Both the position numbers and the translations under genes were made by a program. From the NCBI RefSeq assembly GCF_003332305.1, contig NZ_QOIO01000030.1:1-64000 (forward strand): a stretch of DNA of 64,000 bases, written 5' to 3'. The notes below the pieces were generated by a model that worked only from the letters and a program-made list of their open reading frames with translations, did no database searches and had not been told where the DNA came from. Origin of the DNA: Microvirga aerophila (GTDB taxonomy: Bacteria; Pseudomonadota; Alphaproteobacteria; Rhizobiales; Beijerinckiaceae). Below, piece by piece: positions 1 through 64,000 of the stretch (its first letter is position 1; every line of letters starts with the position of its first letter).

Positions 1-62
1 ACTTGTTCGAGCCTCAGGAGTGCTGGAACTACCTCAAGGCAGCCGGATATGCGTCTGTTTAA
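1..62 (+). pseudogene. IS630-family transposase, 3' end only
   Basis: The first 62 bases read, without a start, as a C-terminal peptide containing ECWNYLKAAGYASV followed by TAA at 60-62. This Glu-Cys-x-Asn-Tyr-x-x-x-Ala-Gly-Tyr ending is typical of IS630-family transposases. The rest of the gene lies outside the window, so it may be complete upstream. The call rests on about 19 residues. Confidence 0.55.
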
Positions 63-134
63 CCGTCCGATGCTTTAGACAGAATTTGATTCCAGCCGTG
101 CTCGATCTGCCCCAATGAATGACCGCTCAGGGTC

Positions 135-263
135 GATGCTGTTGAAAAACTCGCTCACGAGACTCGCGGCATCTATAGGTCGTATAGGGTTGTTTGAGCG
201 ACTACAGCATCGGGTATGCTATCGCTGGCGAAAATGAGGCTTTGAGAGTTTTTCAACAGCATC
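135..263. mobile_element. small inverted-repeat element (MITE-like), 129 bp
   Basis: Perfect 18-bp inverted repeats (GATGCTGTTGAAAAACTC at 135-152, its complement at 246-263) enclose about 93 bp without coding capacity. The 5-bp string GGGTC lies directly outside both ends (130-134 and 264-268), consistent with a target duplication. This fits a non-autonomous element mobilised in trans. The parent IS family was not identified. Confidence 0.6.
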
Positions 264-284
264 GGGTCAACCTCGGTCGTTAAG

Positions 285-860
285 CGCGGCCGTGACAAGG
301 TCCGCTCCTAACCTCCGACCTGCCCTACCCTCTCCGGCTGCAGCAATGCCCGTCAGGCAGCCAACAGTCTTTTGCCCAGGCTCTCTCCTTGAGGGGGTAT
401 GGATCATCGACCGCAGTTGGCTGGGAGATTCCAGGACCAAACCTTGCCTTTCCCGGATCGCTATTCATTTTGCACCGCACAAATTCGTCGCGGCCTTCCT
501 GGGGCGAACGCGGCACCAGATGCGTTAACTTTGCGTCAACAGCCACAGTCGCTGGAGGAAGGAAGAGCTAAATGGGCCAGAGCTTCTGTCCGCAGTGCTC
601 CTGCGATGCAGCATCTGTCCTAAGCTTTGCCACGAATGAGGGGATGCTTCGCCGCCGCTGTCCAGTGCCACGTCTGCGGATTTGAGAAGCCCACCGATCA
701 AGGTTTCGAGGACGAGCAGACTGCCCGCGAAGCCGCAACCCAGGCTTGGTTGGATGGGATGGAGCCCCTCCCCTCAACCCCTCATGTCTTGCGGTCGTGA
801 CGAGGTCCGTTCCTCACCTCGTGCCCTCTCCGCCCCTGCTCCAGTTATGACAACAGAGGC
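285..860. repeat. diverged direct repeat (about 285-345 and 791-850)
   Basis: The stretch beginning GCGGCCGTGACAAGGTCCGC near 285 recurs in altered form near 791 (GCGGTCGTGACGAGGTCCGT) and stays alignable with small gaps for about 60 bp, through a CCCTCTCC motif to an ATG. No function can be assigned. The copies flank the broken zinc-ribbon gene, so an ancient duplication or a dispersed intergenic element is possible. Confidence 0.35.
572..800 (+). pseudogene. small zinc-ribbon protein, frameshifted
   Basis: An ATG at 572 follows a strong ribosome binding site (GGAGGAAGGA, about 8 nt upstream). The reading frame starts MGQSFCPQCSC and stops at 683-685. In the overlapping next frame from about 660 the protein continues with CHVCGFEKPTDQG and an acidic, Ala-rich tail to a stop at 798-800. 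Joined, the two parts give a CxxC...CxxC zinc-ribbon pair of about 75 residues. One indel near 655-666 explains the break. The family was not recognised. The good RBS and paired cysteines argue that it was once a gene. Confidence 0.45.
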
Positions 861-1459
861 AGCATGGGGATCTCTGTGGGCGAGACTCCTATCCGTCGAG
901 GTTTTTGATCCTCACATCCTCAAAGGCTACGCTTCGGGCTAAATGCTAAGTTATTGCTTCGAAATAGGATTACGTCGGTAAAGGAAGCCAAACAGCAACT
1001 GGCTATGGTTTGACAGACGGGTGCGTCCTATCCTGCCAAGCTGCATCTTAAGCCACTTTATCTGAGGTCCACTCACGGATGCTCATGTGGAGCCTTATAG
1101 TGTTGAAAGGGCCCCAGAAGTCCTTGTTTTAAGCCATTTTAGTGGGCCCGAGGGAAGCCCTGCCCTCTTTGAGTGGTAAACGAAATCCCTCACCGATCGT
1201 CTTCAAACGATCGGTTGCTCATAACTACAGGAATGGCTCAATTAAGCCGTTTTCAGACTGTTGAGCACGTGCCTTCAACCGGCTGCGAGGAGGCGTTCCC
1301 GAGTACTTTAGCGCTGCTGTTTTCCAGCAAATATCTGCTGCCCGAACCATAGGATCGTTTCCGCAATGTTATAGCTCAGAGGAGCTGTAACCACGACCCC
1401 AACTGGCCAGTTGCGGCTATCTACAGACATTGTACAAAGGGTTAGCTTTAGGGGGCAAG
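801..1459. other. intergenic, no gene seen; contains one arm of an inverted repeat
   Basis: No open frame here has convincing codon use or a recognisable product. The segment 1102-1191 is related, in inverted orientation, to 9046-9130 (listed separately). The rest looks like decayed DNA. Confidence 0.5.
1102..1191 (+). repeat. diverged inverted repeat, left copy (partner 9046-9130)
   Basis: This segment contains a TTGTTTT run, a CATTTT run and the string AAGCCCTGCCCTC. It aligns end to end with the reverse complement of 9046-9130, with several substitutions and short gaps. The two copies lie on either side of the recombinase, parS and repAB block. They could be remnants of a flanking mobile element or a dispersed intergenic repeat. 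Confidence 0.45.
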
Positions 1460-1888
1460 ATGGCCGTGGCGATACCGATGGAGTTCCAGCACGCGTCGGA
1501 GGACTTCGAAGCCTTCTTACGAGATGCTCGTGACATCTCCGGCCTGTCCACGCGCAACCAGACCTACACGATGGCGCAGGCGGTCCTCGTCACTTTCCGG
1601 CGCCGGCTCTCCGTTATCGATGACATCCGCTTCGCTAACGCCTTGCCACCGGTCCTGAGGGTGCTTTTCGTTACCGACTGGGACCCAGAGGAGCCGCAAA
1701 GGGAATTCAGGGATCCAGCAGATTTGGTCCATGAGGTTCTGAGCCTCCGCTGTTATCCCAACTTCTCGCCCCAGACTGCCATACGGGATGTCGCAACCGC
1801 TCTACGCCGCCACGTCGAAGAGACGGCTCTGGATGATCTCCTGGGGCGCATTCCTCCAGGTGCGGCTCAATTCTGGGCAGTGACTTAA
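1460..1888 (+). CDS. DUF2267 domain protein
   Basis: The product is about 142 residues and matches the DUF2267 layout across its length: an N-terminal FEAFLRDARDISGL segment, a central FRRRLSVIDDIRFANALPPV segment and a C-terminal helix pair near FSPQTAIRDVATALRRHV. DUF2267 proteins are small, all-helical and of unknown function; they are often found in stress-related or plasmid-borne loci. I prefer the ATG at 1460, preceded by AGGGGG at about 1449-1454, to the upstream ATG at 1430. It stands alone, 47 bp before a recombinase gene. Confidence 0.75.
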   Translation: MAVAIPMEFQHASEDFEAFLRDARDISGLSTRNQTYTMAQAVLVTFRRRLSVIDDIRFANALPPVLRVLFVTDWDPEEPQREFRDPADLVHEVLSLRCYPNFSPQTAIRDVATALRRHVEETALDDLLGRIPPGAAQFWAVT

Positions 1889-1935
1889 CATTTCCGGTCT
1901 TTCCATCGCCACCCTGTCAGAGGCCAATTGCAGCC

Positions 1936-2850
1936 GTGCCCCCCTCCCCTCTCAAAAGCAACTTGATCGGATACGCCCGCGTCTCAACCGAGGACCAAGC
2001 CACCGATCCTCAGACTGACGAGCTTCGCGCTGCCGGCTGTCTTGTGATCCATCAGGAGTTCGCCTCCGGCGCCTCGCGGAGCCGCCCGGTCCTGGCAAGC
2101 CTTTTGCGCAGCATCCAGCCCGGAGAGACACTTGTCGTCGTCCGTCTTGATCGACTAGCGCGATCGGTGAAGCACCTCCTTGAGGTCATCGAGCAGCTGG
2201 AGGCCCGCGGCGCGCATTTCCGTTCCCTGCGCGACCCGATCGACACCACAACCCCACAGGGCATGTTCTCCCTACAGGTTCTGGGGGCTGTTGCCCAATT
2301 GGAGCGGTCCTTGATCGCCGAGCGCACCAAGGCAGGTATCAAGGCTGCGGCCCGACGCGGCAAGCTGCCGGGCAACCCCGGCTTGAGAGCCCGCGATCCG
2401 ATTGCAATTCGCAAGGCGGCGGCCGGCTGGTCTCGCGCTCATCTCGAAGAGGTTCTAGAAACGCTCGACACTTGGCTGCCCACTGTCCGTCGACTGCGCC
2501 CTCAACACACCTGGGATGACGTAGCACGTATCCTCAATGCCTCAGGCCAATCATGGACAGCGGAGCGACTACGCCGGACCACCAAACGTCTAGTGAAGGA
2601 GGGCCTGGCCGAAAAGGCGCTCTTATCGAAGTCCCCTCCCCGGCTCCCGAGCGAACGCCTTCTGACCCTCGTCGCTGGCATTGCTATAGCAGCGCCTGAG
2701 CTCACCCTACGTGACATCGCAGCCCAGTTGGAAAGGATGCGAGAGCGGGCTCCTCGTGGAGGCAGCAGATGGTCTGCTTCATCTGTGAAATCGCTCCTCG
2801 ACCGGGCCAACAGGCTCGGGTTAATTGCCAAGGGCGAAGCCGCAAGCTAG
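1936..2850 (+). CDS. serine recombinase (resolvase/invertase family)
   Basis: The first about 150 residues form a resolvase catalytic domain: IGYARVSTEDQ carries the nucleophilic serine, RLDRLARS is the conserved arginine helix, and QLERSLIAERTKAG precedes the DNA-binding linker. The C-terminal half (residues about 155-304) is longer than the simple helix-turn-helix of Tn3-type resolvases. It contains two winged-helix-like stretches, one around TWDDVARILNASGQSWTAER and one around RWSASSVKSLLDRANRLG. A GTG at 1936 is the only in-frame start giving the full catalytic domain. Beside partition genes a dimer-resolution role is plausible, but this is inference; it could belong to a lost mobile element. 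Confidence 0.85.
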   Translation: MPPSPLKSNLIGYARVSTEDQATDPQTDELRAAGCLVIHQEFASGASRSRPVLASLLRSIQPGETLVVVRLDRLARSVKHLLEVIEQLEARGAHFRSLRDPIDTTTPQGMFSLQVLGAVAQLERSLIAERTKAGIKAAARRGKLPGNPGLRARDPIAIRKAAAGWSRAHLEEVLETLDTWLPTVRRLRPQHTWDDVARILNASGQSWTAERLRRTTKRLVKEGLAEKALLSKSPPRLPSERLLTLVAGIAIAAPELTLRDIAAQLERMRERAPRGGSRWSASSVKSLLDRANRLGLIAKGEAAS

Positions 2851-2866
2851 GCTTATATTCAAATCC

Positions 2867-3265
2867 TCACCAATCCGCATCTGACTCGTCGAAACCTGAC
2901 AGTTCGGCCGCGATCTCCTGCAGCGCCCGATCCAATGCGCTTCGCCGCCCGCCGGTTCTAGTGGAGCGACCAGCCCCCTGCCCTACCCGTACCAATCGTC
3001 GCTTGACGGTCCTAACCCCTCTCACGATCAGGTGGGCAAGCTCATTGTCGCCCAGCTCGTTAACCATATCTTCGATCTCGTGCCTGCTAGCCCGCTTCGC
3101 CAAAGAACTGAGCGACACGGCCTCTATAGGTTGCTCCTCCTGAGTTTTCCTCTGGATGGCAGGGGTTGGACGCTTAGCTCCAGTCGGCTTGGGTGGGGAT
3201 ACTCCGAATAGGTCCCCTTGCATCTCGTCCCATAACTGTCGCCGCCTCGTCGGGCTTCGTCCCAA
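2867..3265 (-). CDS. hypothetical protein, convergent to the recombinase
   Basis: The 132-codon frame has a TTG start at 3265; an ATG at 3223 would give a 118-residue product starting MQGDLFG. The sequence is basic at both ends, has a helical segment around HEIEDMVNELGDNELAHLIV, and ends in an acidic GFDESDADW. I do not recognise a family. It ends 16 bp from the stop of the serine recombinase, so the two genes are convergent. The frame is open and the composition coding-like, but homologues would be needed to confirm it. Confidence 0.45.
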   Translation of the reverse strand: MGRSPTRRRQLWDEMQGDLFGVSPPKPTGAKRPTPAIQRKTQEEQPIEAVSLSSLAKRASRHEIEDMVNELGDNELAHLIVRGVRTVKRRLVRVGQGAGRSTRTGGRRSALDRALQEIAAELSGFDESDADW

Positions 3266-3368
3266 AGGTTGGCCTCCCCTGCCGTGCTGGATGGTAAGAC
3301 GGTCAACCCACTCCCGAATCCGTGATCACCCCGCCCTCCTGGTCTATATTGTCACCGCACGGGGCAGA

Positions 3369-4182
3369 TCATCGGTCCAGCTCCGCAGCGGCTAACGCCG
3401 CGACCTGTAGGTCAATGGCGGCCAACGGATCACCGTCGCCCAAGAACCACGCAGCCGATAGCCCAGTCCAGGCTAGGATCCAGCGTAGTAGCCGTCGCCG
3501 CTCCAGCCCCGCGGCGGCAGTCACGATATCCAGACGCCGCGCAAAGCGGCCGGGCATAGTTGCACCCGGGTTTGTGGGATTGGCCAGATCGGGGTTCGTA
3601 AAGATGTTGGCGAAGTCGAAGCCGCGCTCCCCAACCAAGCGCTTTGGATCGATGGCGAGCCAGCCGCGTGACCCGAAGTCGAGAATGTTTCCGTGGTGCA
3701 AGTCACCGTGCAGAACCCCAACCTCTCGAGGCTCAGCCAGCAGCGTACGGGCCGCCTCAGCGCATTGGACCAGGATGCCCCCATGCGCGGCGGCTGCTGG
3801 CTCCAGGTCACGAAACCAGTGCATCAGTGGGATCAGGTCAGGATACGGTTTCGGCCTGGGGGGCATGCAGCCGGGCTGCAGTAGCACTCAGAATGCGGCA
3901 GGCTTCGTCATCGCGCCCTGATCGGGCCATTTCGGCGAGAGAGGCAGAGCCCGTAGCACGCTCCAACAATAGGGCTTCATTATCTCGAGCCAGAACTCGC
4001 GCCGCGCCTTCTCCGTCCCACCATTCCATTAGCACGGCGCCGAAGCGCTCATCCTCCTCATGGGATATCTTGAGCATGGCCGGCTCGCCACCCTGTGTTA
4101 CCGGCAACAACCGAGCGGCTGGGGTGGTGATAGGATCACCATCGGGAAGCAAGTTCCAAAGGATCAGGTAGCGCTCAAACAT
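3369..4182 (-). pseudogene. aph(6): aminoglycoside (streptomycin) 6-phosphotransferase, frameshifted
   Basis: Two overlapping frames together encode a full-length APH(6)/StrB-type kinase of about 270 residues. The first part (4182-3838) has the N-lobe, including MLKISHEEDERF and the LLLERATGSASLAEMARSGR segment. The second (from about 3887 to 3369) has the catalytic loop VLHGDLHHGNILDF and the metal-binding AIDPKRLVGERGFDFANIF. The break lies in a run of six G on the plus strand (3858-3863). Removing one base restores a continuous LHAPRPKPYPDL. The family phosphorylates streptomycin at the 6-hydroxyl. The rest of the gene looks well conserved, so this is either a recent inactivation or a homopolymer sequencing error. 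Confidence 0.85.
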
Positions 4183-4292
4183 CGTTCAGACATAGCACAG
4201 CGTATAACCGCTTTGGAGACGCAGGTCACAATGAATGATGGGTACCGGGCGCCATGTCTTATGCACGAGGAATGGAGGTGGGTCATTGATCA

Positions 4293-4308
4293 GTTGTCCG
4301 CGGACAAC
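4293..4308. promoter_or_regulatory. parS: parS-like centromere site 1
   Basis: The perfect palindrome GTTGTCCGCGGACAAC matches the repABC parS consensus GTTnnCnGCnGnnAAC at every fixed base. It is one of four identical copies upstream of repA, and RepB is the expected ligand. Confidence 0.8.
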
Positions 4309-4386
4309 TAGGTCTTGAACTCCTAAAAGGCGGGTGGTCGCGGTGTTCGAGTGGCAACGGTCCTTTTTCTGAGACCAAATTTCGGC

Positions 4387-4884
4387 TCAGAATGAACTGG
4401 TGCGCAGCCGACCCTCGTAGTCACGTTTACCGAGCGGCACGCCTCGCGAGCGCAGGATGTTGTATGCGGTGACGGCGTGGAAATGGAAGTTTGGCAGAGA
4501 GAAAGAGAGAATGAAGGTCTCCGGCGTGAAAGCCAGCCGTCTCGGGCCGATCTGGAGGTCCAGGTGCTTGCCCGCGCAGTCATTGATCTCTTCGGGGACG
4601 AACGCCTCCAGCGCCGCTTCTGCCTTGGTGATCATCGCCTGTAGGTCAGTGAAGGGAACAGCTCCGACCAAGGCGGGAGGGGTGAACGCGCCGGTCTTGA
4701 GAGCCTCGACCCCCCACACGGAATGATGCCATGCCGCTTCGATCTGAAAATGAAATGGTGCCATGTCGTCGAAGAGGCGGGTGTTGACGAAGCTATCGGG
4801 ATCGACATCGGTGTTTGAAAAGTGGGTGGCCGCACGGTCGAGAAAGCCTCCGACGGATCTTACGGTTTGCAGGAAGGTCGGCAC
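4387..4884 (-). CDS. DUF1993 family protein
   Basis: The product is 165 residues, the usual length for DUF1993. It carries characteristic segments: an N-terminal LQTVRSVGGFLDRAATHF, MAPFHFQIEAAWHHSVWGVE, and near the C-terminus ETFILSFSLPNFHFHAVTAY with GVPLGKRDYEGRLRTSSF. The fold resembles DinB-like four-helix bundles; the biochemical role is unknown. The start ATG at 4884 gives the canonical MPTFLQTVR N-terminus. It sits between parS site 1 and the IS5 remnant and appears intact, unlike most of its neighbours. Confidence 0.85.
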   Translation of the reverse strand: MPTFLQTVRSVGGFLDRAATHFSNTDVDPDSFVNTRLFDDMAPFHFQIEAAWHHSVWGVEALKTGAFTPPALVGAVPFTDLQAMITKAEAALEAFVPEEINDCAGKHLDLQIGPRRLAFTPETFILSFSLPNFHFHAVTAYNILRSRGVPLGKRDYEGRLRTSSF

Positions 4885-5061
4885 GCTCAGGTCCTAGAGT
4901 GATGTCCGCATTGCCTTCCTCTCTCGAGCAATTTGAACCATAGTGAGTATGTGGCGTGATGGCCACAACGGCAAGGCAAACGCGGTCATAGGCTGGCGGT
5001 CATGCCCATTGGGTGGAACCCTGATTCAGCATTGGCATGAGCCGATACGATCTGATCGACT

Positions 5062-5253
5062 TTGATCGAGCGCTTTTTCTCGAAGCTGAAGCACTTCCGC
5101 CGCGTCGCTACCCGCTACGACAAGCTCACCGCCAACTTCCTCGCCATGGTCCAACTCGCCTCGATGCGGATGTGGCTCCGAGCTTATGAGTCTAAGGCCC
5201 AGGCGCTGGACGTCAGGTTCGTCCCGCTGCAACCAGTGCGCACGAGATTTTAA
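5062..5253 (+). pseudogene. IS5-family transposase C-terminal remnant
   Basis: The translated segment IERFFSKLKHFRRVATRYDK followed by LTANFLAMVQLASMRMWLRA is the conserved end of IS5/IS427-group transposases, including the catalytic glutamate region. No upstream part of the gene and no intact terminal repeats are seen. It lies between parS sites 1 and 2, so the centromere region has taken mobile-element insertions. Confidence 0.75.
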
Positions 5254-5261
5254 ATTCGAGA

Positions 5262-5277
5262 GTTGTCCGCGGACAAC
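5262..5277. promoter_or_regulatory. parS: parS-like centromere site 2
   Basis: This is an identical 16-bp palindrome GTTGTCCGCGGACAAC, 90 bp before site 3. Confidence 0.8.
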
Positions 5278-5351
5278 CCATGCCTCCGACCCGTTCCACA
5301 CTGGGTCCGCCCTTTGAGAAACGGCGGCCTCCACACGGCTCCTTTCAGTCG

Positions 5352-5367
5352 GTTGTCCGCGGACAAC
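5352..5367. promoter_or_regulatory. parS: parS-like centromere site 3
   Basis: This is an identical 16-bp palindrome. Sites 2, 3 and 4 lie within about 260 bp and form the core of the cluster. Confidence 0.8.
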
Positions 5368-5504
5368 CGATCTCTGGGACGAAGGTGGCCAAGTTACAGC
5401 ACGACCGATCCTACAAAGGGCAAGATCATTCCGTTAGCTTAACTCCCGTTTTGGGACAGCGATAGAAAAGGGTAGGGGATGTCCCACGGCACCTTGATTA
5501 ATGA

Positions 5505-5520
5505 GTTGTCCGCGGACAAC
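5505..5520. promoter_or_regulatory. parS: parS-like centromere site 4
   Basis: This identical 16-bp palindrome lies about 37 bp before the start of the broken glycosylase gene. That arrangement suggests either that the gene was read through the centromere or that its promoter was displaced. Confidence 0.8.
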
Positions 5521-5556
5521 TACACTATCCCGCAGATCTCACTCCAGGCCGGACGG

Positions 5557-6103
5557 ATGACCGAAAAGCTCCCAGAGGTTCTCCTTCCGAACCTCAAGAT
5601 CGTATTCTGCGGGACGGCTGCCGGTAACCGCTCTGCCGCGTCCGGTGCCTACTACGCGCAACCCGGCAATCGCTTTTGATCGACCCTCGCTCGGGTAGGG
5701 CTGACATCTAGAGTGCTCCAGCCCCTCGAATTATTGGGATTGCCCAAGTTCGGCATTGGCCTCACTGATCTCGTAAAGAAGGCGTTCGGAACCGTCATCA
5801 GTCTCGCGGATAGCGACTACGACATTGGGTCTTTCGCAGAGCCTATGGTCCAGTTCGCACCCAAGATCATTGCGTTTGACGGGAAGGGGCCGCGGCCAGG
5901 TCCCTCGAGCGCCGAACTGGGAAGATCCCTACTTGATTCAGATCAATGGCTGGGGGGCGCGGACCTTCGTCCTTCCGTCCACGTCAGGGCTGGCATCCCG
6001 TAACTGGCAGATTGAGCCATGGCGTGAGCTGGCACAGGCGGCCTCCATGCTATGCTACCTGAAGGAAACGGCCCCGTTAACCATATATGTGCACTCTCCC
6101 TAA
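5557..6103 (+). pseudogene. mismatch/uracil DNA glycosylase (Mug/TDG-like), broken
   Basis: From ATG 5557 the frame reads LPEVLLPNLKIVFCGTAAGN and then AYYAQPGNRF, the N-terminal active-site region of mismatch-specific DNA glycosylases. A TGA at 5677-5679 replaces the expected tryptophan after PGNRF. The same frame continues with RVGLTSRVLQP, FGIGLTDLVKKA and FAPKIIAFDGKG. A second lesion, a frameshift near 5880-5930, moves the rest into the next frame, which carries TFVLPSTSGLASRNW and WRELAQAA. Two disabling changes make this a real pseudogene rather than a sequencing artefact. The intact enzyme removes uracil or thymine from G mispairs. Confidence 0.75.
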
Positions 6104-6175
6104 GCCACTCCGCTATGGCGCAAACACACAGTTGCTCGCACCGAGAGTAGAGCTGCACTGGGCGGCCCAGGATGG

Positions 6176-6191
6176 GTGGTCCGCGGACAAC
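6176..6191. promoter_or_regulatory. parS: parS-like site 5, one mismatch
   Basis: GTGGTCCGCGGACAAC differs from the other four sites at the third base only. It lies 279 bp upstream of the repA start and is the site nearest the operon. Confidence 0.6.
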
Positions 6192-6469
6192 CGGCGGCTG
6201 GTGCCCAACCGGCGTCTCCGATGAGAATGGCTCCAGCGGCTTGGCCGTCGCCTTTCTGAGAGGGGCCCGTGTCCGACAAGTAGGGGAGGGGGCGGTCGCC
6301 GCTGCCTCCAATTCTTCGGTTCAGTCGAAAGTATTTCGCCCTATTCGGCTCACTTGAGCAAATTTCGGGCGTGCTATTAACCGGTTCTTAACATCCAAAG
6401 GGCGTACTGAGGTCAGCGCAGATTTACCGATCTAGGGCCAATTCCGCGCGGAAACGCAAGGAACCGTAC
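6192..6469 (+). promoter_or_regulatory. repA upstream region
   Basis: This 278-bp stretch without a gene precedes repA. It includes an AT-richer patch with TTAACCGGTTCTTAA at about 6377-6391, an inverted-repeat core around AACCGGTT. That patch is a reasonable place for the repAB promoter and RepA autoregulation, which is known for repABC operons. The ribosome binding site is AAGGAA, about 7 nt before the ATG. The promoter itself is not clearly defined. Confidence 0.4.
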
Positions 6470-7678
6470 ATGACAGCAGTTCAGCAGCCTTCATCCATTC
6501 CTGTAATCCCACCGGCTCTCGACACCGCTTCCAATAAGCAGCAGATCGTCCTAGACGCCGACATCCTCGCAAAAAAGCTACAGGAACACACCCAGAGGAT
6601 CTTTCCCCCGGTTGCGAAGAAGGCCATTCGCCGCTTTACCTCAAGCGAAGCCTCGAAATTCCTAGGCATTCATGAGGGCTATCTCCGGCAACTTGCGGCT
6701 GAGGGCAAAGCTCCCCTCCCAGAGATGCAGCCAAATGGCCGGCGGACTTTCTCGATTGAGGAAGTGAACGCAGTCCGAGAGTTCCTCGAAGGGACCAAGT
6801 CCAACCGCCGTTATATCCCTCATCGAGTTGAGGGCGAGAAGCTCCAAGTCATTTCGGTCATCAATTTCAAGGGCGGAAGTGCGAAGACGACAACGACGGC
6901 CCACTTAGCTCAGTATCTTGCTCTTCGCGGTTATCGCGTGCTCTCTATCGACCTAGACCCGCAAGCCAGCCTTTCGACACTCTTCGGAAACCAGCCGGAA
7001 CTCGACGTGCGGGACAACGAAACGCTGTATGGGGCAATCCGGTTCGACGAGCATCGTACCCGGATTGAGAACATCATCCGGTCGACTTACCTCCCGGGCC
7101 TCCATTTCATCCCGGGCAATCTCGAGCTCATGGAATTTGAGACAACTGCGCCTGCGGGAAGGAACTCCAAGATCTTCTTCATGCAGATTCTGGAGGCCCT
7201 GGAGTCGGTGGACCAGCACTACGACGTTGTCGTCATGGATTGCCCACCGAACCTCGGTTACCTGACCATGGCGGCTCTATGTGCTGCAACATCGCTTCTT
7301 GTGACAGTTCATCCGCAGATGCTTGATGTGCTGTCCATGGCTCAATTCCTCAGGATGGTTGGCGAAGTCACGACTACTCTTGGAAGGCACCGCGACGACT
7401 ACGACTGGCTGCGCTACCTTGTCACTCGATACGAGCCAAGTGATGGCCCTCAGAACCAGATGGTTGGATTCATGCGGTCACTGTTCGGACATCGCGTGCT
7501 GCAGAACAGCATGCTGAAGAGCACCGCGGTTGCGGATTCCGGGATCACAAAGCAAACCTTGTACGAAGTCGATCGGACGAAATTCAACAAGGGTACTTAC
7601 GACAGAGCTTTAGAGGCCTTGGACCTCGTTAACGGCGAAATCGAAGATCAAATCCGTAACGCGTGGGGGAGGCAGTAA
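6470..7678 (+). CDS. repA: plasmid partitioning protein RepA (ParA ATPase)
   Basis: This 402-residue ParA-type ATPase has the N-terminal extension typical of repABC RepA. Residues about 50-110 contain a MerR-like helix-turn-helix (SSEASKFLGIHEGYLRQLA). The deviant Walker A FKGGSAKTTTTAHLAQYLA follows at about residue 130, then IDLDPQASLSTLFG and the Walker B-like VVMDCPPNLGYL. The C-terminal DSGITKQTLYEVDRTKF is also RepA-specific. RepA drives segregation together with RepB and represses its own operon. The stop codon overlaps the repB start (TAATG). The lack of a downstream repC is the unusual point. Confidence 0.95.
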   Translation: MTAVQQPSSIPVIPPALDTASNKQQIVLDADILAKKLQEHTQRIFPPVAKKAIRRFTSSEASKFLGIHEGYLRQLAAEGKAPLPEMQPNGRRTFSIEEVNAVREFLEGTKSNRRYIPHRVEGEKLQVISVINFKGGSAKTTTTAHLAQYLALRGYRVLSIDLDPQASLSTLFGNQPELDVRDNETLYGAIRFDEHRTRIENIIRSTYLPGLHFIPGNLELMEFETTAPAGRNSKIFFMQILEALESVDQHYDVVVMDCPPNLGYLTMAALCAATSLLVTVHPQMLDVLSMAQFLRMVGEVTTTLGRHRDDYDWLRYLVTRYEPSDGPQNQMVGFMRSLFGHRVLQNSMLKSTAVADSGITKQTLYEVDRTKFNKGTYDRALEALDLVNGEIEDQIRNAWGRQ

Positions 7679-8811
7679 TGGCGCGCAAGAATCTTATTTC
7701 CTTTGGGAACAATGATGCTGATGGCTCCCCCAGCGAGAACCTTGGGACTGCTGGAGCACCCGCTCCCAACCCTGTAGGGGAACTCCAGGCCGAGGCCGCT
7801 GCTGCAATCACCAGTGATCGTCCTCTCGCCGACCGGCCACTAGCCCCTCGTCCTCTTGCAGATCGTCCACTCGCAAGCAACGTTGCTAGCGAGCGGATCG
7901 CCATGCTCCCAACCCAGCTTCCATCTCTCAAGACCTCGCCTCTTCGGGCAATGAAGGAAGCTGTCGATTCTGTTGGTCGCGTTGAGGAACTCGAGGAACA
8001 GCTTAGAGCTGGTCACACGATTGTCGATCTCGATCCTTCAGAGATTGATGCGTCGTTTGTTCCTGATCGAATGGCCTACTCAGACGAAGCGCATAAAGAG
8101 CTCGTCGCAGCCATCAAGTCTGAAGGGCAGCAAGTTCCGATCCTGGTACGGCCACACCCGGAGCTCTCTGGGCGGTACCAGGTAGCCTACGGCCACCGTC
8201 GACTTCGAGCGATCAAGGAACTCGGCATAAAGATCAGAGCCGTCGTTCGAGAACTCACCGATGAGCAACTCGTCGTTGCTCAAGGCCAAGAGAACAATGC
8301 CCGCACAAACCTGAGCTTCATTGAGAAGGCTCGTTTCGCATCACGCCTGGAAGAGCGCGGCTTCCGGCGGGAAGTGATAATGCAGGCACTTTGCGTCGAC
8401 AAATCTATGCTTTCAAAGATGCTCTCAGTCGCAAACGCAGTTCCCGGTCACATCATTGATGCAATCGGCCCTGCACCGAAGATTGGCAGAAGGAAATGGG
8501 AGGACCTTTCCGGATTGATCAAGCCACGCACCATTGACAATGTTCGCAGTGCGATCGAGCGGGCCGAGAAGGCGGGCCGCGACAGCGATGCCATTTTCGA
8601 AGCTGCGTATAGGGCACTTATTACGAGGGAACCTGGCTCAAAACCTGAAGCCTGGAATGCTCCCGATGGGCTCCGTCTCGCGAAGATTTTAGTTACGGAA
8701 GACAGGTTCTCTCTTGTCATTGATCGGAAGGTGTCCCCAGAATTTGGGGACTTTCTCAAATCGCGACTAGAAGATCTCTACAACGAGTTCCAAGGCGCCA
8801 AGCAAGATTGA
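7678..8811 (+). CDS. repB: plasmid partitioning protein RepB (ParB family)
   Basis: I place the start at the ATG 7678 that overlaps the repA stop, giving MARKNLISFG and 377 residues, the usual RepB length. Residues about 20-70 form a low-complexity stretch of repeated DRPLA/PRPLA units. The ParB core follows: SEGQQVPILVRPHPELSGRY, then YQVAYGHRRLRAIKELG, and later GQENNARTNLSFIEKARFA with the central helix-turn-helix (VDKSMLSKMLSVANAVP). RepB binds parS and stimulates RepA ATPase. The likely targets are the five palindromes at 4293-6191. Confidence 0.95.
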   Translation: MARKNLISFGNNDADGSPSENLGTAGAPAPNPVGELQAEAAAAITSDRPLADRPLAPRPLADRPLASNVASERIAMLPTQLPSLKTSPLRAMKEAVDSVGRVEELEEQLRAGHTIVDLDPSEIDASFVPDRMAYSDEAHKELVAAIKSEGQQVPILVRPHPELSGRYQVAYGHRRLRAIKELGIKIRAVVRELTDEQLVVAQGQENNARTNLSFIEKARFASRLEERGFRREVIMQALCVDKSMLSKMLSVANAVPGHIIDAIGPAPKIGRRKWEDLSGLIKPRTIDNVRSAIERAEKAGRDSDAIFEAAYRALITREPGSKPEAWNAPDGLRLAKILVTEDRFSLVIDRKVSPEFGDFLKSRLEDLYNEFQGAKQD

Positions 8812-8824
8812 TCTGTGCGTTCTG

Positions 8825-8868
8825 GAGGGCAGTTGCGTTCAATTGCCCTCGCTCATGAACGGGCAATT
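8825..8868 (+). ncRNA. two mutually exclusive hairpins after repB
   Basis: GAGGGCA (8825-8831) can pair with TGCCCTC (8844-8850). AATTGCCC (8841-8848) can alternatively pair with GGGCAATT (8861-8868). The two stems share 8844-8848, so only one can form. In repABC plasmids this position, between repB and repC, holds the counter-transcribed RNA that controls repC. Here repC is absent, so this may be a relic of that region or simply the repAB terminator. No strong T run follows. No RNA was demonstrated. Confidence 0.3.
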
Positions 8869-9045
8869 ATTGACCGCACTCCTAGACAGATTGGAGCAAT
8901 CAGAAAGTGGGCTCGTGGTATAACGACCAAGGCGGTAGCAGGGGAGGGTGCCGAACTTGGAGGGCTTGCTATCCACAAACGAGCCTTTGTATACACTCCA
9001 AAGTTGGGTGCAATGGACCGTTTGAAGACGTCTTTTAAGCCAGTC

Positions 9046-9130
9046 TGTTAACCAGCCGGGGAGGGCAGGGCTTTCCCGCATCCAGCAAAAATGCTTTGAA
9101 AACAACGGCCTTAGTGGCCTGGCTGGCAAC
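9046..9130 (-). repeat. diverged inverted repeat, right copy (partner 1102-1191)
   Basis: The reverse complement shows the same order of motifs as 1102-1191: a TTGTTTT run, a CATTTTT run, then AAGCCCTGCCCTC and a GGTTAA-like end. The copies are roughly 70 percent alike by eye. Confidence 0.45.
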
Positions 9131-9313
9131 GACTGGCCTACATAGGTGCCCCTGTTTCGATCTCAGATGAAGCAGTTCACGATGCAGCCAAACAAGATGC
9201 CATTCTCTCGGTCATCAGACCGTAACCATCTCAAAAATAGCTTCGCCTGACGCGCCTATTCCCTCGTGCTTCAATGACTTAGCACCAAGCCGAAGCGTGA
9301 CTTTGAGGGGCTG

Positions 9314-9439
9314 GTGACCTTAAGTGAGTGAGCCCTTTCCGGAAGCCATGCTGCTTCCATTGAGATGATCAGGGGAGGGTACGAGGCGATGCACCGCCCA
9401 AAGAGCATTCACCACAGCAAGAGAGGAGAGGGGAGGGGA
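9314..9439 (+). repeat. 120-bp intergenic direct repeat, copy 1
   Basis: The segment runs from GACCTTAAGTGAGTGAGCC through CCATGCTGCTTCC, a GATGAT and GGGGAGGG motif, an ATTCAC motif, and ends in a purine-rich GAGAGGGGAGGGG. Copy 2 at 11699-11820 has the same motifs in the same order and strand. Neither has a coding frame. The copies bracket the aldo/keto reductase and chaC genes. Confidence 0.55.
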
Positions 9440-9594
9440 GCTGACAGCCGATCACCTGCTGGTCAATCGACGAATGAGCCATATAATCCTTCCCTCGGCT
9501 CAAAACTTCGCCCGTGGCCTCACCTTTATCTTCAGTTCGCACATGGCGAGGACGGGGCTGGCGCAAACAGAACGGATGCGGGGAGAAAACGGTC

Positions 9595-10575
9595 ATGGAT
9601 TACGTGAGGCTTGGCCGCTCCGGCCTTGAGGTGTCCCGCCTCTGTCTCGGCTGCATGACGTACGGGGTTCCTGATCGCGGGAACCATCCCTGGACGCTCG
9701 ACGAGGACCAGAGCCGCCCCTTCATCAAGCGGGCCCTGGAGCTCGGCATCACGTTCTTCGATACGGCCAACGTCTATTCCGACGGCACGAGCGAAGAGAT
9801 CGTTGGTCGCGCACTCAAGGATTTCGCACGGCGCGACGAGGTGGTGATCGCCACGAAGGTGCATGGGCGCATGCGCCCGGGACCCAATGGCGCCGGCCTG
9901 TCACGCCTTGCGATCATGACCGAGATCGACAACAGCCTGCGCCGGCTCGGCACCGACTATATCGATCTCTACCAGATCCATCGCTGGGACTACGCGACAC
10001 CCATCGAGGAAACGCTCGAAGCCCTGCATGACGTCGTCAAAGCCGGCAAGGCGCGGTATATCGGGGCATCGTCCATGTATGCCTGGCAATTCGCCAAGGC
10101 TCTCTACACGGCCGACCTGAATGGCTGGACGCGCTTCGTGTCGATGCAGAACTACTACAATCTCCTTTACCGCGAGGAAGAGCGGGAGATGCTGCGGCTG
10201 TGCCAGGCAGAAGGGATCGGGGTCATTCCCTGGAGCCCGCTCGCCCGCGGCCGCCTGACCCGTGACTGGGATGAGACCAGCGCCCGCTCGGAAACGGACG
10301 AGTTCGGCAAGTCGCTGTACGCCAGGACAGCGGAGGCCGATCGCCGGGTGGTGGAACGGGTGGCTGAGATCGCAGCCCGCCGCGGCGTTCCCCGGGCGCA
10401 GGTTGCGCTGGCGTGGCTGCTGCACAAGCCGGTCGTGACCGCACCCATCGTCGGCGCCTCGAAACCGCAGCACCTGGAGGATGCGGTGGCTGCCATGTCC
10501 CTCACGCTGTCACCGGAGGAGATAGCGGCACTGGAAGAGCCCTATGTGCCGCACGCACTAGCTGGTTTTGTTTAA
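9595..10575 (+). CDS. aldo/keto reductase
   Basis: The 326-residue product is an NADPH-dependent (beta/alpha)8-barrel reductase. The catalytic tetrad is visible: Asp and Tyr in FDTANVYSDG, Lys in VIATKVHGRM and His in LYQIHRWDY. The C-terminal AQVALAWLLHKPVVTAPIVG is the cofactor-binding region. The length and an insertion around PWSPLARGRLTRDW resemble the YghZ-like group, which reduces aldehydes. The upstream frame from 9514 is open, but the start at 9595 gives the standard MDYVRLGRSGLEV N-terminus. It is convergent with chaC. Confidence 0.9.
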   Translation: MDYVRLGRSGLEVSRLCLGCMTYGVPDRGNHPWTLDEDQSRPFIKRALELGITFFDTANVYSDGTSEEIVGRALKDFARRDEVVIATKVHGRMRPGPNGAGLSRLAIMTEIDNSLRRLGTDYIDLYQIHRWDYATPIEETLEALHDVVKAGKARYIGASSMYAWQFAKALYTADLNGWTRFVSMQNYYNLLYREEEREMLRLCQAEGIGVIPWSPLARGRLTRDWDETSARSETDEFGKSLYARTAEADRRVVERVAEIAARRGVPRAQVALAWLLHKPVVTAPIVGASKPQHLEDAVAAMSLTLSPEEIAALEEPYVPHALAGFV

Positions 10576-10672
10576 GTGGGAGGTGGTCAAGCACGGCCGC
10601 GAAGCTGATCTCCCTCGGAGTTGTCTCAACTGTACCTGTGTGCGCTCTGCCTTGAGTTGGGCTGCCGATTGC

Positions 10673-11368
10673 TCAGTCCCGGTACTCTCGTACCAAGCGC
10701 GCGATCCGGTTGAGGTGGTGGTCGTGGATCTCGAATCCTTTTAGACCGTGGATCGTGTCGAAGAGATAATCCCGGCAGGAGCCGAGTACCCCACAGGCCG
10801 TCGCAATTGTCTGGGCCGTTGCGGCCTCCGAGACAGGACGCACATAGTTCGGCGCTGCGCGGTTGATGGTGAAGGCGATGCCAGACATACCGTGAGGGAG
10901 ATCGGGGCCGTGCAGCCGGACCCAACGCGGTACATAGGCTCCTGTGACCATCTCGCGCCGCCAGACCAACTCGAGCTCAGCCTCTGCCTCGGAACGAGCG
11001 ATGCGAAGGGCTACGCCCCGGCAGGAGCCGCCGCGATCCAGCCCAAGAACCAGACCGGGGTGTTGCGGCGTTCCGCGTCCAATCGGGGTGGCTAAGCAGA
11101 ACTGCCGGTGCCAGCCTCGGATCAACACGGGTTGCCGTTCGACATAGTGGAAGGCCGGGTTCCAGATCAGCGAGCCATAGGCAAACAGCCAGACATCGCC
11201 CGGAACAGGTTGAGCCGCGAGCGTTGCTTCCAAGGATTGGTGCCGATCCTCGTCACTCAGCACCCGAAGGTTGGTGCCCGAGCGAGCGATCATCTCGTTG
11301 ACAAAGCCGTTCTGCAGAGCCTCCCGGGTCATCGGGTGGAGTTGCTTGTTCCCGAACGATCCTTCCAT
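10673..11368 (-). CDS. chaC: gamma-glutamylcyclotransferase, ChaC family
   Basis: This 231-residue product has the ChaC signature WLFAYGSLIWNPAFHY near residue 55 and the conserved GWHRQFCLATPIGRGTPQHPG. These are followed by GVALRI, a catalytic-glutamate region in LVWRREMVTGAYVPRW, and ACGVLGSCRDYLFDTIHGL near the end. ChaC enzymes cleave glutathione to 5-oxoproline and Cys-Gly in the cytoplasm. I chose the ATG at 11368 because GGAGG lies just upstream on the minus strand; the frame is open further back to 11560. 5-Oxoproline is also a potential substrate of the HyuAB-type enzyme encoded at 55.5-59.5 kb, though the loci are far apart. Confidence 0.85.
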   Translation of the reverse strand: MEGSFGNKQLHPMTREALQNGFVNEMIARSGTNLRVLSDEDRHQSLEATLAAQPVPGDVWLFAYGSLIWNPAFHYVERQPVLIRGWHRQFCLATPIGRGTPQHPGLVLGLDRGGSCRGVALRIARSEAEAELELVWRREMVTGAYVPRWVRLHGPDLPHGMSGIAFTINRAAPNYVRPVSEAATAQTIATACGVLGSCRDYLFDTIHGLKGFEIHDHHLNRIARLVREYRD

Positions 11369-12129
11369 TCCATCCTCCGCCTGATACTCAGCAAGACGCT
11401 GGGTGATATATAGCCCCTGAAGCAGCGGCATGTTCATGCCCCTGACGCATGGCAGTGCCACGCAGCGCGTCAGAAGTTTGCTTGCAGCAGGCACACCGGA
11501 CACTCCGACAGGGCCGTGGATCTCGGACGCTGCCCCGACCCGGACCTTACATATTGGCAAGGCACCGCCATATCGGGCGGTCGCTCATGTGCTGGGGCAG
11601 GGATCCTCCTGCGCTCTACCTCTATCCTGCTGGAACAATCCGAGGAACAGCGGGCTCTGTTCAGGCGTTGGCGCGACTCCAGCGGAGCCTAGGTTCGGAA
11701 ACCTTAAGTGGGTGAAGCCTTGCTGGAATCCATGCTGCTTCTGCTGCGATGATTAGGGGAGGGCGGGAGGCAGTGAGCTGCCCGCTAGGCATTCACGGTA
11801 ACCTGAGAGGGAAGGGCAGGTCAGGAGCGAAAGCGAACGCTCCCAGGGTCAAGCTGAGGGGCCGCCCGCGATCTGACGCGGATACGGTCCTGGCGGTGGG
11901 CGCCAATCTCACCGGGGCTGGATGGCGACCGTTGCGGCGCACGGAGTCCCTGTCCGGCAAACATTGCAAGGGCTCGGGCCGACCGTGTAACGTCAGATAT
12001 CGTATAGCTTGCTGAAGTCTCTCGAGGTTGAAGTCAGGGCGAGGAGCGCGCCGCAACCTACTTCGTCACCCTGCAGGGAATGTGAGATCGTGGCCTGCGC
12101 TGTACCCTAGGCTTCAAGGAGTGGCGCTC
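11369..12129. other. intergenic region with the second copy of the direct repeat
   Basis: About 760 bp separate the divergent chaC and trehalase genes. It must contain both promoters. The only structure I can support is the direct repeat at 11699-11820. Short frames here look like chance. Confidence 0.5.
11699..11820 (+). repeat. 120-bp intergenic direct repeat, copy 2
   Basis: This copy reads AACCTTAAGTGGGTGAAGCC, CCATGCTGCTTCTG, GATGATTAGGGGAGGG, GGCATTCACGG and GAGAGGGAAGGG, collinear with copy 1 at 9314-9439. Confidence 0.55.
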
Positions 12130-13794
12130 ATGAAAGTTAAGGTCATCGGCTTGATGATCGCCTTCTGCATCGCCACACCGGCGGTCGCCGAGGTCGATAC
12201 CCCATCGCACCTGTTCGGTCAGTTGTTCGTGGATGTGCAGATGCAGGGAGTCTTCCCTGACGGCAAGACCTTCGTCGACGCGCTGCCGAACGATACACCG
12301 GCCGCTATCGTGCAACGCTATGAGGAGGAGCGGGGCAAGCCTGGCTTCGACCTCTCCGCTTTCGTTCACCGAAACTTCACTGTCCCGTCTACAAAGCGCA
12401 GCGCCTATCGCAGCGATCCCAGCGAGGACGTGTGCCGCCACATCGACGATCTGTGGCAGGTTCTCGAACGCAGGCCCGACAGCGTGCCGCTCGGTCCTTA
12501 CTCGTCGCTCCTGCCGCTGCCACGGCCGTATGTCGTGCCGGGTGGACGCTTCGACGAGGTCTATTATTGGGATTCCTATTTCACCATGCTGGGGCTTGAG
12601 GAAAGCGGTCGCCACGATCTCGCGGTCAGCATGGTCGAGAACTTCGTCAGCCTCGTCGACCGGTACGGGCATATTCCCAATGGCAACCGGAGCTACTTCC
12701 TGAGCCGCTCGCAGCCTCCCTTCTTCGCATCCATGGTGGAACTCATCGCCGCCAGAAGTCGCAATCCTGCCACGATATATGCAGCTTTCCTACCGGCTTT
12801 GAGCAAAGAATATGACTTCTGGATGGAAGGCGCCGACACGCTCGAGCCCGGCAACGCGCATCGTCGTGTCGTGCGCCTCGACGATGGCACGCTCCTGAAC
12901 CGCTATTGGGATGACCGCGACAGCCCACGCGAGGAGTCCTATCGGGAGGATGTCGAGACGGCTCGCGCGTCGAACCGGCCGGCGGCGGACGTATACCGCG
13001 ATCTCCGGGCTGCCGCTGAGAGCGGATGGGACTTCAGCTCGCGCTGGCTCGGCGATGGCAAGTCGCTCGCAACCATCAACACCACCGCTCTGGTACCGGT
13101 CGATCTCAACAGCCTATTGTTCCACCTTGAGACTGTCCTCGCCAAATCCTATGCAGCATCCCGCAAGCCGGAAAAGGCCGTTGAGTTCAGGGCACGCGCA
13201 CAGCTGCGCAAAGCGGCGGTTCGGCGTTATCTCTGGGACGACCGCGAAGGCGTTTTCACGGATTATCTCTGGCGCGAGGGCAAGCTGACCGGGAAGGTGA
13301 CTGCTGCCGGCTTGTCCCCGCTGTTCTTCGGACTTGCCACTCAGGCTCAGGCGGATCGTATGGCTAAGGTGGTGCAATCCTATCTCCTGAAGCCCGGCGG
13401 CCTTGTGACCACCACGGTTCAGTCGGGTCAGCAATGGGATGCGCCGAATGGCTGGGCGCCCCTGCAGTGGATCGCGATCGGGGGTCTGAGTGCCTACGGC
13501 AAGCGAGCCCTTGCCCAAACGATCGCGCGGCGCTGGATCGGCAGGGTCGTCACCGCCTATCGCAACACCGGCAAGCTCATGGAAAAATACAATGTGGTGA
13601 ACCCTTCGCTCGCGGCCGGTGGCGGGGAATATCCGGGCCAGGACGGTTTTGGCTGGACGAATGGCGTGGCGCGAAAATTACTTGTGATCGAAGATGGTTT
13701 AGCGGCGGGCACTCGCTGCGTGAGCCGGGCCGCAAACGACGATCTGCCCTCGGGCCTGCCCCGACCCGGCAGAAGCCTGAAGGCCGCCCCCTAA
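12130..13794 (+). CDS. treA: periplasmic alpha,alpha-trehalase (GH37)
   Basis: The 554-residue product starts with a signal peptide (MKVKVIGLMIAFCIATPAVA) and then follows the glycoside hydrolase 37 layout. Trehalase signature 1 is PGGRFDEVYYWDSYFTMLGL near residue 137. Signature 2 is QWDAPNGWAPLQW near residue 436. The glycine-rich GGGEYPGQDGFGWTNGV segment near the end is also conserved. The enzyme hydrolyses trehalose to two glucose in the periplasm. I start it at the ATG 12130, which begins the signal peptide and follows AAGGAG. The last about 35 residues, rich in Arg and Pro, extend past the usual end. Confidence 0.93.
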   Translation: MKVKVIGLMIAFCIATPAVAEVDTPSHLFGQLFVDVQMQGVFPDGKTFVDALPNDTPAAIVQRYEEERGKPGFDLSAFVHRNFTVPSTKRSAYRSDPSEDVCRHIDDLWQVLERRPDSVPLGPYSSLLPLPRPYVVPGGRFDEVYYWDSYFTMLGLEESGRHDLAVSMVENFVSLVDRYGHIPNGNRSYFLSRSQPPFFASMVELIAARSRNPATIYAAFLPALSKEYDFWMEGADTLEPGNAHRRVVRLDDGTLLNRYWDDRDSPREESYREDVETARASNRPAADVYRDLRAAAESGWDFSSRWLGDGKSLATINTTALVPVDLNSLLFHLETVLAKSYAASRKPEKAVEFRARAQLRKAAVRRYLWDDREGVFTDYLWREGKLTGKVTAAGLSPLFFGLATQAQADRMAKVVQSYLLKPGGLVTTTVQSGQQWDAPNGWAPLQWIAIGGLSAYGKRALAQTIARRWIGRVVTAYRNTGKLMEKYNVVNPSLAAGGGEYPGQDGFGWTNGVARKLLVIEDGLAAGTRCVSRAANDDLPSGLPRPGRSLKAAP

Positions 13795-14139
13795 CTTTGC
13801 TACCAGTACAGCTTCCTGACGAGCCGCGTCGTTGCATACTGGACGATCACAGCGCAGGCGAGCGGCTGGGCCGCTAGCCCTCGAAAAGAAAGAGCCGCGG
13901 GCGCGGATGCACCAGGATATGGCGGCGTGCGAGATCTGGTTTGATTGGGGCATCTGAAAATATGGGGTGGCTTGTGCCGTTGCCCGATGGAACAAGGTTC
14001 GTGTTAGAACGGACGGCAATGAGCGGTCGTAGCCTGCTTCCTGCAGAGCGCAGCCGGCGGAGCGGCCGCCCCTTGAAATCTCATGCTCTCCTATCTCTGG
14101 TGATGGAGAGTTTGGTCCTTGCCTGTGGAGCTGCCTCTC
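13795..14139. other. intergenic, nothing recognised
   Basis: This 345-bp stretch between trehalase and the broken MEMO1 gene shows no convincing gene on either strand. Any terminator for the trehalase gene is weak: the GC-rich AGCCGCGGGCGCGG near 13890 has no clear T run. Confidence 0.4.
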
Positions 14140-14480
14140 ATGGCATCCGGACGAGATCACGGTCAGGTCAGGCCAGCAGCGGTGGCGGGCCAGTTCTACC
14201 CTCGCAGCCCGCACCAGCTTCGCACGACTGTCGAGGCGCTTTTGACTGGAGCAAGGATTGCCCCCGTGGCGGCTCCGAAAGCCATCATAGTCCCTCATGC
14301 CGGATACTCTATTCCGGCGCGGTTGCTGCCACCGCCTTCACCGCGCTGCAGCCCCATGCTGGTACGCTCACGCGGGTGGTGCTGATCGGGCCAGCGCATT
14401 ACGTGCCGTTCCGCGGCCTTGCTGTGCCGACAGTGGATGCCTTCGAGACGCCGCTCGGGATTGTGCCCCTCGTACGGGAA
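14140..14480 (+). pseudogene. MEMO1-family (AmmeMemoRadiSam system protein B), broken and truncated
   Basis: From ATG 14140 the frame reads GQVRPAAVAGQFYPRSPHQL and APKAIIVPHAGYS, the start of MEMO1-family proteins. A frameshift near 14305 moves the rest to another frame: YSGAVAATAFTAL, RVVLIGPAHYVPFRGLAVP and DAFETPLGIVPLVRE. The homology then stops at 14480, exactly where an 18-bp inverted repeat begins. Roughly the N-terminal 115 residues of an expected 260 remain. The family is related to extradiol dioxygenases, and its partners (AMMECR1, radical SAM) are not in the window. Confidence 0.75.
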
Positions 14481-14580
14481 GGCTCTGTTGCATTAACCGC
14501 GGAAGGCACAATTAGCAGCGTGCTTTCCCGGTGCAACTATCACCATATGCTGTGGCTTGACAGGTTAATGCAACAGAGCC
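14481..14580. mobile_element. 100-bp MITE with IS6-type inverted repeats
   Basis: Perfect 18-bp terminal repeats (GGCTCTGTTGCATTAACC at 14481-14498, complement at 14563-14580) enclose 64 bp. The first 22 bases match the left end of the IS6 element at 49148 in 19 positions, which points to mobilisation by that family. Its left end abuts the truncated MEMO1 gene. No 8-bp target duplication is seen, as expected if recombination has replaced one flank. Confidence 0.75.
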
Positions 14581-14611
14581 AACCATACTCCTCATTAATT
14601 GTGCACAAGCG

Positions 14612-15430
14612 TCACCCGGCCTGCGCGACGCGTTCATGGCGGCGGGCGGGATGAGCCGCGCTGAACAAGGGCGATCCGCTTGAGGTAAACGAAAGCTCCG
14701 TTGCACTAGCCCGAAGCAAGGGAGCGATCTCGTCCATGCGAGCCTCGGTCATTCGTACGCTCGGTCCGGCAATGCTGATCGTTCCGATCGGTTCGTTGGT
14801 GCGAGGAGAGCATATTGCGGCGGCAACCGCCGATGTCCCGGCCTCGTACGCATCGACCACCGTCGCGTAGCCGCGCTCCCGGGTACGATGCACCCGCTGC
14901 AGCAGATCCTGAACCGTCCTCGGCGCATTCGGCCCGAAGCCGTCCCGGCCAAAGCCCTGCTTGGCAACTAATTCAAGGGCTTTCTCGTCGCTGAGGCAGG
15001 ACATCCAGGCGTGGCCATTGGCGGCGGCAGCGAGATAGACCTCCGCCCCGTCATCCGGATCGTACCGCAGACCCCTCTGGGCGCCTTGGGCCTTGGCGAC
15101 CCAGGTTAGCCGATCACCATCGATGATGGCGAGGCGGACCAGCTCCCCGGTTCGATGAGCGAGATTGTCGAGGATTGGCTGCGCGACATCGGTCACTCCG
15201 TTCTTCGATAGGAAAGCAAAGCCGAGCGCCACGATCTTGGCCGTCAGCCGATAAGGCCCTCCCTCCCGATCCTGGCGGACATATCCGCCCCCCTTCAGGT
15301 CGGCAAGAACGCGGTGGGTCGCCCCGCGAGGTATATCGAGCCGGTCGGAGATCTCGATCAACAGGAGATCCGAAGAGGACTGCGCTAGCAGCTCAAGGAT
15401 GGCGAGAGCGCGATCGCGGATGCCGGTCAT
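14612..15430 (-). CDS. IclR-family transcriptional regulator
   Basis: This 272-residue regulator has an N-terminal winged helix-turn-helix (LLLIEISDRLDIPRGATHRV, then LADLKGGGYVRQD) and a C-terminal IclR effector domain (AAAANGHAWMSCLSDEKALE, then YEAGTSAVAAAICSP). It is divergent from the TIM-barrel/TRAP operon at 15683, with a 252-bp shared control region holding a palindrome at 15517-15533. That layout suggests it controls the operon and itself in response to the imported acid or its product. The C-terminal about 25 residues extend into the region next to the MITE and may not be native. Confidence 0.9.
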   Translation of the reverse strand: MTGIRDRALAILELLAQSSSDLLLIEISDRLDIPRGATHRVLADLKGGGYVRQDREGGPYRLTAKIVALGFAFLSKNGVTDVAQPILDNLAHRTGELVRLAIIDGDRLTWVAKAQGAQRGLRYDPDDGAEVYLAAAANGHAWMSCLSDEKALELVAKQGFGRDGFGPNAPRTVQDLLQRVHRTRERGYATVVDAYEAGTSAVAAAICSPRTNEPIGTISIAGPSVRMTEARMDEIAPLLRASATELSFTSSGSPLFSAAHPARRHERVAQAG

Positions 15431-15516
15431 ACGTGTCCCCTTTGATGCCAGCTATCCTAGCCTTTGTGAAATCGAATTCCAATATCTACTAAGACCAAAG
15501 TAGAATAATTTATATA

Positions 15517-15533
15517 TTGGAAAAAGTTTCCAA
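15517..15533. promoter_or_regulatory. candidate IclR operator
   Basis: TTGGAAAAAGTTTCCAA is a perfect 7-bp inverted repeat with a 3-bp spacer, in the AT-rich centre of the IclR/TIM-barrel intergenic region. IclR-type regulators bind short palindromes of this kind. A related half site (ATTCCAATAT) lies about 40 bp upstream. Confidence 0.5.
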
Positions 15534-15682
15534 ATACCGTAATCGGGTGTTGGAAATATGAAGGACTCGATCTCCAGCTACTGGGCAGAACGTCTTTGCA
15601 GACTCCGGTCCAGCTAAGCCAGATCGTCATCCAACAATTATGACCCGGCACGAGCATTCCCGCCTTCGGCCGGACGGGAGCG

Positions 15683-16510
15683 ATGAAGATGGGACTCCGG
15701 AAGCTAGGCGCGCATACATTCGGATTTGTCTGGGAACAGACCGCCGAGGCGACCATCCAGGCTCTGGCGGCAGAGGGCTTTCGCTCGTTCCAACTGCTCG
15801 CAAGCCCACCCCACATCGATCCCTTCAACGCTTCCAACGACGAGTTGAACGCCATCCGGTCAGCGGTCGCGGCCTGCGGGGGCAGGATCGTCTCGGTTGA
15901 CCTGCCGGCCAGCGAGTTCAATCTGGCCAGCCCGATCAAGGATGCTGCCCGCTTCTCCGTTGAAATGTATAAGCGGACCGTCGAATTCGCCGCCGCCATC
16001 GGCAGCGAATACATCACCGTCACCTCTGGTCGGAGGCACGCCCTCCTTCCAGCTCCGCAGGGGCACCTGGAAGCGATCTTCACGGATTCGTTCGACCAGA
16101 TCGTCGAAGCCGCTGAGCGGGCCGGGATCCGCGTCCTTCTTGAGAACCATCCCCACGGTGTCCTGCCGGATGCGGAGTCCATGGTCCGATTCCTTAGCGA
16201 CGCGAGGTACGACTCTGTCGACGTGCTGTATGACGCCGCCAACGCCGCTGCCATCAATGAGGACCCCGTTGAAGGGCTCCGGAAGGTCCTGCCCAAGACA
16301 GGCGTCGTCCATTTGTCCGATGCCCCCAACGGCAGCTGGCGGCACGATCCGATCGGAGCCGGAGACATCGAGTTCGGTCCGATCATGGAACTCCTCAAAT
16401 CGGCCGGCTATGCCCGGCACGTCGTGGCGGAGATCATATCCGACGCTCCCCTGCGAGACCTTATCGAGGCGAGGGAGTACTTCTCGCCGATCCTGAACGT
16501 GAGGAATTGA
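15683..16510 (+). CDS. sugar isomerase/epimerase-like TIM barrel protein (copy 1)
   Basis: The 275-residue product belongs to the xylose-isomerase-like TIM barrel superfamily. Metal-site residues fit ASPPHIDPF, the glutamate of RVLLENHPHGVL (about residue 150), the aspartate/asparagine strand VDVLYDAANAAAINEDP, and the histidine strand GVVHLSDAPNG with HDPIGAGDIEF. The last strand carries VVAEIISDAP. Family members isomerise or epimerise sugars and polyols, or are dehydratases. It is the first gene of an operon with the barrel protein, epimerase and TRAP transporter. A paralogue in the same kind of neighbourhood lies at 26586. Confidence 0.85.
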   Translation: MKMGLRKLGAHTFGFVWEQTAEATIQALAAEGFRSFQLLASPPHIDPFNASNDELNAIRSAVAACGGRIVSVDLPASEFNLASPIKDAARFSVEMYKRTVEFAAAIGSEYITVTSGRRHALLPAPQGHLEAIFTDSFDQIVEAAERAGIRVLLENHPHGVLPDAESMVRFLSDARYDSVDVLYDAANAAAINEDPVEGLRKVLPKTGVVHLSDAPNGSWRHDPIGAGDIEFGPIMELLKSAGYARHVVAEIISDAPLRDLIEAREYFSPILNVRN

Positions 16511-16512
16511 TC

Positions 16513-17187
16513 ATGTCGCTTTCCGGCCGGGCATTCCTGGGCATCTGGCATGACCTAAACGACGGCTACGAACACGAGTTCGACCGCTGGCACACCAACG
16601 AGCACATGCCCGAGCGGCTTGGCATTCCAGGGTTTCGCCGCGGCCGGCGGTACATGAACCGGAACATCACGAACCACCTGTGCTTCACCCTCTACGAGGG
16701 TGCCCATTTGGAGACGTTCCGGTCCCCAGGTTACCTTGCGCGTCTGAACGCGCCAACCACTTGGTCGACGCGCGTCCAGCCCGGGATCACGAACTTCCTG
16801 CGCGGAGCATTTGAGGTCGCGGCGTCGCTGGGCGAGGGGGTCGGCGGAGGACTTTCAACCTTCCGCATCGAACTTGAACCCGAAATGAGGCTTGCGACCC
16901 TGCGCACGCTCCGGCACCTCTGCCTCGACATCAAGGAACTCGACACGGTCGTGGGATCACATCTGGGATCCGCAAGACCAGAAGTCACCGGCATCCGCAC
17001 GCAGGAGATGGAGCTGCGGCAGTCCACGAGCGCCGAGAACTCGCTCGACGCGGTTCTTCTCGTCGAAACCATTGGGCTTGCCGAAGCGCAATCGATTGTG
17101 CCGAAGGTCACGGCCCTTCTCCAGGTCGACGGGGTCCGCAACGTAGCGTCTGCCTCGTATTACCTCGCATACCTGCTGGACCACTAA
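16513..17187 (+). CDS. two-half alpha/beta-barrel (EthD-like) protein (copy 1)
   Basis: The 224-residue product starts SLSGRAFLGIWHDLNDGYEH and continues with FDRWHTNEHMPERLGIPGFR and RGRRY. The WHTNEHMPER pattern and the following YEGAHLETFRSPGYLARLNA resemble EthD/dimeric alpha-beta barrel domains; a second weaker half follows from about residue 115. The paralogue at 27461 shares the same pattern (HWLTREHLQERVGTKGFLSGR). The ATG 16513 has GAGGAA 6 nt upstream; the stop of the preceding gene is 2 bp before it. The function is unknown. Conservation of the pair next to TIM barrel enzymes suggests a catalytic or substrate-handling role in the same pathway. Confidence 0.6.
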   Translation: MSLSGRAFLGIWHDLNDGYEHEFDRWHTNEHMPERLGIPGFRRGRRYMNRNITNHLCFTLYEGAHLETFRSPGYLARLNAPTTWSTRVQPGITNFLRGAFEVAASLGEGVGGGLSTFRIELEPEMRLATLRTLRHLCLDIKELDTVVGSHLGSARPEVTGIRTQEMELRQSTSAENSLDAVLLVETIGLAEAQSIVPKVTALLQVDGVRNVASASYYLAYLLDH

Positions 17188-17223
17188 CGACCTGCGTAAC
17201 GTTCACTGTGACGGGAATTGGAC

Positions 17224-18129
17224 ATGAGGACTCTATTAACGGGAGGCGGTGGCTTTCTCGGCGCTTGGATCATCAGGCGGCTTTTGGGATCCGGAACCGA
17301 TGTCTGCGTCTTCGATGCGAGTGACAACCGGCAACACGCGGCCGCTCTCATCGGTGATCTTGTCCACGGTCTCGACTGGCGCGTGGGCGACATTGCCGAT
17401 ACCGCGCAAGTCGTGGCCGCTGCCGAAGGCTGCGACGCCGTCATCCACCTGGCCGGCGTCTTGACGCCTTTTTGCAGACGCGATCCGCTGGCCGGGGCCC
17501 GCATCAACGTTTTCGGCACGTTGAACGTCTTCGAGGCTGCCAAACATCATGGCATTCACCAAGTTATCTATACCAGCAGCGGCGGCGTCTTTGGGCTCGA
17601 TGATGATGTCGTCCCGTTTCCGATCACGCATTACGGTGCCTTCAAGTTGGCGAACGAGGGCAGCGCACGGGCTTATTGGCACGATGACGGTATCGCGAGT
17701 ATCGGCTTCCGACCCTTCGTTGTCTACGGCCCCGGACGCGAAAGCGGGCTCAGCGCCGGCCCTACGCTCGCATGCCGTGCTGCGGCGTTGGGTCAACCAT
17801 ACGTGATTCCACTCACCGGAGCCGCGGCGCTCGTCTATGTCGACGATGTGGCGGCGGCCTATGAGGCTGCCGTGAAATCCCGTCTTTCCGGTGCCCACAC
17901 CATCAATCTTCCCGGCACCGTCGCGACGATGGAGCAGGTTGTCGGGATGATCCGAAAATTCGTGCCCGATGCGGCTCTGAGCTGCGAAGGCGCCCCTCTT
18001 CCCAGCATCGCTACAGCCCTGAACGAGTACTCCTCGGATCTGCTCGGGCTGCCATCCGAAACGACGCTGGAAGAAGGTTTGCGTCGGACGGTCGAGTACT
18101 ACCAGTCCGCGCACAACCTCCAAGGCTAG
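17224..18129 (+). CDS. NAD-dependent epimerase/dehydratase (copy 1)
   Basis: This 301-residue extended short-chain dehydrogenase has the nucleotide motif LLTGGGGFLGAWI at the N-terminus and the acidic NAD-selecting VCVFDAS. It also has DAVIHLAGV, the active-site serines of YTSSGGVFG, and YxxxK as HYGAFK. FRPFVVYGPGRE and VYVDDVAAAYEAA complete the family pattern. Such enzymes oxidise or epimerise nucleotide sugars, or oxidise uronates and sugar acids. The ATG at 17224 follows GGGAA. A close paralogue is at 22654. Between the barrel protein and the TRAP genes it probably acts on the imported substrate. Confidence 0.85.
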   Translation: MRTLLTGGGGFLGAWIIRRLLGSGTDVCVFDASDNRQHAAALIGDLVHGLDWRVGDIADTAQVVAAAEGCDAVIHLAGVLTPFCRRDPLAGARINVFGTLNVFEAAKHHGIHQVIYTSSGGVFGLDDDVVPFPITHYGAFKLANEGSARAYWHDDGIASIGFRPFVVYGPGRESGLSAGPTLACRAAALGQPYVIPLTGAAALVYVDDVAAAYEAAVKSRLSGAHTINLPGTVATMEQVVGMIRKFVPDAALSCEGAPLPSIATALNEYSSDLLGLPSETTLEEGLRRTVEYYQSAHNLQG

Positions 18130-18166
18130 ATCCGTGGCAAAGCCATTATCAGGGAAGGAACCAGAC

Positions 18167-19180
18167 ATGAAATACGCCTCAGTGCTTGTCGCGGCCGTCG
18201 CGGCCGTTACGTCGCTAGTCTCCACAGCGTTGGCAAACGCCCAGGACATCCAGGAGCGGACGATCCGCTGGGGACACCTCAACGACCCCGGCAACCCCAT
18301 CAGCCAAGGCGTCGCCAAGTTTGCCGAGATCGTGGCGGCAAAGAGCGGCGACAAGCTCAAGATCCGCGAGTTCCCGTCATCGCAGCTCGGCAACGAAATG
18401 CAGCAGCAGGCAGCCCTTCGAGGCGGCACGCAGGAGATGTTCACCGGAGCGCCGACATCCCTCGTCGGTACGGTCAAAGACTTCGGGTTGCTGGACCTGC
18501 CGTTCACCTTCAGCTCCGGAGAGCAAGCGAGAGCACTTGTCGACGGCCCCTTCGGAAAACTGCTGTTTTCGAAGCTTCCCGAGAAGGGTCTGGTCGGTCT
18601 TGCATACTGGGATCTCGGGTTCCGCAACGTGACGAACAGCAAGCACCCCATCGCGAAGGTTGATGACTTTGGCGGCCTGAAGCTGCGCGTCATCGCGAAT
18701 CCAGTTTACATCGATACCTTCAAGGCACTTGGCGCAAACCCGGTTCCGATGAACTTCGCTGAGGTCTACACGGCCCTTGAGCAAAAAGCCGTCGATGGAC
18801 AGGAAAATCCCTTTGCCATCGTTCTGTCAGCCAAGCTCTTTGAAGTCCAGAAGTACCTCAGCATCACGAACCATACCTATACGACCAACATCGTCCTGAT
18901 GAGCAAGAAGTTCTGGGACAAGCTGTCTCCGACCGAGCAAAAGATCCTCCAGCAAGCGGCTGCGGAATCGCTGGAGTATCAGAGGCAGTTCAGCCGCTCG
19001 TACTCCGAGAAGGCACTCGAGCAGCTCAAGACGAATGGCATGCAGGTCAACGAGGTGTCGCAACCTGAGCGGGAGCGCATGCAGAAAGAAACCAGGTCGG
19101 TGACGGAGAAGATTCTCGCTCAGTACGATCCAGAGTTGGTCAAGAGTTTCCAAAACGAACTTGAGCAGTTCGGGAAGTAA
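18167..19180 (+). CDS. dctP: TRAP transporter substrate-binding protein DctP (copy 1)
   Basis: The 337-residue protein has a signal peptide cleaved near ALANAQDIQ and a DctP/TAXI-type ligand domain. The arginine that binds the carboxylate of organic-acid ligands lies in GLKLRVIANPVYI. FAEVYTALEQKAVDGQENP is the family signature. The start ATG 18167 follows AGGGAAGGA. It delivers a carboxylate substrate from the periplasm to DctQM, encoded 290 bp downstream. The ligand may be a sugar acid, given the neighbouring epimerase and isomerase. Its paralogue at 25384 has no permease of its own. Confidence 0.93.
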   Translation: MKYASVLVAAVAAVTSLVSTALANAQDIQERTIRWGHLNDPGNPISQGVAKFAEIVAAKSGDKLKIREFPSSQLGNEMQQQAALRGGTQEMFTGAPTSLVGTVKDFGLLDLPFTFSSGEQARALVDGPFGKLLFSKLPEKGLVGLAYWDLGFRNVTNSKHPIAKVDDFGGLKLRVIANPVYIDTFKALGANPVPMNFAEVYTALEQKAVDGQENPFAIVLSAKLFEVQKYLSITNHTYTTNIVLMSKKFWDKLSPTEQKILQQAAAESLEYQRQFSRSYSEKALEQLKTNGMQVNEVSQPERERMQKETRSVTEKILAQYDPELVKSFQNELEQFGK

Positions 19181-19219
19181 GCGGGCCGTACCTTTCTACC
19201 CTGCATAGATCGTCATGCC

Positions 19220-19256
19220 GACGTCCCCGACACCCGGATGTGTGCTTGGGGACGTC
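19220..19256 (+). terminator. hairpin between dctP and dctQ
   Basis: GACGTCCCC (19220-19228) pairs perfectly with GGGGACGTC (19248-19256), with a 19-nt loop. No T run follows, so it is more likely an attenuator or mRNA-stabilising stem than a full terminator. Such stems commonly raise binding-protein levels above those of the permease. Confidence 0.5.
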
Positions 19257-19469
19257 CCGATTGTGGTTTCATGAGCCGCAAGCGTTCGGCCAGCCATCCG
19301 GAACAACTTGCTGCTAGTTGCTGCCGACGTGACCTTTTGGTTCGATGTGCAGCCTCCCTTGGATGTGAGGCACGTCCCACATCCTTCGCTGCCAAGACAG
19401 TTCCAGGTGACGATGCTTTCCGCAGGGAGAGCATCGCCCTCCGAAGGTAGCACCCGAGAGGAAACGCCA

Positions 19470-20072
19470 ATGCACACGATAGTAGAAGGCTACTTTAAGC
19501 TGCTGAAGGTCCTGATTGCCCTCTTCCTGGCCATCATGGTCGTTCTCGTCTTCGGCAATGTTGTCCTGCGTTACGGCTTCAATTCCGGCATCACCGTGTC
19601 CGAGGAAGTCTCACGCTGGCTCTTCGTCTGGCTCACCTTCCTCGGCGCCATCATCGCCCTGCGCGAGCACGGGCATCTGGGCGTCGACATGCTCGTGAGG
19701 CGCCTGCCGAATGTCGGCAAGCGCGCCTGCCTGATCGTCAGCCAGCTTCTCATGCTCTACGCCACCTGGCTTCTCCTGCAGGGCAGCTGGCAGCAGACCC
19801 TGATCAACTGGGACGTGGCCGCCCCTGCGTCCGGATTGTCCACCGGCTGGTTCTACGGCGTCGGAATCGTGTTCGGGATCTCCTCCGGCCTGATCCTGCT
19901 GGCCGATCTTTACCGCGCCGTCACCGGCAAGCTCTCCGACGAGGAACTCGTCATGGTCAAGGAGTCGGAGGAGCAGGAGGAGCTTGAGGCACTGCAGCAT
20001 GAGCTCGCCGAGCGCGACCGCCGCGAAGCGCGCCTCGCCTCTTCGGCAACGCATGGGGAGACCCGTCCATGA
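19470..20072 (+). CDS. dctQ: TRAP transporter small permease DctQ
   Basis: The 200-residue product has four hydrophobic segments, at about residues 8-35, 48-65, 88-108 and 125-150. The DctQ motif SEEVSRWLFVWLTFLGAI is followed by ALREHGHLGVDML. The C-terminal about 40 residues are a charged, Glu/Arg-rich tail. It forms the small membrane subunit with DctM. The ATG 19470 follows GAGAGGAAA. It overlaps dctM by 4 bases (ATGA). Confidence 0.92.
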   Translation: MHTIVEGYFKLLKVLIALFLAIMVVLVFGNVVLRYGFNSGITVSEEVSRWLFVWLTFLGAIIALREHGHLGVDMLVRRLPNVGKRACLIVSQLLMLYATWLLLQGSWQQTLINWDVAAPASGLSTGWFYGVGIVFGISSGLILLADLYRAVTGKLSDEELVMVKESEEQEELEALQHELAERDRREARLASSATHGETRP

Positions 20073-21349
20073 CCATCATCATTTTCGTCGGCTCTCTTCT
20101 CTGCACCATGGCGATCGGCATGCCGATCGCCTACGCGCTACTGATCAGCGGCATTGCCCTGATGGTGTACATGGATATGTTCGACGCTCAGATCGTGGCC
20201 CAGAACATCATCAACGGCGCCGACAGCTTTCCTCTGCTGGCCGTGCCGTTCTTCATGCTGGCCGGCGAGATCATGAACACCGGCGGCCTGTCCAAGCGCA
20301 TCGTGGACGTCGCGCTCGCGCTCGTTGGGCACGTCAAAGGCGGTCTCGGCTACGTGGCGATCTTGGCCGCGTGCATCCTGTCGGCCCTGTCGGGCTCGGC
20401 GGTGGCCGATGCGGCGGCCTTGTCTGCCCTTCTCGTCCCGATGATGGTCCAGGCCGGGCACAGCAAGCCGCTCTCCGGCGGGTTGATCGCGGCTTCCGGG
20501 GTGATTGGGCCGGTGATTCCGCCCAGCATCGGCTTCGTGATCTTCGGCGTCGTGGGCGGGGTGTCGATCACCAAGCTGTTCCTGGCGGGACTGGTACCCG
20601 GCATCTTGATCGGGCTAGGCCTGGCGTTTGCCTGGTGGTGGGAGGTGCGTAAGGAGACCATCGTCAGCCCACCCAAGAAGTCTGGCCGGGAGGTTCTCCG
20701 CGCGCTGCGCGAGGGCGTCTGGGCCTTGGTCCTGCCCTTCATCATCATCTTCGGCCTGAAGTTCGGCGTGTTCACCCCGACTGAGGCAGCCGTGGTGGCG
20801 GCAGTGTACTCGCTTTTCGTCGCTCTGTTTGTCTATCGCGAGCTCAAGCTCTCGGAGCTGTTCGCGGTCTTCGTGACCTCGGCCAAGACCACCGCGGTGG
20901 TCATGCTGCTGGTGGCGGCGGCGCTGGTGTCGGCTTGGCTCATCACAGTGTCGGAGATCGCCACCGCGGTGGTCGACCTGCTGGAGCCGCTCCACGACAG
21001 CCCGACGATGCTGCTGATCGCCATCATGGTGCTGGTGGTGATCGTCGGCACGGCGATGGACATGACGCCGACGATCCTGATCCTGACGCCGATCCTGATG
21101 CCGGTGGTCAAGGCCGCCGGCATCGACCCTGTGTATTTCGGCGTGCTGTTCATCGTGAACAACTCGATCGGATTGATCACGCCGCCGGTGGGCACGGTGC
21201 TGAACGTGGTGGCCGGGGTGTCGAAGATCAGCATGGAAGACCTGATGAAGGGCGTTTGGCCCTTCCTGCTGGCCCAGCTCGTGGTGCTGTTCCTGATGGT
21301 CATGTTCCCGCAACTCGTTATGTGGCCAGCTAAATGGCTGGGCGGTTAG
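20069..21349 (+). CDS. dctM: TRAP transporter large permease DctM
   Basis: The 426-residue product is a DctM-type membrane protein with about twelve hydrophobic segments. It has the family motifs PLLAVPFFMLAGEIMN, LSALSGSAVADAAALSA and GVIGPVIPPSIGFVIFG, and near the C-terminus NNSIGLITPPVGTVLNV. It carries out sodium- or proton-coupled uptake with DctQ and DctP. This is the only large TRAP permease in the window, so it may also serve the orphan DctP at 25384. Confidence 0.95.
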   Translation: MTIIIFVGSLLCTMAIGMPIAYALLISGIALMVYMDMFDAQIVAQNIINGADSFPLLAVPFFMLAGEIMNTGGLSKRIVDVALALVGHVKGGLGYVAILAACILSALSGSAVADAAALSALLVPMMVQAGHSKPLSGGLIAASGVIGPVIPPSIGFVIFGVVGGVSITKLFLAGLVPGILIGLGLAFAWWWEVRKETIVSPPKKSGREVLRALREGVWALVLPFIIIFGLKFGVFTPTEAAVVAAVYSLFVALFVYRELKLSELFAVFVTSAKTTAVVMLLVAAALVSAWLITVSEIATAVVDLLEPLHDSPTMLLIAIMVLVVIVGTAMDMTPTILILTPILMPVVKAAGIDPVYFGVLFIVNNSIGLITPPVGTVLNVVAGVSKISMEDLMKGVWPFLLAQLVVLFLMVMFPQLVMWPAKWLGG

Positions 21350-21533
21350 CTGTAAAAAAGGAGTTAGTACATCGAGTCCGAACTGCTGATCAGGCTTTTG
21401 CCGGATTACTTGGTGCTTGGGCGACCCCGAGGTAACTTTGAGCCAGGATCATAGTCGCGGAGCCGTTATGGGTGGGAGATAATGGGTCCGGGTTCGTTCC
21501 CAGGTGGGGCAGAAGCCACCGGAGCCGGAGAAG

Positions 21534-21872
21534 GTGGCAATTACGACCGCCTGCGAACGTCTTCTGGCCGAGGTTCTGCGTCCGCGATTCCTGCCCGCAA
21601 TCCGGCCCACCTCTTTCAGCTACCCGGTCGCCATCACGGGCAAATGGCATAGCAACAAATACCGCTTCCTGCAGCGCTTCCGCTCTGACGATCCGGACGC
21701 GCTCGAGCCCAAGTTCGATGCACCCTTCGCAAGTCTGGGGTATGTCGACCGCGACTGCTTTGATGTGTCATGGCATCGGCATACGGAGGAATGGTTTTGC
21801 CTCTACCGCTCTGTTTCTCTCACAGAGGCCTTGCGCCTGATCGAGAGCGACCGCTATCCGCATCCGGTGTGA
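21534..21872 (+). CDS. conserved hypothetical protein
   Basis: The product is about 112 residues from a GTG at 21534; another GTG at 21504 would add ten. It contains LLAEVLRPRFLPAIRPTSFS, GKWHSNKYRFLQRFRSDDP and FDVSWHRHTEEWFCLYRSVS, ending in SLTEALRLIESDRY. The pattern of aromatic and charged residues looks like a genuine conserved small cytoplasmic protein, but I cannot name the family. It lies between the TRAP operon and the LacI-controlled module and probably belongs to neither. Confidence 0.6.
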   Translation: MAITTACERLLAEVLRPRFLPAIRPTSFSYPVAITGKWHSNKYRFLQRFRSDDPDALEPKFDAPFASLGYVDRDCFDVSWHRHTEEWFCLYRSVSLTEALRLIESDRYPHPV

Positions 21873-22061
21873 CGAGCCGTTGACGCCCGATTGGCTTGGA
21901 TCAAGGAAGCTTGAAGGCTCATGCGACTTTGTCAGTTCTGCCTCTCACAGAAGCAGACCGCTCTCGACTGAGCGCGCTCGCCCACACGCGCACCGCTCCC
22001 CGCCTAGCTCGTATTTACTCGGTTCTACCAGCCTCTTAGGTCTTTAAAACGCAATAGGTTA
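21873..22061. other. intergenic before the first LacI-type promoter
   Basis: There is no gene in this stretch. It leads into the paired operators starting at 22062. Confidence 0.5.
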
Positions 22062-22075
22062 TGGAAGCGCTTCCA
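22062..22075. promoter_or_regulatory. LacI-type operator O2 of promoter A
   Basis: TGGAAGCGCTTCCA is a perfect 14-bp palindrome with the central CG typical of LacI-family operators. It lies just upstream of a -35-like TTGACG (22084-22089). The identical string occurs four times in the window. Confidence 0.8.
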
Positions 22076-22083
22076 AAAAGGAC

Positions 22084-22113
22084 TTGACGGGCCGAAACCA
22101 AGCGTTCTACCTA
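22084..22113 (+). promoter_or_regulatory. promoter A (-35 TTGACG, -10 near TACCTA)
   Basis: TTGACG at 22084-22089 and TACCTA at 22108-22113, spaced 18 bp, are placed exactly as TTGACG/TAAGTA of promoter B at 25040-25069. The predicted transcription start falls in the second operator (22114-22127). Confidence 0.55.
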
Positions 22114-22127
22114 TGGAAGCGCTTCCA
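22114..22127. promoter_or_regulatory. LacI-type operator O1 of promoter A
   Basis: This is an identical TGGAAGCGCTTCCA, centred 52 bp (about five helical turns) from O2. It covers the predicted start site, suited to repression by a looped LacI-family dimer pair. Confidence 0.8.
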
Positions 22128-22183
22128 AATAGCATCGATGTTGCCGATGAAGGCCCCCGAGTGCGTGCAGTCGAGAGGAAACC

Positions 22184-22390
22184 ATGCATTATGACCCATA
22201 CAGCGCGGCGTCACCGCATCCTGCGTCAGCCATCCCGCTCCGAGCCCAACTGGGCCTGAGCACCGGCGCGTTCGTCGACAACGACGCCGACCTGCTAAAG
22301 CCTGGGAATACCAAACGACGTGTCGCTGGGATCGGCTGCGGCTCGGGGTCCGGCTTTGAATCCACCACATATCGATACGCCAAAACATGA
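22184..22390 (+). CDS. small leader ORF A (68 codons)
   Basis: ATG 22184 follows GAGAGGAA and opens MHYDPYSAASPHPASAIP. The ORF at 25131, at the same distance from an equivalent promoter, opens MHCDRCSAASPHPSPTIP. Over these 18 codons seven differences are synonymous third-position changes, which suggests selection on the peptide. After about 27 codons the two frames diverge because of an indel. The product is not recognised; a leader peptide or a short regulatory ORF is possible. It ends 264 bp before the epimerase gene. Confidence 0.4.
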   Translation: MHYDPYSAASPHPASAIPLRAQLGLSTGAFVDNDADLLKPGNTKRRVAGIGCGSGSGFESTTYRYAKT

Positions 22391-22653
22391 TGTCGCCCTA
22401 CGGCAATGTTCGCGGTGCTTGCATTTCTCAGATCGTCCGGCATGGCGGAAGAAACTTTGGATGACTTGGAGATCACGCTGGCTTAACTCGGTCGGAAGCC
22501 AGTCTCAAACTGCCGCTGTGCAGTCCTGATCAGCCGGTGGAAAGTCACCGGGCTCGGCCTCCACCCGAACGAACCCTGAAGCTACCTACGGACGGATGGG
22601 TTCTTGCAGCTCGGCCCCAAGTTAGAAAGTTGGTTCACACAGGAGTTATATTC

Positions 22654-23559
22654 GTGAAAATCCTGATTACCGGTGGCGCCGGATTCCTCGGCGCATGGAT
22701 TGCCAAACGGCTTTTGGCAGGAGGGCATGATGTATGCATTTTCGACCGTAACGATGATCGAAGACTGCTCCGTCTGATCGTCGGGCCTGAGGCCGAAGCG
22801 GTGGAATGGCGCATAGGCGACGTGACCCGAGCTGAGGAGGTGGTAGCAGCAAGTGACGGTTGCGATCGGATCGCCCACCTTGCAGGCCTCCTGACGCCAG
22901 CGTGCCGCGCCGATCCGATCCGCGGTGCAAACGTCAATCTCATCGGAACGATCAACGTCTTCGAGGCTGCCCGGCAGCACGGCATTCAGAGTATTGCATA
23001 TGCTAGCAGCGCTGGGGTGTTCGGCCCATCCGACGGCGTCGTACCATTTCCGATGACATTGTACGGGACCTTCAAGCTCGCCTGTGAGGGTGTTGCCCGG
23101 GCTTATGCTGCCGATTACGAAATTGCGAGCGTGGGGTTTCGTCCGCTCACGGTCTATGGACCTGGACGTGAGCTGGGATCGTCGGCCGGACCTTCGATCG
23201 CCTGCCGCAAAGTCGCCGAAGGTGAAGCTTACGTCATTCCCTTCACGGGTGACACCGACATAATCTTCGTCGATGATGTAGCAGCCGCCTTTGAAGCCGC
23301 CTTGCTGCGGCCTGTTTCTGGCGCGCATGTCTTCAATCTCCGAGGCGACCTGGTGAGCATTGACGCGATCGTCGCCGAGATCCGACGGGTCGTGCCAAAT
23401 GCCAAGCTGTCCGCAGAAGGCGATCAGCCGCCAATCGCGGCAGACCTCGAGGCCCATGACGTCGAGGCAACCTTGGGCACATTACAGAGGACATCGCTCG
23501 CCGACGGCCTCAAGCGAACCATTGCGTTCTATGAGAACCAAGTCGCTGCAGTCGCTTAG
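22654..23559 (+). CDS. NAD-dependent epimerase/dehydratase (copy 2)
   Basis: This 301-residue paralogue of the epimerase at 17224 has GTG 22654 as start, after AGGAG. The motifs are ILITGGAGFLGAWIAKRLL, VCIFDRND, ASSAGVFGPSDG, YGTFK as the YxxxK catalytic pair, GFRPLTVYGPGRE and IIFVDDVAAAFEAAL. The frame is open upstream to 22537, but those residues do not resemble the family. It is the first obvious enzyme gene downstream of operator pair A, so it is probably LacI-controlled. Confidence 0.87.
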   Translation: MKILITGGAGFLGAWIAKRLLAGGHDVCIFDRNDDRRLLRLIVGPEAEAVEWRIGDVTRAEEVVAASDGCDRIAHLAGLLTPACRADPIRGANVNLIGTINVFEAARQHGIQSIAYASSAGVFGPSDGVVPFPMTLYGTFKLACEGVARAYAADYEIASVGFRPLTVYGPGRELGSSAGPSIACRKVAEGEAYVIPFTGDTDIIFVDDVAAAFEAALLRPVSGAHVFNLRGDLVSIDAIVAEIRRVVPNAKLSAEGDQPPIAADLEAHDVEATLGTLQRTSLADGLKRTIAFYENQVAAVA

Positions 23560-23860
23560 GGGAGCGTTGAAGGAACGGGGAGGCGGTCGAGCGGCCTGCT
23601 GGGATTCCCAGGCTCTTCCGTCTTCCCATCACGATACCCTGGCAACTTCGAAACAGCTACGAGAGCTTCTCCGGCGAAGAAAGGTATCGGTGCTCTTTAC
23701 CAGTGTTTCGAACGCCACACCATCAAGGAGACCGCGGCGGCCGGCAAACAGGTAGCGGAATGCCCTGGCCCCAGAGCAACCCTTCCGCGAAGAAGCCTAT
23801 GATCATCCTGTTCGGAAAGCCGTCCTGCTTGATGATGGCGGGCGACAGATGAGAGCAATC
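23560..23860. other. intergenic between convergent epimerase and lacI genes
   Basis: No gene is recognised in these 300 bases, and no clear bidirectional terminator was identified. Confidence 0.45.
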
Positions 23861-24922
23861 TCACCCGGTTGACCGATTGCGTCGTTTCTCTCCCTTGGTA
23901 AAGGTACTGTTGCGTTCCTTGATCTCGAACCCAACGTCAATCTCGTGGGACAGCAGCGACTCGCCCTCGACTCGGCGCAGCAACACCTCGGCAATCTTTC
24001 GCCCCATCTCGACGCGATCAACATGAATGGTTGTTAGCGATGGGACGACGGCAGAGGCGATCGGCAGATCATCGAAGCCTGCAATACCCAACCGGGTGGG
24101 GACCTCAATCCCACGTCTCTGGCACTCAAGAATAGCTCCGACCGCCATTAGATCAGTTGCACAGAACAACGCATCGATCCGTTGATCGAATTTAAGCGCT
24201 AGAGCAATTGCCTCGGCTCCACCTTCGAAGCTGTTCTCGCATTCGATCACAATGGGCTGTTGCGCGCGCGGAAACTCGGAACACGCAGCTTTATAGCCAT
24301 TCAAGCGATCGGTGATCCGATCATTTGGTTCATACTTGGTCGTCACATGAGCAATATGTCGATGACCACGCAGTGCCAACAATCGGGTAAGCTCTCGCCC
24401 TGCGGCAAAATTTGAGTACCCCACCACCATGTCGATCGGGGTCTCAGTCAGGTTGCTGCCTTCGATCACGGGAAGTCCACTTGCCTTGAGCAGCTCGCGA
24501 GTCACATCGGTGTGCCAAGTGCCCGTGAGATAGAACGCATCGGGACGCCGTGCGAGGAACGCGCCGACGATTTTCTCTTCCATCTCCGGCGAATGCCCGG
24601 ATGCGCCAATCATCAGGTTCGTTCCACGTTCGTGAAGAACTTCGGTCAATCCCTGAATGACCTGGGCGTGCTGGGTGTATCCTATGACCGGAATGATTGC
24701 TGCAATGATGCCTGTGCGGTTTGCGGCAAGGCTGCGGGCTACGAGATTGGGCACATAGCCCAGTTCGCGCACCGCTGCCAGGACACGTTTGCGAGTCTCA
24801 GGGGCAACACTTTGGGAACCGTTGATTACGCGCGAGACCGTTCCCGCCCCGACATTGGCATGTCGTGCGACATCCGAGATGCGAACCGCGGCTTTGCCAT
24901 CTCTTATCGTCGTGTCTCCCAA
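23861..24922 (-). CDS. LacI-family transcriptional regulator
   Basis: The 353-residue repressor has the LacI helix-turn-helix (VRISDVARHANVGAGTVSRV) and hinge helix NLVARSLAANRTG, then a periplasmic-binding-like effector domain. Effector-domain landmarks are PDAFYLTGT, ALFCATDLMAVGAI and RLGIAGFDDLPIASAVVPSL. It starts 95 bp from the nearest operator of pair B and transcribes away from dctP2. Its targets are very probably the four TGGAAGCGCTTCCA sites and hence both halves of this module, with likely autoregulation. The inducer is unknown. Confidence 0.93.
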   Translation of the reverse strand: MGDTTIRDGKAAVRISDVARHANVGAGTVSRVINGSQSVAPETRKRVLAAVRELGYVPNLVARSLAANRTGIIAAIIPVIGYTQHAQVIQGLTEVLHERGTNLMIGASGHSPEMEEKIVGAFLARRPDAFYLTGTWHTDVTRELLKASGLPVIEGSNLTETPIDMVVGYSNFAAGRELTRLLALRGHRHIAHVTTKYEPNDRITDRLNGYKAACSEFPRAQQPIVIECENSFEGGAEAIALALKFDQRIDALFCATDLMAVGAILECQRRGIEVPTRLGIAGFDDLPIASAVVPSLTTIHVDRVEMGRKIAEVLLRRVEGESLLSHEIDVGFEIKERNSTFTKGEKRRNRSTG

Positions 24923-25017
24923 GGCTCACCCTTCGATTGCCGCAAATCCCTTGGCCCCGAACCCAGCCAACGTACGACGCCAGCACCAACTCTACAGCAT
25001 CGCACGCTAAGCGACAA

Positions 25018-25031
25018 TGGAAGCGCTTCCA
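25018..25031. promoter_or_regulatory. LacI-type operator O2 of promoter B
   Basis: TGGAAGCGCTTCCA, identical to the operators of promoter A, lies between lacI and dctP2. Confidence 0.8.
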
Positions 25032-25039
25032 AGAAAACC

Positions 25040-25069
25040 TTGACGAACCAAAACTAAGCGTTTTAAGTA
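25040..25069 (+). promoter_or_regulatory. promoter B (-35 TTGACG, -10 TAAGTA)
   Basis: TTGACG at 25040-25045 and TAAGTA at 25064-25069 with an 18-bp spacer lie between the two operators. The whole promoter block (about 25017-25200) is homologous to 22061-22260. Confidence 0.55.
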
Positions 25070-25083
25070 TGGAAGCGCTTCCA
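25070..25083. promoter_or_regulatory. LacI-type operator O1 of promoter B
   Basis: This fourth identical TGGAAGCGCTTCCA is centred 52 bp from its partner, the same spacing as at promoter A. Confidence 0.8.
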
Positions 25084-25130
25084 AACAGAGCCCGCAACGG
25101 CCGCCGGGCGCAGCCAGTCGGGAGAAACAA

Positions 25131-25373
25131 ATGCACTGTGACCGTTGCAGCGCAGCGTCGCCACACCCATCGCCAACGATTCCCATTCCGGGCCCGATCG
25201 GGCCGGACCACCGGCACGTCAGCCGCGCACACCAACCTGCCAAAGCGCGTGCGTCGATGCTTCGAAATCTGCTTCAGACGCTTGACGCCAGAGCGCACGG
25301 GCCACTCGCCCGCCAACCCACCAACATGGCGGCAAAAAGCCAGATTGAATTTCGAAACCTATTTTTCACATAG
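25131..25373 (+). CDS. small leader ORF B (80 codons)
   Basis: ATG 25131 follows GGAGAAA and opens MHCDRCSAASPHPSPTIP, matching leader ORF A. The frame runs for 80 codons and stops at TAG 25371-25373. That stop overlaps the ribosome binding site (AGGAGG) of dctP2, which starts at 25384, so translation of the two could be coupled. Beyond the shared start the protein is Arg/Pro-rich and unlike any family I know. It may be a leader that senses translation, or only conserved 5' sequence. Confidence 0.4.
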   Translation: MHCDRCSAASPHPSPTIPIPGPIGPDHRHVSRAHQPAKARASMLRNLLQTLDARAHGPLARQPTNMAAKSQIEFRNLFFT

Positions 25374-25383
25374 GAGGAAACAC

Positions 25384-26412
25384 GTGAGAAAGTCCAAGAT
25401 AAAATTGATTGCTGGGTTCTGCGCAGTTGCTGTTACGGCCTTGCTGTCCGCAGGAAACGACGGCCACGCCCAAGACATCAAAAATCGTACCTTGAAGTTC
25501 TCCTTCGGCCAGGCAAAAGAGCACCCGATGGGTATGGGGGCTCAACGGTTCTCCGATCTCGTCAGTGAGAAGAGCGGGGGAAAGATCAAGGTCAACCTCT
25601 TTCCCAACGCGACCCTCGGAGGCGACAATCAGAACCTGTCCGGTGCGCGGGGCGGAACAGTCGAACTGACAACTATGGTAACGGGAGCTCTTGTTCCTCT
25701 CGTCAAGGAGTTCATGGTTTTCGACTTTCCCTTCTTGTTCAACAATGCTCAAGAAGCTCACGCGCTTGCAGATGGTCCAATCGGCAAGACGTTGATGGAC
25801 AAGCTTCCCGAGCACGGACTTGTCGGCCTTGGAATCTGGGACCTGGGATTCAGGAACCTCACCAACAGCAAGCGTCCGATCAATAAACTGGAGGATATCC
25901 AGGGCCTGAAGCTCCGCACGCTTCAGATTCCGATCTACATTGAAGTCTTTAATAAGCTCGGTGCGAACGCGGTACCACTGGCATTCCCTGAACTGTACAC
26001 CGCGCTCGAGCAGAAGGCAGTCGATGGGCAGGAGAACCCGGTTGCTCTCATTGAGGCTACCAAATTCAACGAGGTCCAAAAATATCTCACTCTGACGAGG
26101 CATACGTACAGCGGAATGCCTATCCTGATGAGCAAGAAGGTTTGGGACACGTTCTCTGCTGACGAACGCAGGATCCTCGAAGAGGCAGCGTTCGAGGCGA
26201 AGGCCGAGCAACGAAAGAGCTCCTTGGCAAAGGACACGGAGTCTCTCGAGACACTGAAGAAGACCATGCAAATCAACGAATTGTCCGCGGATGAAGTCGC
26301 GAAGCTCCGGCAGATAGTCCAGCCCGTAGTCGAGAAGTATACAACGCAGGTTGGCGACAGCTTCGTCAATGAAGTGCGCTCCGAGCTCAACAAGATACGC
26401 GAACGCAAGTAG
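25384..26412 (+). CDS. dctP: TRAP transporter substrate-binding protein DctP (copy 2, orphan)
   Basis: The start is GTG 25384, preceded by AGGAGG; the first about 30 residues are a signal peptide (LIAGFCAVAVTALLSAGN). The mature part is a paralogue of DctP1: WDLGFRNLTNSKRPINKL, GLKLRTLQIPIYIEVFNKLG with the ligand arginine, and FPELYTALEQKAVDGQENPV. No dctQ or dctM follows; the next gene is a TIM barrel enzyme. It may feed the DctQM encoded at 19470-21349, or the permease may be elsewhere. Control is by operator pair B. Confidence 0.93.
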   Translation: MRKSKIKLIAGFCAVAVTALLSAGNDGHAQDIKNRTLKFSFGQAKEHPMGMGAQRFSDLVSEKSGGKIKVNLFPNATLGGDNQNLSGARGGTVELTTMVTGALVPLVKEFMVFDFPFLFNNAQEAHALADGPIGKTLMDKLPEHGLVGLGIWDLGFRNLTNSKRPINKLEDIQGLKLRTLQIPIYIEVFNKLGANAVPLAFPELYTALEQKAVDGQENPVALIEATKFNEVQKYLTLTRHTYSGMPILMSKKVWDTFSADERRILEEAAFEAKAEQRKSSLAKDTESLETLKKTMQINELSADEVAKLRQIVQPVVEKYTTQVGDSFVNEVRSELNKIRERK

Positions 26413-26445
26413 GAAAGGCCTCGCCTTATAGGAGAAGCTGTTCCT

Positions 26446-26476
26446 GGCAGCGAAGTGCTGGAGTGACCTCGCTGCC
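26446..26476 (+). terminator. hairpin after dctP2
   Basis: GGCAGCGA (26446-26453) pairs with TCGCTGCC (26469-26476), leaving a 15-nt loop. As after dctP1, a GC stem without a T run separates the binding protein from downstream genes. Confidence 0.45.
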
Positions 26477-26585
26477 GGGGACGACGGATCTGGATGTTGC
26501 GGACCGACCGACTTTACCCACGTTCAAGCCGGCGTGCGAAACCTCACATTTGGCGCACGACCTTTATCCATAAGGAAAGCGGCCA

Positions 26586-27401
26586 TTGTCTCACCCCATT
26601 TCACTTGCTCACCTTACGGCTCAGCGGCTTACGCCCCCGGAGCTGGTCGACGTCGCGGCTCGCGCCGGCTATGACTATGTCGGGGTGCGGTTGCTGTCCC
26701 CGGCAGCAGGTGTCATCGCGTATCCACTCATGGAAAATCCGGGGATGCTGCGCGAAACGCTTGCACGGCTGAAGGACACGGGCGTCGCCGTGCTCGATAT
26801 CGAGATCGCGCGCCTCAATGAAGATTTCGACGCACAAGCGTTTCTGCCATTCTTTGATATAGGGGCGCAACTCGGTGCCTGCGCGATCCTAGTGGCTGGA
26901 GACGACCCCAATCCCACACGTCTGGCCCAGTCCTTTGCTGCCTTTTGCGAGACCGCAAAGCCATTCGGTCTAAGGCCGAACATCGAGTACATGCCATGGA
27001 CCGCCGTTCCTGATGTGAGCACTGCTGTTCGGCTCGTGACCGAAGCTGGAAGTCCCGAGAATGCCGGAGTGTTGGTGGATGCGATCCATTACGAACGCTC
27101 GGGAGGAACATTGGACGAGATTGCCGCGCTGCCTCGCTCATTGTTGTACTATGCACAACTGTCCGACGCGCCGGCTGGGATACCGGACAGTATGGAGGAA
27201 ATCCTTCGGCAGGCGCGCTACGAACGTTTACTGCCCGGGCACGGGGGGATCGATCTCCATGGCATATTGTCAGTTCTGCCGGACGACTTGCCGATTTCGA
27301 TCGAGGTTTGGGACGAGGTTCGGACTCCGGCCATTGGCATGGCAGAGTGGGCCCGGATGGCACTGGAGGCTGCGCGTAAGACAATCGATCCCGTTCAATG
27401 A
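26586..27401 (+). CDS. sugar isomerase/epimerase-like TIM barrel protein (copy 2)
   Basis: The 271-residue product starts with TTG at 26586 (MSHPISLAHL), 8 nt after a GGAAAG sequence. It is a xylose-isomerase-like TIM barrel. Landmarks are AARAGYDYVGVRLLSPAAG, the strand AVLDIEIARLNEDFD, the metal-ligand glutamate of RPNIEYMPW, LVDAIHYERSGGT, YAQLSDAPAGIPD, LPGHGGIDLHGIL and ISIEVWDEV. It is more distant from copy 1 than the epimerases are from each other, but holds the same place beside a two-half barrel protein. Confidence 0.83.
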   Translation: MSHPISLAHLTAQRLTPPELVDVAARAGYDYVGVRLLSPAAGVIAYPLMENPGMLRETLARLKDTGVAVLDIEIARLNEDFDAQAFLPFFDIGAQLGACAILVAGDDPNPTRLAQSFAAFCETAKPFGLRPNIEYMPWTAVPDVSTAVRLVTEAGSPENAGVLVDAIHYERSGGTLDEIAALPRSLLYYAQLSDAPAGIPDSMEEILRQARYERLLPGHGGIDLHGILSVLPDDLPISIEVWDEVRTPAIGMAEWARMALEAARKTIDPVQ

Positions 27402-27460
27402 ACGCCGGGCCTGTTAACGGGCCTCAATGATAGATTCACCGATGGTTAGGAGAGTAATGG

Positions 27461-28114
27461 ATGTCAGGTTTTCTCGCGATCTGGAGCGACATCGACGATC
27501 GCAACGAGACCGATTACCTGCACTGGCTTACACGTGAGCACTTGCAGGAGCGGGTAGGGACGAAAGGTTTCCTGTCAGGGCGGGTGTTCCGAGCCCTCCA
27601 GCCAGACGTGCGGCGTTATTTCATCCTGTACGAACTTGCCTCGCCCGATGTCGTGGGATCCGAGGATTACCTGACTCGCTTGAACAATCCGACTCCGTGG
27701 TCGCAGAAGATCATGCCTCTTCTTGGCAACTTTGCACGGGGTGGCGGTAGGGTCGTCGCTGAAGCCGGACCGGGTTGGGGCGGAGTTGTCGCCGCATTGC
27801 CAGTTCCGGATGCTGACGCCTTCGGGCGGGATGACGCAAGTGCGCAGCGCCTTATCGAGAAACTGACTTCTCACGACCGCATCGTTTCTGCCCGTGTGCT
27901 TGAGGTCAATGCGCCAGCTACGACCATTCCCACCCGCGAAAAGAGCATTCGATCTGGTGACACCTCGTTCCAGTCACTGCTTGTTGTTGAAGGCCTCGAT
28001 TCAACTTCAGTGGAGGGTGCCCTCGCTTCCTTGGTAGATCTTCGTGGGCTGCCGGAAAATGGAATCGCGCTCTACACGGCTGTGTGCGCACTACATGGGA
28101 TGTCAAACGGGTAG
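27461..28114 (+). CDS. two-half alpha/beta-barrel (EthD-like) protein (copy 2)
   Basis: This 217-residue paralogue of the protein at 16513 begins MSGFLAIWSDIDDRNETDYL. HWLTREHLQERVGTKGFLSG gives the same W...EH..ER...GF.SGR pattern, and YLTRLNNPTPWSQKIMPLLG matches copy 1. A second half follows with TSFQSLLVVEGLD. ATG 27461 follows TTAGGAGAG. The function is unknown; the recurrence beside TIM barrel, epimerase and DctP genes is the best clue. Confidence 0.6.
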   Translation: MSGFLAIWSDIDDRNETDYLHWLTREHLQERVGTKGFLSGRVFRALQPDVRRYFILYELASPDVVGSEDYLTRLNNPTPWSQKIMPLLGNFARGGGRVVAEAGPGWGGVVAALPVPDADAFGRDDASAQRLIEKLTSHDRIVSARVLEVNAPATTIPTREKSIRSGDTSFQSLLVVEGLDSTSVEGALASLVDLRGLPENGIALYTAVCALHGMSNG

Positions 28115-28139
28115 AAGGTAACAGGAGACGTTGTCAAAG

Positions 28140-28570
28140 CCGCACGAACAACTCGGCATTCCCCGGTCAACGCCGTTCCACCTCGTGGCCTTCTTTCGTC
28201 AGACCAAGTGTGCCACAAGCCTGCTGCCCCAGCCGACCGGCATTCCCGTGGGCGCCAATTGAATGAACCAGAAGTCGAGAAGCTGATTGCAGAGCAGATT
28301 GAGTGTTTCTGGCTCAGACGGGAGCGCCCGACCCTGAAAGCTTTGATCGAGCGGGTGCATGATGCATGTCGCGTCGCGGGCTTGCGGCCACCAAACCGTC
28401 GGACAATCCAGCGCCGAGTCAATGAACTTGACCTGCAGAAGACCGCGCGCAGGCGAGGGGAGGGGGATGCTCTCGCGAAGGTCACTCCCAGCCCAGGCTC
28501 CTACACTGCTGACGGTTCGAATGAGGTCTGGCAGATCGATCACATCGTAGTTGGGGCTTGTCACGTTATA
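28140..28570 (+). pseudogene. Mu/TnsB-type transposase remnant
   Basis: The frame from 28208 carries LIAEQIECFWLRRERPTLKA, RVAGLRPPNRRTIQRRV and EVWQIDHIVV, the DNA-binding and first catalytic-aspartate regions of Mu-type/rve transposases. A preceding fragment with SLLPQPTGIPVGAN lies in another frame, so at least one frameshift is present. The gene is cut at about 28570, where a 97-bp inverted-repeat element is inserted. Confidence 0.65.
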
Positions 28571-28667
28571 GAGACGGCTTGGGTGCAGTTGAAACACCGG
28601 CGGCAATGGATAGGCTCGGAAAGCCTAGTCAGGCTCAGGGACAGTTCAAGATCACCCAAGCCGTCTC
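28571..28667 (+). mobile_element. 97-bp MITE, copy A
   Basis: Perfect 15-bp terminal repeats (GAGACGGCTTGGGTG at 28571-28585, complement at 28653-28667) enclose 67 bp. The internal sequence is homologous to copy B at 34499-34595 in the opposite orientation. It interrupts a transposase remnant. Confidence 0.8.
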
Positions 28668-28722
28668 AATAATTGCCGTTGGACGCAATGAGCCCTGGCT
28701 GGCGGCATAACTGGTTAAGCGG

Positions 28723-28759
28723 CAATGCCACCGCGGTTTTCCATTTTGCCGTGGCATTG
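28723..28759. other. hairpin upstream of IS110 remnant
   Basis: CAATGCCAC (28723-28731) pairs with GTGGCATTG (28751-28759), leaving a 19-nt loop. It lies in the non-coding stretch before the IS110 transposase remnant and may be part of that element's end. Otherwise 28668-29032 holds no gene I can identify. Confidence 0.35.
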
Positions 28760-29032
28760 AGACGATGCAGATGGGTGGCAAGAGCGGAGCGGCGAGAGCG
28801 CGGTGGTATGAAGGGGTTCTGGACGGCGGAGAATACCGCGGTGAACCTTTGTAAGCCTGCTGGAGATCGAAAGCCCTGCATCGCAGGCTCTCGTCGGCGC
28901 AAGGGCAGGTGAAAGTTCTCAGATGAGGTATTCGGCCTGCCGCAGCCCCTGCGAGGTCGCCATGAGATGCAGCGTTCCAGGCTGATGGTACAACGAGGTC
29001 GCGGCCTCGAGCCTCAGTGGGAGAAACGCAAC

Positions 29033-30120
29033 ATGAAGCACTATGCGGGTTTGAAAATCGGGGTCAAAGAAACCTCCGTGTGCATCCTGGCCGAGACTGG
29101 GAAGATCTGCCGTGAGGTCAAGGTCGCCACCCATCCGGAGGATCTTTTGCGGATCCGGCAGGATCCAGCCTGGCACCTGGAGCGGATTGGGCTGGAGGCG
29201 TGCCAGCTCTCGCAGTGGCTCTTCGACGGACTGGCAGAGGCCGGCCTGCCAGTCGTGTGCATCGAGACGCGCCACGCCGAAGCCTTCTCGAAAGCTCAGA
29301 TCAACAAGAGCGACCGCGATGATGCCCGCGGCATCGCTCAGATGATGCGGGTCAATCTCTTTCGCCCGGTGCACGTCAAGACGCTCACCAGCCAGAAGCG
29401 GCGGGCGCTGCTGACCGCCCGCAAGCTCCTGCAGGAGAAAGCCATCGCGATCGAGAACGACGTCCGTGGCCTGTTGCTGAACTTCGATCGCACGGTTGGC
29501 AATGGTGGGAGCGGTCAAGTTCGAGCAGCGCATTCACGAACTCGTTGCAGGCCTGCCGGACCTGGCCGAGATTGTCGAGCGGCTGCTTGATTCCCGTCGC
29601 AAGCTGCGCGAGCACTTCGCCGCTCTGCACCACAGGCTTCTGGACCTCGCCCGAGGCGATGAGGTGTCCGGCGTCTGATGAACATCCCTAAGGTGGGTCC
29701 TGTGGTGTCACTGGCCTTTGTGGCGCCCATCGACATTCCGGCCCAGTTCTGGAACTCGAAAACGGTCAGACCTGTCCTGGGGCTGACACCCGTCCGAAAT
29801 CAGTACGGCAAGAGTGATCGGGTTGGCCGGATCTCGCTCTGTGGGGATGGCATGAGGCGAACGCTGCTGTTTGAGGCGGCTCAGACGATGCTGCGGCAGT
29901 CCACCCGGTGGTCGTGGCTGAAGGCTTGGGCCATGAAGGTGGCCCAGCGGCGCGGCAGCGGAATGGCCGTTGTCGCCCTGGCGAGGCGTGTGGCCGTGAT
30001 CATGCATCGCATGTGGCGACGGCATGGAGTTCCGGTGGCGCGGGAGGTTCAGGTGACCTGGGCAGACCTAGCTGATCACGAGTATTCAGATCAAGGCGAA
30101 CCACGAGCTTCCGCACCAGA
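29033..30120 (+). pseudogene. IS110-family transposase, frameshifted
   Basis: From ATG 29033 the frame reads MKHYAGLKIGVKETSVCILA and carries the DEDD-type catalytic landmarks, including ETRHAEAFSKAQINKSDRDD and ARGIAQMM. Near 29500 the reading frame shifts to one with FEQRIHELVAGLPDLAEIVE. It shifts again after 29678 to the C-terminal GLTPVRNQYGKSDRVGRISL region with MRRTLLFEAAQ. Two lesions inactivate it. The element end is not defined. Confidence 0.85.
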
Positions 30121-30267
30121 GCGGGAGGCTGTCCCCTGCGGAATGATGAATGAAGTGAGTTCGAAACCGAGCACGCTCCTCGCACATCTGAGTGCAGAAG
30201 GACGCTGCTCAGATAATTCCACTTCATTTTTCGGCCCCAATGATGGAAGGGCCGTTGTGCCGAATCC

Positions 30268-30686
30268 GAAGAGATGTGGCGGTGAAACGGCAACGGACAA
30301 ACCAGGATTTTGCCGAGCAGATGCGGGCGCTCGTGGATAAGCACTATCCCGCAGCTCCCGTGATTGCGGTGGTGCTCGACAATCTGAGTACCCACCCCCC
30401 CCCGGCCGCTCTGTACCAGACCTTCCCACCCGCTGACGCGCGGCGTCTAGAGCAACGGCTGGAGTTCCACTACACGCCCAAGCACGGGAGTTGGCTCAAC
30501 ATGGCCGAACTGGAGTTTGCGGTGCTCAGCCGCCAATGCCTGAACCGCCGTCTTCCGGAGCCGGCGATCTTACGAAAGGAAATCGCCGCATGGGAGATTG
30601 GACGGAACAAGGCGAGAGCCACGGCGCATTGGCGCTTTACCATTGCGCGGGCCCTAAACAAACTGCACCGCCTCTATCCTGCATGA
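30268..30686 (+). pseudogene. IS630-family transposase C-terminal fragment
   Basis: The segment encodes VIAVVLDNLSTHPPPAALYQ, with the second catalytic aspartate, and RLEFHYTPKHGSWLNMAELE, with the catalytic glutamate. It ends in a conserved FTIARALNKLHRLYPA tail. The N-terminal half is missing; it joins the IS110 remnant at about 30120-30270. Confidence 0.8.
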
Positions 30687-30702
30687 TCCTTGTGGCCTTG
30701 GA

Positions 30703-31677
30703 CTAGAACCGCCAATGCGGCGGCTCGCTACCGCGCACCTCTACCCGAAATCTAGAAATTCTCGTTCCTTTCGACGAGCCAAGATAAATCGTCCTCAGGT
30801 CTGGGTCCGCAAAGGCGAGGCTTGAGATCCCATGCATGCCGGGCTCGTGGCCAGGGAAAATGCCGGCGGCGAACTTGGCCTCAATCCTGCCCACGAGATC
30901 GAGATCGGCGTCCTCGAACATCAAGTGCTGGGCCCTCGCCTCCGGCAGAATGCGGAATAGCCGATTGCTCACGACGCTGGTGATCCACACGCCGCCATCC
31001 ACGTCGAAAGCCAGGCCATCGGGATAGGTGCCGACACCGAACTCGGCGACAATCTCGCGCGGGCCAAGCGTTGAATCGGACCCAAGGGCGAAGCGGCTGA
31101 GCGTGCGCCCCACGGTCTCATTCACGTACAGCCAGCGGCCGGAAGGGTCGACCTTCACCTCATTGGTATAAGCAAACCCCCCGGCGACGATACGGGCACT
31201 GCTACCATCGACGAGGATGATGACGCCATCGCGGGCGCCGGCCTGATGATAGGCATCCCAGCGCGGCGAGACAAAGGTGCTGACCGAGATCCAAACCCGG
31301 CCGGCGCTGTCGACGGAGACGAAATTGGTCGGCGGCAAACGGCGGCCCTCGACCTCCATTAGCCATGGCGCCAGCTCGCCATCCGGCGACAGCCTCCAGA
31401 CACCGCCATCGGCTCCCAGATTGGCGATGAGCAGTGACCGATCGGCAAGCAATGCGATGCCGTTGGGCAGGAAATCGCTCGGTCGATCCCGTCCGGTGAC
31501 AAGGCGTGTCTCGCCCGACGGCAGGATGTGAGTCACCCCGCCCCGGTCGTCGGATACGAAAAGCTCGCCCGATTGCAGGGCGAGGATACATTCCGGCCGC
31601 GAGACGTTGAGGCTCAAATGTTCAAGCTCAGTGTTACGCAAGAGCTGGGCTGAGGCTGGGATCATGTTGCTGTTCAT
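30703..31677 (-). CDS. SMP-30/gluconolactonase family protein
   Basis: The 324-residue product is a six-bladed beta-propeller of the SMP-30/gluconolactonase/LRE family. The first-blade glutamate is in SRPECILALQSGELFVSDD; the metal-binding asparagine and aspartate are in FAYTNEVKVDPSGRWLYVNE and GTYPDGLAFDVDGGVW. The family hydrolyses sugar lactones and other lactones with a divalent metal. It starts 16 bp after the GMC oxidoreductase gene at 31694, so the pair is likely co-transcribed: oxidation of an alcohol or lactol, then ring opening of the lactone. Confidence 0.85.
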   Translation of the reverse strand: MNSNMIPASAQLLRNTELEHLSLNVSRPECILALQSGELFVSDDRGGVTHILPSGETRLVTGRDRPSDFLPNGIALLADRSLLIANLGADGGVWRLSPDGELAPWLMEVEGRRLPPTNFVSVDSAGRVWISVSTFVSPRWDAYHQAGARDGVIILVDGSSARIVAGGFAYTNEVKVDPSGRWLYVNETVGRTLSRFALGSDSTLGPREIVAEFGVGTYPDGLAFDVDGGVWITSVVSNRLFRILPEARAQHLMFEDADLDLVGRIEAKFAAGIFPGHEPGMHGISSLAFADPDLRTIYLGSSKGTRISRFRVEVRGSEPPHWRF

Positions 31678-31693
31678 CGCTATGTGTCCGCTC

Positions 31694-33379
31694 TCATGCC
31701 GAAAGGCGTGCCAGAACGTGGTCGGAGATCTTCTCGGCCAGCATCACCGTCGGGATGTTAATGTTGGAGCGTGGGATTTCCGGAATGATCGAGGCATCCG
31801 CGACCCACAATCCGTCCAGTTCGCGCACGCGCCCCAAGGGATCGACCACGGCCGCGGGATCGGCTGCATCTCCCATGCGGCAGGTGCCGCAGGCGTGCCA
31901 GCCGACGCTGACATTCTCGCGCACGTAAGCCTCAAGCTCACGATCGGAAGCGACCAACCCGTTCAGCGTCTTGCCGCCTGTGATGAACTTGAGGATGAAT
32001 TGCCGACGCACCGCATCCGGCCCATCGAGCATCAAAGCCCCCACTTTCGTGATCGCGGCGTTGACTAGCGTGAGTTGAGCGATGGCTTGGGCGGAGGGCG
32101 AGTAGGCGGATGGGAAGGGATCCAAGGCAATCGAGCGCAGGGGCTCTTGACCGACCAGCTGATGGATCAGGCGCATGCCGTGCATCAGACGATCGCAGTC
32201 GCGTTGGTCCGACAGGAAGTTGAGCTGCGCAATGACGCCAGCGTCTTCTCCCGGTCCTGCGAGTTCGAGATGGCCACGCGAAAACGGCTTGCCGATGAAG
32301 ACCTGGAAGGTGGCAAGACGTGCCCCCAGCGGATGCCAGGCCGAGCGCGACACCGGGTTGAGCACCATGTCCGCCGGTGGGCAGCCCGGGATGCCGGACG
32401 AGTAGCGCAGGTTCAGGTAGGCGTGGCGGCGGATGCGCTCGTTGAAGCGAGCATCGCGCTGCAGGTAGGCGGAGACGGAAATCGCCGCGTGGTCCTGGAG
32501 ATTGGCTCCGACGCCGGAAAGATCGGCCTTTGTCTCGATGCCAAGCGCGCGCAGACTTCTTGCCGGGCCGATACCGGATTGCAGGAGAAGCCGCGGCGAA
32601 TTCATGACGCCACCCGAGACGATGATTTCACGCCCGCTCAGTGTTTCGTGGACGCCGTCCTTCTCCACCTCAAGCGAGACCGCCCGGCAGCCGTCCAGAT
32701 TAATGCGCCGCACGCGCGCGTGGGTCATGATCCGCAGGTTCGGTCGATGGCGCACCGCACTCGGCAGGTAGGCCGTGGCACAGGAGACGCGGCGTCCATA
32801 GGCGTTCGAAATCGGAAGCGAGCCGAAGCCCTCCCGATAGCCGTCGTTGAGGTCCGGCAACTGCTCGTAGCCCATAGCATGCAGGGCTTGGGACGTGGCG
32901 GCCGCCAAGCCGTCCCATTGATTCGGAAAGATGCGCCGGATCGGGATGGGGCCCGCGGCCCCATGATCTTCGCCCTCGAAGTCGAAGTCGCGCTCCAGTC
33001 GCTTGAAATAATGCTTCACATCTTCCCAACTCCAACCGCTCGCACCCAGCGCGCTCCACGCGTCGTAGTCCTCCGGTGCGCCGCGCAGCGCGACCTGCCC
33101 GTTGATGCTTGAGCCGCCGCCCATGATGCAGGCCTGCTCGTAATTGCGCGCCGGCCCTCCCTGCGGGCGCTTCTGGGCCTTGATGTCGTTCCAGCGATAG
33201 CGTTCGTTTAGGTAGGCGCGGCCGGCATAGCTGTCAGCAATATCGTCCGGCTCGTCGTTGGGCGCGATATCCATGCCCGCTTCGATGAGCAAGACCTGCA
33301 ATCCGCTACGCGCGGACAGCCGCCCGGCCAGCACGCAGCCCGCCGTTCCAGCACCGACAACAATGACATCGTAAATCAT
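31694..33379 (-). CDS. GMC-family FAD oxidoreductase (copy 1)
   Basis: This 561-residue GMC oxidoreductase has the FAD motif DVIVVGAGTAGCVLAGRL at the N-terminus. Signature 1 is around ACIMGGGSSINGQVALRG and signature 2 is GVMNSPRLLLQSGIGPA. The C-terminal active-site histidine lies in VSVGWHACGTCRMGDAADP. It resembles choline or alcohol dehydrogenases; the substrate is an unknown alcohol. It is divergent from the LysR gene at 33535, with a 155-bp control region, and precedes the lactonase in the same operon. Confidence 0.93.
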   Translation of the reverse strand: MIYDVIVVGAGTAGCVLAGRLSARSGLQVLLIEAGMDIAPNDEPDDIADSYAGRAYLNERYRWNDIKAQKRPQGGPARNYEQACIMGGGSSINGQVALRGAPEDYDAWSALGASGWSWEDVKHYFKRLERDFDFEGEDHGAAGPIPIRRIFPNQWDGLAAATSQALHAMGYEQLPDLNDGYREGFGSLPISNAYGRRVSCATAYLPSAVRHRPNLRIMTHARVRRINLDGCRAVSLEVEKDGVHETLSGREIIVSGGVMNSPRLLLQSGIGPARSLRALGIETKADLSGVGANLQDHAAISVSAYLQRDARFNERIRRHAYLNLRYSSGIPGCPPADMVLNPVSRSAWHPLGARLATFQVFIGKPFSRGHLELAGPGEDAGVIAQLNFLSDQRDCDRLMHGMRLIHQLVGQEPLRSIALDPFPSAYSPSAQAIAQLTLVNAAITKVGALMLDGPDAVRRQFILKFITGGKTLNGLVASDRELEAYVRENVSVGWHACGTCRMGDAADPAAVVDPLGRVRELDGLWVADASIIPEIPRSNINIPTVMLAEKISDHVLARLSA

Positions 33380-33424
33380 TCATAGACCCTTCTGCCGACC
33401 GTGCAACCGTCACCTTCGCGGGAT

Positions 33425-33434
33425 CGGAATTCCG
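33425..33434. promoter_or_regulatory. palindrome in the GMC/LysR control region
   Basis: CGGAATTCCG is a perfect 10-bp palindrome in the 155-bp divergent intergenic region. A related GGTCCGGAAAAGATCGG lies about 55 bp away. These are candidates for LysR recognition, although LysR sites more often fit T-N11-A. Confidence 0.35.
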
Positions 33435-33534
33435 GAAAATGGCCAATAAGCGTGACTGGAAATGCCCTGTCATGTATGTATGGTCCGGAAAAGATCGGTA
33501 GGAATGTTCTAGCCTCGACAAAAATGCGAAGCCA

Positions 33535-34491
33535 ATGCAGAAATTCGATGAAAGCATAACGTCGCTTAATCGCTCAGTGGAGTTGTCCTGGCTGCAGGAC
33601 TTCTGCGTGCTCACTGAAACCCGCAACTTTTCCCGGTCGGCCGAACAACGTAATATGACGCAACCGGCCTTCAGCCGCCGCATCCGCAGCCTGGAGGAGT
33701 GGCTCGGCGTCGACCTTTTCGATCGCAGCGCGCAGCCCATCTCCCTGACACCAGCAGGGCGCGTCTTCCTGCCCATTGCAGAGGAAACCCTTCGCCATCT
33801 CGCGGCTGGCCGGGCGGCGGCACGCGCCGCCAAGAACGCCGAGGCAGCCACCCTGAGTTTCGCCACCACCCAAGTCCTGTCACTGACTTTCTTTCCTGAC
33901 TGGCTGCGCCGCGTGGAGGCGCGAGTCGAGCTCGGCCCCATCCAGCAAAGCATCAATACACGCCTCGCCTGCGAGGAGATGATCCAGCAAGGCCAGGTGC
34001 AGATTCTCGTCTGTCACGCCAATCCGGGCGTGATCACGAGGCTGAGCTCGACGAATTTTGAGGAACTTGTGATAGGACGCGATCGCCTGATCCCAGTCTC
34101 GTCTCAAGGGCCGGACAAGGAGGCCCGGTATTCACTTTTCGACAGGTCGGCGAAAGAACTGCCCTTTCTCACCTACAGCGCCGCCTCCGGCTTCGGCCGG
34201 ATGATCCGCGCCCGGCTGGAAGAACTGGCTCCGCCTGTTCCGATGCGGGTCGTCTTCACCTCGCAGGCCGTGGTGCTGAAAAGGCTGGTGCTGGAAGGCC
34301 GAGGCATCGCCTGGCTGCCCGAGATTATCATCCGCCCCGAACTGGCAGCTGGCGCGCTGGTCCATGCCGGACCACCGGAGGCACAGATTCCGGTCGACAT
34401 CGTTGCGATCCGCCGCATCGGCCCCGATACGGCGGCGAGCGAAGCATTCTGGGACGAGATCCGCGCCATGGCCAAGGAAAAATACACCTAG
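33535..34491 (+). CDS. LysR-family transcriptional regulator
   Basis: The 318-residue product has an N-terminal winged helix-turn-helix (LQDFCVLTETRNFSRSAEQR, NMTQPAFSRRIRSLEEWLG) and a substrate-binding effector domain with LVCHANPGVITRL and SQAVVLKRLVLEGRGIAWLP. It is divergent from the GMC/lactonase operon and is the likely activator of it. A 97-bp MITE begins 7 bp after its stop codon. Alternative starts inside the first 15 codons are possible. Confidence 0.92.
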   Translation: MQKFDESITSLNRSVELSWLQDFCVLTETRNFSRSAEQRNMTQPAFSRRIRSLEEWLGVDLFDRSAQPISLTPAGRVFLPIAEETLRHLAAGRAAARAAKNAEAATLSFATTQVLSLTFFPDWLRRVEARVELGPIQQSINTRLACEEMIQQGQVQILVCHANPGVITRLSSTNFEELVIGRDRLIPVSSQGPDKEARYSLFDRSAKELPFLTYSAASGFGRMIRARLEELAPPVPMRVVFTSQAVVLKRLVLEGRGIAWLPEIIIRPELAAGALVHAGPPEAQIPVDIVAIRRIGPDTAASEAFWDEIRAMAKEKYT

Positions 34492-34498
34492 TCTTATA

Positions 34499-34595
34499 GA
34501 GACGGCTTGGGTGATCTTGAACTGTGCCGGAGCCTGGCTGGGCTATTCGATCCTATTCATGACTGCCGGTGTTTCAACTGCACCCAAGCCGGATC
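34499..34595 (-). mobile_element. 97-bp MITE, copy B
   Basis: The left end GAGACGGCTTGGGTG (34499-34513) is identical to that of copy A; the right end CACCCAAGCCGGATC differs in three bases. Length is 97 bp in both copies, and the interior matches copy A when reversed. Together the two copies flank the SMP-30/GMC/LysR block in inverted orientation. Confidence 0.8.
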
Positions 34596-34676
34596 AATAA
34601 TGCTGGCGCCGGTGTCTCTGTTTTCCTCAGGCCGCAATTTTGACGGTGAGCCGAATCCACCTCGCCGAAAAATACT

Positions 34677-36293
34677 CTAGGCGGACGCGTTTGCATCCTC
34701 CAGGATCATCGCGGCGCCCTTTTCGGCGATCATGATGACCGGCATGTTGATGTTGCCGCAGACCATCGTCGGCATGATCGACGCATCCACGATGCGGAGG
34801 CTGTGCACGTCACGCACGCGCAAGCGTTGATCGACGACGGCGTTTGGGCCGACGCCCATCTTGCAGCTGCCCGCGGCATGATGGGTCGACCGGCCATAGG
34901 TGCGGCAGAACTCCAGCAGGTCGTCATCGGACCGGATGACCGCACCGGGCAGCACTTCCTCCGACACGTAGTCCCGCATCGGCTCCGCTGCGACGATACG
35001 CCGAGCAATCCGAATGACACCGAGCAGGGTCGCGTGATCTCTGGGCGACTGGAAGAAGTTGAACCGGATTTCGGGTGCGACAGAAACGTCCGCCGACCTG
35101 ATCCGAACGCTGCCACGGCTCTCCGGCTGAAGAATGGATGTCGTCAGCGAGAAGGCTGGATAGTCGACTAGCCCGAACCCGGAATCACTGCGGCCGTTCC
35201 CGGCACGCGCCCAGCCAACCAGGGAAATGTGCCCGTCCGGAACAGGCCGCGCAGGATCAGAGCGTACATAGCCGGTGCAATAGGTGCCGTGAGTGGCGAT
35301 CGATCCCTGGCGCAACGCCAGGTATTGGAGGCCCATCGCCATGCGGCGCAAGGGGTTCCGCACCTGGTCGGTGATGGTGATCGCCCGCGTGCAGCGAAAC
35401 ACCATATTGACGCCGAAATGATCCTCCAGGTCCGCCCCGACCCCAGGCAGGTCTGCGATCACCTGGATGCCGTTGTCCTTCAGCAGCTGGGCCGGTCCCA
35501 GGCCTGATACCTGAAGCAGTTGCGGCGTGTTGAATGCCCCCGTGCAGACGATCACTTCCTTGCGGGCAGAGACGGTCGCCCGTCGCCCGCCGGCCTGATA
35601 CTCGATGCCAGTGGCAACGCCGCCCTTGATGATGAGGCGGGTCGCCAGCGCGTTCAGGATCACGCGCAGGTTCGGCCGCTTGCGGGCGGGTCGCAGATAG
35701 GCGGTGGCGCTGCTGCTTCTGCGCCCCTTGCGGATGGTCATCTGGGGAACGCCGAACCCGTCATGCCGGGTACTGGCATGGTCGGCAGTGCGTGCGAACC
35801 CGCAGGCCTCCGCCGCTTCGATGAAGGCAGTGCCCAGTTCGTGGTGCGGGCCATCCACCACGGCGATGGGGCCGCCCGCTCCGTGAAAAGGGCCCTCCCC
35901 GCGGATATTGTCCTCGCTTCGCTTGAAATACGGCAATACGTCGTCGTAGCCCCACCCGACATTGCCGCGCTCTCGCCAGCCGTCGTAATCCTCGCGCCGG
36001 CCTCGCATATAGACCATGCCGTTGATTGACCCGGTCCCGCCGAGCAGCTTGCCTCGCGGCTGGTAGCTGCGAGTCCCGCCAAGACCAGACTCCGGCTCAC
36101 TCTCGTAAGCCCAGTTCAGCAAGGGGCTGTTATAGAGCTTGCCGAATCCGAGCGGCGCCTCGACCCAGAACTGACCGTCCTCGCCACCCGCCTCGAGCAG
36201 TGCAACACTGTACTTGCCGCTTTCGCTGAGCCGTGCTGCAACGACACATCCCGCCGAACCTGCGCCGACCACGACGTAATCAAATTCCTGCAC
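34677..36293 (-). CDS. GMC-family FAD oxidoreductase (copy 2)
   Basis: The GTG at 36293 gives a product of 538 residues starting VQEFDYVVVGAGSAGCVVAA; GAAGG lies upstream. Signatures are KLLGGTGSINGMVYMRGR and GAFNTPQLLQVSGLGPA, with the catalytic histidine in RSTHHAAGSCKMGVGPN. It resembles choline dehydrogenase-like alcohol dehydrogenases and differs clearly from copy 1. It is the last gene of the ABC transporter operon (binding protein, permeases), 151 bp after the second permease, so it may oxidise the imported compound. Confidence 0.93.
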   Translation of the reverse strand: MQEFDYVVVGAGSAGCVVAARLSESGKYSVALLEAGGEDGQFWVEAPLGFGKLYNSPLLNWAYESEPESGLGGTRSYQPRGKLLGGTGSINGMVYMRGRREDYDGWRERGNVGWGYDDVLPYFKRSEDNIRGEGPFHGAGGPIAVVDGPHHELGTAFIEAAEACGFARTADHASTRHDGFGVPQMTIRKGRRSSSATAYLRPARKRPNLRVILNALATRLIIKGGVATGIEYQAGGRRATVSARKEVIVCTGAFNTPQLLQVSGLGPAQLLKDNGIQVIADLPGVGADLEDHFGVNMVFRCTRAITITDQVRNPLRRMAMGLQYLALRQGSIATHGTYCTGYVRSDPARPVPDGHISLVGWARAGNGRSDSGFGLVDYPAFSLTTSILQPESRGSVRIRSADVSVAPEIRFNFFQSPRDHATLLGVIRIARRIVAAEPMRDYVSEEVLPGAVIRSDDDLLEFCRTYGRSTHHAAGSCKMGVGPNAVVDQRLRVRDVHSLRIVDASIMPTMVCGNINMPVIMIAEKGAAMILEDANASA

Positions 36294-36444
36294 TATCGGA
36301 CCTTCAGAGTAGAGTGTATTGGCGCCGTTCCAGGTCGGGGGAGCTCCCCTTGCCGGCGGCCTGTGACTGACCGGCCAAAGCATCGGAGAGTTGCCCCAAG
36401 GAGCACGGGGCGATCTGTGCCAGGCTCGATTGAAGGGCTGGCGC

Positions 36445-37278
36445 TCAGCCCTTCAGCGCACCGACCGACAAGCCGGACACAAGCGGCTTCAGCATGAAGA
36501 ACACGAAGAGGACGGCCGGGATCAGGGAGAGCGATGCCATCGAAAAGGCAAGGCCCCAGAACGCACCTTCCTGCTTGACGAGTTGCCCCATGATGATTGG
36601 AAGCGTCTTCAGATCGTCCCGCGTGATCAGCATGTTGGCCAACGTGTACTCGTTCCAGGAGATGATGAACGAGTACACGGCAACGGCGGCAATCCCGGGC
36701 ATGGCGATGGGCCAGATGACGTGGCGAATGACCTGGAGCCGGTTTGCGCCATCGATGATGGCCGCCTCGTCCATCTCGACCGGGATCTGCCGGAAGTAGG
36801 CCCACAGCATCCAGATGCCGAAAGGCACGGTTACGGCCGACTGCCCCAGCGCCAGCGAGAAATAGCTGTCCAGCAAGCCGACGCGGGAAAAGACGATGTA
36901 GAAGCCAATGCCGAGGATCACGTCCGGCAGTGCGTAACAGAACAGCAGGAACTTGCTGGCGAACTCGAGCCCGAGCAGCTTTGCCCGCGTGAGCATATAG
37001 GCCGTATAGCTGGCGCACAGCACGGTGATCGCCGTGACCAGCAAGGCCGTGATGATGCTGTTCTTGGCGCCCGTCACCAGTTCTGTGACCTCGAAGAGCT
37101 GCCGGTAATTATCCAGGTTCCAATAACCGGGTAGCAGGGTCGGCGTCTGGCTCAGGATCTCGACTTCGGGCTTGAACGACGAGAATACCAGATAAGCCAC
37201 GGGCCCGGCCGTGAATAAAACGGCCAGGATCAGCGACCCGGCCAGCATCAACCGGTGCCCAAGGTTATTTTTGGTCAT
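36445..37278 (-). CDS. sugar-type ABC transporter permease (MalG-like)
   Basis: The 277-residue product has six hydrophobic segments and the ABC permease EAA loop EMDEAAIIDGANRLQVIRHV followed by IWPIAMPGIAAVAVYSF. It ends LSVGALKG, as MalG-like carbohydrate permeases usually do. Its start overlaps the stop of the upstream permease by one base (TGATG). It forms a heterodimer with the gene product of 37278-38162; the likely ATPase is encoded at 45521. Confidence 0.93.
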   Translation of the reverse strand: MTKNNLGHRLMLAGSLILAVLFTAGPVAYLVFSSFKPEVEILSQTPTLLPGYWNLDNYRQLFEVTELVTGAKNSIITALLVTAITVLCASYTAYMLTRAKLLGLEFASKFLLFCYALPDVILGIGFYIVFSRVGLLDSYFSLALGQSAVTVPFGIWMLWAYFRQIPVEMDEAAIIDGANRLQVIRHVIWPIAMPGIAAVAVYSFIISWNEYTLANMLITRDDLKTLPIIMGQLVKQEGAFWGLAFSMASLSLIPAVLFVFFMLKPLVSGLSVGALKG

Positions 37279-38162
37279 CAGCTCTGCTTTCCTGAACGTT
37301 CATAAAGCTTGAAGTGGATGAAAATCAGTCCACAGATCATCGCCAGCATCAGCGTGCCTGCAGCGCTGGCGGTGCCGAGATTAAAGTTCTCGAAGGCTTG
37401 CTTATAGATGTAGACTGCAACGTTCTCGGTCTTGCCGACCGGGCCGCCCGCTGTGACCAGCCAAGGCAGATCGAATTTGTTGAACATGAAGATCATGCGC
37501 AGGACGATAGCGACGAACAGCGCATCACGCATGCTCGGGAGAGTGACGTGGATGAATCGCTGGAAGACGTTCGCCCCGTCGATCTTGGCCGCTTCATACA
37601 GCTCGGCCGGAATGCTTTGCAGCCCGGCCAGCAGGATCAGCATGGAGAACGGCGCATAGTGCCACACCGCGCTCATGGTCAGCAACAACGAGGCGTAGTC
37701 GCTGCCGTACCAGTAGATATTGAACCCCATGGAGCGCAGCCAAACGGCGAACAGGCCGAAGGTGCTGCCGAACAGGAGTAGGAATAATAGGGCCGTGACC
37801 GGCCCCATCAGGAGATATGGAATGAAGATGACCGCTCGGGCGACGCTTCGCCCTAGGAACACTTCATTCAGCAGAAGCGCCAGCGCGAACCCGACGATGG
37901 TCTGCAGGATCACAGTTTCGAAGGCCCAGAGCAGGCCGAAGCGCACGCTGCTCCAGAACCGCGGTGAACGGAGGATTTCGATATAGTTCGCGAACCCTGC
38001 CGAGCCAACCGATTGGAAGAGCTCTTTGGTCTGGAAGCTGTTGGTGATCATGTACAGGCACGTTATCCCGAACAGGATCAGCAACGGGGCTAGCATGACG
38101 ATGGGCAGCACATGGTCCCCAATACGGACGGCACGCTTTCCCGGTGATGTGGCATCGACCAT
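37278..38162 (-). CDS. sugar-type ABC transporter permease (MalF-like)
   Basis: The 294-residue product has six hydrophobic segments and the EAA loop IPAELYEAAKIDGANVFQRF with IHVTLPSMRDALF. It belongs to the carbohydrate uptake family 1. It starts 9 bp after the solute-binding protein gene. This pair, the binding protein and the ATPase form one importer of an unknown carbohydrate or polyol. Confidence 0.93.
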   Translation of the reverse strand: MVDATSPGKRAVRIGDHVLPIVMLAPLLILFGITCLYMITNSFQTKELFQSVGSAGFANYIEILRSPRFWSSVRFGLLWAFETVILQTIVGFALALLLNEVFLGRSVARAVIFIPYLLMGPVTALLFLLLFGSTFGLFAVWLRSMGFNIYWYGSDYASLLLTMSAVWHYAPFSMLILLAGLQSIPAELYEAAKIDGANVFQRFIHVTLPSMRDALFVAIVLRMIFMFNKFDLPWLVTAGGPVGKTENVAVYIYKQAFENFNLGTASAAGTLMLAMICGLIFIHFKLYERSGKQS

Positions 38163-38171
38163 GATCTAGGC

Positions 38172-39542
38172 TCAGCTCTTTACGAAACGCGCCAGCTTTT
38201 CGTTCAGTGTGTTGATCACCTGATCGATCGGCTGCTTCTCAAGGACGTAGGCCAGAACGGCGTCATCCACCGCGAGGCTGCCCAGCGCGACGCTGGATTC
38301 AGGGATGACCACTCCGTTTGCATGCACATCCATCTTGCGGTTGACGATCTTGCTGCGACCGAAGCCTTTTGCCGCCTCCTTCAGGCTCGGTACGTACTGG
38401 GGCACCCGCTTATAGGACACGTGATCCCAGTAAGTGTCATCGTCGACCACCGAGGAGAGAACCGGCAGCTCCATCAGCGGCACCGTCTGGAGCATGCTGA
38501 TGTAGCGGCTGCGATCCTGCAGAAGCCAAGCGACAAATTTGGCAGCTTCCTTCTTGTTGGGCGAGTTCTTGAGGATCGTGAAGCCTTCGAGTGAGCCACG
38601 CGCGATCGCCTGTTCGGGCCATTCGGCGGCGGAGCGCGAAGGCAGCAGCTGCCATCCGGATACATCGAGCAGCTGCGGGAAGCCGGAGCCGTAGCCGCCA
38701 AAGGGCTGACCTAGGATTTCCGTCATGGTGCGCGGCTCGTAGATATGCAGACCGACCTTGCCGCTCTTGTAGCCGGTGCGAACGCCTGCATATTCCCACT
38801 CCACGGCGTCGGGCGGCGAGTACTCGCAAAGACGCCGCACGATCTCGAGCGTCTCCCTGAATACCGGCGTGTCGGCCGCCGGAGTGCGGTCCGGATTGTA
38901 AAGGTGACCGCCCAGGCCATAGAGGATAGAGACGAAGTCGTCGCCGATTTTGCCGGCGCGCTTAAGTCCCATCGCGATGCCCCAGCGGCCCTTGGAAGGC
39001 TCGGTCAGCGCCTTGGCGGCCGCGATGATGTCGTCCCAGCTCTTGAATGGCGCGGTAATGCCTTTCTCGGCCAGCCAATCCTGTCGATAGAACAGCCCCA
39101 GCACCTCAATCCAGGTCGGGACCAGGTAATCGTTGCCGTCTTGCAGGATGACACGGGCATTCGGGAACATGTCCTTGTCCCAGCCTATTTCCTTGATGAC
39201 GTCCGTCATGGGCTCCAAAAGATTGGAGGACATGAGCGCCCCATAGGCGAAAGGATCGCCATGAATCAGGTCCGGCGGCGAACCCGACTGAATTCCGGCC
39301 TGGACCTTGGGATAGGCATCGGTCCATGGAATGAACTCGGCGACAATTTCAACGCCCTTGTTCGTTTGGTTATATTGCTGGATGGCATCGATATACCATT
39401 TGCGCATCGGTGGATCACCGGCCTGGGTGTGCATGAGCCGAACCTTGCGTACGTCCTGCGCGCCGGCCGAGGAGATGGGAGCAGCCGCCGCGACGGCCAA
39501 TCCGCCCGTCATCTTCAGAAATGATCGCCTAGTGCTTGACAT
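38172..39542 (-). CDS. ABC transporter extracellular solute-binding protein
   Basis: This 456-residue family 1 solute-binding protein has a twin-arginine-like signal (TRRSFLKMTGGLAVAAAAPI) and a mature start near QDVRKVRL. Residues about 50-200 hold the first lobe, with LIHGDPFAYGALMSSNLLEP, and GRWGIAMGLKRAGKIGDDF is near the hinge. The ATG is preceded by GGAGGT on the minus strand. Its context with two GMC and other oxidoreductases points to a sugar, sugar alcohol or glycoside ligand, but this is inference. Confidence 0.92.
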   Translation of the reverse strand: MSSTRRSFLKMTGGLAVAAAAPISSAGAQDVRKVRLMHTQAGDPPMRKWYIDAIQQYNQTNKGVEIVAEFIPWTDAYPKVQAGIQSGSPPDLIHGDPFAYGALMSSNLLEPMTDVIKEIGWDKDMFPNARVILQDGNDYLVPTWIEVLGLFYRQDWLAEKGITAPFKSWDDIIAAAKALTEPSKGRWGIAMGLKRAGKIGDDFVSILYGLGGHLYNPDRTPAADTPVFRETLEIVRRLCEYSPPDAVEWEYAGVRTGYKSGKVGLHIYEPRTMTEILGQPFGGYGSGFPQLLDVSGWQLLPSRSAAEWPEQAIARGSLEGFTILKNSPNKKEAAKFVAWLLQDRSRYISMLQTVPLMELPVLSSVVDDDTYWDHVSYKRVPQYVPSLKEAAKGFGRSKIVNRKMDVHANGVVIPESSVALGSLAVDDAVLAYVLEKQPIDQVINTLNEKLARFVKS

Positions 39543-39952
39543 GTGTTACCTCCCGATTTGCGTCTTTGATTATACTGACTACCGCCGAACCCCTGTCTTC
39601 AGTGCCAGCGGCGTGACGATGGTGCTGTTTGCATCAAGTCCAGTCTTCGCTTCCGTGAGAGCGATACGTCAGGGTTTCCGGTGCATCCTTCCCGGTCGAG
39701 AACCATACTCATGGGATTTTCCGAAGGATAATGCCGTTTTGTGATCGGGCCATGCAGAATATGGTAGTGCTTCTATGCCATCTACTCCTCGGTCCCGCGT
39801 CTGGATCCATGGCCGGCGATACGCCAAGAAGCGGGCCAGACTCCTAGAGCCTCGGACCCAAACGTTGAATCGATTTTTAGGATAATCCGATGCTCTATCG
39901 TCTTTTCCTTACGCATTGATCGTTGCGCTATGTCACAGGTCGCAACCGGACC
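39543..39952. other. intergenic upstream of the ABC operon
   Basis: This 410-bp stretch should contain the promoter of the minus-strand ABC/GMC operon. I see no gene. The part near 39870-39915 (TCGATTTTTAGGATAATCCGA and on) resembles AT-rich dispersed sequences of this group, but I cannot define a promoter. Confidence 0.4.
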
Positions 39953-40651
39953 TTATAGGCGCGCGGAGCAAGAATCGTCGATGATCTCGCACCCCATCGC
40001 CTCCAGCGCTTCCGGGGTGTAAAGCGAGCGATCCCACGTTCCGGCAACGATCGCCTCTCTCGTGGCGATCTCCTTCTTCAGCTTTGCTCTTGCCCGATCA
40101 AGCACTTGTTCGGCATCGGCAGGCGAGATCACGATGACGCCGTCTGCGTCCCCGACAATGATGTCACCCGGATGCACGATCTGGCGGCCGCAGGAAACCG
40201 GCACGTTGATCTCGCCGGGGCCATTCTTGTAGGGGCCGTTCGGCTGAATGTGGCGCGCATAGCAGGGAAAGGTCATTTCGCGGATTGAGCCGAGATCGCG
40301 AACTGCGCCGTCGACGATCAGACCAGCGATGCCGCGGCGCTCTGCCCACATGATCATGTTCTCGCCGATCAAGGCGTTCGTGCTCTCGCCGCCGGCATCG
40401 ACGACGATGATGTCACCCGCCTCCGCCATGTCAATGGCACGGTTGAGTACGAGATTGTCGCCGGCCCGAGCGCGAACCGTAAACGCAGTACCCAGCATCG
40501 GCGCGTGGTTAAGCGGACGGATGCCTGCGTCCATGCACGCAAACCGGTTCATCTCGTCGCCTATATTGGCAACGGGCAGTCCTTCGAATTGGGCCACGAG
40601 TGCCTTGTCCGGACGGTTGATCTTGTTGAATATTCTAAAACCCACTGACAT
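39953..40651 (-). CDS. RraA-family aldolase-like protein
   Basis: The 232-residue product is of the RraA/HMG aldolase family. Visible are NIGDEMNRFACMDAGIRPLN, the conserved GDIIVVDAGG strand, ALIGENMIMWAERRGIAGLI and the VDGAVRDLGSIREM loop with the substrate arginine and metal aspartate. DIIVGDADGVIVIS follows. Members cleave 4-hydroxy-4-methyl-2-oxoglutarate or 4-carboxy-4-hydroxy-2-oxoadipate, or act as decarboxylases of oxo acids; some only bind RNase E. Here a catabolic aldolase role is more likely. It is divergent from the cyclase operon at 41074. Confidence 0.85.
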   Translation of the reverse strand: MSVGFRIFNKINRPDKALVAQFEGLPVANIGDEMNRFACMDAGIRPLNHAPMLGTAFTVRARAGDNLVLNRAIDMAEAGDIIVVDAGGESTNALIGENMIMWAERRGIAGLIVDGAVRDLGSIREMTFPCYARHIQPNGPYKNGPGEINVPVSCGRQIVHPGDIIVGDADGVIVISPADAEQVLDRARAKLKKEIATREAIVAGTWDRSLYTPEALEAMGCEIIDDSCSARL

Positions 40652-40795
40652 GAAATTCTCTCATATGGCGCAGATATGGCGGGTCCGCTGCTCACGTACC
40701 CGGTCAACTCACTCATAAAAGTCGCAACAATCCGACGCCAATGTTTGTTCAGAATAGAACTATGCGCCAACGTCATCCAGGCGCGACTCCTTGGC

Positions 40796-40893
40796 ACATC
40801 GTGTGGAAAAGTGGCTCCGGTTTTCCGCAGAGAACGATGCGCCCTCCCGGAGCATCGTGCGGAAACTTTCCCGGTTTTCCGCCAGAAGCGGAT
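40796..40893. repeat. REP-like palindromic repeats in the RraA/cyclase control region
   Basis: Two related units lie in tandem: CATCGTGTGGAAAAGTGGC continuing with CCGGTTTTCCGCAGAGAACG (40798-40838), and CATCGTGCGGAAACTTTCCC followed by GGTTTTCCGCC (40853-40882). Each can fold on GGAAAA/TTTTCC and CATCGT/ACGATG. Repeats of this type are dispersed in many alphaproteobacterial genomes. It is not a control element of a known kind. Confidence 0.6.
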
Positions 40894-41073
40894 CTCACTT
40901 TCGGGTCCGGGGCTCACGGGGCGAGTCTACAACAAAAGCGGCACTTGGGCGATAAGCAAATCACATCGGACAATCCGCATTTGGCATTGGCCCCCGGGCG
41001 GAGCGCGATGTACTACGCCTCCCATCAACCCAGCGGTTTTTCCGCCCAACAATACATGCGGCAGTGTTAGGTG

Positions 41074-42036
41074 ATGGGATCATTTCCAAAATTCAATGAG
41101 CTTCCTCGGGACGAGAAGGGCTTGCCCTTCGCCCGCGGTGTCTGGGGTGAGAATGATCAGATCGGGATGCTGAACAACATCAGCCCCAAAGCCACTGCGC
41201 GGGCGGCAGAGCTGGTGCGAAGCGGACGGCGCTTTAACCTGAACCTGCCCCTGCACCTTCCGCTTGGCACGCTGGGCTGCGGCGCACACCGGCGCCGGAA
41301 GGCGCCCAACCAGACGCTGATCAAGGATGACCATTCCGGCCTTCTCATCCGCGACGAGAAAATCGACGATTTCTACACGCAGGGTTCAACCCAATGGGAC
41401 GGGCTGACCCATGTGGGCGATCCCGGATACGGCTTTTACAATGGCGTATCCGACGCCGAAGTAACCCAGCGCGAGGGCACCAAGAACGGAATTGAGCACT
41501 ACGTACGCTTCGGGATCGCAACCCGCGGCGTGATCGTCGATCTGCCGGTGCTCTTCGCCCAGCAGGGTCGCGAGTGGTCGCCGCTCGGACGCTACGAGGT
41601 CAGCGCTGCGGAGCTGGCGCAATGCCTTGCCCATGCAGGGATCACGCTCGTTCCCGGTGACATTCTCCTGGTTCGGACAGGCTGGCTCGAGCTGTTTCTG
41701 AACCAATCGCAGGAGGGCCGCGAGCGCGTGTTCCGCGGCCGCGAGCATTCCGGCTTGTCCGGCGACCTGTCGATGTGGCAGTTCCTGTGGGACAACAGAG
41801 TCGCTGCGGTCGCCTGCGACAATCCCTCCGTCGAGATCCTGCCGTTCCAGGAAGGGCGGCCCAGCCTCCACCTCAGCATCGCCCGGCTCGGGCTTGTACT
41901 CGGCGAGTTGTTCGACCTGGACGAGTTGGCGGCGGAGAGCGCCGAGACCGGCCGGCTGACCTGCATGTTCGCTTCCATGCCGCTCAACCTGAGGGGCGGC
42001 GTCGGCTCTCCGGCGAATGCAATGGCCCTGAAGTGA
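41074..42036 (+). CDS. cyclase-family (kynurenine formamidase-like) hydrolase
   Basis: This 320-residue product is of the cyclase family (PF04199 type). The metal site, HxGTHxD in classic members, appears as TQWDGLTHVGDPGYGF near residue 110. Also present are RGVIVDLPVLFAQQG, LVPGDILLVRTGWLELF, AVACDNPSVEIL and HLSIARLGLVLGELFDLDEL. Members hydrolyse amides, lactones or cyclic imides; this subgroup is uncharacterised. GTG 41071 directly precedes the ATG at 41074. It is first in an operon with Gfo/Idh/MocA, HIBADH-like and flavin monooxygenase genes. A lactone made by the monooxygenase would be a logical substrate. Confidence 0.85.
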   Translation: MGSFPKFNELPRDEKGLPFARGVWGENDQIGMLNNISPKATARAAELVRSGRRFNLNLPLHLPLGTLGCGAHRRRKAPNQTLIKDDHSGLLIRDEKIDDFYTQGSTQWDGLTHVGDPGYGFYNGVSDAEVTQREGTKNGIEHYVRFGIATRGVIVDLPVLFAQQGREWSPLGRYEVSAAELAQCLAHAGITLVPGDILLVRTGWLELFLNQSQEGRERVFRGREHSGLSGDLSMWQFLWDNRVAAVACDNPSVEILPFQEGRPSLHLSIARLGLVLGELFDLDELAAESAETGRLTCMFASMPLNLRGGVGSPANAMALK

Positions 42037-42061
42037 GCGGTCCGCAACGAGGCTACGTCAC

Positions 42062-43108
42062 ATGACCATTCCACAGAAAGAGCAAAGCCGGACGGCCGAA
42101 AAAGTTCTGCGCGTCGGAATGGCGGGCTGCGGCTGGGTAAGCGAGCATCACCTGCGTGCCTGGAGCAATTTGGCCGGCCGGGCCAAGGTGATGTGTCTGG
42201 CCGATCCTGTGAAGGAGAAGGCGGCCGCCCGAGCGGCGCAATTCAATGTGCCGCGCTGTTTCGGGTCGCTCGAGGAGATGCTGGATAGCGGCGAGATCGA
42301 TGTGCTCGATGTCGCCACCCCACGGGAAACTCATGCGGCGGCAGTGCGGGCAGCGGCCGTCCGAGGCATCCCCGTCCTGTGTCAAAAACCTTTCGCACCA
42401 AACCTTGCCGAGGCCGAGGCGGTCCTGGAAGAAATCCGCGGCCGCACGCGTCTCATGATCCATGAGAATTGGCGTTTTCGGCCATACATCCGCCAGATGC
42501 GGGCCTGGATCGATCAGGGCCTGGTCGGCCAGGTTACCCAGTGCCAGTTCAACCTGCTGAATTCCGGTTTCGTCCCAGATGCCGAGGGCAAGTTGCCTGC
42601 CGTCTTGCGGCAGCCCTTCTTCGCCGACGTCCCCCGCATGCTAATGATGGAAATCCTGATCCATCACGTCGACGCGCTACGCTACCTGTTCGGCCCGCTC
42701 GAGCTCCTGGGTGCGTGGCTTGGGAAGTCAACCGCCGGGATCAGGGGCGATGATTCCGCTGCGGTCCTGATGCGTACGCAAAGCGACGCCCAGGCCGCCA
42801 TCGTCATGCAGGCGACCATGACGGCCGTTGGCCTGCCGACGCGCTCACCGGATCACTTCCAAATCTTCGGCACCGCCGGCACCATCGTTTTCAAAGATGG
42901 CCTGCTGCGTCTGCTGGGGCCGCACTCAAGGGAAATCACGTTCGATCTCGATGAGGCGTATCGCTCGTCCTATCGCGACGCTATCGCCCACTTCGTAGAT
43001 CGTCTGGCTGACGGGAAGGAGTTCGAGACCAACGCCGAGGATAACCTTGAGACGCTGCGGCTGGTCGAGGGCATCTATGCGAACGGCTTGTGCGAGTTCC
43101 AATCTTGA
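42062..43108 (+). CDS. Gfo/Idh/MocA-family oxidoreductase
   Basis: The 348-residue product has an N-terminal Rossmann domain (LRVGMAGCGWVSEHHLRAW, then VDVLDVATPRETHAAAVR). The family lysine is in VLCQKPFAPNLAEAEA, with Q in place of the usual E of EKP. The C-terminal beta-sheet domain has LMMEILIHHVDALRYLFGPL with the catalytic histidine. Members are NAD(P)-dependent dehydrogenases of sugars, inositols and sugar acids. It starts 25 bp after the cyclase gene. Confidence 0.9.
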   Translation: MTIPQKEQSRTAEKVLRVGMAGCGWVSEHHLRAWSNLAGRAKVMCLADPVKEKAAARAAQFNVPRCFGSLEEMLDSGEIDVLDVATPRETHAAAVRAAAVRGIPVLCQKPFAPNLAEAEAVLEEIRGRTRLMIHENWRFRPYIRQMRAWIDQGLVGQVTQCQFNLLNSGFVPDAEGKLPAVLRQPFFADVPRMLMMEILIHHVDALRYLFGPLELLGAWLGKSTAGIRGDDSAAVLMRTQSDAQAAIVMQATMTAVGLPTRSPDHFQIFGTAGTIVFKDGLLRLLGPHSREITFDLDEAYRSSYRDAIAHFVDRLADGKEFETNAEDNLETLRLVEGIYANGLCEFQS

Positions 43109-43165
43109 CGGCGTCCGTCCTTAATCACGCGCCGATATAGAAATCCTGCAGAAGGAAGAAAATTC

Positions 43166-44047
43166 ATGAAGATCGCAATCATCGGCTTTGGGGAGGCCGG
43201 CCAGAGCATATCACGTGGACTGGCGCCGAGCGCGAGCCAGGTCACCGCCTACGACTTGCGCTTCCAAGGAGCTGACCGGGCTAAGCTGCTTCAGCAAGCC
43301 CAGGATGACGGCGTCCTCACCCAGGACCGCCTGGTAGACGCGGTGGCCGGTGCCGACGTCATTCTCTCCACCGTGGTGGCCAACGTTGCCCTAAAGGTTG
43401 GAACGGATGTCGCCGACGTGCTTTCACCTGGTCAGGCCTTCGTGGATCTCAACTCGGTTTCACCTCGCACCAAGCAGGCCATCTCCCAGAAGATCGCGAA
43501 CAGCGGTGCGGATTTTGTGGAAGGCGCCGTCATGGCCCGAGTCGGCGCCGACGGGCACAAGACACCCATCCTTCTTGCGGGCCCGAAGGCTACCAGCCTG
43601 GCAGGCAGGCTGAACGGCATCGGCATGAACACCGAGGCGGTCGGCGAGACGATCGGACAGGCGTCAGCCAGCAAAATGCTGCGCAGCATCATGGCAAAGG
43701 GCATCTCCGCCCTGCTGCTGGAATGCCTGATCGCCGCCCACCGTTACAACATCGTGGACCGAATCCTGGACTCGATCGGCACCTCGTTCCCCGGTATCGA
43801 TTGGGACAAAACCTCGACCTACTATCTTGGCCGTATCGCGCTGCATGGCACGCGCATGGGCGCCGAGATGAAGGAGGTCGCCGATACGCTCTCCGACGTG
43901 GATATCGACCCCATCCTCGCCCTCGCCATCGGTGAACGCATCGCTTGGGGCGGCAAGCATCTCGCTGGGATTGACTGGCCGGACGACAAGCCAGGCGACC
44001 GTGAAGAGATCCTTGCCGCCCTCGAGCGCCGGTTGCGGGCGCATTGA
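43166..44047 (+). CDS. NAD(P)-dependent beta-hydroxyacid dehydrogenase-like protein
   Basis: The 293-residue product starts MKIAIIGFGEAGQSISRGLA (nucleotide motif GxGxxG). It has DVILSTVVANVALKVGTDVA, FVDLNSVSPRTKQAISQ and FVEGAVMARVGADGHKTPIL. The catalytic lysine lies in ASASKMLRSIMAKGISALLL. The C-terminal part (about residue 190 on) fits the DUF1932-type domain found in proteins annotated as 6-phosphogluconate or 3-hydroxyisobutyrate dehydrogenase-like. The true substrate is unknown. It sits 57 bp after the Gfo/Idh/MocA gene. Confidence 0.87.
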   Translation: MKIAIIGFGEAGQSISRGLAPSASQVTAYDLRFQGADRAKLLQQAQDDGVLTQDRLVDAVAGADVILSTVVANVALKVGTDVADVLSPGQAFVDLNSVSPRTKQAISQKIANSGADFVEGAVMARVGADGHKTPILLAGPKATSLAGRLNGIGMNTEAVGETIGQASASKMLRSIMAKGISALLLECLIAAHRYNIVDRILDSIGTSFPGIDWDKTSTYYLGRIALHGTRMGAEMKEVADTLSDVDIDPILALAIGERIAWGGKHLAGIDWPDDKPGDREEILAALERRLRAH

Positions 44048-44085
44048 CCTTCAACGGTTCTGTCTTCGAAAGAAAAGCTCCGGTT

Positions 44086-45453
44086 ATGAAATCAAAAAGC
44101 GCCCCGAAGCCCCAACTTTCCCCAGAGCTGCGCAAACGCCGCTATGCCGTCATAGGGGCGGGTGTTGCCGGGCTGTGTGCAGCGAAGTACCTCATCGAGG
44201 CCGGATTCGACGACGTGACGATCTTCGAGATCGGCACGCAGATCGGTGGCATCTGGTGCTACGAGAACGACAACGGCATGTCGTCGGCGTATCAGACGTT
44301 ACACATTAATTCCGCCAAGAACATAACGCACTTCCACGATTTTCCATTCCGCCCCGACGTCCAGTTGTTCCCAAGCCACAAGGACATGCACGAATACCTT
44401 GTGTCCTACGCGGAACACTTCGATCTTGTCCGGCGCATTCGGTTTGAATCCCGGGTGGTCGCGCTCGAGCCAACCGACCGCTATACCAGCAAGCAGCCCG
44501 AATGGAAGTTGAGGACGCAGGCGGGAGAAACGTTCACCTTTGATCACGTCATCGTGGCGAGCGGGCACCTGTCGGTCCCCCTCGACGACCCCAAGTTGAA
44601 GGCCGAGTTCGGCGGCGATTACCTGCACACGCATTATTACCGCCAACCGAAGCCTTTTGTCGGCAAGCGGGTCTGCATTGTGGGCGCTGGCAACAGTGCT
44701 TGCGACATTGCCAGCGACATCTGCATGACGGCGGATCGGACGGTGCTGGTGGCACGCTCGGGTGTGCAGATCGCGCCGAAGCTGATCTTTGGGCGTCCTT
44801 TCACCGATTTCACGATACTGTTCGACCGTGAGTGGTTCCCGGATCGGTTGCGGCGGTGGATCATCAACTTCTTCATCAGGCTGTTCCACGGCCGTATGAC
44901 AGATCTCGGCTTCAAGCCGCTGTCCCATCGCGCCCACGCGCTCAGCAACGCGGTCCTGGTGCAGCACATCGCCTACCGGCGTATAAATGTGAAGCAGGGC
45001 ATCAAGCGGGTTGATGACCGGACCATCGAGTTCGTGGACGGCACGCGTGAGGAGTTCGATACCCTTATCGGTGGCACGGGATATCGGTACGAAATTCCCT
45101 TCCTGTCTCAAGACATCGTGCCCACGGCGGACAACAAGATCGAGCTCTACAAGCGTATCGTGCCGCCCGATTGGCGTGGCCTTTACATGGTCGGCTTTCT
45201 GAACACGACAACGTCGCTGCCTAACGCCTTCGAACACCAGATGCGCTGGCTCATTCCGCTGGAGACCGGGCAGGCCGTGTTGCCGAGCCCCGACGAGATG
45301 CGCCAGGACATAGCGGCCAAGCACGCTTTCATTGCCAAGCACTACTACGCTTCGGCACGGCACACGATCGAGGAGCCGCATATGATCTACCTGCCTGAGT
45401 TGCGTAAATCCCGCCGTGAGCTGATGAAGCGCGCAGCTCGCGTCCGGTCGTGA
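44086..45453 (+). CDS. flavin-containing monooxygenase
   Basis: The 455-residue product has two Rossmann motifs: YAVIGAGVAGLCAAKYLIEA for FAD near residue 20 and CIVGAGNSACDIASDI for NADPH near residue 200. The flavin-monooxygenase fingerprint (FxGxxxHxxxY) reads FGGDYLHTHYYRQPKPFVGK. It could be a class B N/S-oxygenase or a Baeyer-Villiger enzyme; with a cyclase-family hydrolase in the same operon, lactone formation from a cyclic ketone is a fair hypothesis. I start it at ATG 44086; a TTG at 44044 overlaps the upstream stop. Confidence 0.9.
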   Translation: MKSKSAPKPQLSPELRKRRYAVIGAGVAGLCAAKYLIEAGFDDVTIFEIGTQIGGIWCYENDNGMSSAYQTLHINSAKNITHFHDFPFRPDVQLFPSHKDMHEYLVSYAEHFDLVRRIRFESRVVALEPTDRYTSKQPEWKLRTQAGETFTFDHVIVASGHLSVPLDDPKLKAEFGGDYLHTHYYRQPKPFVGKRVCIVGAGNSACDIASDICMTADRTVLVARSGVQIAPKLIFGRPFTDFTILFDREWFPDRLRRWIINFFIRLFHGRMTDLGFKPLSHRAHALSNAVLVQHIAYRRINVKQGIKRVDDRTIEFVDGTREEFDTLIGGTGYRYEIPFLSQDIVPTADNKIELYKRIVPPDWRGLYMVGFLNTTTSLPNAFEHQMRWLIPLETGQAVLPSPDEMRQDIAAKHAFIAKHYYASARHTIEEPHMIYLPELRKSRRELMKRAARVRS

Positions 45454-45520
45454 TTGCGCTCGCTGTCCCGAACCAACCATCACCCAAGACTCAGCGACTG
45501 CTGCGCATAGAGGAATAAAC

Positions 45521-46582
<1,062 letters not shown>

Positions 46583-46648
46583 TGCGGTTTTCCGGTGAGG
46601 AGGATCCAGCTCACCGTCAAAAAATGCGGCATTTCCTTCGATGCTCGA

Positions 46649-46680
46649 GCGGATTTCGATTCCATCGAAATGTAAACCGC
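46649..46680. repeat. dispersed hairpin repeat after the ABC ATPase gene
   Basis: GCGGATTTCGATTCCATCGA and its continuation to CCGC form a stem (TTTCGA/TCGAAA, extended by GCGG/CCGC) around a TTCCA loop. The surrounding TCTAGAGC-like boundary is common in intergenic repeats of Hyphomicrobiales. It may also help terminate the operon. Confidence 0.45.
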
Positions 46681-46854
46681 TCTAGCGCATTGGGTGATGT
46701 CACATAAACCTGGGAAGATAGCAATAAGGGGCCAGCACAAGATCCGTTCCTGGTTGAGCGCCGGCATTATCAACCAAACGCAGCTTTTCCTTGGAAACGC
46801 AGGCTTTGCGTGAGACTCTGATTGCAAATTCAGCAGTGGGAGCGGGAGGTCGCA

Positions 46855-47381
46855 ATGGAAGTGTCTGTGCGCGAGGTGCTGTCGGGTATCACCACGATGC
46901 GAGACATGGTCAAAGCCTTCCAGAATGAAGCTCATTGTCGGCGTCTAGTTCAGGCCATGGTCTGGCCCAAGGGACGGATTTGCCCGGCTTGTGGCTATCG
47001 CCGCTCCATCGCCCTAACCGGCCGCGAGAATGGGAAGCGAGCCCGATCTGGGCTCTACCAATGCTCAAGCGGCACCTGCCGGTTCCAATTCACCGTTACC
47101 ACCCGCACACCTTTGCACGCGACGAAACTGCCTTTGCGGACTTGGCTCTCTGGCCTGTGGCTGATGCTGCAGTCGGACAAGGGGATCTCGTCCATCCGTC
47201 TGGCCGAGGCACTTGGCGTCAGTCAGCCGACGGCCTGGCGCATGGGTCATGCTCTCCGCCTGATGGTCGGACGCGAGCGGGCCCTCGATGGAGTGGTTGA
47301 AATCGACGGCCTCTATCTAGGCGGTAAGCCGCGGCGGGAGGTGGATTATTCTCCACCAGGGCGTGGACGCAAAGGCCAACC
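46855..47381 (+). pseudogene. IS1595-family transposase, truncated by an IS630 element
   Basis: From ATG 46855, after GGGAGG, the frame encodes the IS1595 N-terminal zinc-ribbon (RICPACGYRRSIALTGREN, then QCSSGTCRFQFTVT) and the helix-turn-helix LAEALGVSQPTAWRMGHAL. The first catalytic region VEIDGLYLGGKPRREVD is also present. The gene is cut at 47381 by insertion of the IS630 element and no C-terminal part is recognisable after 48487. Confidence 0.85.
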
Positions 47382-47443
47382 TAATGATCTTCACGAAGGT
47401 GGTGTAACATAGGGTGATGTCGATCATCGTGAGGAGGTGCGCG

Positions 47444-48477
47444 ATGGAGGACAACGTTTGGCGTCCGGCGCATCTGACGCCGGAGCAGATGGAGGAGCGC
47501 CGTCTGGCGGCCGCGAGACTGTTGCGGCAGGGGCGGCTCTCCCAGGCCGACATCGCCCGGCGGCTGGGCGTCAGTCGCGCCAGTATCTCCCGTTGGGCCG
47601 CCACCCTGGCTCAGCAGGGGCGGCGCGGATTGGCCACCCGCGTCCGAACAGGACGAGAGCCGCGCCTCGATGAGAAGGCCTGGGCTCGTCTGGGCCGGCT
47701 CCTGGATCGGGGCGCCATAGGGGCGGGCTTTGCCACCGAGCGCTGGACCCTCCAGCGTATCGCCGTCCTGGTCGAGCGCGAGTTTGGGGTTCACTACCAT
47801 CCGCGCTATCTGGAGCGGCCGCTGAAGGCCCATGGTTTCAGCGTGCAGCGTCCGGCCACAAGGGCCAAGGAGCGCGACGAGCTCGTGATCGCGGTCTGGC
47901 CCAAGCGCGACTGGATTGTTTTAAAAAGAAGGCCCAGCGGGAGCGCCGCACGCTTCTCCTCTGGGACGAGACCGGCCACAGCTTCCGCGCCCGGCCAGGC
48001 ACCACCTGGGCGCGGCGCGGGATCACCCCGGTCCTCCAGCGGGTGAGTAAGCGGCGCGAGGTGTCGAGCCTCGTGGCGATCACGCCTGACGGGCGGCTGT
48101 ATGCCCGCCACTTCCGCACCAGCGTCACGAGCCCGACCGTGATCTCGGCCTTGCGGTATTTCCGGCGCCAAATCGGCACGCCGCTGCTGGTGGTCTGGGA
48201 TCGGCTCAACGCCCATCAATCACAGCTCACCACCGCCTTCATCGCGGCCCATGCGCAGGACTTGGCCGTGGCCTACCTGCCGGCTTATGCGCCCGAACTC
48301 AATCCGGAGGAGCAGTGCAATGCGTTCGTCAAGCGAGCTATGGAGAATGCGCTACCCGGATCCGTCGACGACCTGCACCGTCTGGTGCGTCTTGAGTTCG
48401 CCCGCCTGCAGCGACGACCCAAGATGATCGTCGGCTTCTTTCGACACGCAGGCCTCTCCGTCACAGGACATTCGTGA
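47444..48477 (+). CDS. IS630-family transposase, likely made by -1 frameshifting
   Basis: ATG 47444 follows GAGGAGGTG. The first frame has a helix-turn-helix (LSQADIARRLGVSRASISRW) and the IS630 DNA-binding part up to AVWPKRDWIV. At 47920-47926 lies T TTA AAA, a canonical X XXY YYZ slippery heptamer. Shifting back one base gives KKAQRERRTLLLWDETGHSF, with the first catalytic aspartate, then LLVVWDRLNAHQSQL and YLPAYAPELNPEEQCNAFVK, the remaining DDE residues. Both frames are otherwise intact, so this looks like programmed frameshifting rather than decay. Confidence 0.8.
47920..47926 (+). promoter_or_regulatory. -1 ribosomal frameshift slippery site
   Basis: TTTAAAA is read T TTA AAA in the first transposase frame, followed by AGAAGGCCC. 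The -1 frame continues into the catalytic domain. Several IS families use such sites to set transposase level. Confidence 0.7.
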
Positions 48478-48486
48478 AGATCATTA

Positions 48487-48979
48487 AATGGCTCGAGGCG
48501 GATCTTATCGGGATTTCTGCATCAGCGGCATGAGCAGACATTCATTGAGGTCACTCTACGTTACACTTTGACCTGTTCCGGATCGTCAGTGGCGCGCACT
48601 CCCACCCAGAGTGATTTCCCGTGCGACTTCGACGTTCCCTAATTCCCGCCCCTGAAATCTGCCGCCTCCTATCAGGATTGGTGAAGTTTCCTTAAAGCAA
48701 TCGACATGCCCGCTGCATCACGATCACCTCACCTCCTCACGAGGATCGACGCCACTCTATGTTCCACCCGTACGTGAGGATCAATAGACGATATTCGGTG
48801 CGTGCAGCAGGGACTCTGTGCATTTCGGCTCTCCGTCGAATGGGAGATCTAGCGGAAGCCGGGCATTTCCTTATGACTGAGGAATCTCATAATGAAATTT
48901 AGTCCAAGGGTTTGACTATCGCTCAGTGAGCACATTCTTGTTAACGGTGACACTGGCTTTAATAGGGGAATTGTACACG
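48487..48979. other. intergenic, nothing recognised
   Basis: About 490 bp follow the IS630 element with no gene identified. It should hold the promoter of the truncated gene at 48980. Confidence 0.4.
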
Positions 48980-49147
48980 GTGAGCAGCAATCAAAGGGCG
49001 CTTATAGATCTCGACAATTCGCGCTCCTGGCCTCTCGATCTGATCGCGTTCCTTGAAAGTCGTCATGATCTGTTTGCGGATTGGGAAGTCGGGAAAAAAC
49101 GATTCAGCGCCCGCGAATACGATATCGCAGTCTATGGGTTGATCGAT
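48980..49147 (+). pseudogene. hypothetical gene, 5' part cut by IS6
   Basis: From GTG 48980, about ten bases after AGGGG, the frame encodes SSNQRALIDLDNSRSWPLDL and AFLESRHDLFADWEVGKKRF, then SAREYDIAVYGL. It reaches the IS6 left end at 49148. The composition looks like a real cytoplasmic protein, but I do not recognise the family. The 3' part is not found beyond the IS. Confidence 0.4.
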
Positions 49148-49960
49148 GGCACCGTTGCATTAACCTCGGCCGTATAGCGAGGAGCGGTTCATCAAGGATC
49201 CGCTCCCGTGTCTCTGTTCAAGCGCCGTCGCTTCCCAGTCGAGATCATCCTGCTGTGCGTGCGCTGGTACTGCAAGTACGGCATCAGCTATCGCGATCTC
49301 GCCGAGATGATGTCCGAACGCGGTGTCGCTGTTGACCCATCCACGATCTTCCGTTGGGTTCAGCGCTATGCTCCGGAGATGGAGAAACGGATCCGGCCCT
49401 ACCAGGGACCTCGCTCAGGCTCCTGGAGGGTGGACGAGACCTACGTCCGTGTCGGAGGCAGGTGGAAATACCTGTTTCGCGCGGTCGACAAGCACGGTCG
49501 GTTGATCGCCTCCATGCTGTCTAATCGCCGCAATACCAACGCCGCTTATCGTTTCTTGCGTAGGGCCATCAAGGCGATGAGCACCTATCCGCCATCCTCG
49601 ATCACAACCGACAGACTGGCGTCGTATCCCAGGGCAATCCTGCGCCTGCAAAACGAAGGGCTGCTGTCGAAGGATGTCGAACACCGCACCTCGAAATATC
49701 TGAATAACATCCTTGAGGCGGATCATGGCGCGCTCAAGCGCGTGATCCGTCCGACGCGCGGCTTTCAGACGCTGAAAACCGCCGTCGCGACCCTGAAGGG
49801 TTTTGAAATCATGCGTATGATCCGCCGCGGTCATTGCATCCAGCGGAAACGTCAGGCGACTGGCGAAGTCCGTCTCGTCAATCAGCTCTTCGGACTTGCT
49901 GCCTGAGCGGCCCGTTCGACGGGGTTCGTTGAGCGCTTTTCAAGTTACTGCAACAGTGCC
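49148..49960 (+). mobile_element. IS6-family insertion sequence, complete
   Basis: The ends GGCACCGTTGCATTAAC (49148-49164) and GTTACTGCAACAGTGCC (49944-49960) are inverted repeats matching at 15 of 17 positions. The 813-bp length is normal for IS6/IS26-type elements. Flanking 8-mers differ, so no target duplication is visible. Its left end resembles that of the MITE at 14481. Confidence 0.9.
49208..49906 (+). CDS. IS6-family transposase
   Basis: This intact 232-residue DDE transposase starts MSLFKRRRFPVEIILLCVRW. YRDLAEMMSERGVAVDPSTI is the helix-turn-helix. The catalytic residues lie in GSWRVDETYVRVGGRWKYLF (first Asp), SITTDRLASYP (second Asp) and NNILEADHGALKRVIRP (Glu). IS6 elements move by replicative cointegration, which can carry intervening DNA between two copies. 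Confidence 0.95.
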   Translation: MSLFKRRRFPVEIILLCVRWYCKYGISYRDLAEMMSERGVAVDPSTIFRWVQRYAPEMEKRIRPYQGPRSGSWRVDETYVRVGGRWKYLFRAVDKHGRLIASMLSNRRNTNAAYRFLRRAIKAMSTYPPSSITTDRLASYPRAILRLQNEGLLSKDVEHRTSKYLNNILEADHGALKRVIRPTRGFQTLKTAVATLKGFEIMRMIRRGHCIQRKRQATGEVRLVNQLFGLAA

Positions 49961-49962
49961 AG

Positions 49963-50145
49963 CGCGATGACATCTGCTCGGTGGGCCAGACGGTTGCAGC
50001 CCACGATCTCTGCTCGCAGCTGCCCCCATTCAGGAAACGCCACCACCTGCAGACCGGCGTCGGCCACTACGGCGTGTTCTCGGGCAGGAAGTGGGAAACC
50101 CAAGTCTATCCGGTCGTGCGGAACTTCATAGTGTCGAACAACTGA
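49963..50145 (+). pseudogene. phaZ: polyhydroxybutyrate depolymerase, C-terminal fragment
   Basis: Immediately after the IS6 right end the frame reads RDDICSVGQTVAAHDLCSQL and QTGVGHYGVFSGRKWETQVY, ending VVRNFIVSNN. This matches the C-terminus of intracellular PHB depolymerases, including the catalytic histidine region GVGHYGVF. Only about 60 of some 400 residues remain. It marks the right-hand host sequence cut by the IS6 junction. Confidence 0.75.
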
Positions 50146-50412
50146 CAAGGCGCATGTCCGCCCTACGACCGGCGGCTTGTCAGGGACGACGAGCGTCGGT
50201 TCGCAACCAATGACATCCTGCGCCATCTCGGCATCGGGCACATCCTGCTGGGCCATCTCACCCGGAGAGTAAGATGGTTCCTCACCAATCTCTAAATGCC
50301 TGCATCCGGTGCTCCAGCTCGTTTAAGCGTCGGCGCATCCTAAAAGGAATGCCAAGCATCCTGCGGCACCACGTCTCAATCACGCAACTGCAGGTTCGGG
50401 TCGATGCACTCG

Positions 50413-50800
50413 CTAATGCACTGGCGGGCGGGAGACAGCGATCCCTGCGGCCTCCAGTGCATAAGCGGCACGAAGGCAAAGATCCTCCCGCCATGGAGGC
50501 CCGATCAGCTGGACGCCGATTGGAAGTGTGTTTGAAAAGATCGGAACGGAGACCACCGGAACGCCCACACAGGAGATAGGTTGGGTGAAGAGCCCGAGAT
50601 TAGGTCGGATTGGCACCTGCTCACCGCGCACTCCCATCATAGCCTGCCCGATCCGTGGTGCGGAACAGGGCGTTGCGGGCGCTATAATGAGATCCGTCTT
50701 GCGGAACACTCCCATCATGGAGTCATGAAACCAACGCTGGACGCGCTGGGCTTGGATCACCCAAGCGCGGATCATCACTCGCCTCCCTGGATCAGCTCTC
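50413..50800 (-). pseudogene. amidase (AtzE/GatA-like), C-terminal fragment
   Basis: The minus-strand frame encodes AWVIQAQRVQRWFHDSM, DLIIAPATPCSAPRIGQ, VPIRPNLGLFTQPISCVGVP and LPIGVQLIGPPWREDLCLRA. This is the C-terminal third of an amidase-signature enzyme of the AtzE/GatA type. The upstream part with the Ser-Ser-Lys triad is missing, so it is inactive. Confidence 0.75.
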
Positions 50801-50864
50801 TAGAGCACTAATCTAACGCGACATCGCCAAAGTTGAACCGACGCTGCCGTATACACGAACAGGG

Positions 50865-51818
50865 TCAGGTACGCTCCTCCAGCTCCTCATTGAGCGGGTG
50901 GAGGTCGCGGACCATCTGGTGGAGGCGGGAGGTATCGAGGTGGGTGTAGATCTGGGTGGTCTCGATGCCGGCGTGCCCCAGCAGCTCCTGCAGCACCCGC
51001 AGGTCAGTACCACCTGAATGCATATGGGTGGCAAAGGCATGGCGCAGCACGTGCGGCGAGACCCGGTCGGGGTTGGACAGTCCCGCGGCCACGGCCGCTT
51101 CCTTGATCTCGAGCAGCGCCGCCTGGCGCGTCAGTGCTTTCGTGCCGTTGCGGACCGAATGAAACAGCCAGGGGGAGGGCGGTCCTCGAGAGTAGGCGGC
51201 AGCAAGGCTCTGCCACTGGGCGATCGCCGCAATCGCCCGGTTGTGGAGGGGCACGAGCCGCTGCTTGTCGCCCTTGCCGCGGACCAAGAGCATGCGGGTG
51301 CCGGGACGGGCAGCATCGGAGGGCAGCGACAGGGCCTCGCTGATGCGCATGCCCGAAGCATAGAGGGTCTCGAACAGCGCCGCCCGCCGGGCATAGCCGG
51401 CCTGGCGGTAGAGGCCCACCGAGGGGTCAGCCGCAAGCGCATGGGCGGTCTCCAGGAGGGCTTCGGTTTCGTCGACTGACAGCACGAAGGGCAGCTTCCT
51501 GGGTCGCTTCATGGTGGTCATGGTGGCGGTCGGATCGCGGGAGCCCAGCTCCTCTGCGATCAGGAAGCGGTGCAGCCCCCGGACCACAGTGATGCGGCGG
51601 GCGATCGTTGATCCGGCATAGCCGCGCTGATCAAGGTGCGCGATGTAGTCCCGCACCCGCTCCAAGGTGACCTCGTCGAAGCCGAGTTGCTGATCCTCCA
51701 GCCAGCCGAGATAGCAGGTGAGGTCGTCGGTGTAAGTGGCGATGGTGCCGGCCGCGGCTCCGAGTTCAGTTGCAAGCGCATCGAGCCAGAGCTGGGCGAG
51801 GCGTCGGTTGGCACGCAT
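50865..51818 (-). CDS. tyrosine recombinase (XerC/XerD-like)
   Basis: The 317-residue product from ATG 51818 (AGGAGG upstream) has a SAM-like core-binding domain and a C-terminal catalytic domain. All active-site residues are visible: Arg in YASGMRISEALSL, Lys in GKGDKQRLVPL, His-x-x-Arg in HVLRHAFATHM, His in LLGHAGIETTQ and the nucleophile Tyr in IYTHLD. It resembles chromosome-dimer or plasmid-dimer recombinases of about 300 residues. The frame is open back to 51893. It may serve dimer resolution, or be the integrase of an element whose other parts are lost. Confidence 0.92.
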   Translation of the reverse strand: MRANRRLAQLWLDALATELGAAAGTIATYTDDLTCYLGWLEDQQLGFDEVTLERVRDYIAHLDQRGYAGSTIARRITVVRGLHRFLIAEELGSRDPTATMTTMKRPRKLPFVLSVDETEALLETAHALAADPSVGLYRQAGYARRAALFETLYASGMRISEALSLPSDAARPGTRMLLVRGKGDKQRLVPLHNRAIAAIAQWQSLAAAYSRGPPSPWLFHSVRNGTKALTRQAALLEIKEAAVAAGLSNPDRVSPHVLRHAFATHMHSGGTDLRVLQELLGHAGIETTQIYTHLDTSRLHQMVRDLHPLNEELEERT

Positions 51819-52395
51819 GAAATCCTCCTGATTGGAGGAACCTGCCATGGCACCGGTTACCGAGTTCTTGTCAAAGCTCCGCAGACCGCTCATCGGCTCC
51901 GGTCTGAATACCTATACGGTCTGTCGCGAACACATTTCTGAAAGAGGAGATGTGGACTGGGCTGAGACACCAAATCAGGAGTTGTTATTATGTATGGGGG
52001 TTAAGCTTTGGTATCATAGCGACCGTAACCTCATCGCGATTTACGATATGTCGCGTTAATCATCTATCGTTTGCACCGACGGATCCTTCTGAATGGCCCG
52101 CAGGACTGGAAGTGCCGATCTGCCGCTACACAGTGGTCATATTCTAGAATGGCCTGCTGATCGCATGACCTGCCTACGCGCCGTCATCGAAATGGATTGG
52201 CATTCGTATGGCATCACAACCAGTGTTATTGGCGCCCTCAAGCGCAGCCTTACTCACTCTCTGGAGAGTTTAGCATTCATGTTTAATGTCTGGAGCGCAT
52301 CTTCGATACCGGGATCCTCATCCGACGGGTCATTGATCGCACTGTCCCATAGTGACTGGGTTTCCCCTCGCACGGCATGAACCTAAACCAGTCAG
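51819..52395. other. intergenic, nothing recognised
   Basis: No gene or clear regulatory site is seen in about 575 bp between the recombinase and the LacI-type gene. It should contain their divergent promoters. Confidence 0.45.
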
Positions 52396-53396
52396 ATGGA
52401 CCATCGCACGCCAGCCAAAATGTCGGACGTCGCGCGCCGAGCGGGCGTATCGTTGATGACCGTTTCCAACGCGTTCCAGCAACCAGGAAAAGTGCGGCCC
52501 GAAACCAGGGCGCGGGTCTTAGCCGCAGCGACCGAGCTTGGCTATATCCCCAATCTCATCGCGGGGAATCTGGCATCTGGCCGCAGCAGGGTCATTGCGG
52601 CCATCGTGCCGTCTCTGCGCAATTCCAACTTCGCCCGCATGATACAAGGAATGACCGACCAGCTCGAGAAGCACGGCTACGAGCTTTTGCTCGCGACTGC
52701 CGATACGCCGGAGCGTGAGGTCAAGGCGATCACGACCTTTCTCGGATTGCGGGTCGATGGTCTTGTGCTCACCGGCACCGGACACAGCCGGGATGTCAGG
52801 TCATTGCTCGAGGCGGCGCGACTGCCGGTCGTCGAGACCTGGAATCTCGATGGCCCTTACATCGACATGGCGGTAGGCTTCCCAATTATCAGGCCGCCCG
52901 ACAAATGGGCGAGTTAATGATAGGGCGCGGCTATCGCTATATCGGCTTTGCCGGATACGAACCGCGGGATCTGCGGTTCCGGGAGCGGCAACGTGGTTTC
53001 CAGGACGTTCTGGAGGCAGCCGGCCTGCGCACCGACCTTCTGTTTTTTGGCCCGGAATCGCTCGGCTTCTCAGGCGGACGGGCGGCGCTTGATCACCTTC
53101 TCGGCATCGAACCCAATCTTCAGGCCATCTTCTGCGTCACTGACATCTTTGCCGTGGGGGCGATGTACGAGTGTATGCGAAGGGGTTGGCCGGTGCCGGA
53201 ACGGCTGGCCGTGACAGGATACGGTGATTATGAAATCGCCGCTGAGGTCCCGCCTGGCCTTACAACCATCAGCACCCGGGGCTACACCATCGGGACTGTC
53301 GCCGCGAAGCTTTTATTAGCAAAGGCAGACCGCCGCACCATTGAGGAACCAGTCCAAGATGTGGGTTTTGAGATGGTTCTGCGGGGAAGCATCTGA
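52396..53396 (+). pseudogene. LacI-family regulator, frameshifted
   Basis: The first frame (52396-52917) carries the LacI helix-turn-helix (AKMSDVARRAGVSLMTVSNA) and VDGLVLTGTGHSRDVRSLLE. After VGF, near 52880, a one-base deletion shifts the frame. The rest continues as NYQAARQMGELMIGRGYRYI, IFCVTDIFAVGAMYECMRRG and RLAVTGYGDYEIAAEVPPG. Apart from this single lesion the gene is complete (about 333 residues). It would control the downstream hyuAB operon; recent loss or sequencing error are both possible. Confidence 0.8.
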
Positions 53397-53477
53397 TCGC
53401 CTTCCAGCTGTCGAAGCAAGTCCTCTTCTTTTTCTCCCTGCATCGTTGCTGGGCAGATCGCTGCTGCGTTTTCGCGC

Positions 53478-53507
53478 TTGACCTCACTGCAGAACCATAA
53501 ATTATAG
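53478..53507 (+). promoter_or_regulatory. hyu operon promoter
   Basis: TTGACC (53478-53483) and TTATAG (53502-53507), spaced 18 bp, form a good sigma-70-like promoter 33 bp before the DUF1028 start. Confidence 0.55.
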
Positions 53508-53515
53508 CGCTACAA
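53502..53515. promoter_or_regulatory. candidate LacI-type operator
   Basis: TTATAGCGCTACAA is palindromic except for one base pair and has the central GCGC typical of LacI-family operators. It overlaps the -10 box, where a repressor would block transcription. It differs from the operators at 22-25 kb, so it should belong to the frameshifted LacI gene at 52396. Confidence 0.5.
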
Positions 53516-53539
53516 CTCATGGTAGCCCTTGGAGGGACT

Positions 53540-54214
53540 GTGACCTTTTCCCTTGCCGCCCTCGATCGCGAAACTGGCATGTTTGGCATCGGCGTCGCCA
53601 GTTCCAGCATCGCGGTCGGCAACCGCTGCCCCTGGGCGCGGGCCGGCACCGGCGCCATTCTAACCCAGCATCGCACAGACATCCGCGGCGGGCCGCTCGG
53701 CCTCGATCTGCTGGCGAGAGGCTACGGGGCTCGCGAGGTCGTTGACATCCTCGTGGTGGGCAGCGAGTACCCGGCGCAGCGTCAGTTCGCTGCCGTCGAT
53801 CGGGAGGGGCGGACGGCTTATTATAACGGTCCAGGCATTGAATCAATCAATGGAGCGGCGGAAGGCGATGCTTGCGTCTCGGTCGGAAACTTTCTCTCCA
53901 GCATCGATGTGCCGAATGCCATGGTGGCAGCCTACGAGGGTGCATCTGGGCATTTCGCGGAGCGCCTTTTGGCGGCGGTGGACGCTGGTGTGACCGCCGG
54001 CGGCGAGACACAGTCAGCGATGGCGGCAGCGCTCCTAGTGGTCGATCGCCATGCCTGGCCGCTCGTTGATCTGCGTGTGGATTTTGAACCCGAGCCGCAG
54101 GTTGCCCTGCGCCGGCTCTGGCGCAGCTATGAGCCGTTGCTGGACCGCTTCGTTACACAGGTGCTCCGCCCCTTTGAATTGAAGCCCCTCATCAATTCGG
54201 CACTGACGATATGA
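53540..54214 (+). CDS. DUF1028 family protein (Ntn-hydrolase-like)
   Basis: The GTG at 53540, preceded by GGAGGG, gives 224 residues starting TFSLAALDRETGMFGIGVAS. PWARAGTGAILTQHRTDIRG and GPLGLDLLARGYGAREVVD follow, with VDREGRTAYYNGPG later. This matches DUF1028, a family with an Ntn-hydrolase-like fold of unproven activity, often encoded with hydantoinase/oxoprolinase and peptide-uptake genes. An ATG at 53519 would add seven residues. It is the first gene of the hyu operon. Confidence 0.85.
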   Translation: MTFSLAALDRETGMFGIGVASSSIAVGNRCPWARAGTGAILTQHRTDIRGGPLGLDLLARGYGAREVVDILVVGSEYPAQRQFAAVDREGRTAYYNGPGIESINGAAEGDACVSVGNFLSSIDVPNAMVAAYEGASGHFAERLLAAVDAGVTAGGETQSAMAAALLVVDRHAWPLVDLRVDFEPEPQVALRRLWRSYEPLLDRFVTQVLRPFELKPLINSALTI

Positions 54215-54371
54215 ACGAAACCGCTTTCATCCCTGATGCTTTACCCTCCTGCGTAGGGGTCGCGGCACCGATCGGCAGATCGCTCCAGCCTCGAGCCCCC
54301 CACTCTGAAAGCTCGGGAGGAGAGGCAGCTCGGGCGGGATACGGGTCTCGTTGGGGGGAAGGGATCTCGTG

Positions 54372-55472
54372 GTGACTCAGACTTCCCGCAAGCCTGCCGA
54401 ACTCCGCCTGGAGGGTTTGGAAAAGCGCTTTGGCAACGCGGTCGCCGTCAGCAGCGTCAGCGTGACTGTCGAACCGGCGACGCTCGTCGCACTGCTCGGC
54501 CCCTCCGGCTGCGGCAAGACCACAACCTTGCGCATGATCGCGGGCTTTGAGCGCCCTGACAGCGGCCGCATTCTCGTCGGCGGCACCGACATCACCAGCC
54601 TGCCACCGCACCGGCGGGCGCTGGGCATGGTCTTTCAAAACTACAGCCTGTTCCCGCACAAAACCGTCGGCGAGAACGTCGCATTTGGCCTGCGGATGGC
54701 CGGAATGGCTCGAGCCGAGCGCGACGAGGCCGTGGGACGCATGCTCGACCTCGTACAACTGAGCGCGCTTGTCGATCGCTATCCGTCACAGCTATCGGGC
54801 GGTCAACAGCAACGCGTCGCGCTCGCGCGTTCGCTCGTACCCAACCCGCGCGTGCTCCTACTCGACGAACCCTTAGGCGCTCTTGACAAGAATCTGCGTG
54901 AAAGCATGCAGTTCGAGCTGCGCAGCATGCAACAACGCTTCGGCATCACCACGGTCCTGGTTACACATGATCAGGAGGAGGCATTGTCGATGAGTGATCA
55001 GATCGCCGTCATGAGCCGAGGGCGGATCCTGCAGATTGGCGGTGCGACCGAGATCTATGATCGTCCAGCGAGCCGCTTTGTTGCCGAATTCCTTGGCACC
55101 TCCAACATCTTCACCGGCACAGTCCGGTCGAACGGCGTGATGATCGTTGCGGGCGGCACAACCGGATGTACCTTGCAGCTCCCGCCAGGAGCGCCAACGA
55201 GTGGGCCGGTGCTTCTATCGGTGCGCCCCGAGCGGCTGGTGATTGGTGACGCAGCAGCAGAACTGCCGAACCGGCTCGACGCCTACATCCAGTCACGGGC
55301 GTTTCGTGGCACCTACGCGGCTTATCAACTGGACGTGCCGGCGCTCGGACGTGAGATCTACGTGTACCGGCAGGCCGGTGGGCCATTAGGCACACTGACC
55401 TTTCCGGTGGGTACCACGGTGAGCGTGGGTTGGAACCTTGAAGATAGTGTGGTCGTGGAGGACGACGAGTGA
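54372..55472 (+). CDS. ABC transporter ATP-binding protein (PotA type)
   Basis: The product is about 366 residues from GTG 54372. It has Walker A (LLGPSGCGKTTTLRMIAGF), the signature LSGGQQQRVALARSLVPNP, Walker B VLLLDEPLGALDKNL and the switch histidine in VLVTHDQEEALSMSDQIAVM. A TOBE domain follows, with LLSVRPERLVIGDAA. PotA-type ATPases drive import of polyamines and similar small cations or amides. Its last bases overlap the GTG start of hyuA. Partners are the PotD-, PotB- and PotC-like genes downstream. Confidence 0.92.
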   Translation: MTQTSRKPAELRLEGLEKRFGNAVAVSSVSVTVEPATLVALLGPSGCGKTTTLRMIAGFERPDSGRILVGGTDITSLPPHRRALGMVFQNYSLFPHKTVGENVAFGLRMAGMARAERDEAVGRMLDLVQLSALVDRYPSQLSGGQQQRVALARSLVPNPRVLLLDEPLGALDKNLRESMQFELRSMQQRFGITTVLVTHDQEEALSMSDQIAVMSRGRILQIGGATEIYDRPASRFVAEFLGTSNIFTGTVRSNGVMIVAGGTTGCTLQLPPGAPTSGPVLLSVRPERLVIGDAAAELPNRLDAYIQSRAFRGTYAAYQLDVPALGREIYVYRQAGGPLGTLTFPVGTTVSVGWNLEDSVVVEDDE

Positions 55473-57535
55473 TCGAAAATTCCAAGGGGCGCCATGTCCG
55501 GGTTGGAATCGACGTCGGCGGTACGTTTACCGACTTCGTCCTCACCGATGCGGCGAATGGCGACCTTGCCTATTTCAAGGAGCCCAGCACACCGGACGAA
55601 CCGTCGCGCGCAGTCGTTCAGGGCCTCGCGAATATCGTCGAGAAGGCTGGCCTTTCTCCTGCTGACGTAGAACTCATCCTGCATGGCACAACAATCGGTC
55701 TCAACGCGATCATCCAGCGCGCCGGCGCGCGCATCGGCCTTGTCGTAACCTCGGGCTTCCGCGACATTCTGGAAATTGCGCGCAGCCGCATGCCATCCTC
55801 GTTCGACTTCCGCGCCCGCAAAGAAGAACCGCTCGTCCCGCGCGACCGGATCTTTGAGATTGACGCCCGCTTCGATCCGCACGGCCACCTCGTCCGCCAA
55901 CCCGGCAAAGTTGCCCTTGCCGAGTTGGCAGGAGAGATTTCCGCCGCGGGGCTTGACGCCGTAGCTCTCATCACAATGAATGGCTATGCGAATCCGCAGC
56001 AGGAAGAGCGGATCGCGCGAGCGTTGCAGGACCATCTTCCGAACACAGCTGTCACGTCAGCAGCGCACATTTGGCCTGAGATCCGTGAGTATGAACGCAC
56101 GCTCGTCGCCTGCCTGAACGCCTATATCCAGCCTTTGATGCAGAGCTACTTTGCACGGCTGGAAAACGGGTTACGTGAGCTAGGTACCGATGCGCAGATC
56201 TTCGTGACCGCCTCCAATGGCGGCTCGATGAGCCTTGGCTCCGCCGCCGCCCGACCTGTCGATACGATTCTGTCCGGGCCCGCCGCTGGTGTTATGGCGG
56301 CGACGCGTCTTGCCGCTGCTGCGAAGGTTCCACGTATCATAACCTTTGATATGGGTGGAACAAGTAGTGATATCGCGATCTCCTCGGGCGCTGAGCCGGA
56401 ATTCGCCACCCGCACGGAGATCGGCGGCCTTCCACTCGTCCTTCCGGTAGTCGCGGTGAGCGCAATTGGTGCGGGTGGCGGCTCGATCATTTGGGTCGAC
56501 GATCATGTCCTGAAGGTAGGGCCCCGCAGCGCCGGGGCTGATCCAGGCCCGGTCTCCTATGGTCGTGGCGGACAGAGTCCGACCGTCACGGATGCCTATC
56601 TCGTGACTGGCCTCATTGACCCGAACCGCTTCCTCGGTGGGCGCATGGCGCTCGACCGTGCCGCGGCCAAGGACGCTCTCACGTCAGTTGCGGAGCGGAT
56701 TGGCTTGGGGGACGCGGTCCTGGCTGCGGCCGGGGCTCTCGATGTCGCGACTGCGGGCATGGCGACCGAACTGTTCAAGACGTTGGCGCAGCGTGGGCTT
56801 GATCCGAGCGATTTCGCCCTAATGCCATTCGGCGGCGCTGGCCCCACCCATGCCAATCTGCTGGCTCATGAGGCAGGCATTGGGCGTGTTGTGATCCCAC
56901 CCGCTGCGGGCACCTTCTGCGCCTTGGGCGCCGTTACTGCCGATCTGCGGCGTGACTTCGTCCGCAGCCTCCGTATCGAACTCGACGAGGAAAGCGAACA
57001 GCGTCTCTCTGAAACTCTAACGATGCTTGCCGAAGAGGGCGAGGCCTGGCTCAATGCTGAGGGCGATCTCGCGACCTCCGCGGAGGTCTCACGGGCGGTC
57101 GACATGCGCTATGCAGGTCAGGCGTATGAGTTGCGGGTGAATCTCGACCATCTATCGGACACCCCTGCACACACTGCTGTGGCAGAGGCCTTCCACCAAG
57201 AGCATGAGCGAGTCTACGGCTTCCGAGATCCGGTGGCACCGGTCCAGATAACGACAGTCCGCCTTGCCGTGATTGGCCGAACTCCGCCGGTGCGCCTGCC
57301 CATTTTACCCACGTCGAGTGAGCCGCCGGTTGCCCGGAGCCACAGGCCGGTCTTCCTTGCCGGCGCCTGGCATGATGCAGCGATCTATGATCGGCACGTC
57401 CTGCGCGCCGGGCAGTCGGTCAACGGCCCCGCAGTCATTGAGCAGGAGGACACAACGGTCGTGGTTCTACCAAACTGGAATGCTAACCTCGACACCTCTG
57501 GCAACCTTCATCTCATCCCGAGCCAACAGCCATGA
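55469..57535 (+). CDS. hyuA: hydantoinase/oxoprolinase subunit A
   Basis: The 688-residue product has the actin-like ATP-binding start RVGIDVGGTFTDFVLTDAAN and AELILHGTT-like VELILHGTTIGLNAIIQR. The central region carries GPAAGVMAATRLAAAAKVPR, ITFDMGGTSSDIAIS and FGGAGPTHANLLAHEAGIGR. This is the HyuA/N-methylhydantoinase A family, which with subunit B opens hydantoin or 5-oxoproline-type rings, often with ATP. It overlaps the ATPase gene (GTGA) and hyuB (ATGA), so the three are translationally coupled. Confidence 0.93.
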   Translation: MIENSKGRHVRVGIDVGGTFTDFVLTDAANGDLAYFKEPSTPDEPSRAVVQGLANIVEKAGLSPADVELILHGTTIGLNAIIQRAGARIGLVVTSGFRDILEIARSRMPSSFDFRARKEEPLVPRDRIFEIDARFDPHGHLVRQPGKVALAELAGEISAAGLDAVALITMNGYANPQQEERIARALQDHLPNTAVTSAAHIWPEIREYERTLVACLNAYIQPLMQSYFARLENGLRELGTDAQIFVTASNGGSMSLGSAAARPVDTILSGPAAGVMAATRLAAAAKVPRIITFDMGGTSSDIAISSGAEPEFATRTEIGGLPLVLPVVAVSAIGAGGGSIIWVDDHVLKVGPRSAGADPGPVSYGRGGQSPTVTDAYLVTGLIDPNRFLGGRMALDRAAAKDALTSVAERIGLGDAVLAAAGALDVATAGMATELFKTLAQRGLDPSDFALMPFGGAGPTHANLLAHEAGIGRVVIPPAAGTFCALGAVTADLRRDFVRSLRIELDEESEQRLSETLTMLAEEGEAWLNAEGDLATSAEVSRAVDMRYAGQAYELRVNLDHLSDTPAHTAVAEAFHQEHERVYGFRDPVAPVQITTVRLAVIGRTPPVRLPILPTSSEPPVARSHRPVFLAGAWHDAAIYDRHVLRAGQSVNGPAVIEQEDTTVVVLPNWNANLDTSGNLHLIPSQQP

Positions 57536-59535
57536 GACTCGATCCCGTCACACTAGAGATCCTCGGTAACAAGGTCGCGGCCGCGACCGAGGAAATGTGC
57601 TTTACCCTCCAGCGCACGGGACGGACACTCTACGTGAAGGAGACGGCGGATTTTGCTTGCGCTCTGGCAGGCGTCGACGGCACCTTCTTCGCCTATCCGC
57701 GCTCGATCGGCGTTTCCGGCTTCGTCGCACTCGACTGCATGCCGGCAATCGCAGCGGTTGGAAAGCTCGAGCCAGGCGACGTCATTCTCACCAATGACCC
57801 TTATCGCTCGGTCGGCCTTGCAACTCACCTACCCGATTTGCACCTCATCGCGCCGTATTTTCACGAGGGCCAGATCGTCGCCTATGGCTGGACGTTCGTC
57901 CATTGCTCAGATGTCGGCGGCCGCGTCCCGAGTAGCATTTCGCCCCTAAATCGGGAGATCTTCCAAGAAGGCCTGCAGATTCCGCCCATCAAGCTGGTCC
58001 GAGCGGGGCAGATGAACGAGGACGTGCAACTGCTCTTCACTGCTAATTCGCGCACGCCCGACGCCAACATGGGCGATATCCGTGCGATGCTGGCCGCGCT
58101 CGCTACCGGCCGCAGGCGGGTTGAAACCCTTATCGCGCAACACGGTGTCGCTAGCTTCCTGGCGGGGCAGCAGGATCTCCTCGACTATGCGGCGGAAAAG
58201 GCACAGCGGGTTTTGCGCAAGGTTCCGGAAGGCACCTATCGCTTTACGGACTTTCTTGACGACGATGCAATTTCGAATCTGCCGATTCGGCTTGCACTGG
58301 CCGTAACGTTTCGCGAAGGGACGGTGCATCTCGATTTCACCGGAACGGATCCGCAGGTCGCGGCGGCAATGAACGTGCCGAGTCACGGCAAACCTCACGC
58401 ATGGCTTACCCTGCGGATTCTTGCGCTCATCAACACACTCGATCCCACCGCACCGTTGAACGCGGGCCTTCTCCGGAACGTTTCGATCACCGCGCCGAAG
58501 GGGTCACTCGTTAATCCAGAGCATCCTGCGGCGGTGGGCGTGCGTCACGCGGCGGCCATCCGCGTCAACGATCTGCTCAATGGCGCCTTTGGCTTGGCCC
58601 TGCCGGATGTGATGCCCGCCGCGAGTGGCGGGGTTGTGGTTCCGCTCGTGGTCGCTGAGCCCACAGAAACTGGAGCACAAAATGTTCAGGTCGTCGAACC
58701 GATGATCGGCGGCACTGGTGCGCGTTATGGAGCAGACGGGGTCGATGGGCGCGACAGCGGAATCTCTAACCTCGCCAATAATCCGGTCGAAACGGTCGAG
58801 GCCGAGATCGGCGTCGAGATTCTCAGCTACTCCCTGCGGCAGGATTCCGGCGGGGCAGGGAAATGGCGCGGTGGCTGCGGGCTGGAGCTTTCCTTCCGGG
58901 TGCTTAAGGATGGCGCACAGGTCCTCGGGCGTGGCATGGAGCGCATGAAGTTCCGGCCCTGGGGTGTACGTGGCGGCGAACCGGGCGAATTGACCGAGTT
59001 CTTCGTAAAATCTGGAGCCCAGAACGAGCGCCGATACGGCAAGATCGATGTTCTCGGAACAGAACGCGGAGACATCATCACCCTCCGAACCGCGGGTGCC
59101 GGCGGCTATGGCGACCCAATGGAGCGGGAGCCTTGGCGCGTGCACAACGATGTCCGACGTGGCCTCGTTTCGCTGGACGCCGCGCGTACCGTCTACGGCG
59201 TCGCCATAGCGGCCGATGGCGTGGACGAGGCGGAAACGGCCAGGATCCGCGCTGATCGCCCCTATCGCAGCCCGGCACACGACTATGGGCCAGAGCGAGG
59301 ACTTTTTGAGCAGTTGTTCTCGGCCGACATGCTTGATCGTCTCAATGCGGCACTTTTTCGGCTCCCCGCCGCTCGTCGCGCCCAGCGCCGGACGAATATC
59401 TACAACGCCATTCTTGCAAACCTGCCGGGCGATTTCCCGTCCGGTCCGCAAGTACCAACTCAACCTCACCGTAAGCGCCTCCTCGCAGAAGTCGAAGCGC
59501 TTGAGGCTGAGACATCGACCCTGTCGGGCGCCTAA
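57532..59535 (+). CDS. hyuB: hydantoinase/oxoprolinase subunit B
   Basis: This 667-residue HyuB-family protein starts MRLDPVTLEILGNKVAAATE. It has VKETADFACALAGVDGTFF, GDVILTNDPYRSVGLATHLP, FVHCSDVGGRVPSSISPLN and a C-terminal glycine-rich TAGAGGYGDPMEREP. It forms the catalytic complex with HyuA. Residues for metal binding (the D and H of NDP and THLPD) are present. The length is above the usual 520-580, owing to a C-terminal extension after about residue 580 (EQLFSADMLDRLNAALFRLP). Confidence 0.93.
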   Translation: MRLDPVTLEILGNKVAAATEEMCFTLQRTGRTLYVKETADFACALAGVDGTFFAYPRSIGVSGFVALDCMPAIAAVGKLEPGDVILTNDPYRSVGLATHLPDLHLIAPYFHEGQIVAYGWTFVHCSDVGGRVPSSISPLNREIFQEGLQIPPIKLVRAGQMNEDVQLLFTANSRTPDANMGDIRAMLAALATGRRRVETLIAQHGVASFLAGQQDLLDYAAEKAQRVLRKVPEGTYRFTDFLDDDAISNLPIRLALAVTFREGTVHLDFTGTDPQVAAAMNVPSHGKPHAWLTLRILALINTLDPTAPLNAGLLRNVSITAPKGSLVNPEHPAAVGVRHAAAIRVNDLLNGAFGLALPDVMPAASGGVVVPLVVAEPTETGAQNVQVVEPMIGGTGARYGADGVDGRDSGISNLANNPVETVEAEIGVEILSYSLRQDSGGAGKWRGGCGLELSFRVLKDGAQVLGRGMERMKFRPWGVRGGEPGELTEFFVKSGAQNERRYGKIDVLGTERGDIITLRTAGAGGYGDPMEREPWRVHNDVRRGLVSLDAARTVYGVAIAADGVDEAETARIRADRPYRSPAHDYGPERGLFEQLFSADMLDRLNAALFRLPAARRAQRRTNIYNAILANLPGDFPSGPQVPTQPHRKRLLAEVEALEAETSTLSGA

Positions 59536-59594
59536 AGGCCCGCAGCCCCTTGGCCCGGGTGTTTGCCCGAGCTGCGCAACATCAGGAGCGTTCC

Positions 59595-60641
59595 ATGACG
59601 GACTTCACGCGACGCGGCTTACTTCAGACCGGCGGTCTGCTTGGTGCAGCAGCCTTCGCCAATCTCCCCCTCACGGCGGCAGCACAGGCTGGTGAGATCA
59701 CCGTGACAGCGCTCGGGGGAATCTGGGAAGAGGCAGTCAAGAAAGCCTTCGTCGAGCCGTTCGAGCGGAAGACCGGCGCCAAAGCCAACGTGCTGCTCGG
59801 CTCGCCGCCGCAGTGGCTGAGCCAGGTCGAGGCCAATCCCAAAAACCCGCCGATTGACGTGATCATCGTGACGCCCGATCTCGCTATCAACGCGGCGAAG
59901 ATGGATCTCGTTGACACCTTCACCGTGGAGAAGGTTCCTAACCTTGCGGACATTCCAGCCGAGTTCACGAACGCCCTGAGCGGTAAGGGGACCGTGTTCG
60001 ACTATGGCGTCGCCGGCATCACTTACAACAAGAAGACGGTGAAGGACCCGCCCAAGTCCTTTAAGGATTTCGTCGACCGCACAGCAGCCGGCGAATGGAC
60101 GGCCTCGCTCCCTGGAATTTCCTACGCGGTGACCCCGATCATGCTGATGTGGGCTATGGCAAGGGCTCTGGGCGGCAGCGTGGACAACATCGATCCTTTC
60201 TTCGATGCCATGAAGAAAATGCGCAAGAACGTCATTTTTTGGGGCGGCCCGAATGATTTCTTCAACCACCTCTCCAGTGGAGAGGCCGATATCGGCATCT
60301 ATTTCGACGGCCGTACCTGGGCGCATGTCGACGCAGGTGCCGACTGGATCGACTTCATCAATCCGAGCGAAGGCGGATCCATCAACGCGCTTGCAGTGCA
60401 GAAGCCGAAGAACGCGAAGGACCTCGCCTGGGAATATATCAATGTCATGTTGAGCCCGGAATCGCAGCTCAAATTCGCCGAGATGCTGAGCTATCCGGTC
60501 ACCAATAAGAAGGTTCAGTATCCGCCGCACCTCGCTAAACGCTTCACGCCCTGGCAGGAAGCGCACTTCCCGCCTTACGAGGAAATTGCGAAAGTGCGTG
60601 CCCAGTGGGTCGACCGCTGGAACCGCGAGGTTGGCGGCTGA
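59595..60641 (+). CDS. ABC transporter substrate-binding protein (PotD type)
   Basis: The 348-residue product has a twin-arginine-like signal (TRRGLLQTGGLLGAAAFANL) and a mature start near AGEITVTALGGIW. It belongs to the spermidine/putrescine-type extracellular binding family: NPPIDVIIVTPDLAINAAKM, YGVAGITYNKKTVKDPPKSF and WEYINVMLSPESQLKFAEML. The ATG follows AGGAGCG. The ligand is probably the hydantoin-, lactam- or amide-type compound degraded by HyuAB, but this is inference. Confidence 0.9.
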   Translation: MTDFTRRGLLQTGGLLGAAAFANLPLTAAAQAGEITVTALGGIWEEAVKKAFVEPFERKTGAKANVLLGSPPQWLSQVEANPKNPPIDVIIVTPDLAINAAKMDLVDTFTVEKVPNLADIPAEFTNALSGKGTVFDYGVAGITYNKKTVKDPPKSFKDFVDRTAAGEWTASLPGISYAVTPIMLMWAMARALGGSVDNIDPFFDAMKKMRKNVIFWGGPNDFFNHLSSGEADIGIYFDGRTWAHVDAGADWIDFINPSEGGSINALAVQKPKNAKDLAWEYINVMLSPESQLKFAEMLSYPVTNKKVQYPPHLAKRFTPWQEAHFPPYEEIAKVRAQWVDRWNREVGG

Positions 60642-60740
60642 TTTTTGCAATTGGCCGGTGGTGACACCTACGCCGCCGGCCCCTATCCCGCGAGCATGAC
60701 TAGTCGAGCAAGGCCTTGATGTGGAACGAGCAAGCTGCAG

Positions 60741-61595
60741 GTGGCTCAGGTGAAGACTTCGACCTTTCCGACGATACCCCGCAGGTTGTTGCTCACACTC
60801 CCTGCGGTTCTGTTCCTGCTTGCCTTTTTCATTCTGCCACTAGTGGATAATGGTCTGCGCAGTATTGTCCAAGCGGACGGGAACGGCATTACATTCGCCC
60901 GCTATGTGCAGCTTCTGACCGATCAGTTCTACCTCACGAGTATTGCTCAAACGATAGCCCTTTCGGCCGCTGTGACAGTCATCTGCGTGCTGATCGGCTA
61001 CCCCGTTGCCTATTATCTTGTGCGCCATGCCGGCCGCTGGAGCGGCCTCATTATCTTCCTGCTCATTGCGCCGCTCCTCACTTCGATCATCATGCGCACG
61101 TATGGATGGCAGGTTCTTTTCGCCCGTCGGGGTTTTATCAACACTCTGCTTGTGCAGGATCTTGGTCTGCTCGATACTCCGCTTCGGGTGCTCGACACGC
61201 CAGGCCTTGTGGTTGCCGCCTTCGTCCACGTCTTGGTCCCGTTCATGGTTCTATCCATTGCCGCGGTGTTACAGGGCATCGATCGCCGGCTCGAGGAAAG
61301 CGCACAGCTTCTCGGCGCAGGACGATTGCGGACGTTCTTCGAAGTGACGCTGCCGCTCTCCATCGACGGGATCGGAACGGGCTCTATCCTGGTTTTCATG
61401 GTGGCGAACGGCAGCTTCGTGACCTTGGTCCTCCTCGGCGGCGGTCTCAAGACTTTGCCGCTCCTGATTTTCCAGCAATTCAACACCACCCGCGATTTCG
61501 GCATGGCCAGCACCATGAGCACGGTGCTGTTGGTAGTGGCGCTGGTCTGTCTCTTCCTGCAGCTCAGGCTTGTCCGCCGGGGAGGTGAGGCATGA
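60741..61595 (+). CDS. ABC transporter permease (PotB type)
   Basis: The 284-residue product from GTG 60741 has six hydrophobic segments and the EAA loop IDRRLEESAQLLGAGRLRTF followed by FEVTLPLSIDGIG. The first segment is LLLTLPAVLFLLAFFILPLV. The start is uncertain because no strong ribosome binding site is seen (GTG 60750 is an alternative). It overlaps the next permease gene by four bases (ATGA). Confidence 0.9.
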   Translation: MAQVKTSTFPTIPRRLLLTLPAVLFLLAFFILPLVDNGLRSIVQADGNGITFARYVQLLTDQFYLTSIAQTIALSAAVTVICVLIGYPVAYYLVRHAGRWSGLIIFLLIAPLLTSIIMRTYGWQVLFARRGFINTLLVQDLGLLDTPLRVLDTPGLVVAAFVHVLVPFMVLSIAAVLQGIDRRLEESAQLLGAGRLRTFFEVTLPLSIDGIGTGSILVFMVANGSFVTLVLLGGGLKTLPLLIFQQFNTTRDFGMASTMSTVLLVVALVCLFLQLRLVRRGGEA

Positions 61596-62401
61596 GTTTT
61601 TTTCGACGGCTCGATCTTGGCCGTGCCATCTTGACGGCGTTCGTTGTTGCGTTTTTCGTGTTTATGACGCTGCCCATCGGAATCGTCGTGGTGGCGTCAT
61701 TCACGGACGCAAGCTTCGTTGCCTTTCCGATCTCAGGATGGTCACTGCGCTGGTTCCGCCGCATCTTCGAGTATCAGCCATATCTCGATTCGATTGCGGT
61801 GAGTCTGCAAATCGCGTTCGGCGCGACGGCCTTGTCCTGCCTGATCGGAATCCCAGCCGCAATAGCACTGGCACGCAGCCCCTCGGCTTGGGCGAGCGCC
61901 GTAATGACCTATTTGCTTTCGCCGCTCTCCATGCCGATGATCGTGATCGGCTTCGCGGCTCTCTTCTTCCTGTCACGGGTTGGCGTCGGCGTCTCGTTTA
62001 CGGCCCTCCTCATTGCCCATACGACCGTGTGTCTGCCTTACATAGTTAGGACAGTGGCCGCGACCTATCGCGGCACAGCGCGCTCCTACGAGGAGGCGGC
62101 AGCGCTGCTCGGTGCCAATCCGCTGCAGGTTTTTTGGCACGTGATCCTGCCTCTCATTCGGCCGGGCATCGTTGCCGGTTCTTTGTTCTCGTTTCTCGTC
62201 TCATTCGACAACCTTCCTATTTCCTACTTTTTCGGCCAGCCGGGCACGCTCACCCTGCCGGTCGTCATGCTCAGCTACATGGAGCATCAGTTTGACCCTT
62301 CCATCGCTGCGCTGAGCACGCTCCAGCTTCTCCTTGCGATTGTCGGGCTTGTCATCGTCGACAGGCTTTATGGCATCGACAAAATGACAATGGGGGACTG
62401 A
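61592..62401 (+). CDS. ABC transporter permease (PotC type)
   Basis: This 269-residue inner-membrane permease has six hydrophobic segments and the EAA loop YRGTARSYEEAAALLGANPL followed by FWHVILPLIRPGIVAGSLF. It pairs with the PotB-type subunit. It ends the hyu operon; no obvious terminator follows. Confidence 0.92.
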   Translation: MSFFRRLDLGRAILTAFVVAFFVFMTLPIGIVVVASFTDASFVAFPISGWSLRWFRRIFEYQPYLDSIAVSLQIAFGATALSCLIGIPAAIALARSPSAWASAVMTYLLSPLSMPMIVIGFAALFFLSRVGVGVSFTALLIAHTTVCLPYIVRTVAATYRGTARSYEEAAALLGANPLQVFWHVILPLIRPGIVAGSLFSFLVSFDNLPISYFFGQPGTLTLPVVMLSYMEHQFDPSIAALSTLQLLLAIVGLVIVDRLYGIDKMTMGD

Positions 62402-62842
62402 AGGAGATTGGTTGGCTCGTCTTGGTGGATGCGCTCAAACTCCATCAACCCCAGCACTACAGCAGGCCAGTACTGACGCCCGATGCCCATTCGCCCATAC
62501 GACACTACCTGGTGCTCGATCGGCGTGATCTGGAGCAGGACAGGGCACGGCACCGTCATGTCTGGATGGCGCCCGTTTGGCAATGTGATTGTTGATGACA
62601 TTTGGCCTAGCGGGGCGGGTGCGGTCATGTCTCCGGCCTTTGCATGCGGTGCTTCTCCTGACCGCAGGCCCTGATGTTTTACGCTGGAACTGGTCCCTCT
62701 CAAGTTATCGCGCTTGACTGGCGCAAGACGATGCCACGGGTTGTCCAGATCCGGCGGTCCATGTCCGCTTTGGCTTCACATCATCTCATCGTCACCGTGC
62801 CAACTGGGTTGCCTCGAGGGGCGAATAGTCTGAACTGGTCGT
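62402..62842. other. intergenic between the hyu operon and IS110
   Basis: No gene is recognised on either strand in 440 bp. Open frames here have no support beyond length. It may contain the end of the IS110 element. Confidence 0.45.
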
Positions 62843-63892
62843 CTATGCCGCCGGCGCGGCAACTCCCTTGCTCCCGGGCTCGTAAGCCGTGCTCCTGGCC
62901 ATCACCGCCCAGGCGATCCGGGCCATCTTGTTGGCCAGCGCGACGGCGACCACCTTGAACGGCTTCTTGGCCAGAAGCGACCTGGCCCAATCAGCCATGG
63001 CCGTCCTGGTCTTGCCGGACTTCATGCTGTAGAGCGCCGCGTGCGCGCCGACGACCAGCAGCTTGCGCAGGTGCCGGTTGCCCATCTTGGAGATGGAGCC
63101 CAGCCTCGCCTTGCCGCCGGTTGAGTGCTGCCGCGGCACGAGGCCGAGATAGGCAGCAAACTCTCGACTGCCCTGGAACAGGCTGGCGTCTGGAACACTG
63201 GCCGAGAGACAGGAGGCGACAATGGGGCCGATGCCGGGGATGGTGGCCAGCCTGAGGCTCACCGGATTGCTGCGATGGGCCGCCAGAATGGCCTTGTCGA
63301 GCTTGGCAATTTGCGCCTCGATCCCAAGCAACATCGCCGCCAGAGGCTGGAGCGCCATCCGAGCTGTGGGAAGGATATCCTGGTTGGTCTCGTCCTGAAG
63401 ATCGGCAATCAACTGGCGCGTGTTGCGAGCACCCTGCACCACCACGATGCCCAGCTCTGCGAAGTGACCACGCAAGGCATTGATCAGGGCCGTCCGCTGC
63501 CCAATCAGGAGATCGCGGGCGCCGTGCAGCATCAAGGTACTCTGTTGTTGCGGGGTCTTGACCGGAACGAACCGCATCGACGGCCGTGTGACCGCCTCAC
63601 AGATCGCCGCCGCGTCCGCCGCATCATTCTTCTGCCGGCGCAGATGGGGTTTGACATAGGCGGGAGGGATCAAGCGGACATCGTGGCCAAAGGCCATGAG
63701 CGTGCGCGCCCAGTGGTGAGCGGTCGCGCATGCCTCCAGCCCGATCAGGCAAGGTGGAAGGGTTTTGAAGAAACCCGGAACCTGGCTGCGACGCAGCGTC
63801 CTGCGCAGGACGATCTTTCCACTCCTGTCCACCCCGTGGACCTGAAAGACGTTCTTTGCGATATCAAGGCCGATCGTGGCAATCTCAGGCAT
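62843..63892 (-). CDS. IS110-family transposase
   Basis: The ATG at 63892, with GGAGAGGAT upstream, gives an intact 349-residue protein. The N-terminal RuvC-like DEDD domain shows IATIGLDIAKNVFQVHGVD, CLIGLEACATAHHWARTLMA and QKNDAADAAAICEAVT. The C-terminal domain has LATIPGIGPIVASCLSASVP, GSREFAAYLGLVPRQHSTGG and GNRHLRKLLVVGAHAAL, with the catalytic serine region. IS110 elements lack terminal inverted repeats and use a bridge RNA from a non-coding end, here in the flanking DNA. Confidence 0.95.
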   Translation of the reverse strand: MPEIATIGLDIAKNVFQVHGVDRSGKIVLRRTLRRSQVPGFFKTLPPCLIGLEACATAHHWARTLMAFGHDVRLIPPAYVKPHLRRQKNDAADAAAICEAVTRPSMRFVPVKTPQQQSTLMLHGARDLLIGQRTALINALRGHFAELGIVVVQGARNTRQLIADLQDETNQDILPTARMALQPLAAMLLGIEAQIAKLDKAILAAHRSNPVSLRLATIPGIGPIVASCLSASVPDASLFQGSREFAAYLGLVPRQHSTGGKARLGSISKMGNRHLRKLLVVGAHAALYSMKSGKTRTAMADWARSLLAKKPFKVVAVALANKMARIAWAVMARSTAYEPGSKGVAAPAA

Positions 63893-64000
63893 GGACGTGG
63901 ATCCTCTCCGGTTCTTGGACATGCCCATCTTGGCACGTCTGACGCTGGTGGAGGGCGCCATCCACGACATCAGGTTAACCGGAGGGTGACTGGATAGAGG
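63893..64000. other. upstream flank of the IS110 transposase
   Basis: This 108-bp stretch runs to the window edge. It is the expected left non-coding end of the IS110 element. For IS110-group elements the bridge RNA lies in a non-coding end, but I cannot identify its fold here. Confidence 0.35.

Follow-up and report, generated by a model that had tools for sequence, protein, structure and literature searches.

We analysed a window of 64,000 nucleotides, the first part of contig C109 (72,654 bp) in the draft genome of Microvirga aerophila. It carries, on the plus strand and with a one-base overlap, intact repA (6470–7678), encoding a ParA-type partition ATPase of 402 aa, and intact repB (7678–8811), encoding a protein of 377 aa that is by family a ParB-type parS-binding protein. 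Both proteins exceed the equivalog cut-offs of the repABC models, RepA with 580.9 bits against TIGR03453 (cut-off 348.45) and RepB with 358.8 bits against TIGR03454 (cut-off 201.5). RepA is 99.0% and 98.5% identical to its counterparts on two other Microvirga plasmids, and RepB 93.7% and 92.1%. Upstream of repA, a pattern scan located the 16-bp palindrome GTTGTCCGCGGACAAC in perfect form at 4293–4308, 5262–5277, 5352–5367 and 5505–5520, and with one mismatch at 6176–6191 (no strand assigned), in agreement with the parS consensus GTTNNCNGCNGNNAAC printed for repABC replicons in PMC9040568. The initial annotation, which had placed four perfect and one near-perfect parS site ahead of intact repA and repB, is thus confirmed by the scan and the TIGR models. 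The exact 16-mer occurs at these four places only in the 6.0-Mb draft. The loose parS consensus has eight forward-strand matches genome-wide, among them the four perfect array sites and one more, at window position 40820, that is not palindromic; the reversed control pattern has three. With up to two mismatches allowed, the loose pattern gave no clear signal in the window (43 matches, 30 expected, largest shuffle 44), so that the evidence for parS is the four identical copies. RepB presumably binds these sites.

The position of the array is conserved on plasmids of two other species, M. lotononidis and VF16, where it covers about 1 kb, from -1286 to -293 relative to repA; site 5 corresponds to the site at about -293, which matches the palindrome perfectly in M. 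lotononidis and departs from it by one change in VF16. The centromere had been described as spread over 1.9 kb; that is its length here, the spread arising because an 888-bp insertion between sites 1 and 2 (4313–5200, no strand), missing in both closest relatives, stretches the conserved array. Within the insertion lies a DUF1993 reading frame (4387–4884, minus strand; 137.7 bits, cut-off 23.4), and in the same region a piece of a DDE transposase (5062–5202, no strand given), labelled an IS5 remnant in the initial annotation, that scores 24.2 bits with PF13586, under the cut-off of 29.2. The pseudogene noted earlier between the sites is a broken gene for a mismatch-specific DNA-glycosylase (5501–5886, plus strand), whose start is overlapped by site 4 and which ends ahead of site 5. 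A gene of the aminoglycoside-phosphotransferase family (3369–4182, minus strand) is likewise broken, into two reading frames, and the relatives of both genes on pMVF16-5 are annotated intact. Further upstream of repA, a serine recombinase gene (1936–2850, plus strand; PF00239, 139.9 bits) recurs in most of the corresponding modules that we examined, and was not found at W03, W04 and G018:C2. The locus is flanked by two copies, inverted relative to each other, of a conserved non-coding element, FE, at 1085–1240 (left, minus strand) and 8985–9130 (right, plus strand). In blastn at E 0.01 the right copy matches 10 of 72,556 plasmid records, all from Microvirga, and 71 of the 83 matches across the genus are no more than 10 kb from a RepB.

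repABC is described as a single operon uniting partition and replication. On C109, repC does not follow repB, nor does a ctRNA lie between the two genes, and a search of the whole 72,654-bp contig with PF03428 at E 0.001 returned no RepC, which upholds the earlier observation that repC is absent downstream. The same model finds two RepC proteins in the M. aerophila genome, on contigs C103 and C57. The one on C103 (P0003) passes the RepABC_RepC equivalog NF040974 (220.2 bits, cut-off 150) and falls under the cut-off of PRK13824 (174.5 against 390 bits). It belongs to a cassette, here called module R, that consists of repC, a gene for a 70-aa ribbon-helix-helix (RHH)-like protein and, between the two, a ctRNA-like leader whose loop is plasmid-specific. 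The loop on C103 is identical to that of pMVF16-5, a plasmid whose repAB module is a near-twin of the one on C109. C103 and C109 would accordingly be parts of one plasmid, linked by type only, as the assembly, in 184 contigs, does not join them; pieces of C103 gave patchy matches to plasmids that do not settle its replicon. The second repC, on C57, has no RHH gene. A chromosomal location is one possibility for C57, whose RepC clusters with W06b, W03b and copies from the largest contigs of other genomes, but its neighbourhood matches plasmids as well.

We then considered the 13 complete Microvirga plasmids, none of which lacks a full RepB or a RepC (a sub-cut-off match on W04, L025, E 0.006, is excluded from the RepC counts, and Bosea pANAM02, which the RepB search did not reach, lies outside them). 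On 11 of the 13, repAB and repC are found only apart, at distances of 91 to 515 kb on the seven plasmids measured; on pMVF16-5, for instance, repC is near 241 kb and repAB at 426–430 kb. Since repAB thus lacks an adjoining repC on complete plasmids too, an assembly error hiding a repC just outside the C109 locus is unlikely. In a set of 48 Microvirga genomes, which includes strains of the complete plasmids, 85 RepB were found: repC lies within 2.5 kb downstream of 24, 35 are followed by 2.5 kb or more of sequence free of repC, and 26 cannot be judged. Two of the 36 RepB-bearing genomes, the drafts G024 and G033, have no RepC at E 1e-10. Each of the ten split plasmids with a single repAB has one RHH-linked repC and no more. 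On M. lotononidis CP141049 there are three RHH-linked repC for two repAB, and some distant repC copies are without the RHH gene (W01d, W01e, W03b, W04b, W06b). Next to repA, the palindrome pattern used here has no match on the split plasmids W03, W04, W05, W08, W09 and W10.

On these grounds we conclude, with a probability of about 0.8, that in Microvirga a repABC-type replicon is divided into two halves and that the C109 locus is the one for partition (module P, made up of the recombinase, the parS array, repA and repB), with module R elsewhere on the same replicon. This figure overlaps with the odds of two rival views, a start of replication at P and a recently moved origin, both of which are compatible with the split. 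The earlier suggestion of a locus for partition only, on a replicon that uses another initiator, holds for its first part, a native partition module; its second part probably does not, the most likely initiator being the expected RepC, encoded apart from repAB on the same replicon in the complete plasmids and on C103 here. The other suggestion, a plasmid remnant integrated in the chromosome, is highly improbable: a draft of 184 contigs and a recombinase, an insertion and broken genes nearby would fit it, but near-identical P modules reside on complete plasmids of two other Microvirga, repA, repB and four parS sites are intact or perfect, and the array forms a pole of sequence polarity as it does on the plasmids (see below). 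Under the split reading, RepA and RepB would work with the parS array just as they do on ordinary repABC plasmids, and replication would depend on the RHH gene, leader and repC of module R. R would be the active initiator, with oriV inside as in p42d, and the RHH protein would have taken over the autoregulation otherwise performed by RepA and RepB.

The small gene of module R was named RHH by eye. Two members of its family have no NCBIfam match; against the MazE-like Pfam family PF11455 (cut-off 22 bits) two sequences reach 20.4 and 16.8 bits and a third has no match. A repB stub was considered for this gene and ruled out, as it encodes a separate 70-aa protein. The leader that separates it from repC retains a pair of hairpins and one hypervariable loop, and contiguous Microvirga operons have a related leader between repB and repC. 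Its pairs are mostly invariant, and covariation support is therefore weak (term -0.22); a search of 15 loci against Rfam at E 0.1 gave no match. By eye, each co-resident cassette compared has a loop of its own, also where the RepC proteins are nearly identical (W05/W06 and W01a/W13), as expected of an incompatibility determinant. The leader would give rise to an antisense RNA.

These components resemble those of the repABC replicons R. etli p42d, pSymA and the Ti plasmids in RepA, RepB, the 16-bp parS of published consensus upstream of repA, the RepABC_RepC equivalog and the ctRNA-like leader before repC. They differ in that repC and its leader stand outside the operon, in a cassette of their own with the RHH gene. 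According to excerpts of PMC10194956 and PMC3898782, rhizobia have repC-family replicons or extra copies (pSmeLPU88b, R. grahamii) in which repC has its own ctRNA without repAB, as well as repAB operons without repC; as presented there, these extra copies accompany a complete repABC operon, whereas 11 of the 13 complete Microvirga plasmids have only the separated halves. In the portions of the parS survey PMC9040568 that describe loci, repAB and repC are together and only extra parS sites are remote, about 12 to 90 kb from repABC (pAMI4 3parS, Allorhizobium vitis chromosome 2), whereas in Microvirga repAB and parS together are remote from repC; a legend in that survey states that the repC gene is missing in some of the replicons, so that a repAB locus lacking repC is not without precedent. 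We found no description of the split and polarity arrangement in the literature. Microvirga, with the operon largely taken apart and both genes present on each of 13 complete plasmids, amounts to a natural experiment. It can show how copy number is controlled without autoregulation by RepA and RepB, how co-resident plasmids remain compatible when their initiators are nearly identical (two pairs seen), and whether sequence polarity tracks the origin or the centromere.

On this last point, the FtsK-type motif GGGNAGGG switches strand at P, not at R. On C109, with sites counted to the contig end, all seven sites left of parS are on the minus strand and 20 of the 21 to the right are on the plus strand, placing the switch between 2981 and 5470 (no strand). 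The polarity minimum lies at repAB on all seven split plasmids mapped, as on the contiguous control, the switch falling within 1.6% of plasmid length from repAB and 17–47% from repC (the maps of W05, W07, W08 and W13 use sampled sequence). Six motifs were tried first and the published KOPS was kept; in line with one polarity per arm, GGGNAGGG ranked first of 50 letter permutations scored on the seven split plasmids, both for how close the switch lies to P and for amplitude, six of the 56 having been left out for too few sites. A lean to P is also seen with other permutations and with the reversed motif, and other G-rich motifs show the same pattern in part. On C109 the reversed motif GGGANGGG is polar too (3/3 minus to the left, 14/15 plus to the right), GGNGGAGG is not, and the minimum of AGGGNAG lies away from P on W10, W05 and W13. 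A KOPS role, that is, recognition of GGGNAGGG by FtsK in Microvirga, is putative. The motif resembles KOPS as presented in excerpts of PMC6199493 and PMC13342612 in its strand bias and sharp switch; there, the upstream pole is an origin adjoining parS, whereas in Microvirga the pole is at parS and repC is distant. With an origin inside repC, one would not expect the polarity pole at P rather than R, and its place counts against our preferred explanation.

That the origin (inside repC, in R) and the centromere (parS, in P) are up to nearly half a circle apart, with the polar code anchored at the centromere, is a tentative proposal to which we give somewhat less than even odds. If it is true, segregation is what sets the origin end of bacterial KOPS polarity, and parS, which an excerpt of PMC6199493 calls invariably close to the origin, need not adjoin it. 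R may be nearer the terminus than chance would have it, but the signal is suggestive only (KS p 0.13, P–R distance, ten plasmids). A dif pattern gave no match with up to three mismatches on W11, W02, W09 and W10 (the last less 60 kb), and the terminus was therefore not placed independently.

The polarity minimum at repAB would also be expected if replication started at P, beside parS, with RepC supplied in trans from R, or through DnaA or an unrecognised initiator, and module R was an initiator gene without the main origin; we regard this as possible but doubtful. GC skew gives it mixed support. Combined over plasmids, it favours P as origin for the whole sequence (p 0.0045) and intergenic sequence (p 0.001) and does not favour R (p 0.89 and 0.81), but third-codon skew and gene orientation prefer neither (p 0.50 and 0.66 for P), and even on the contiguous control W11 the skew is weak (P rank 0.56 for all bases, 0.17 intergenic). 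Plain skew minima lie far from P on W10, W08 and W07, on W10 again after completion, and the third-position skew of W07 leans to R. G033, which has P and no RepC at E 1e-10, also speaks for a start at P. Against it, an excerpt of PMC3155836 describes p42d RepC as acting in cis only, with oriV inside repC, and the split repAB loci tested gave only chance-level matches to a repC remnant (E 0.19 or worse). PF10134, the one initiator family searched besides RepC, is on none of the 13 plasmids. RHE_PE00001, a recurrent DNA-binding neighbour, was ruled out as a universal missing initiator, being found nowhere on W09 or W11 (tblastn, E 1e-6).

Polarity at P could alternatively be a fossil, the origin having moved recently from P to R as the RHH-repC cassette spread and the old contiguous repC was lost. 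Of 20 RHH-linked RepCs, 17 group in one shallow clade (100/99), in contrast to the deep splits among the RepBs, and there are apparent intermediates: W12 has a contiguous repABC plus an RHH-repC, pMNOD01 an RHH-repC upstream together with a broken repC behind repB, and G024 one repAB followed by a broken repC. We nevertheless consider a recent move unlikely. The RHH-linked RepCs of C103, G023 and pMNOD01 fall outside the clade, so that the cassette may be old, and the four contiguous-type repB in the tree, which leaves out most of the genus's 24 contiguous RepB, form one clade (98/97), with which a single old split is also compatible. In addition, the order YhaN–exonuclease–R is common to the VF16 and M. 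ossetica plasmids, which argues that R is not newly placed there. As a separate observation, pMVF16-5 carries an IncQ-type RepC and a RepA-family helicase 3 kb from its RHH-linked repC.

The initial annotation had described five palindromes followed by repA and repB, without a repC; this description was confirmed, and no RepC was found over the 72,654 bp of the contig (C109). Four copies of the 16-bp parS palindrome, GTTGTCCGCGGACAAC, are present in the 6.0-Mb draft, every one at this locus, and the draft has one repAB and two RepC genes, the latter on contigs C103 and C57. Two plasmid records match RepB at 90-95%, M. lotononidis CP141049 (W01) and pMVF16-5 of Microvirga sp. VF16; RepA is 99.0% and 98.5% identical to their respective counterparts. 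A RepB in genome G013, of the same genus, has the coordinates of the one on CP141049, which places the present genome in Microvirga. The neighbourhood of the recombinase-parS-repAB block (module P) is syntenic with that in both strains down to the parS sites, which lie, relative to repA, at -1286, -1208, -1118, -967 and -293 in M. lotononidis, at -1285, -1117, -973 and -294 in VF16 (the last with one change) and at -2177, -1208, -1118, -965 and -294 in C109 (the last with one mismatch). The chief difference of the C109 array from both relatives is an 888-bp insertion (4313-5200). Among 13 complete Microvirga plasmids (W01-W13), four more have palindromes of their own close to repA: W06, W07, W13 and W11, the last with one upstream of repA and one 1286 bp past the repA start. 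The search pattern used found none near repA on W03, W04, W05, W08, W09 and W10. Upstream of repA (~6090-6630), W03 and W04 (L013, L014) share short repeated stretches of 24-28 bp, with no consensus parS there; these are possibly divergent parS.

We mapped RepB (TIGR03454) and RepC (PF03428) on the 13 plasmids, which come from four strains. Both proteins are present on all 13 and occur only apart on 11; the remaining two, CP102847 and CP069356, have a contiguous repABC, to which CP069356 adds a distant repC. Contiguous repABC also occurs on contigs G013:C4, G019:C6 and G038:C1, the first two being, as judged by contig order, further plasmids of two strains already mapped. In a survey of 48 genomes of the genus, including the strains of the complete plasmids (RepB at E 1e-30, repC at E 1e-10), RepB was present in 36. 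A repC lies at most 2.5 kb downstream of 24 of the 85 RepB genes, 35 have at least 2.5 kb of downstream sequence without repC, and 26 were not assessable. Two drafts, G033 (C2; L266, L267) and G024 (C29, C44; L268, L269), contain repAB with no RepC found at E 1e-10, and in G024 a broken repC follows one repAB. Outside Microvirga, on Methylobacterium nodulans pMNOD01 (L039), an RHH-repC cassette (see below) lies 3 kb upstream of repAB and a broken repC follows repB, so that this plasmid may represent an intermediate stage of the split. Among full-text, open-licence papers we found none pairing Microvirga with repABC or repC, and none joining repABC, ribbon-helix-helix (RHH) and repC, descriptions elsewhere being possible; replicons without repC are remarked on in a legend of a parS survey (PMC9040568).

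At 20 loci, the distant repC is preceded, ~166 bp upstream, by a gene for an RHH-like protein of 70 aa (69 and 66 aa in two). Each of the 10 split plasmids that have a single repAB (W02-W10 and W13) carries exactly one such RHH-repC cassette (module R); there are three on W01, which has two repAB, one on W12 and none on W11. Copies of repC without the RHH gene are found on W01 (two), W03, W04, W06 and the largest contigs of G032, G038 and G041, which we took as chromosomes. At L270, L271, L272 and L006 (the largest contigs of G041, G032 and G038, plus C57), RepC without RHH has a similar leader. Aligned over 19 sequences, the leader shows a mean column identity of 86%; the majority of its 45 consensus pairs are invariant and 4 show two-sided changes. 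Two features expected of a ctRNA are present, a terminator-like hairpin (antisense strand) and a stem whose loop is hypervariable, and we infer that an antisense RNA is made from the leader. By eye, the loop differs among all co-resident cassettes compared (five in VF16, four in M. ossetica, four in M. lotononidis, three of these on one plasmid), even in two co-resident pairs with near-identical RepC, W05 with W06 (M. ossetica) and W01a with W13 (M. lotononidis), which suggests that RepC has been exchanged between plasmids within one cell. Since contiguous operons carry a related leader between repB and repC, the split lies between repB and this leader.

C103 carries an RHH-repC cassette whose loop is identical to that of pMVF16-5 and whose RHH protein is 67% identical to its counterpart there. 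This suggests, but does not prove, a common plasmid for C103 and C109; the RepC of the cassette and that of pMVF16-5 share only 72.7% identity, so that parts seem to reassort. Separately, genes for an IncQ-type RepC and a RepA-family helicase lie ~3 kb from the pMVF16-5 cassette (L030, 10043-11814). In trees that left out most contiguous systems of the genus, 17 of the 20 RHH-linked RepCs fall in one shallow clade (100/99), the exceptions being C103, G023 and pMNOD01, and the contiguous-type RepCs (W11, W12, G038) form a separate clade (100/99). The RepB tree has deep splits, with the four contiguous-type RepBs included forming one clade (98/97), and by eye the two topologies disagree. The tree program gave a long-branch warning; unsure placements include pMNOD01, W01d, W01e, W04b and W07 RepB.

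In the mechanism that we propose, module P would partition the plasmid and act as its segregation pole, and module R would supply RepC. Cumulative strand counts of the FtsK-type KOPS motif GGGNAGGG were first mapped on W02, W09 and W11 (whole) and on W10 (at first lacking 60 kb, then complete); these maps were exploratory because six related motifs were being tried on them. The minimum fell at repAB on all four. Four later plasmids were sampled with the same motif (W05, W08 and W13 at ~20 of every 45 kb, plus added stretches covering P and R on W05 and W13; W07 at 20 of every 85 kb, without its last 108 kb), and the minimum again fell at repAB: its distance from repB, as a fraction of plasmid length, was 0.007, 0.007, 0.001 and 0.016, and on W08 the minimum was bracketed to 289,828-321,247, around repAB. 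With minimum position uniform under the null, the combined p for closeness to repAB was 1.5e-5 (four later plasmids) and 5e-8 (all seven split), and for closeness to repC 0.96. Amplitude shuffling gave p <=0.011 in six of eight plasmids (W11, 0.087; W07, 0.106). Of the 50 letter permutations that were scored, GGGNAGGG came first in both closeness and amplitude, with P set just upstream of repA after the first maps were seen. The median permutation leaned to P as well, at a mean distance of 0.14 (chance expectation, 0.25), and on four of seven plasmids the reversed motif was near P; hence part of the signal is general strand bias. On W06, the lowest point among listed sites, which omit 10 of 35 reverse sites, is 396,976, just upstream of repA; on W04, counting forward sites only, 2 of 62 precede 139,003, with repA at 139,654. 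C109 switches inside 2981-5470, the interval where the parS array begins: sites are minus in 7/7 cases to the left and plus in 20/21 to the right (Fisher p 7e-6, for a cut placed post hoc; best-switch permutation p 1.5e-4), and the reversed motif is likewise polar. C103 has 21 minus and 4 plus sites and no switch at repC. GC skew supports P over all bases (p 0.0045) and intergenic DNA (p 0.001), and third-codon-position GC skew (p 0.50) and gene orientation (p 0.66) do not; none of these measures favours R overall. The contiguous control W11 has itself a weak GC-skew signal.

On p42d, according to excerpts of PMC3155836, RepC is sufficient and cis-acting and oriV lies in repC, so that an origin would be expected at R; the polarity pole would place it at P. 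The polarity may be anchored on the centromere, or replication may start at P, or the origin may have moved recently. At its terminus end, the GC skew of P. aeruginosa tracks dif and not replication termination (PMC6199493, in excerpt), which makes centromere anchoring reasonable for the other end. Passages of PMC13342612, on KOPS, do not mention Microvirga.

A conserved, non-coding flank element of ~120 bp borders the module on one side or, as an inverted pair, on both; in the window the inverted pair (1085-1240 and 8985-9130) brackets recombinase-parS-repAB and has outward-pointing GGGNAGGG inside. The 10 records matched among 72,556 plasmid records are all Microvirga, W04, W06 and W11 giving no match at the threshold used, and the element occurs in 27 of the 36 RepB-bearing genomes versus none of the 12 others; for 12 of 83 matches no RepB was detected within 10 kb. 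The element lies 57-67 bp from the recombinase start at four loci, and may be a promoter, a recombination site or an origin element. RHE_PE00001 family genes (DUF1612 + HTH_13) flank repAB on many plasmids, some on both sides and inverted (L012, 2692-3849 and 11646-12806; also L014, L262, L263, L264), and, where present, often lie ~200-290 bp downstream of the element.
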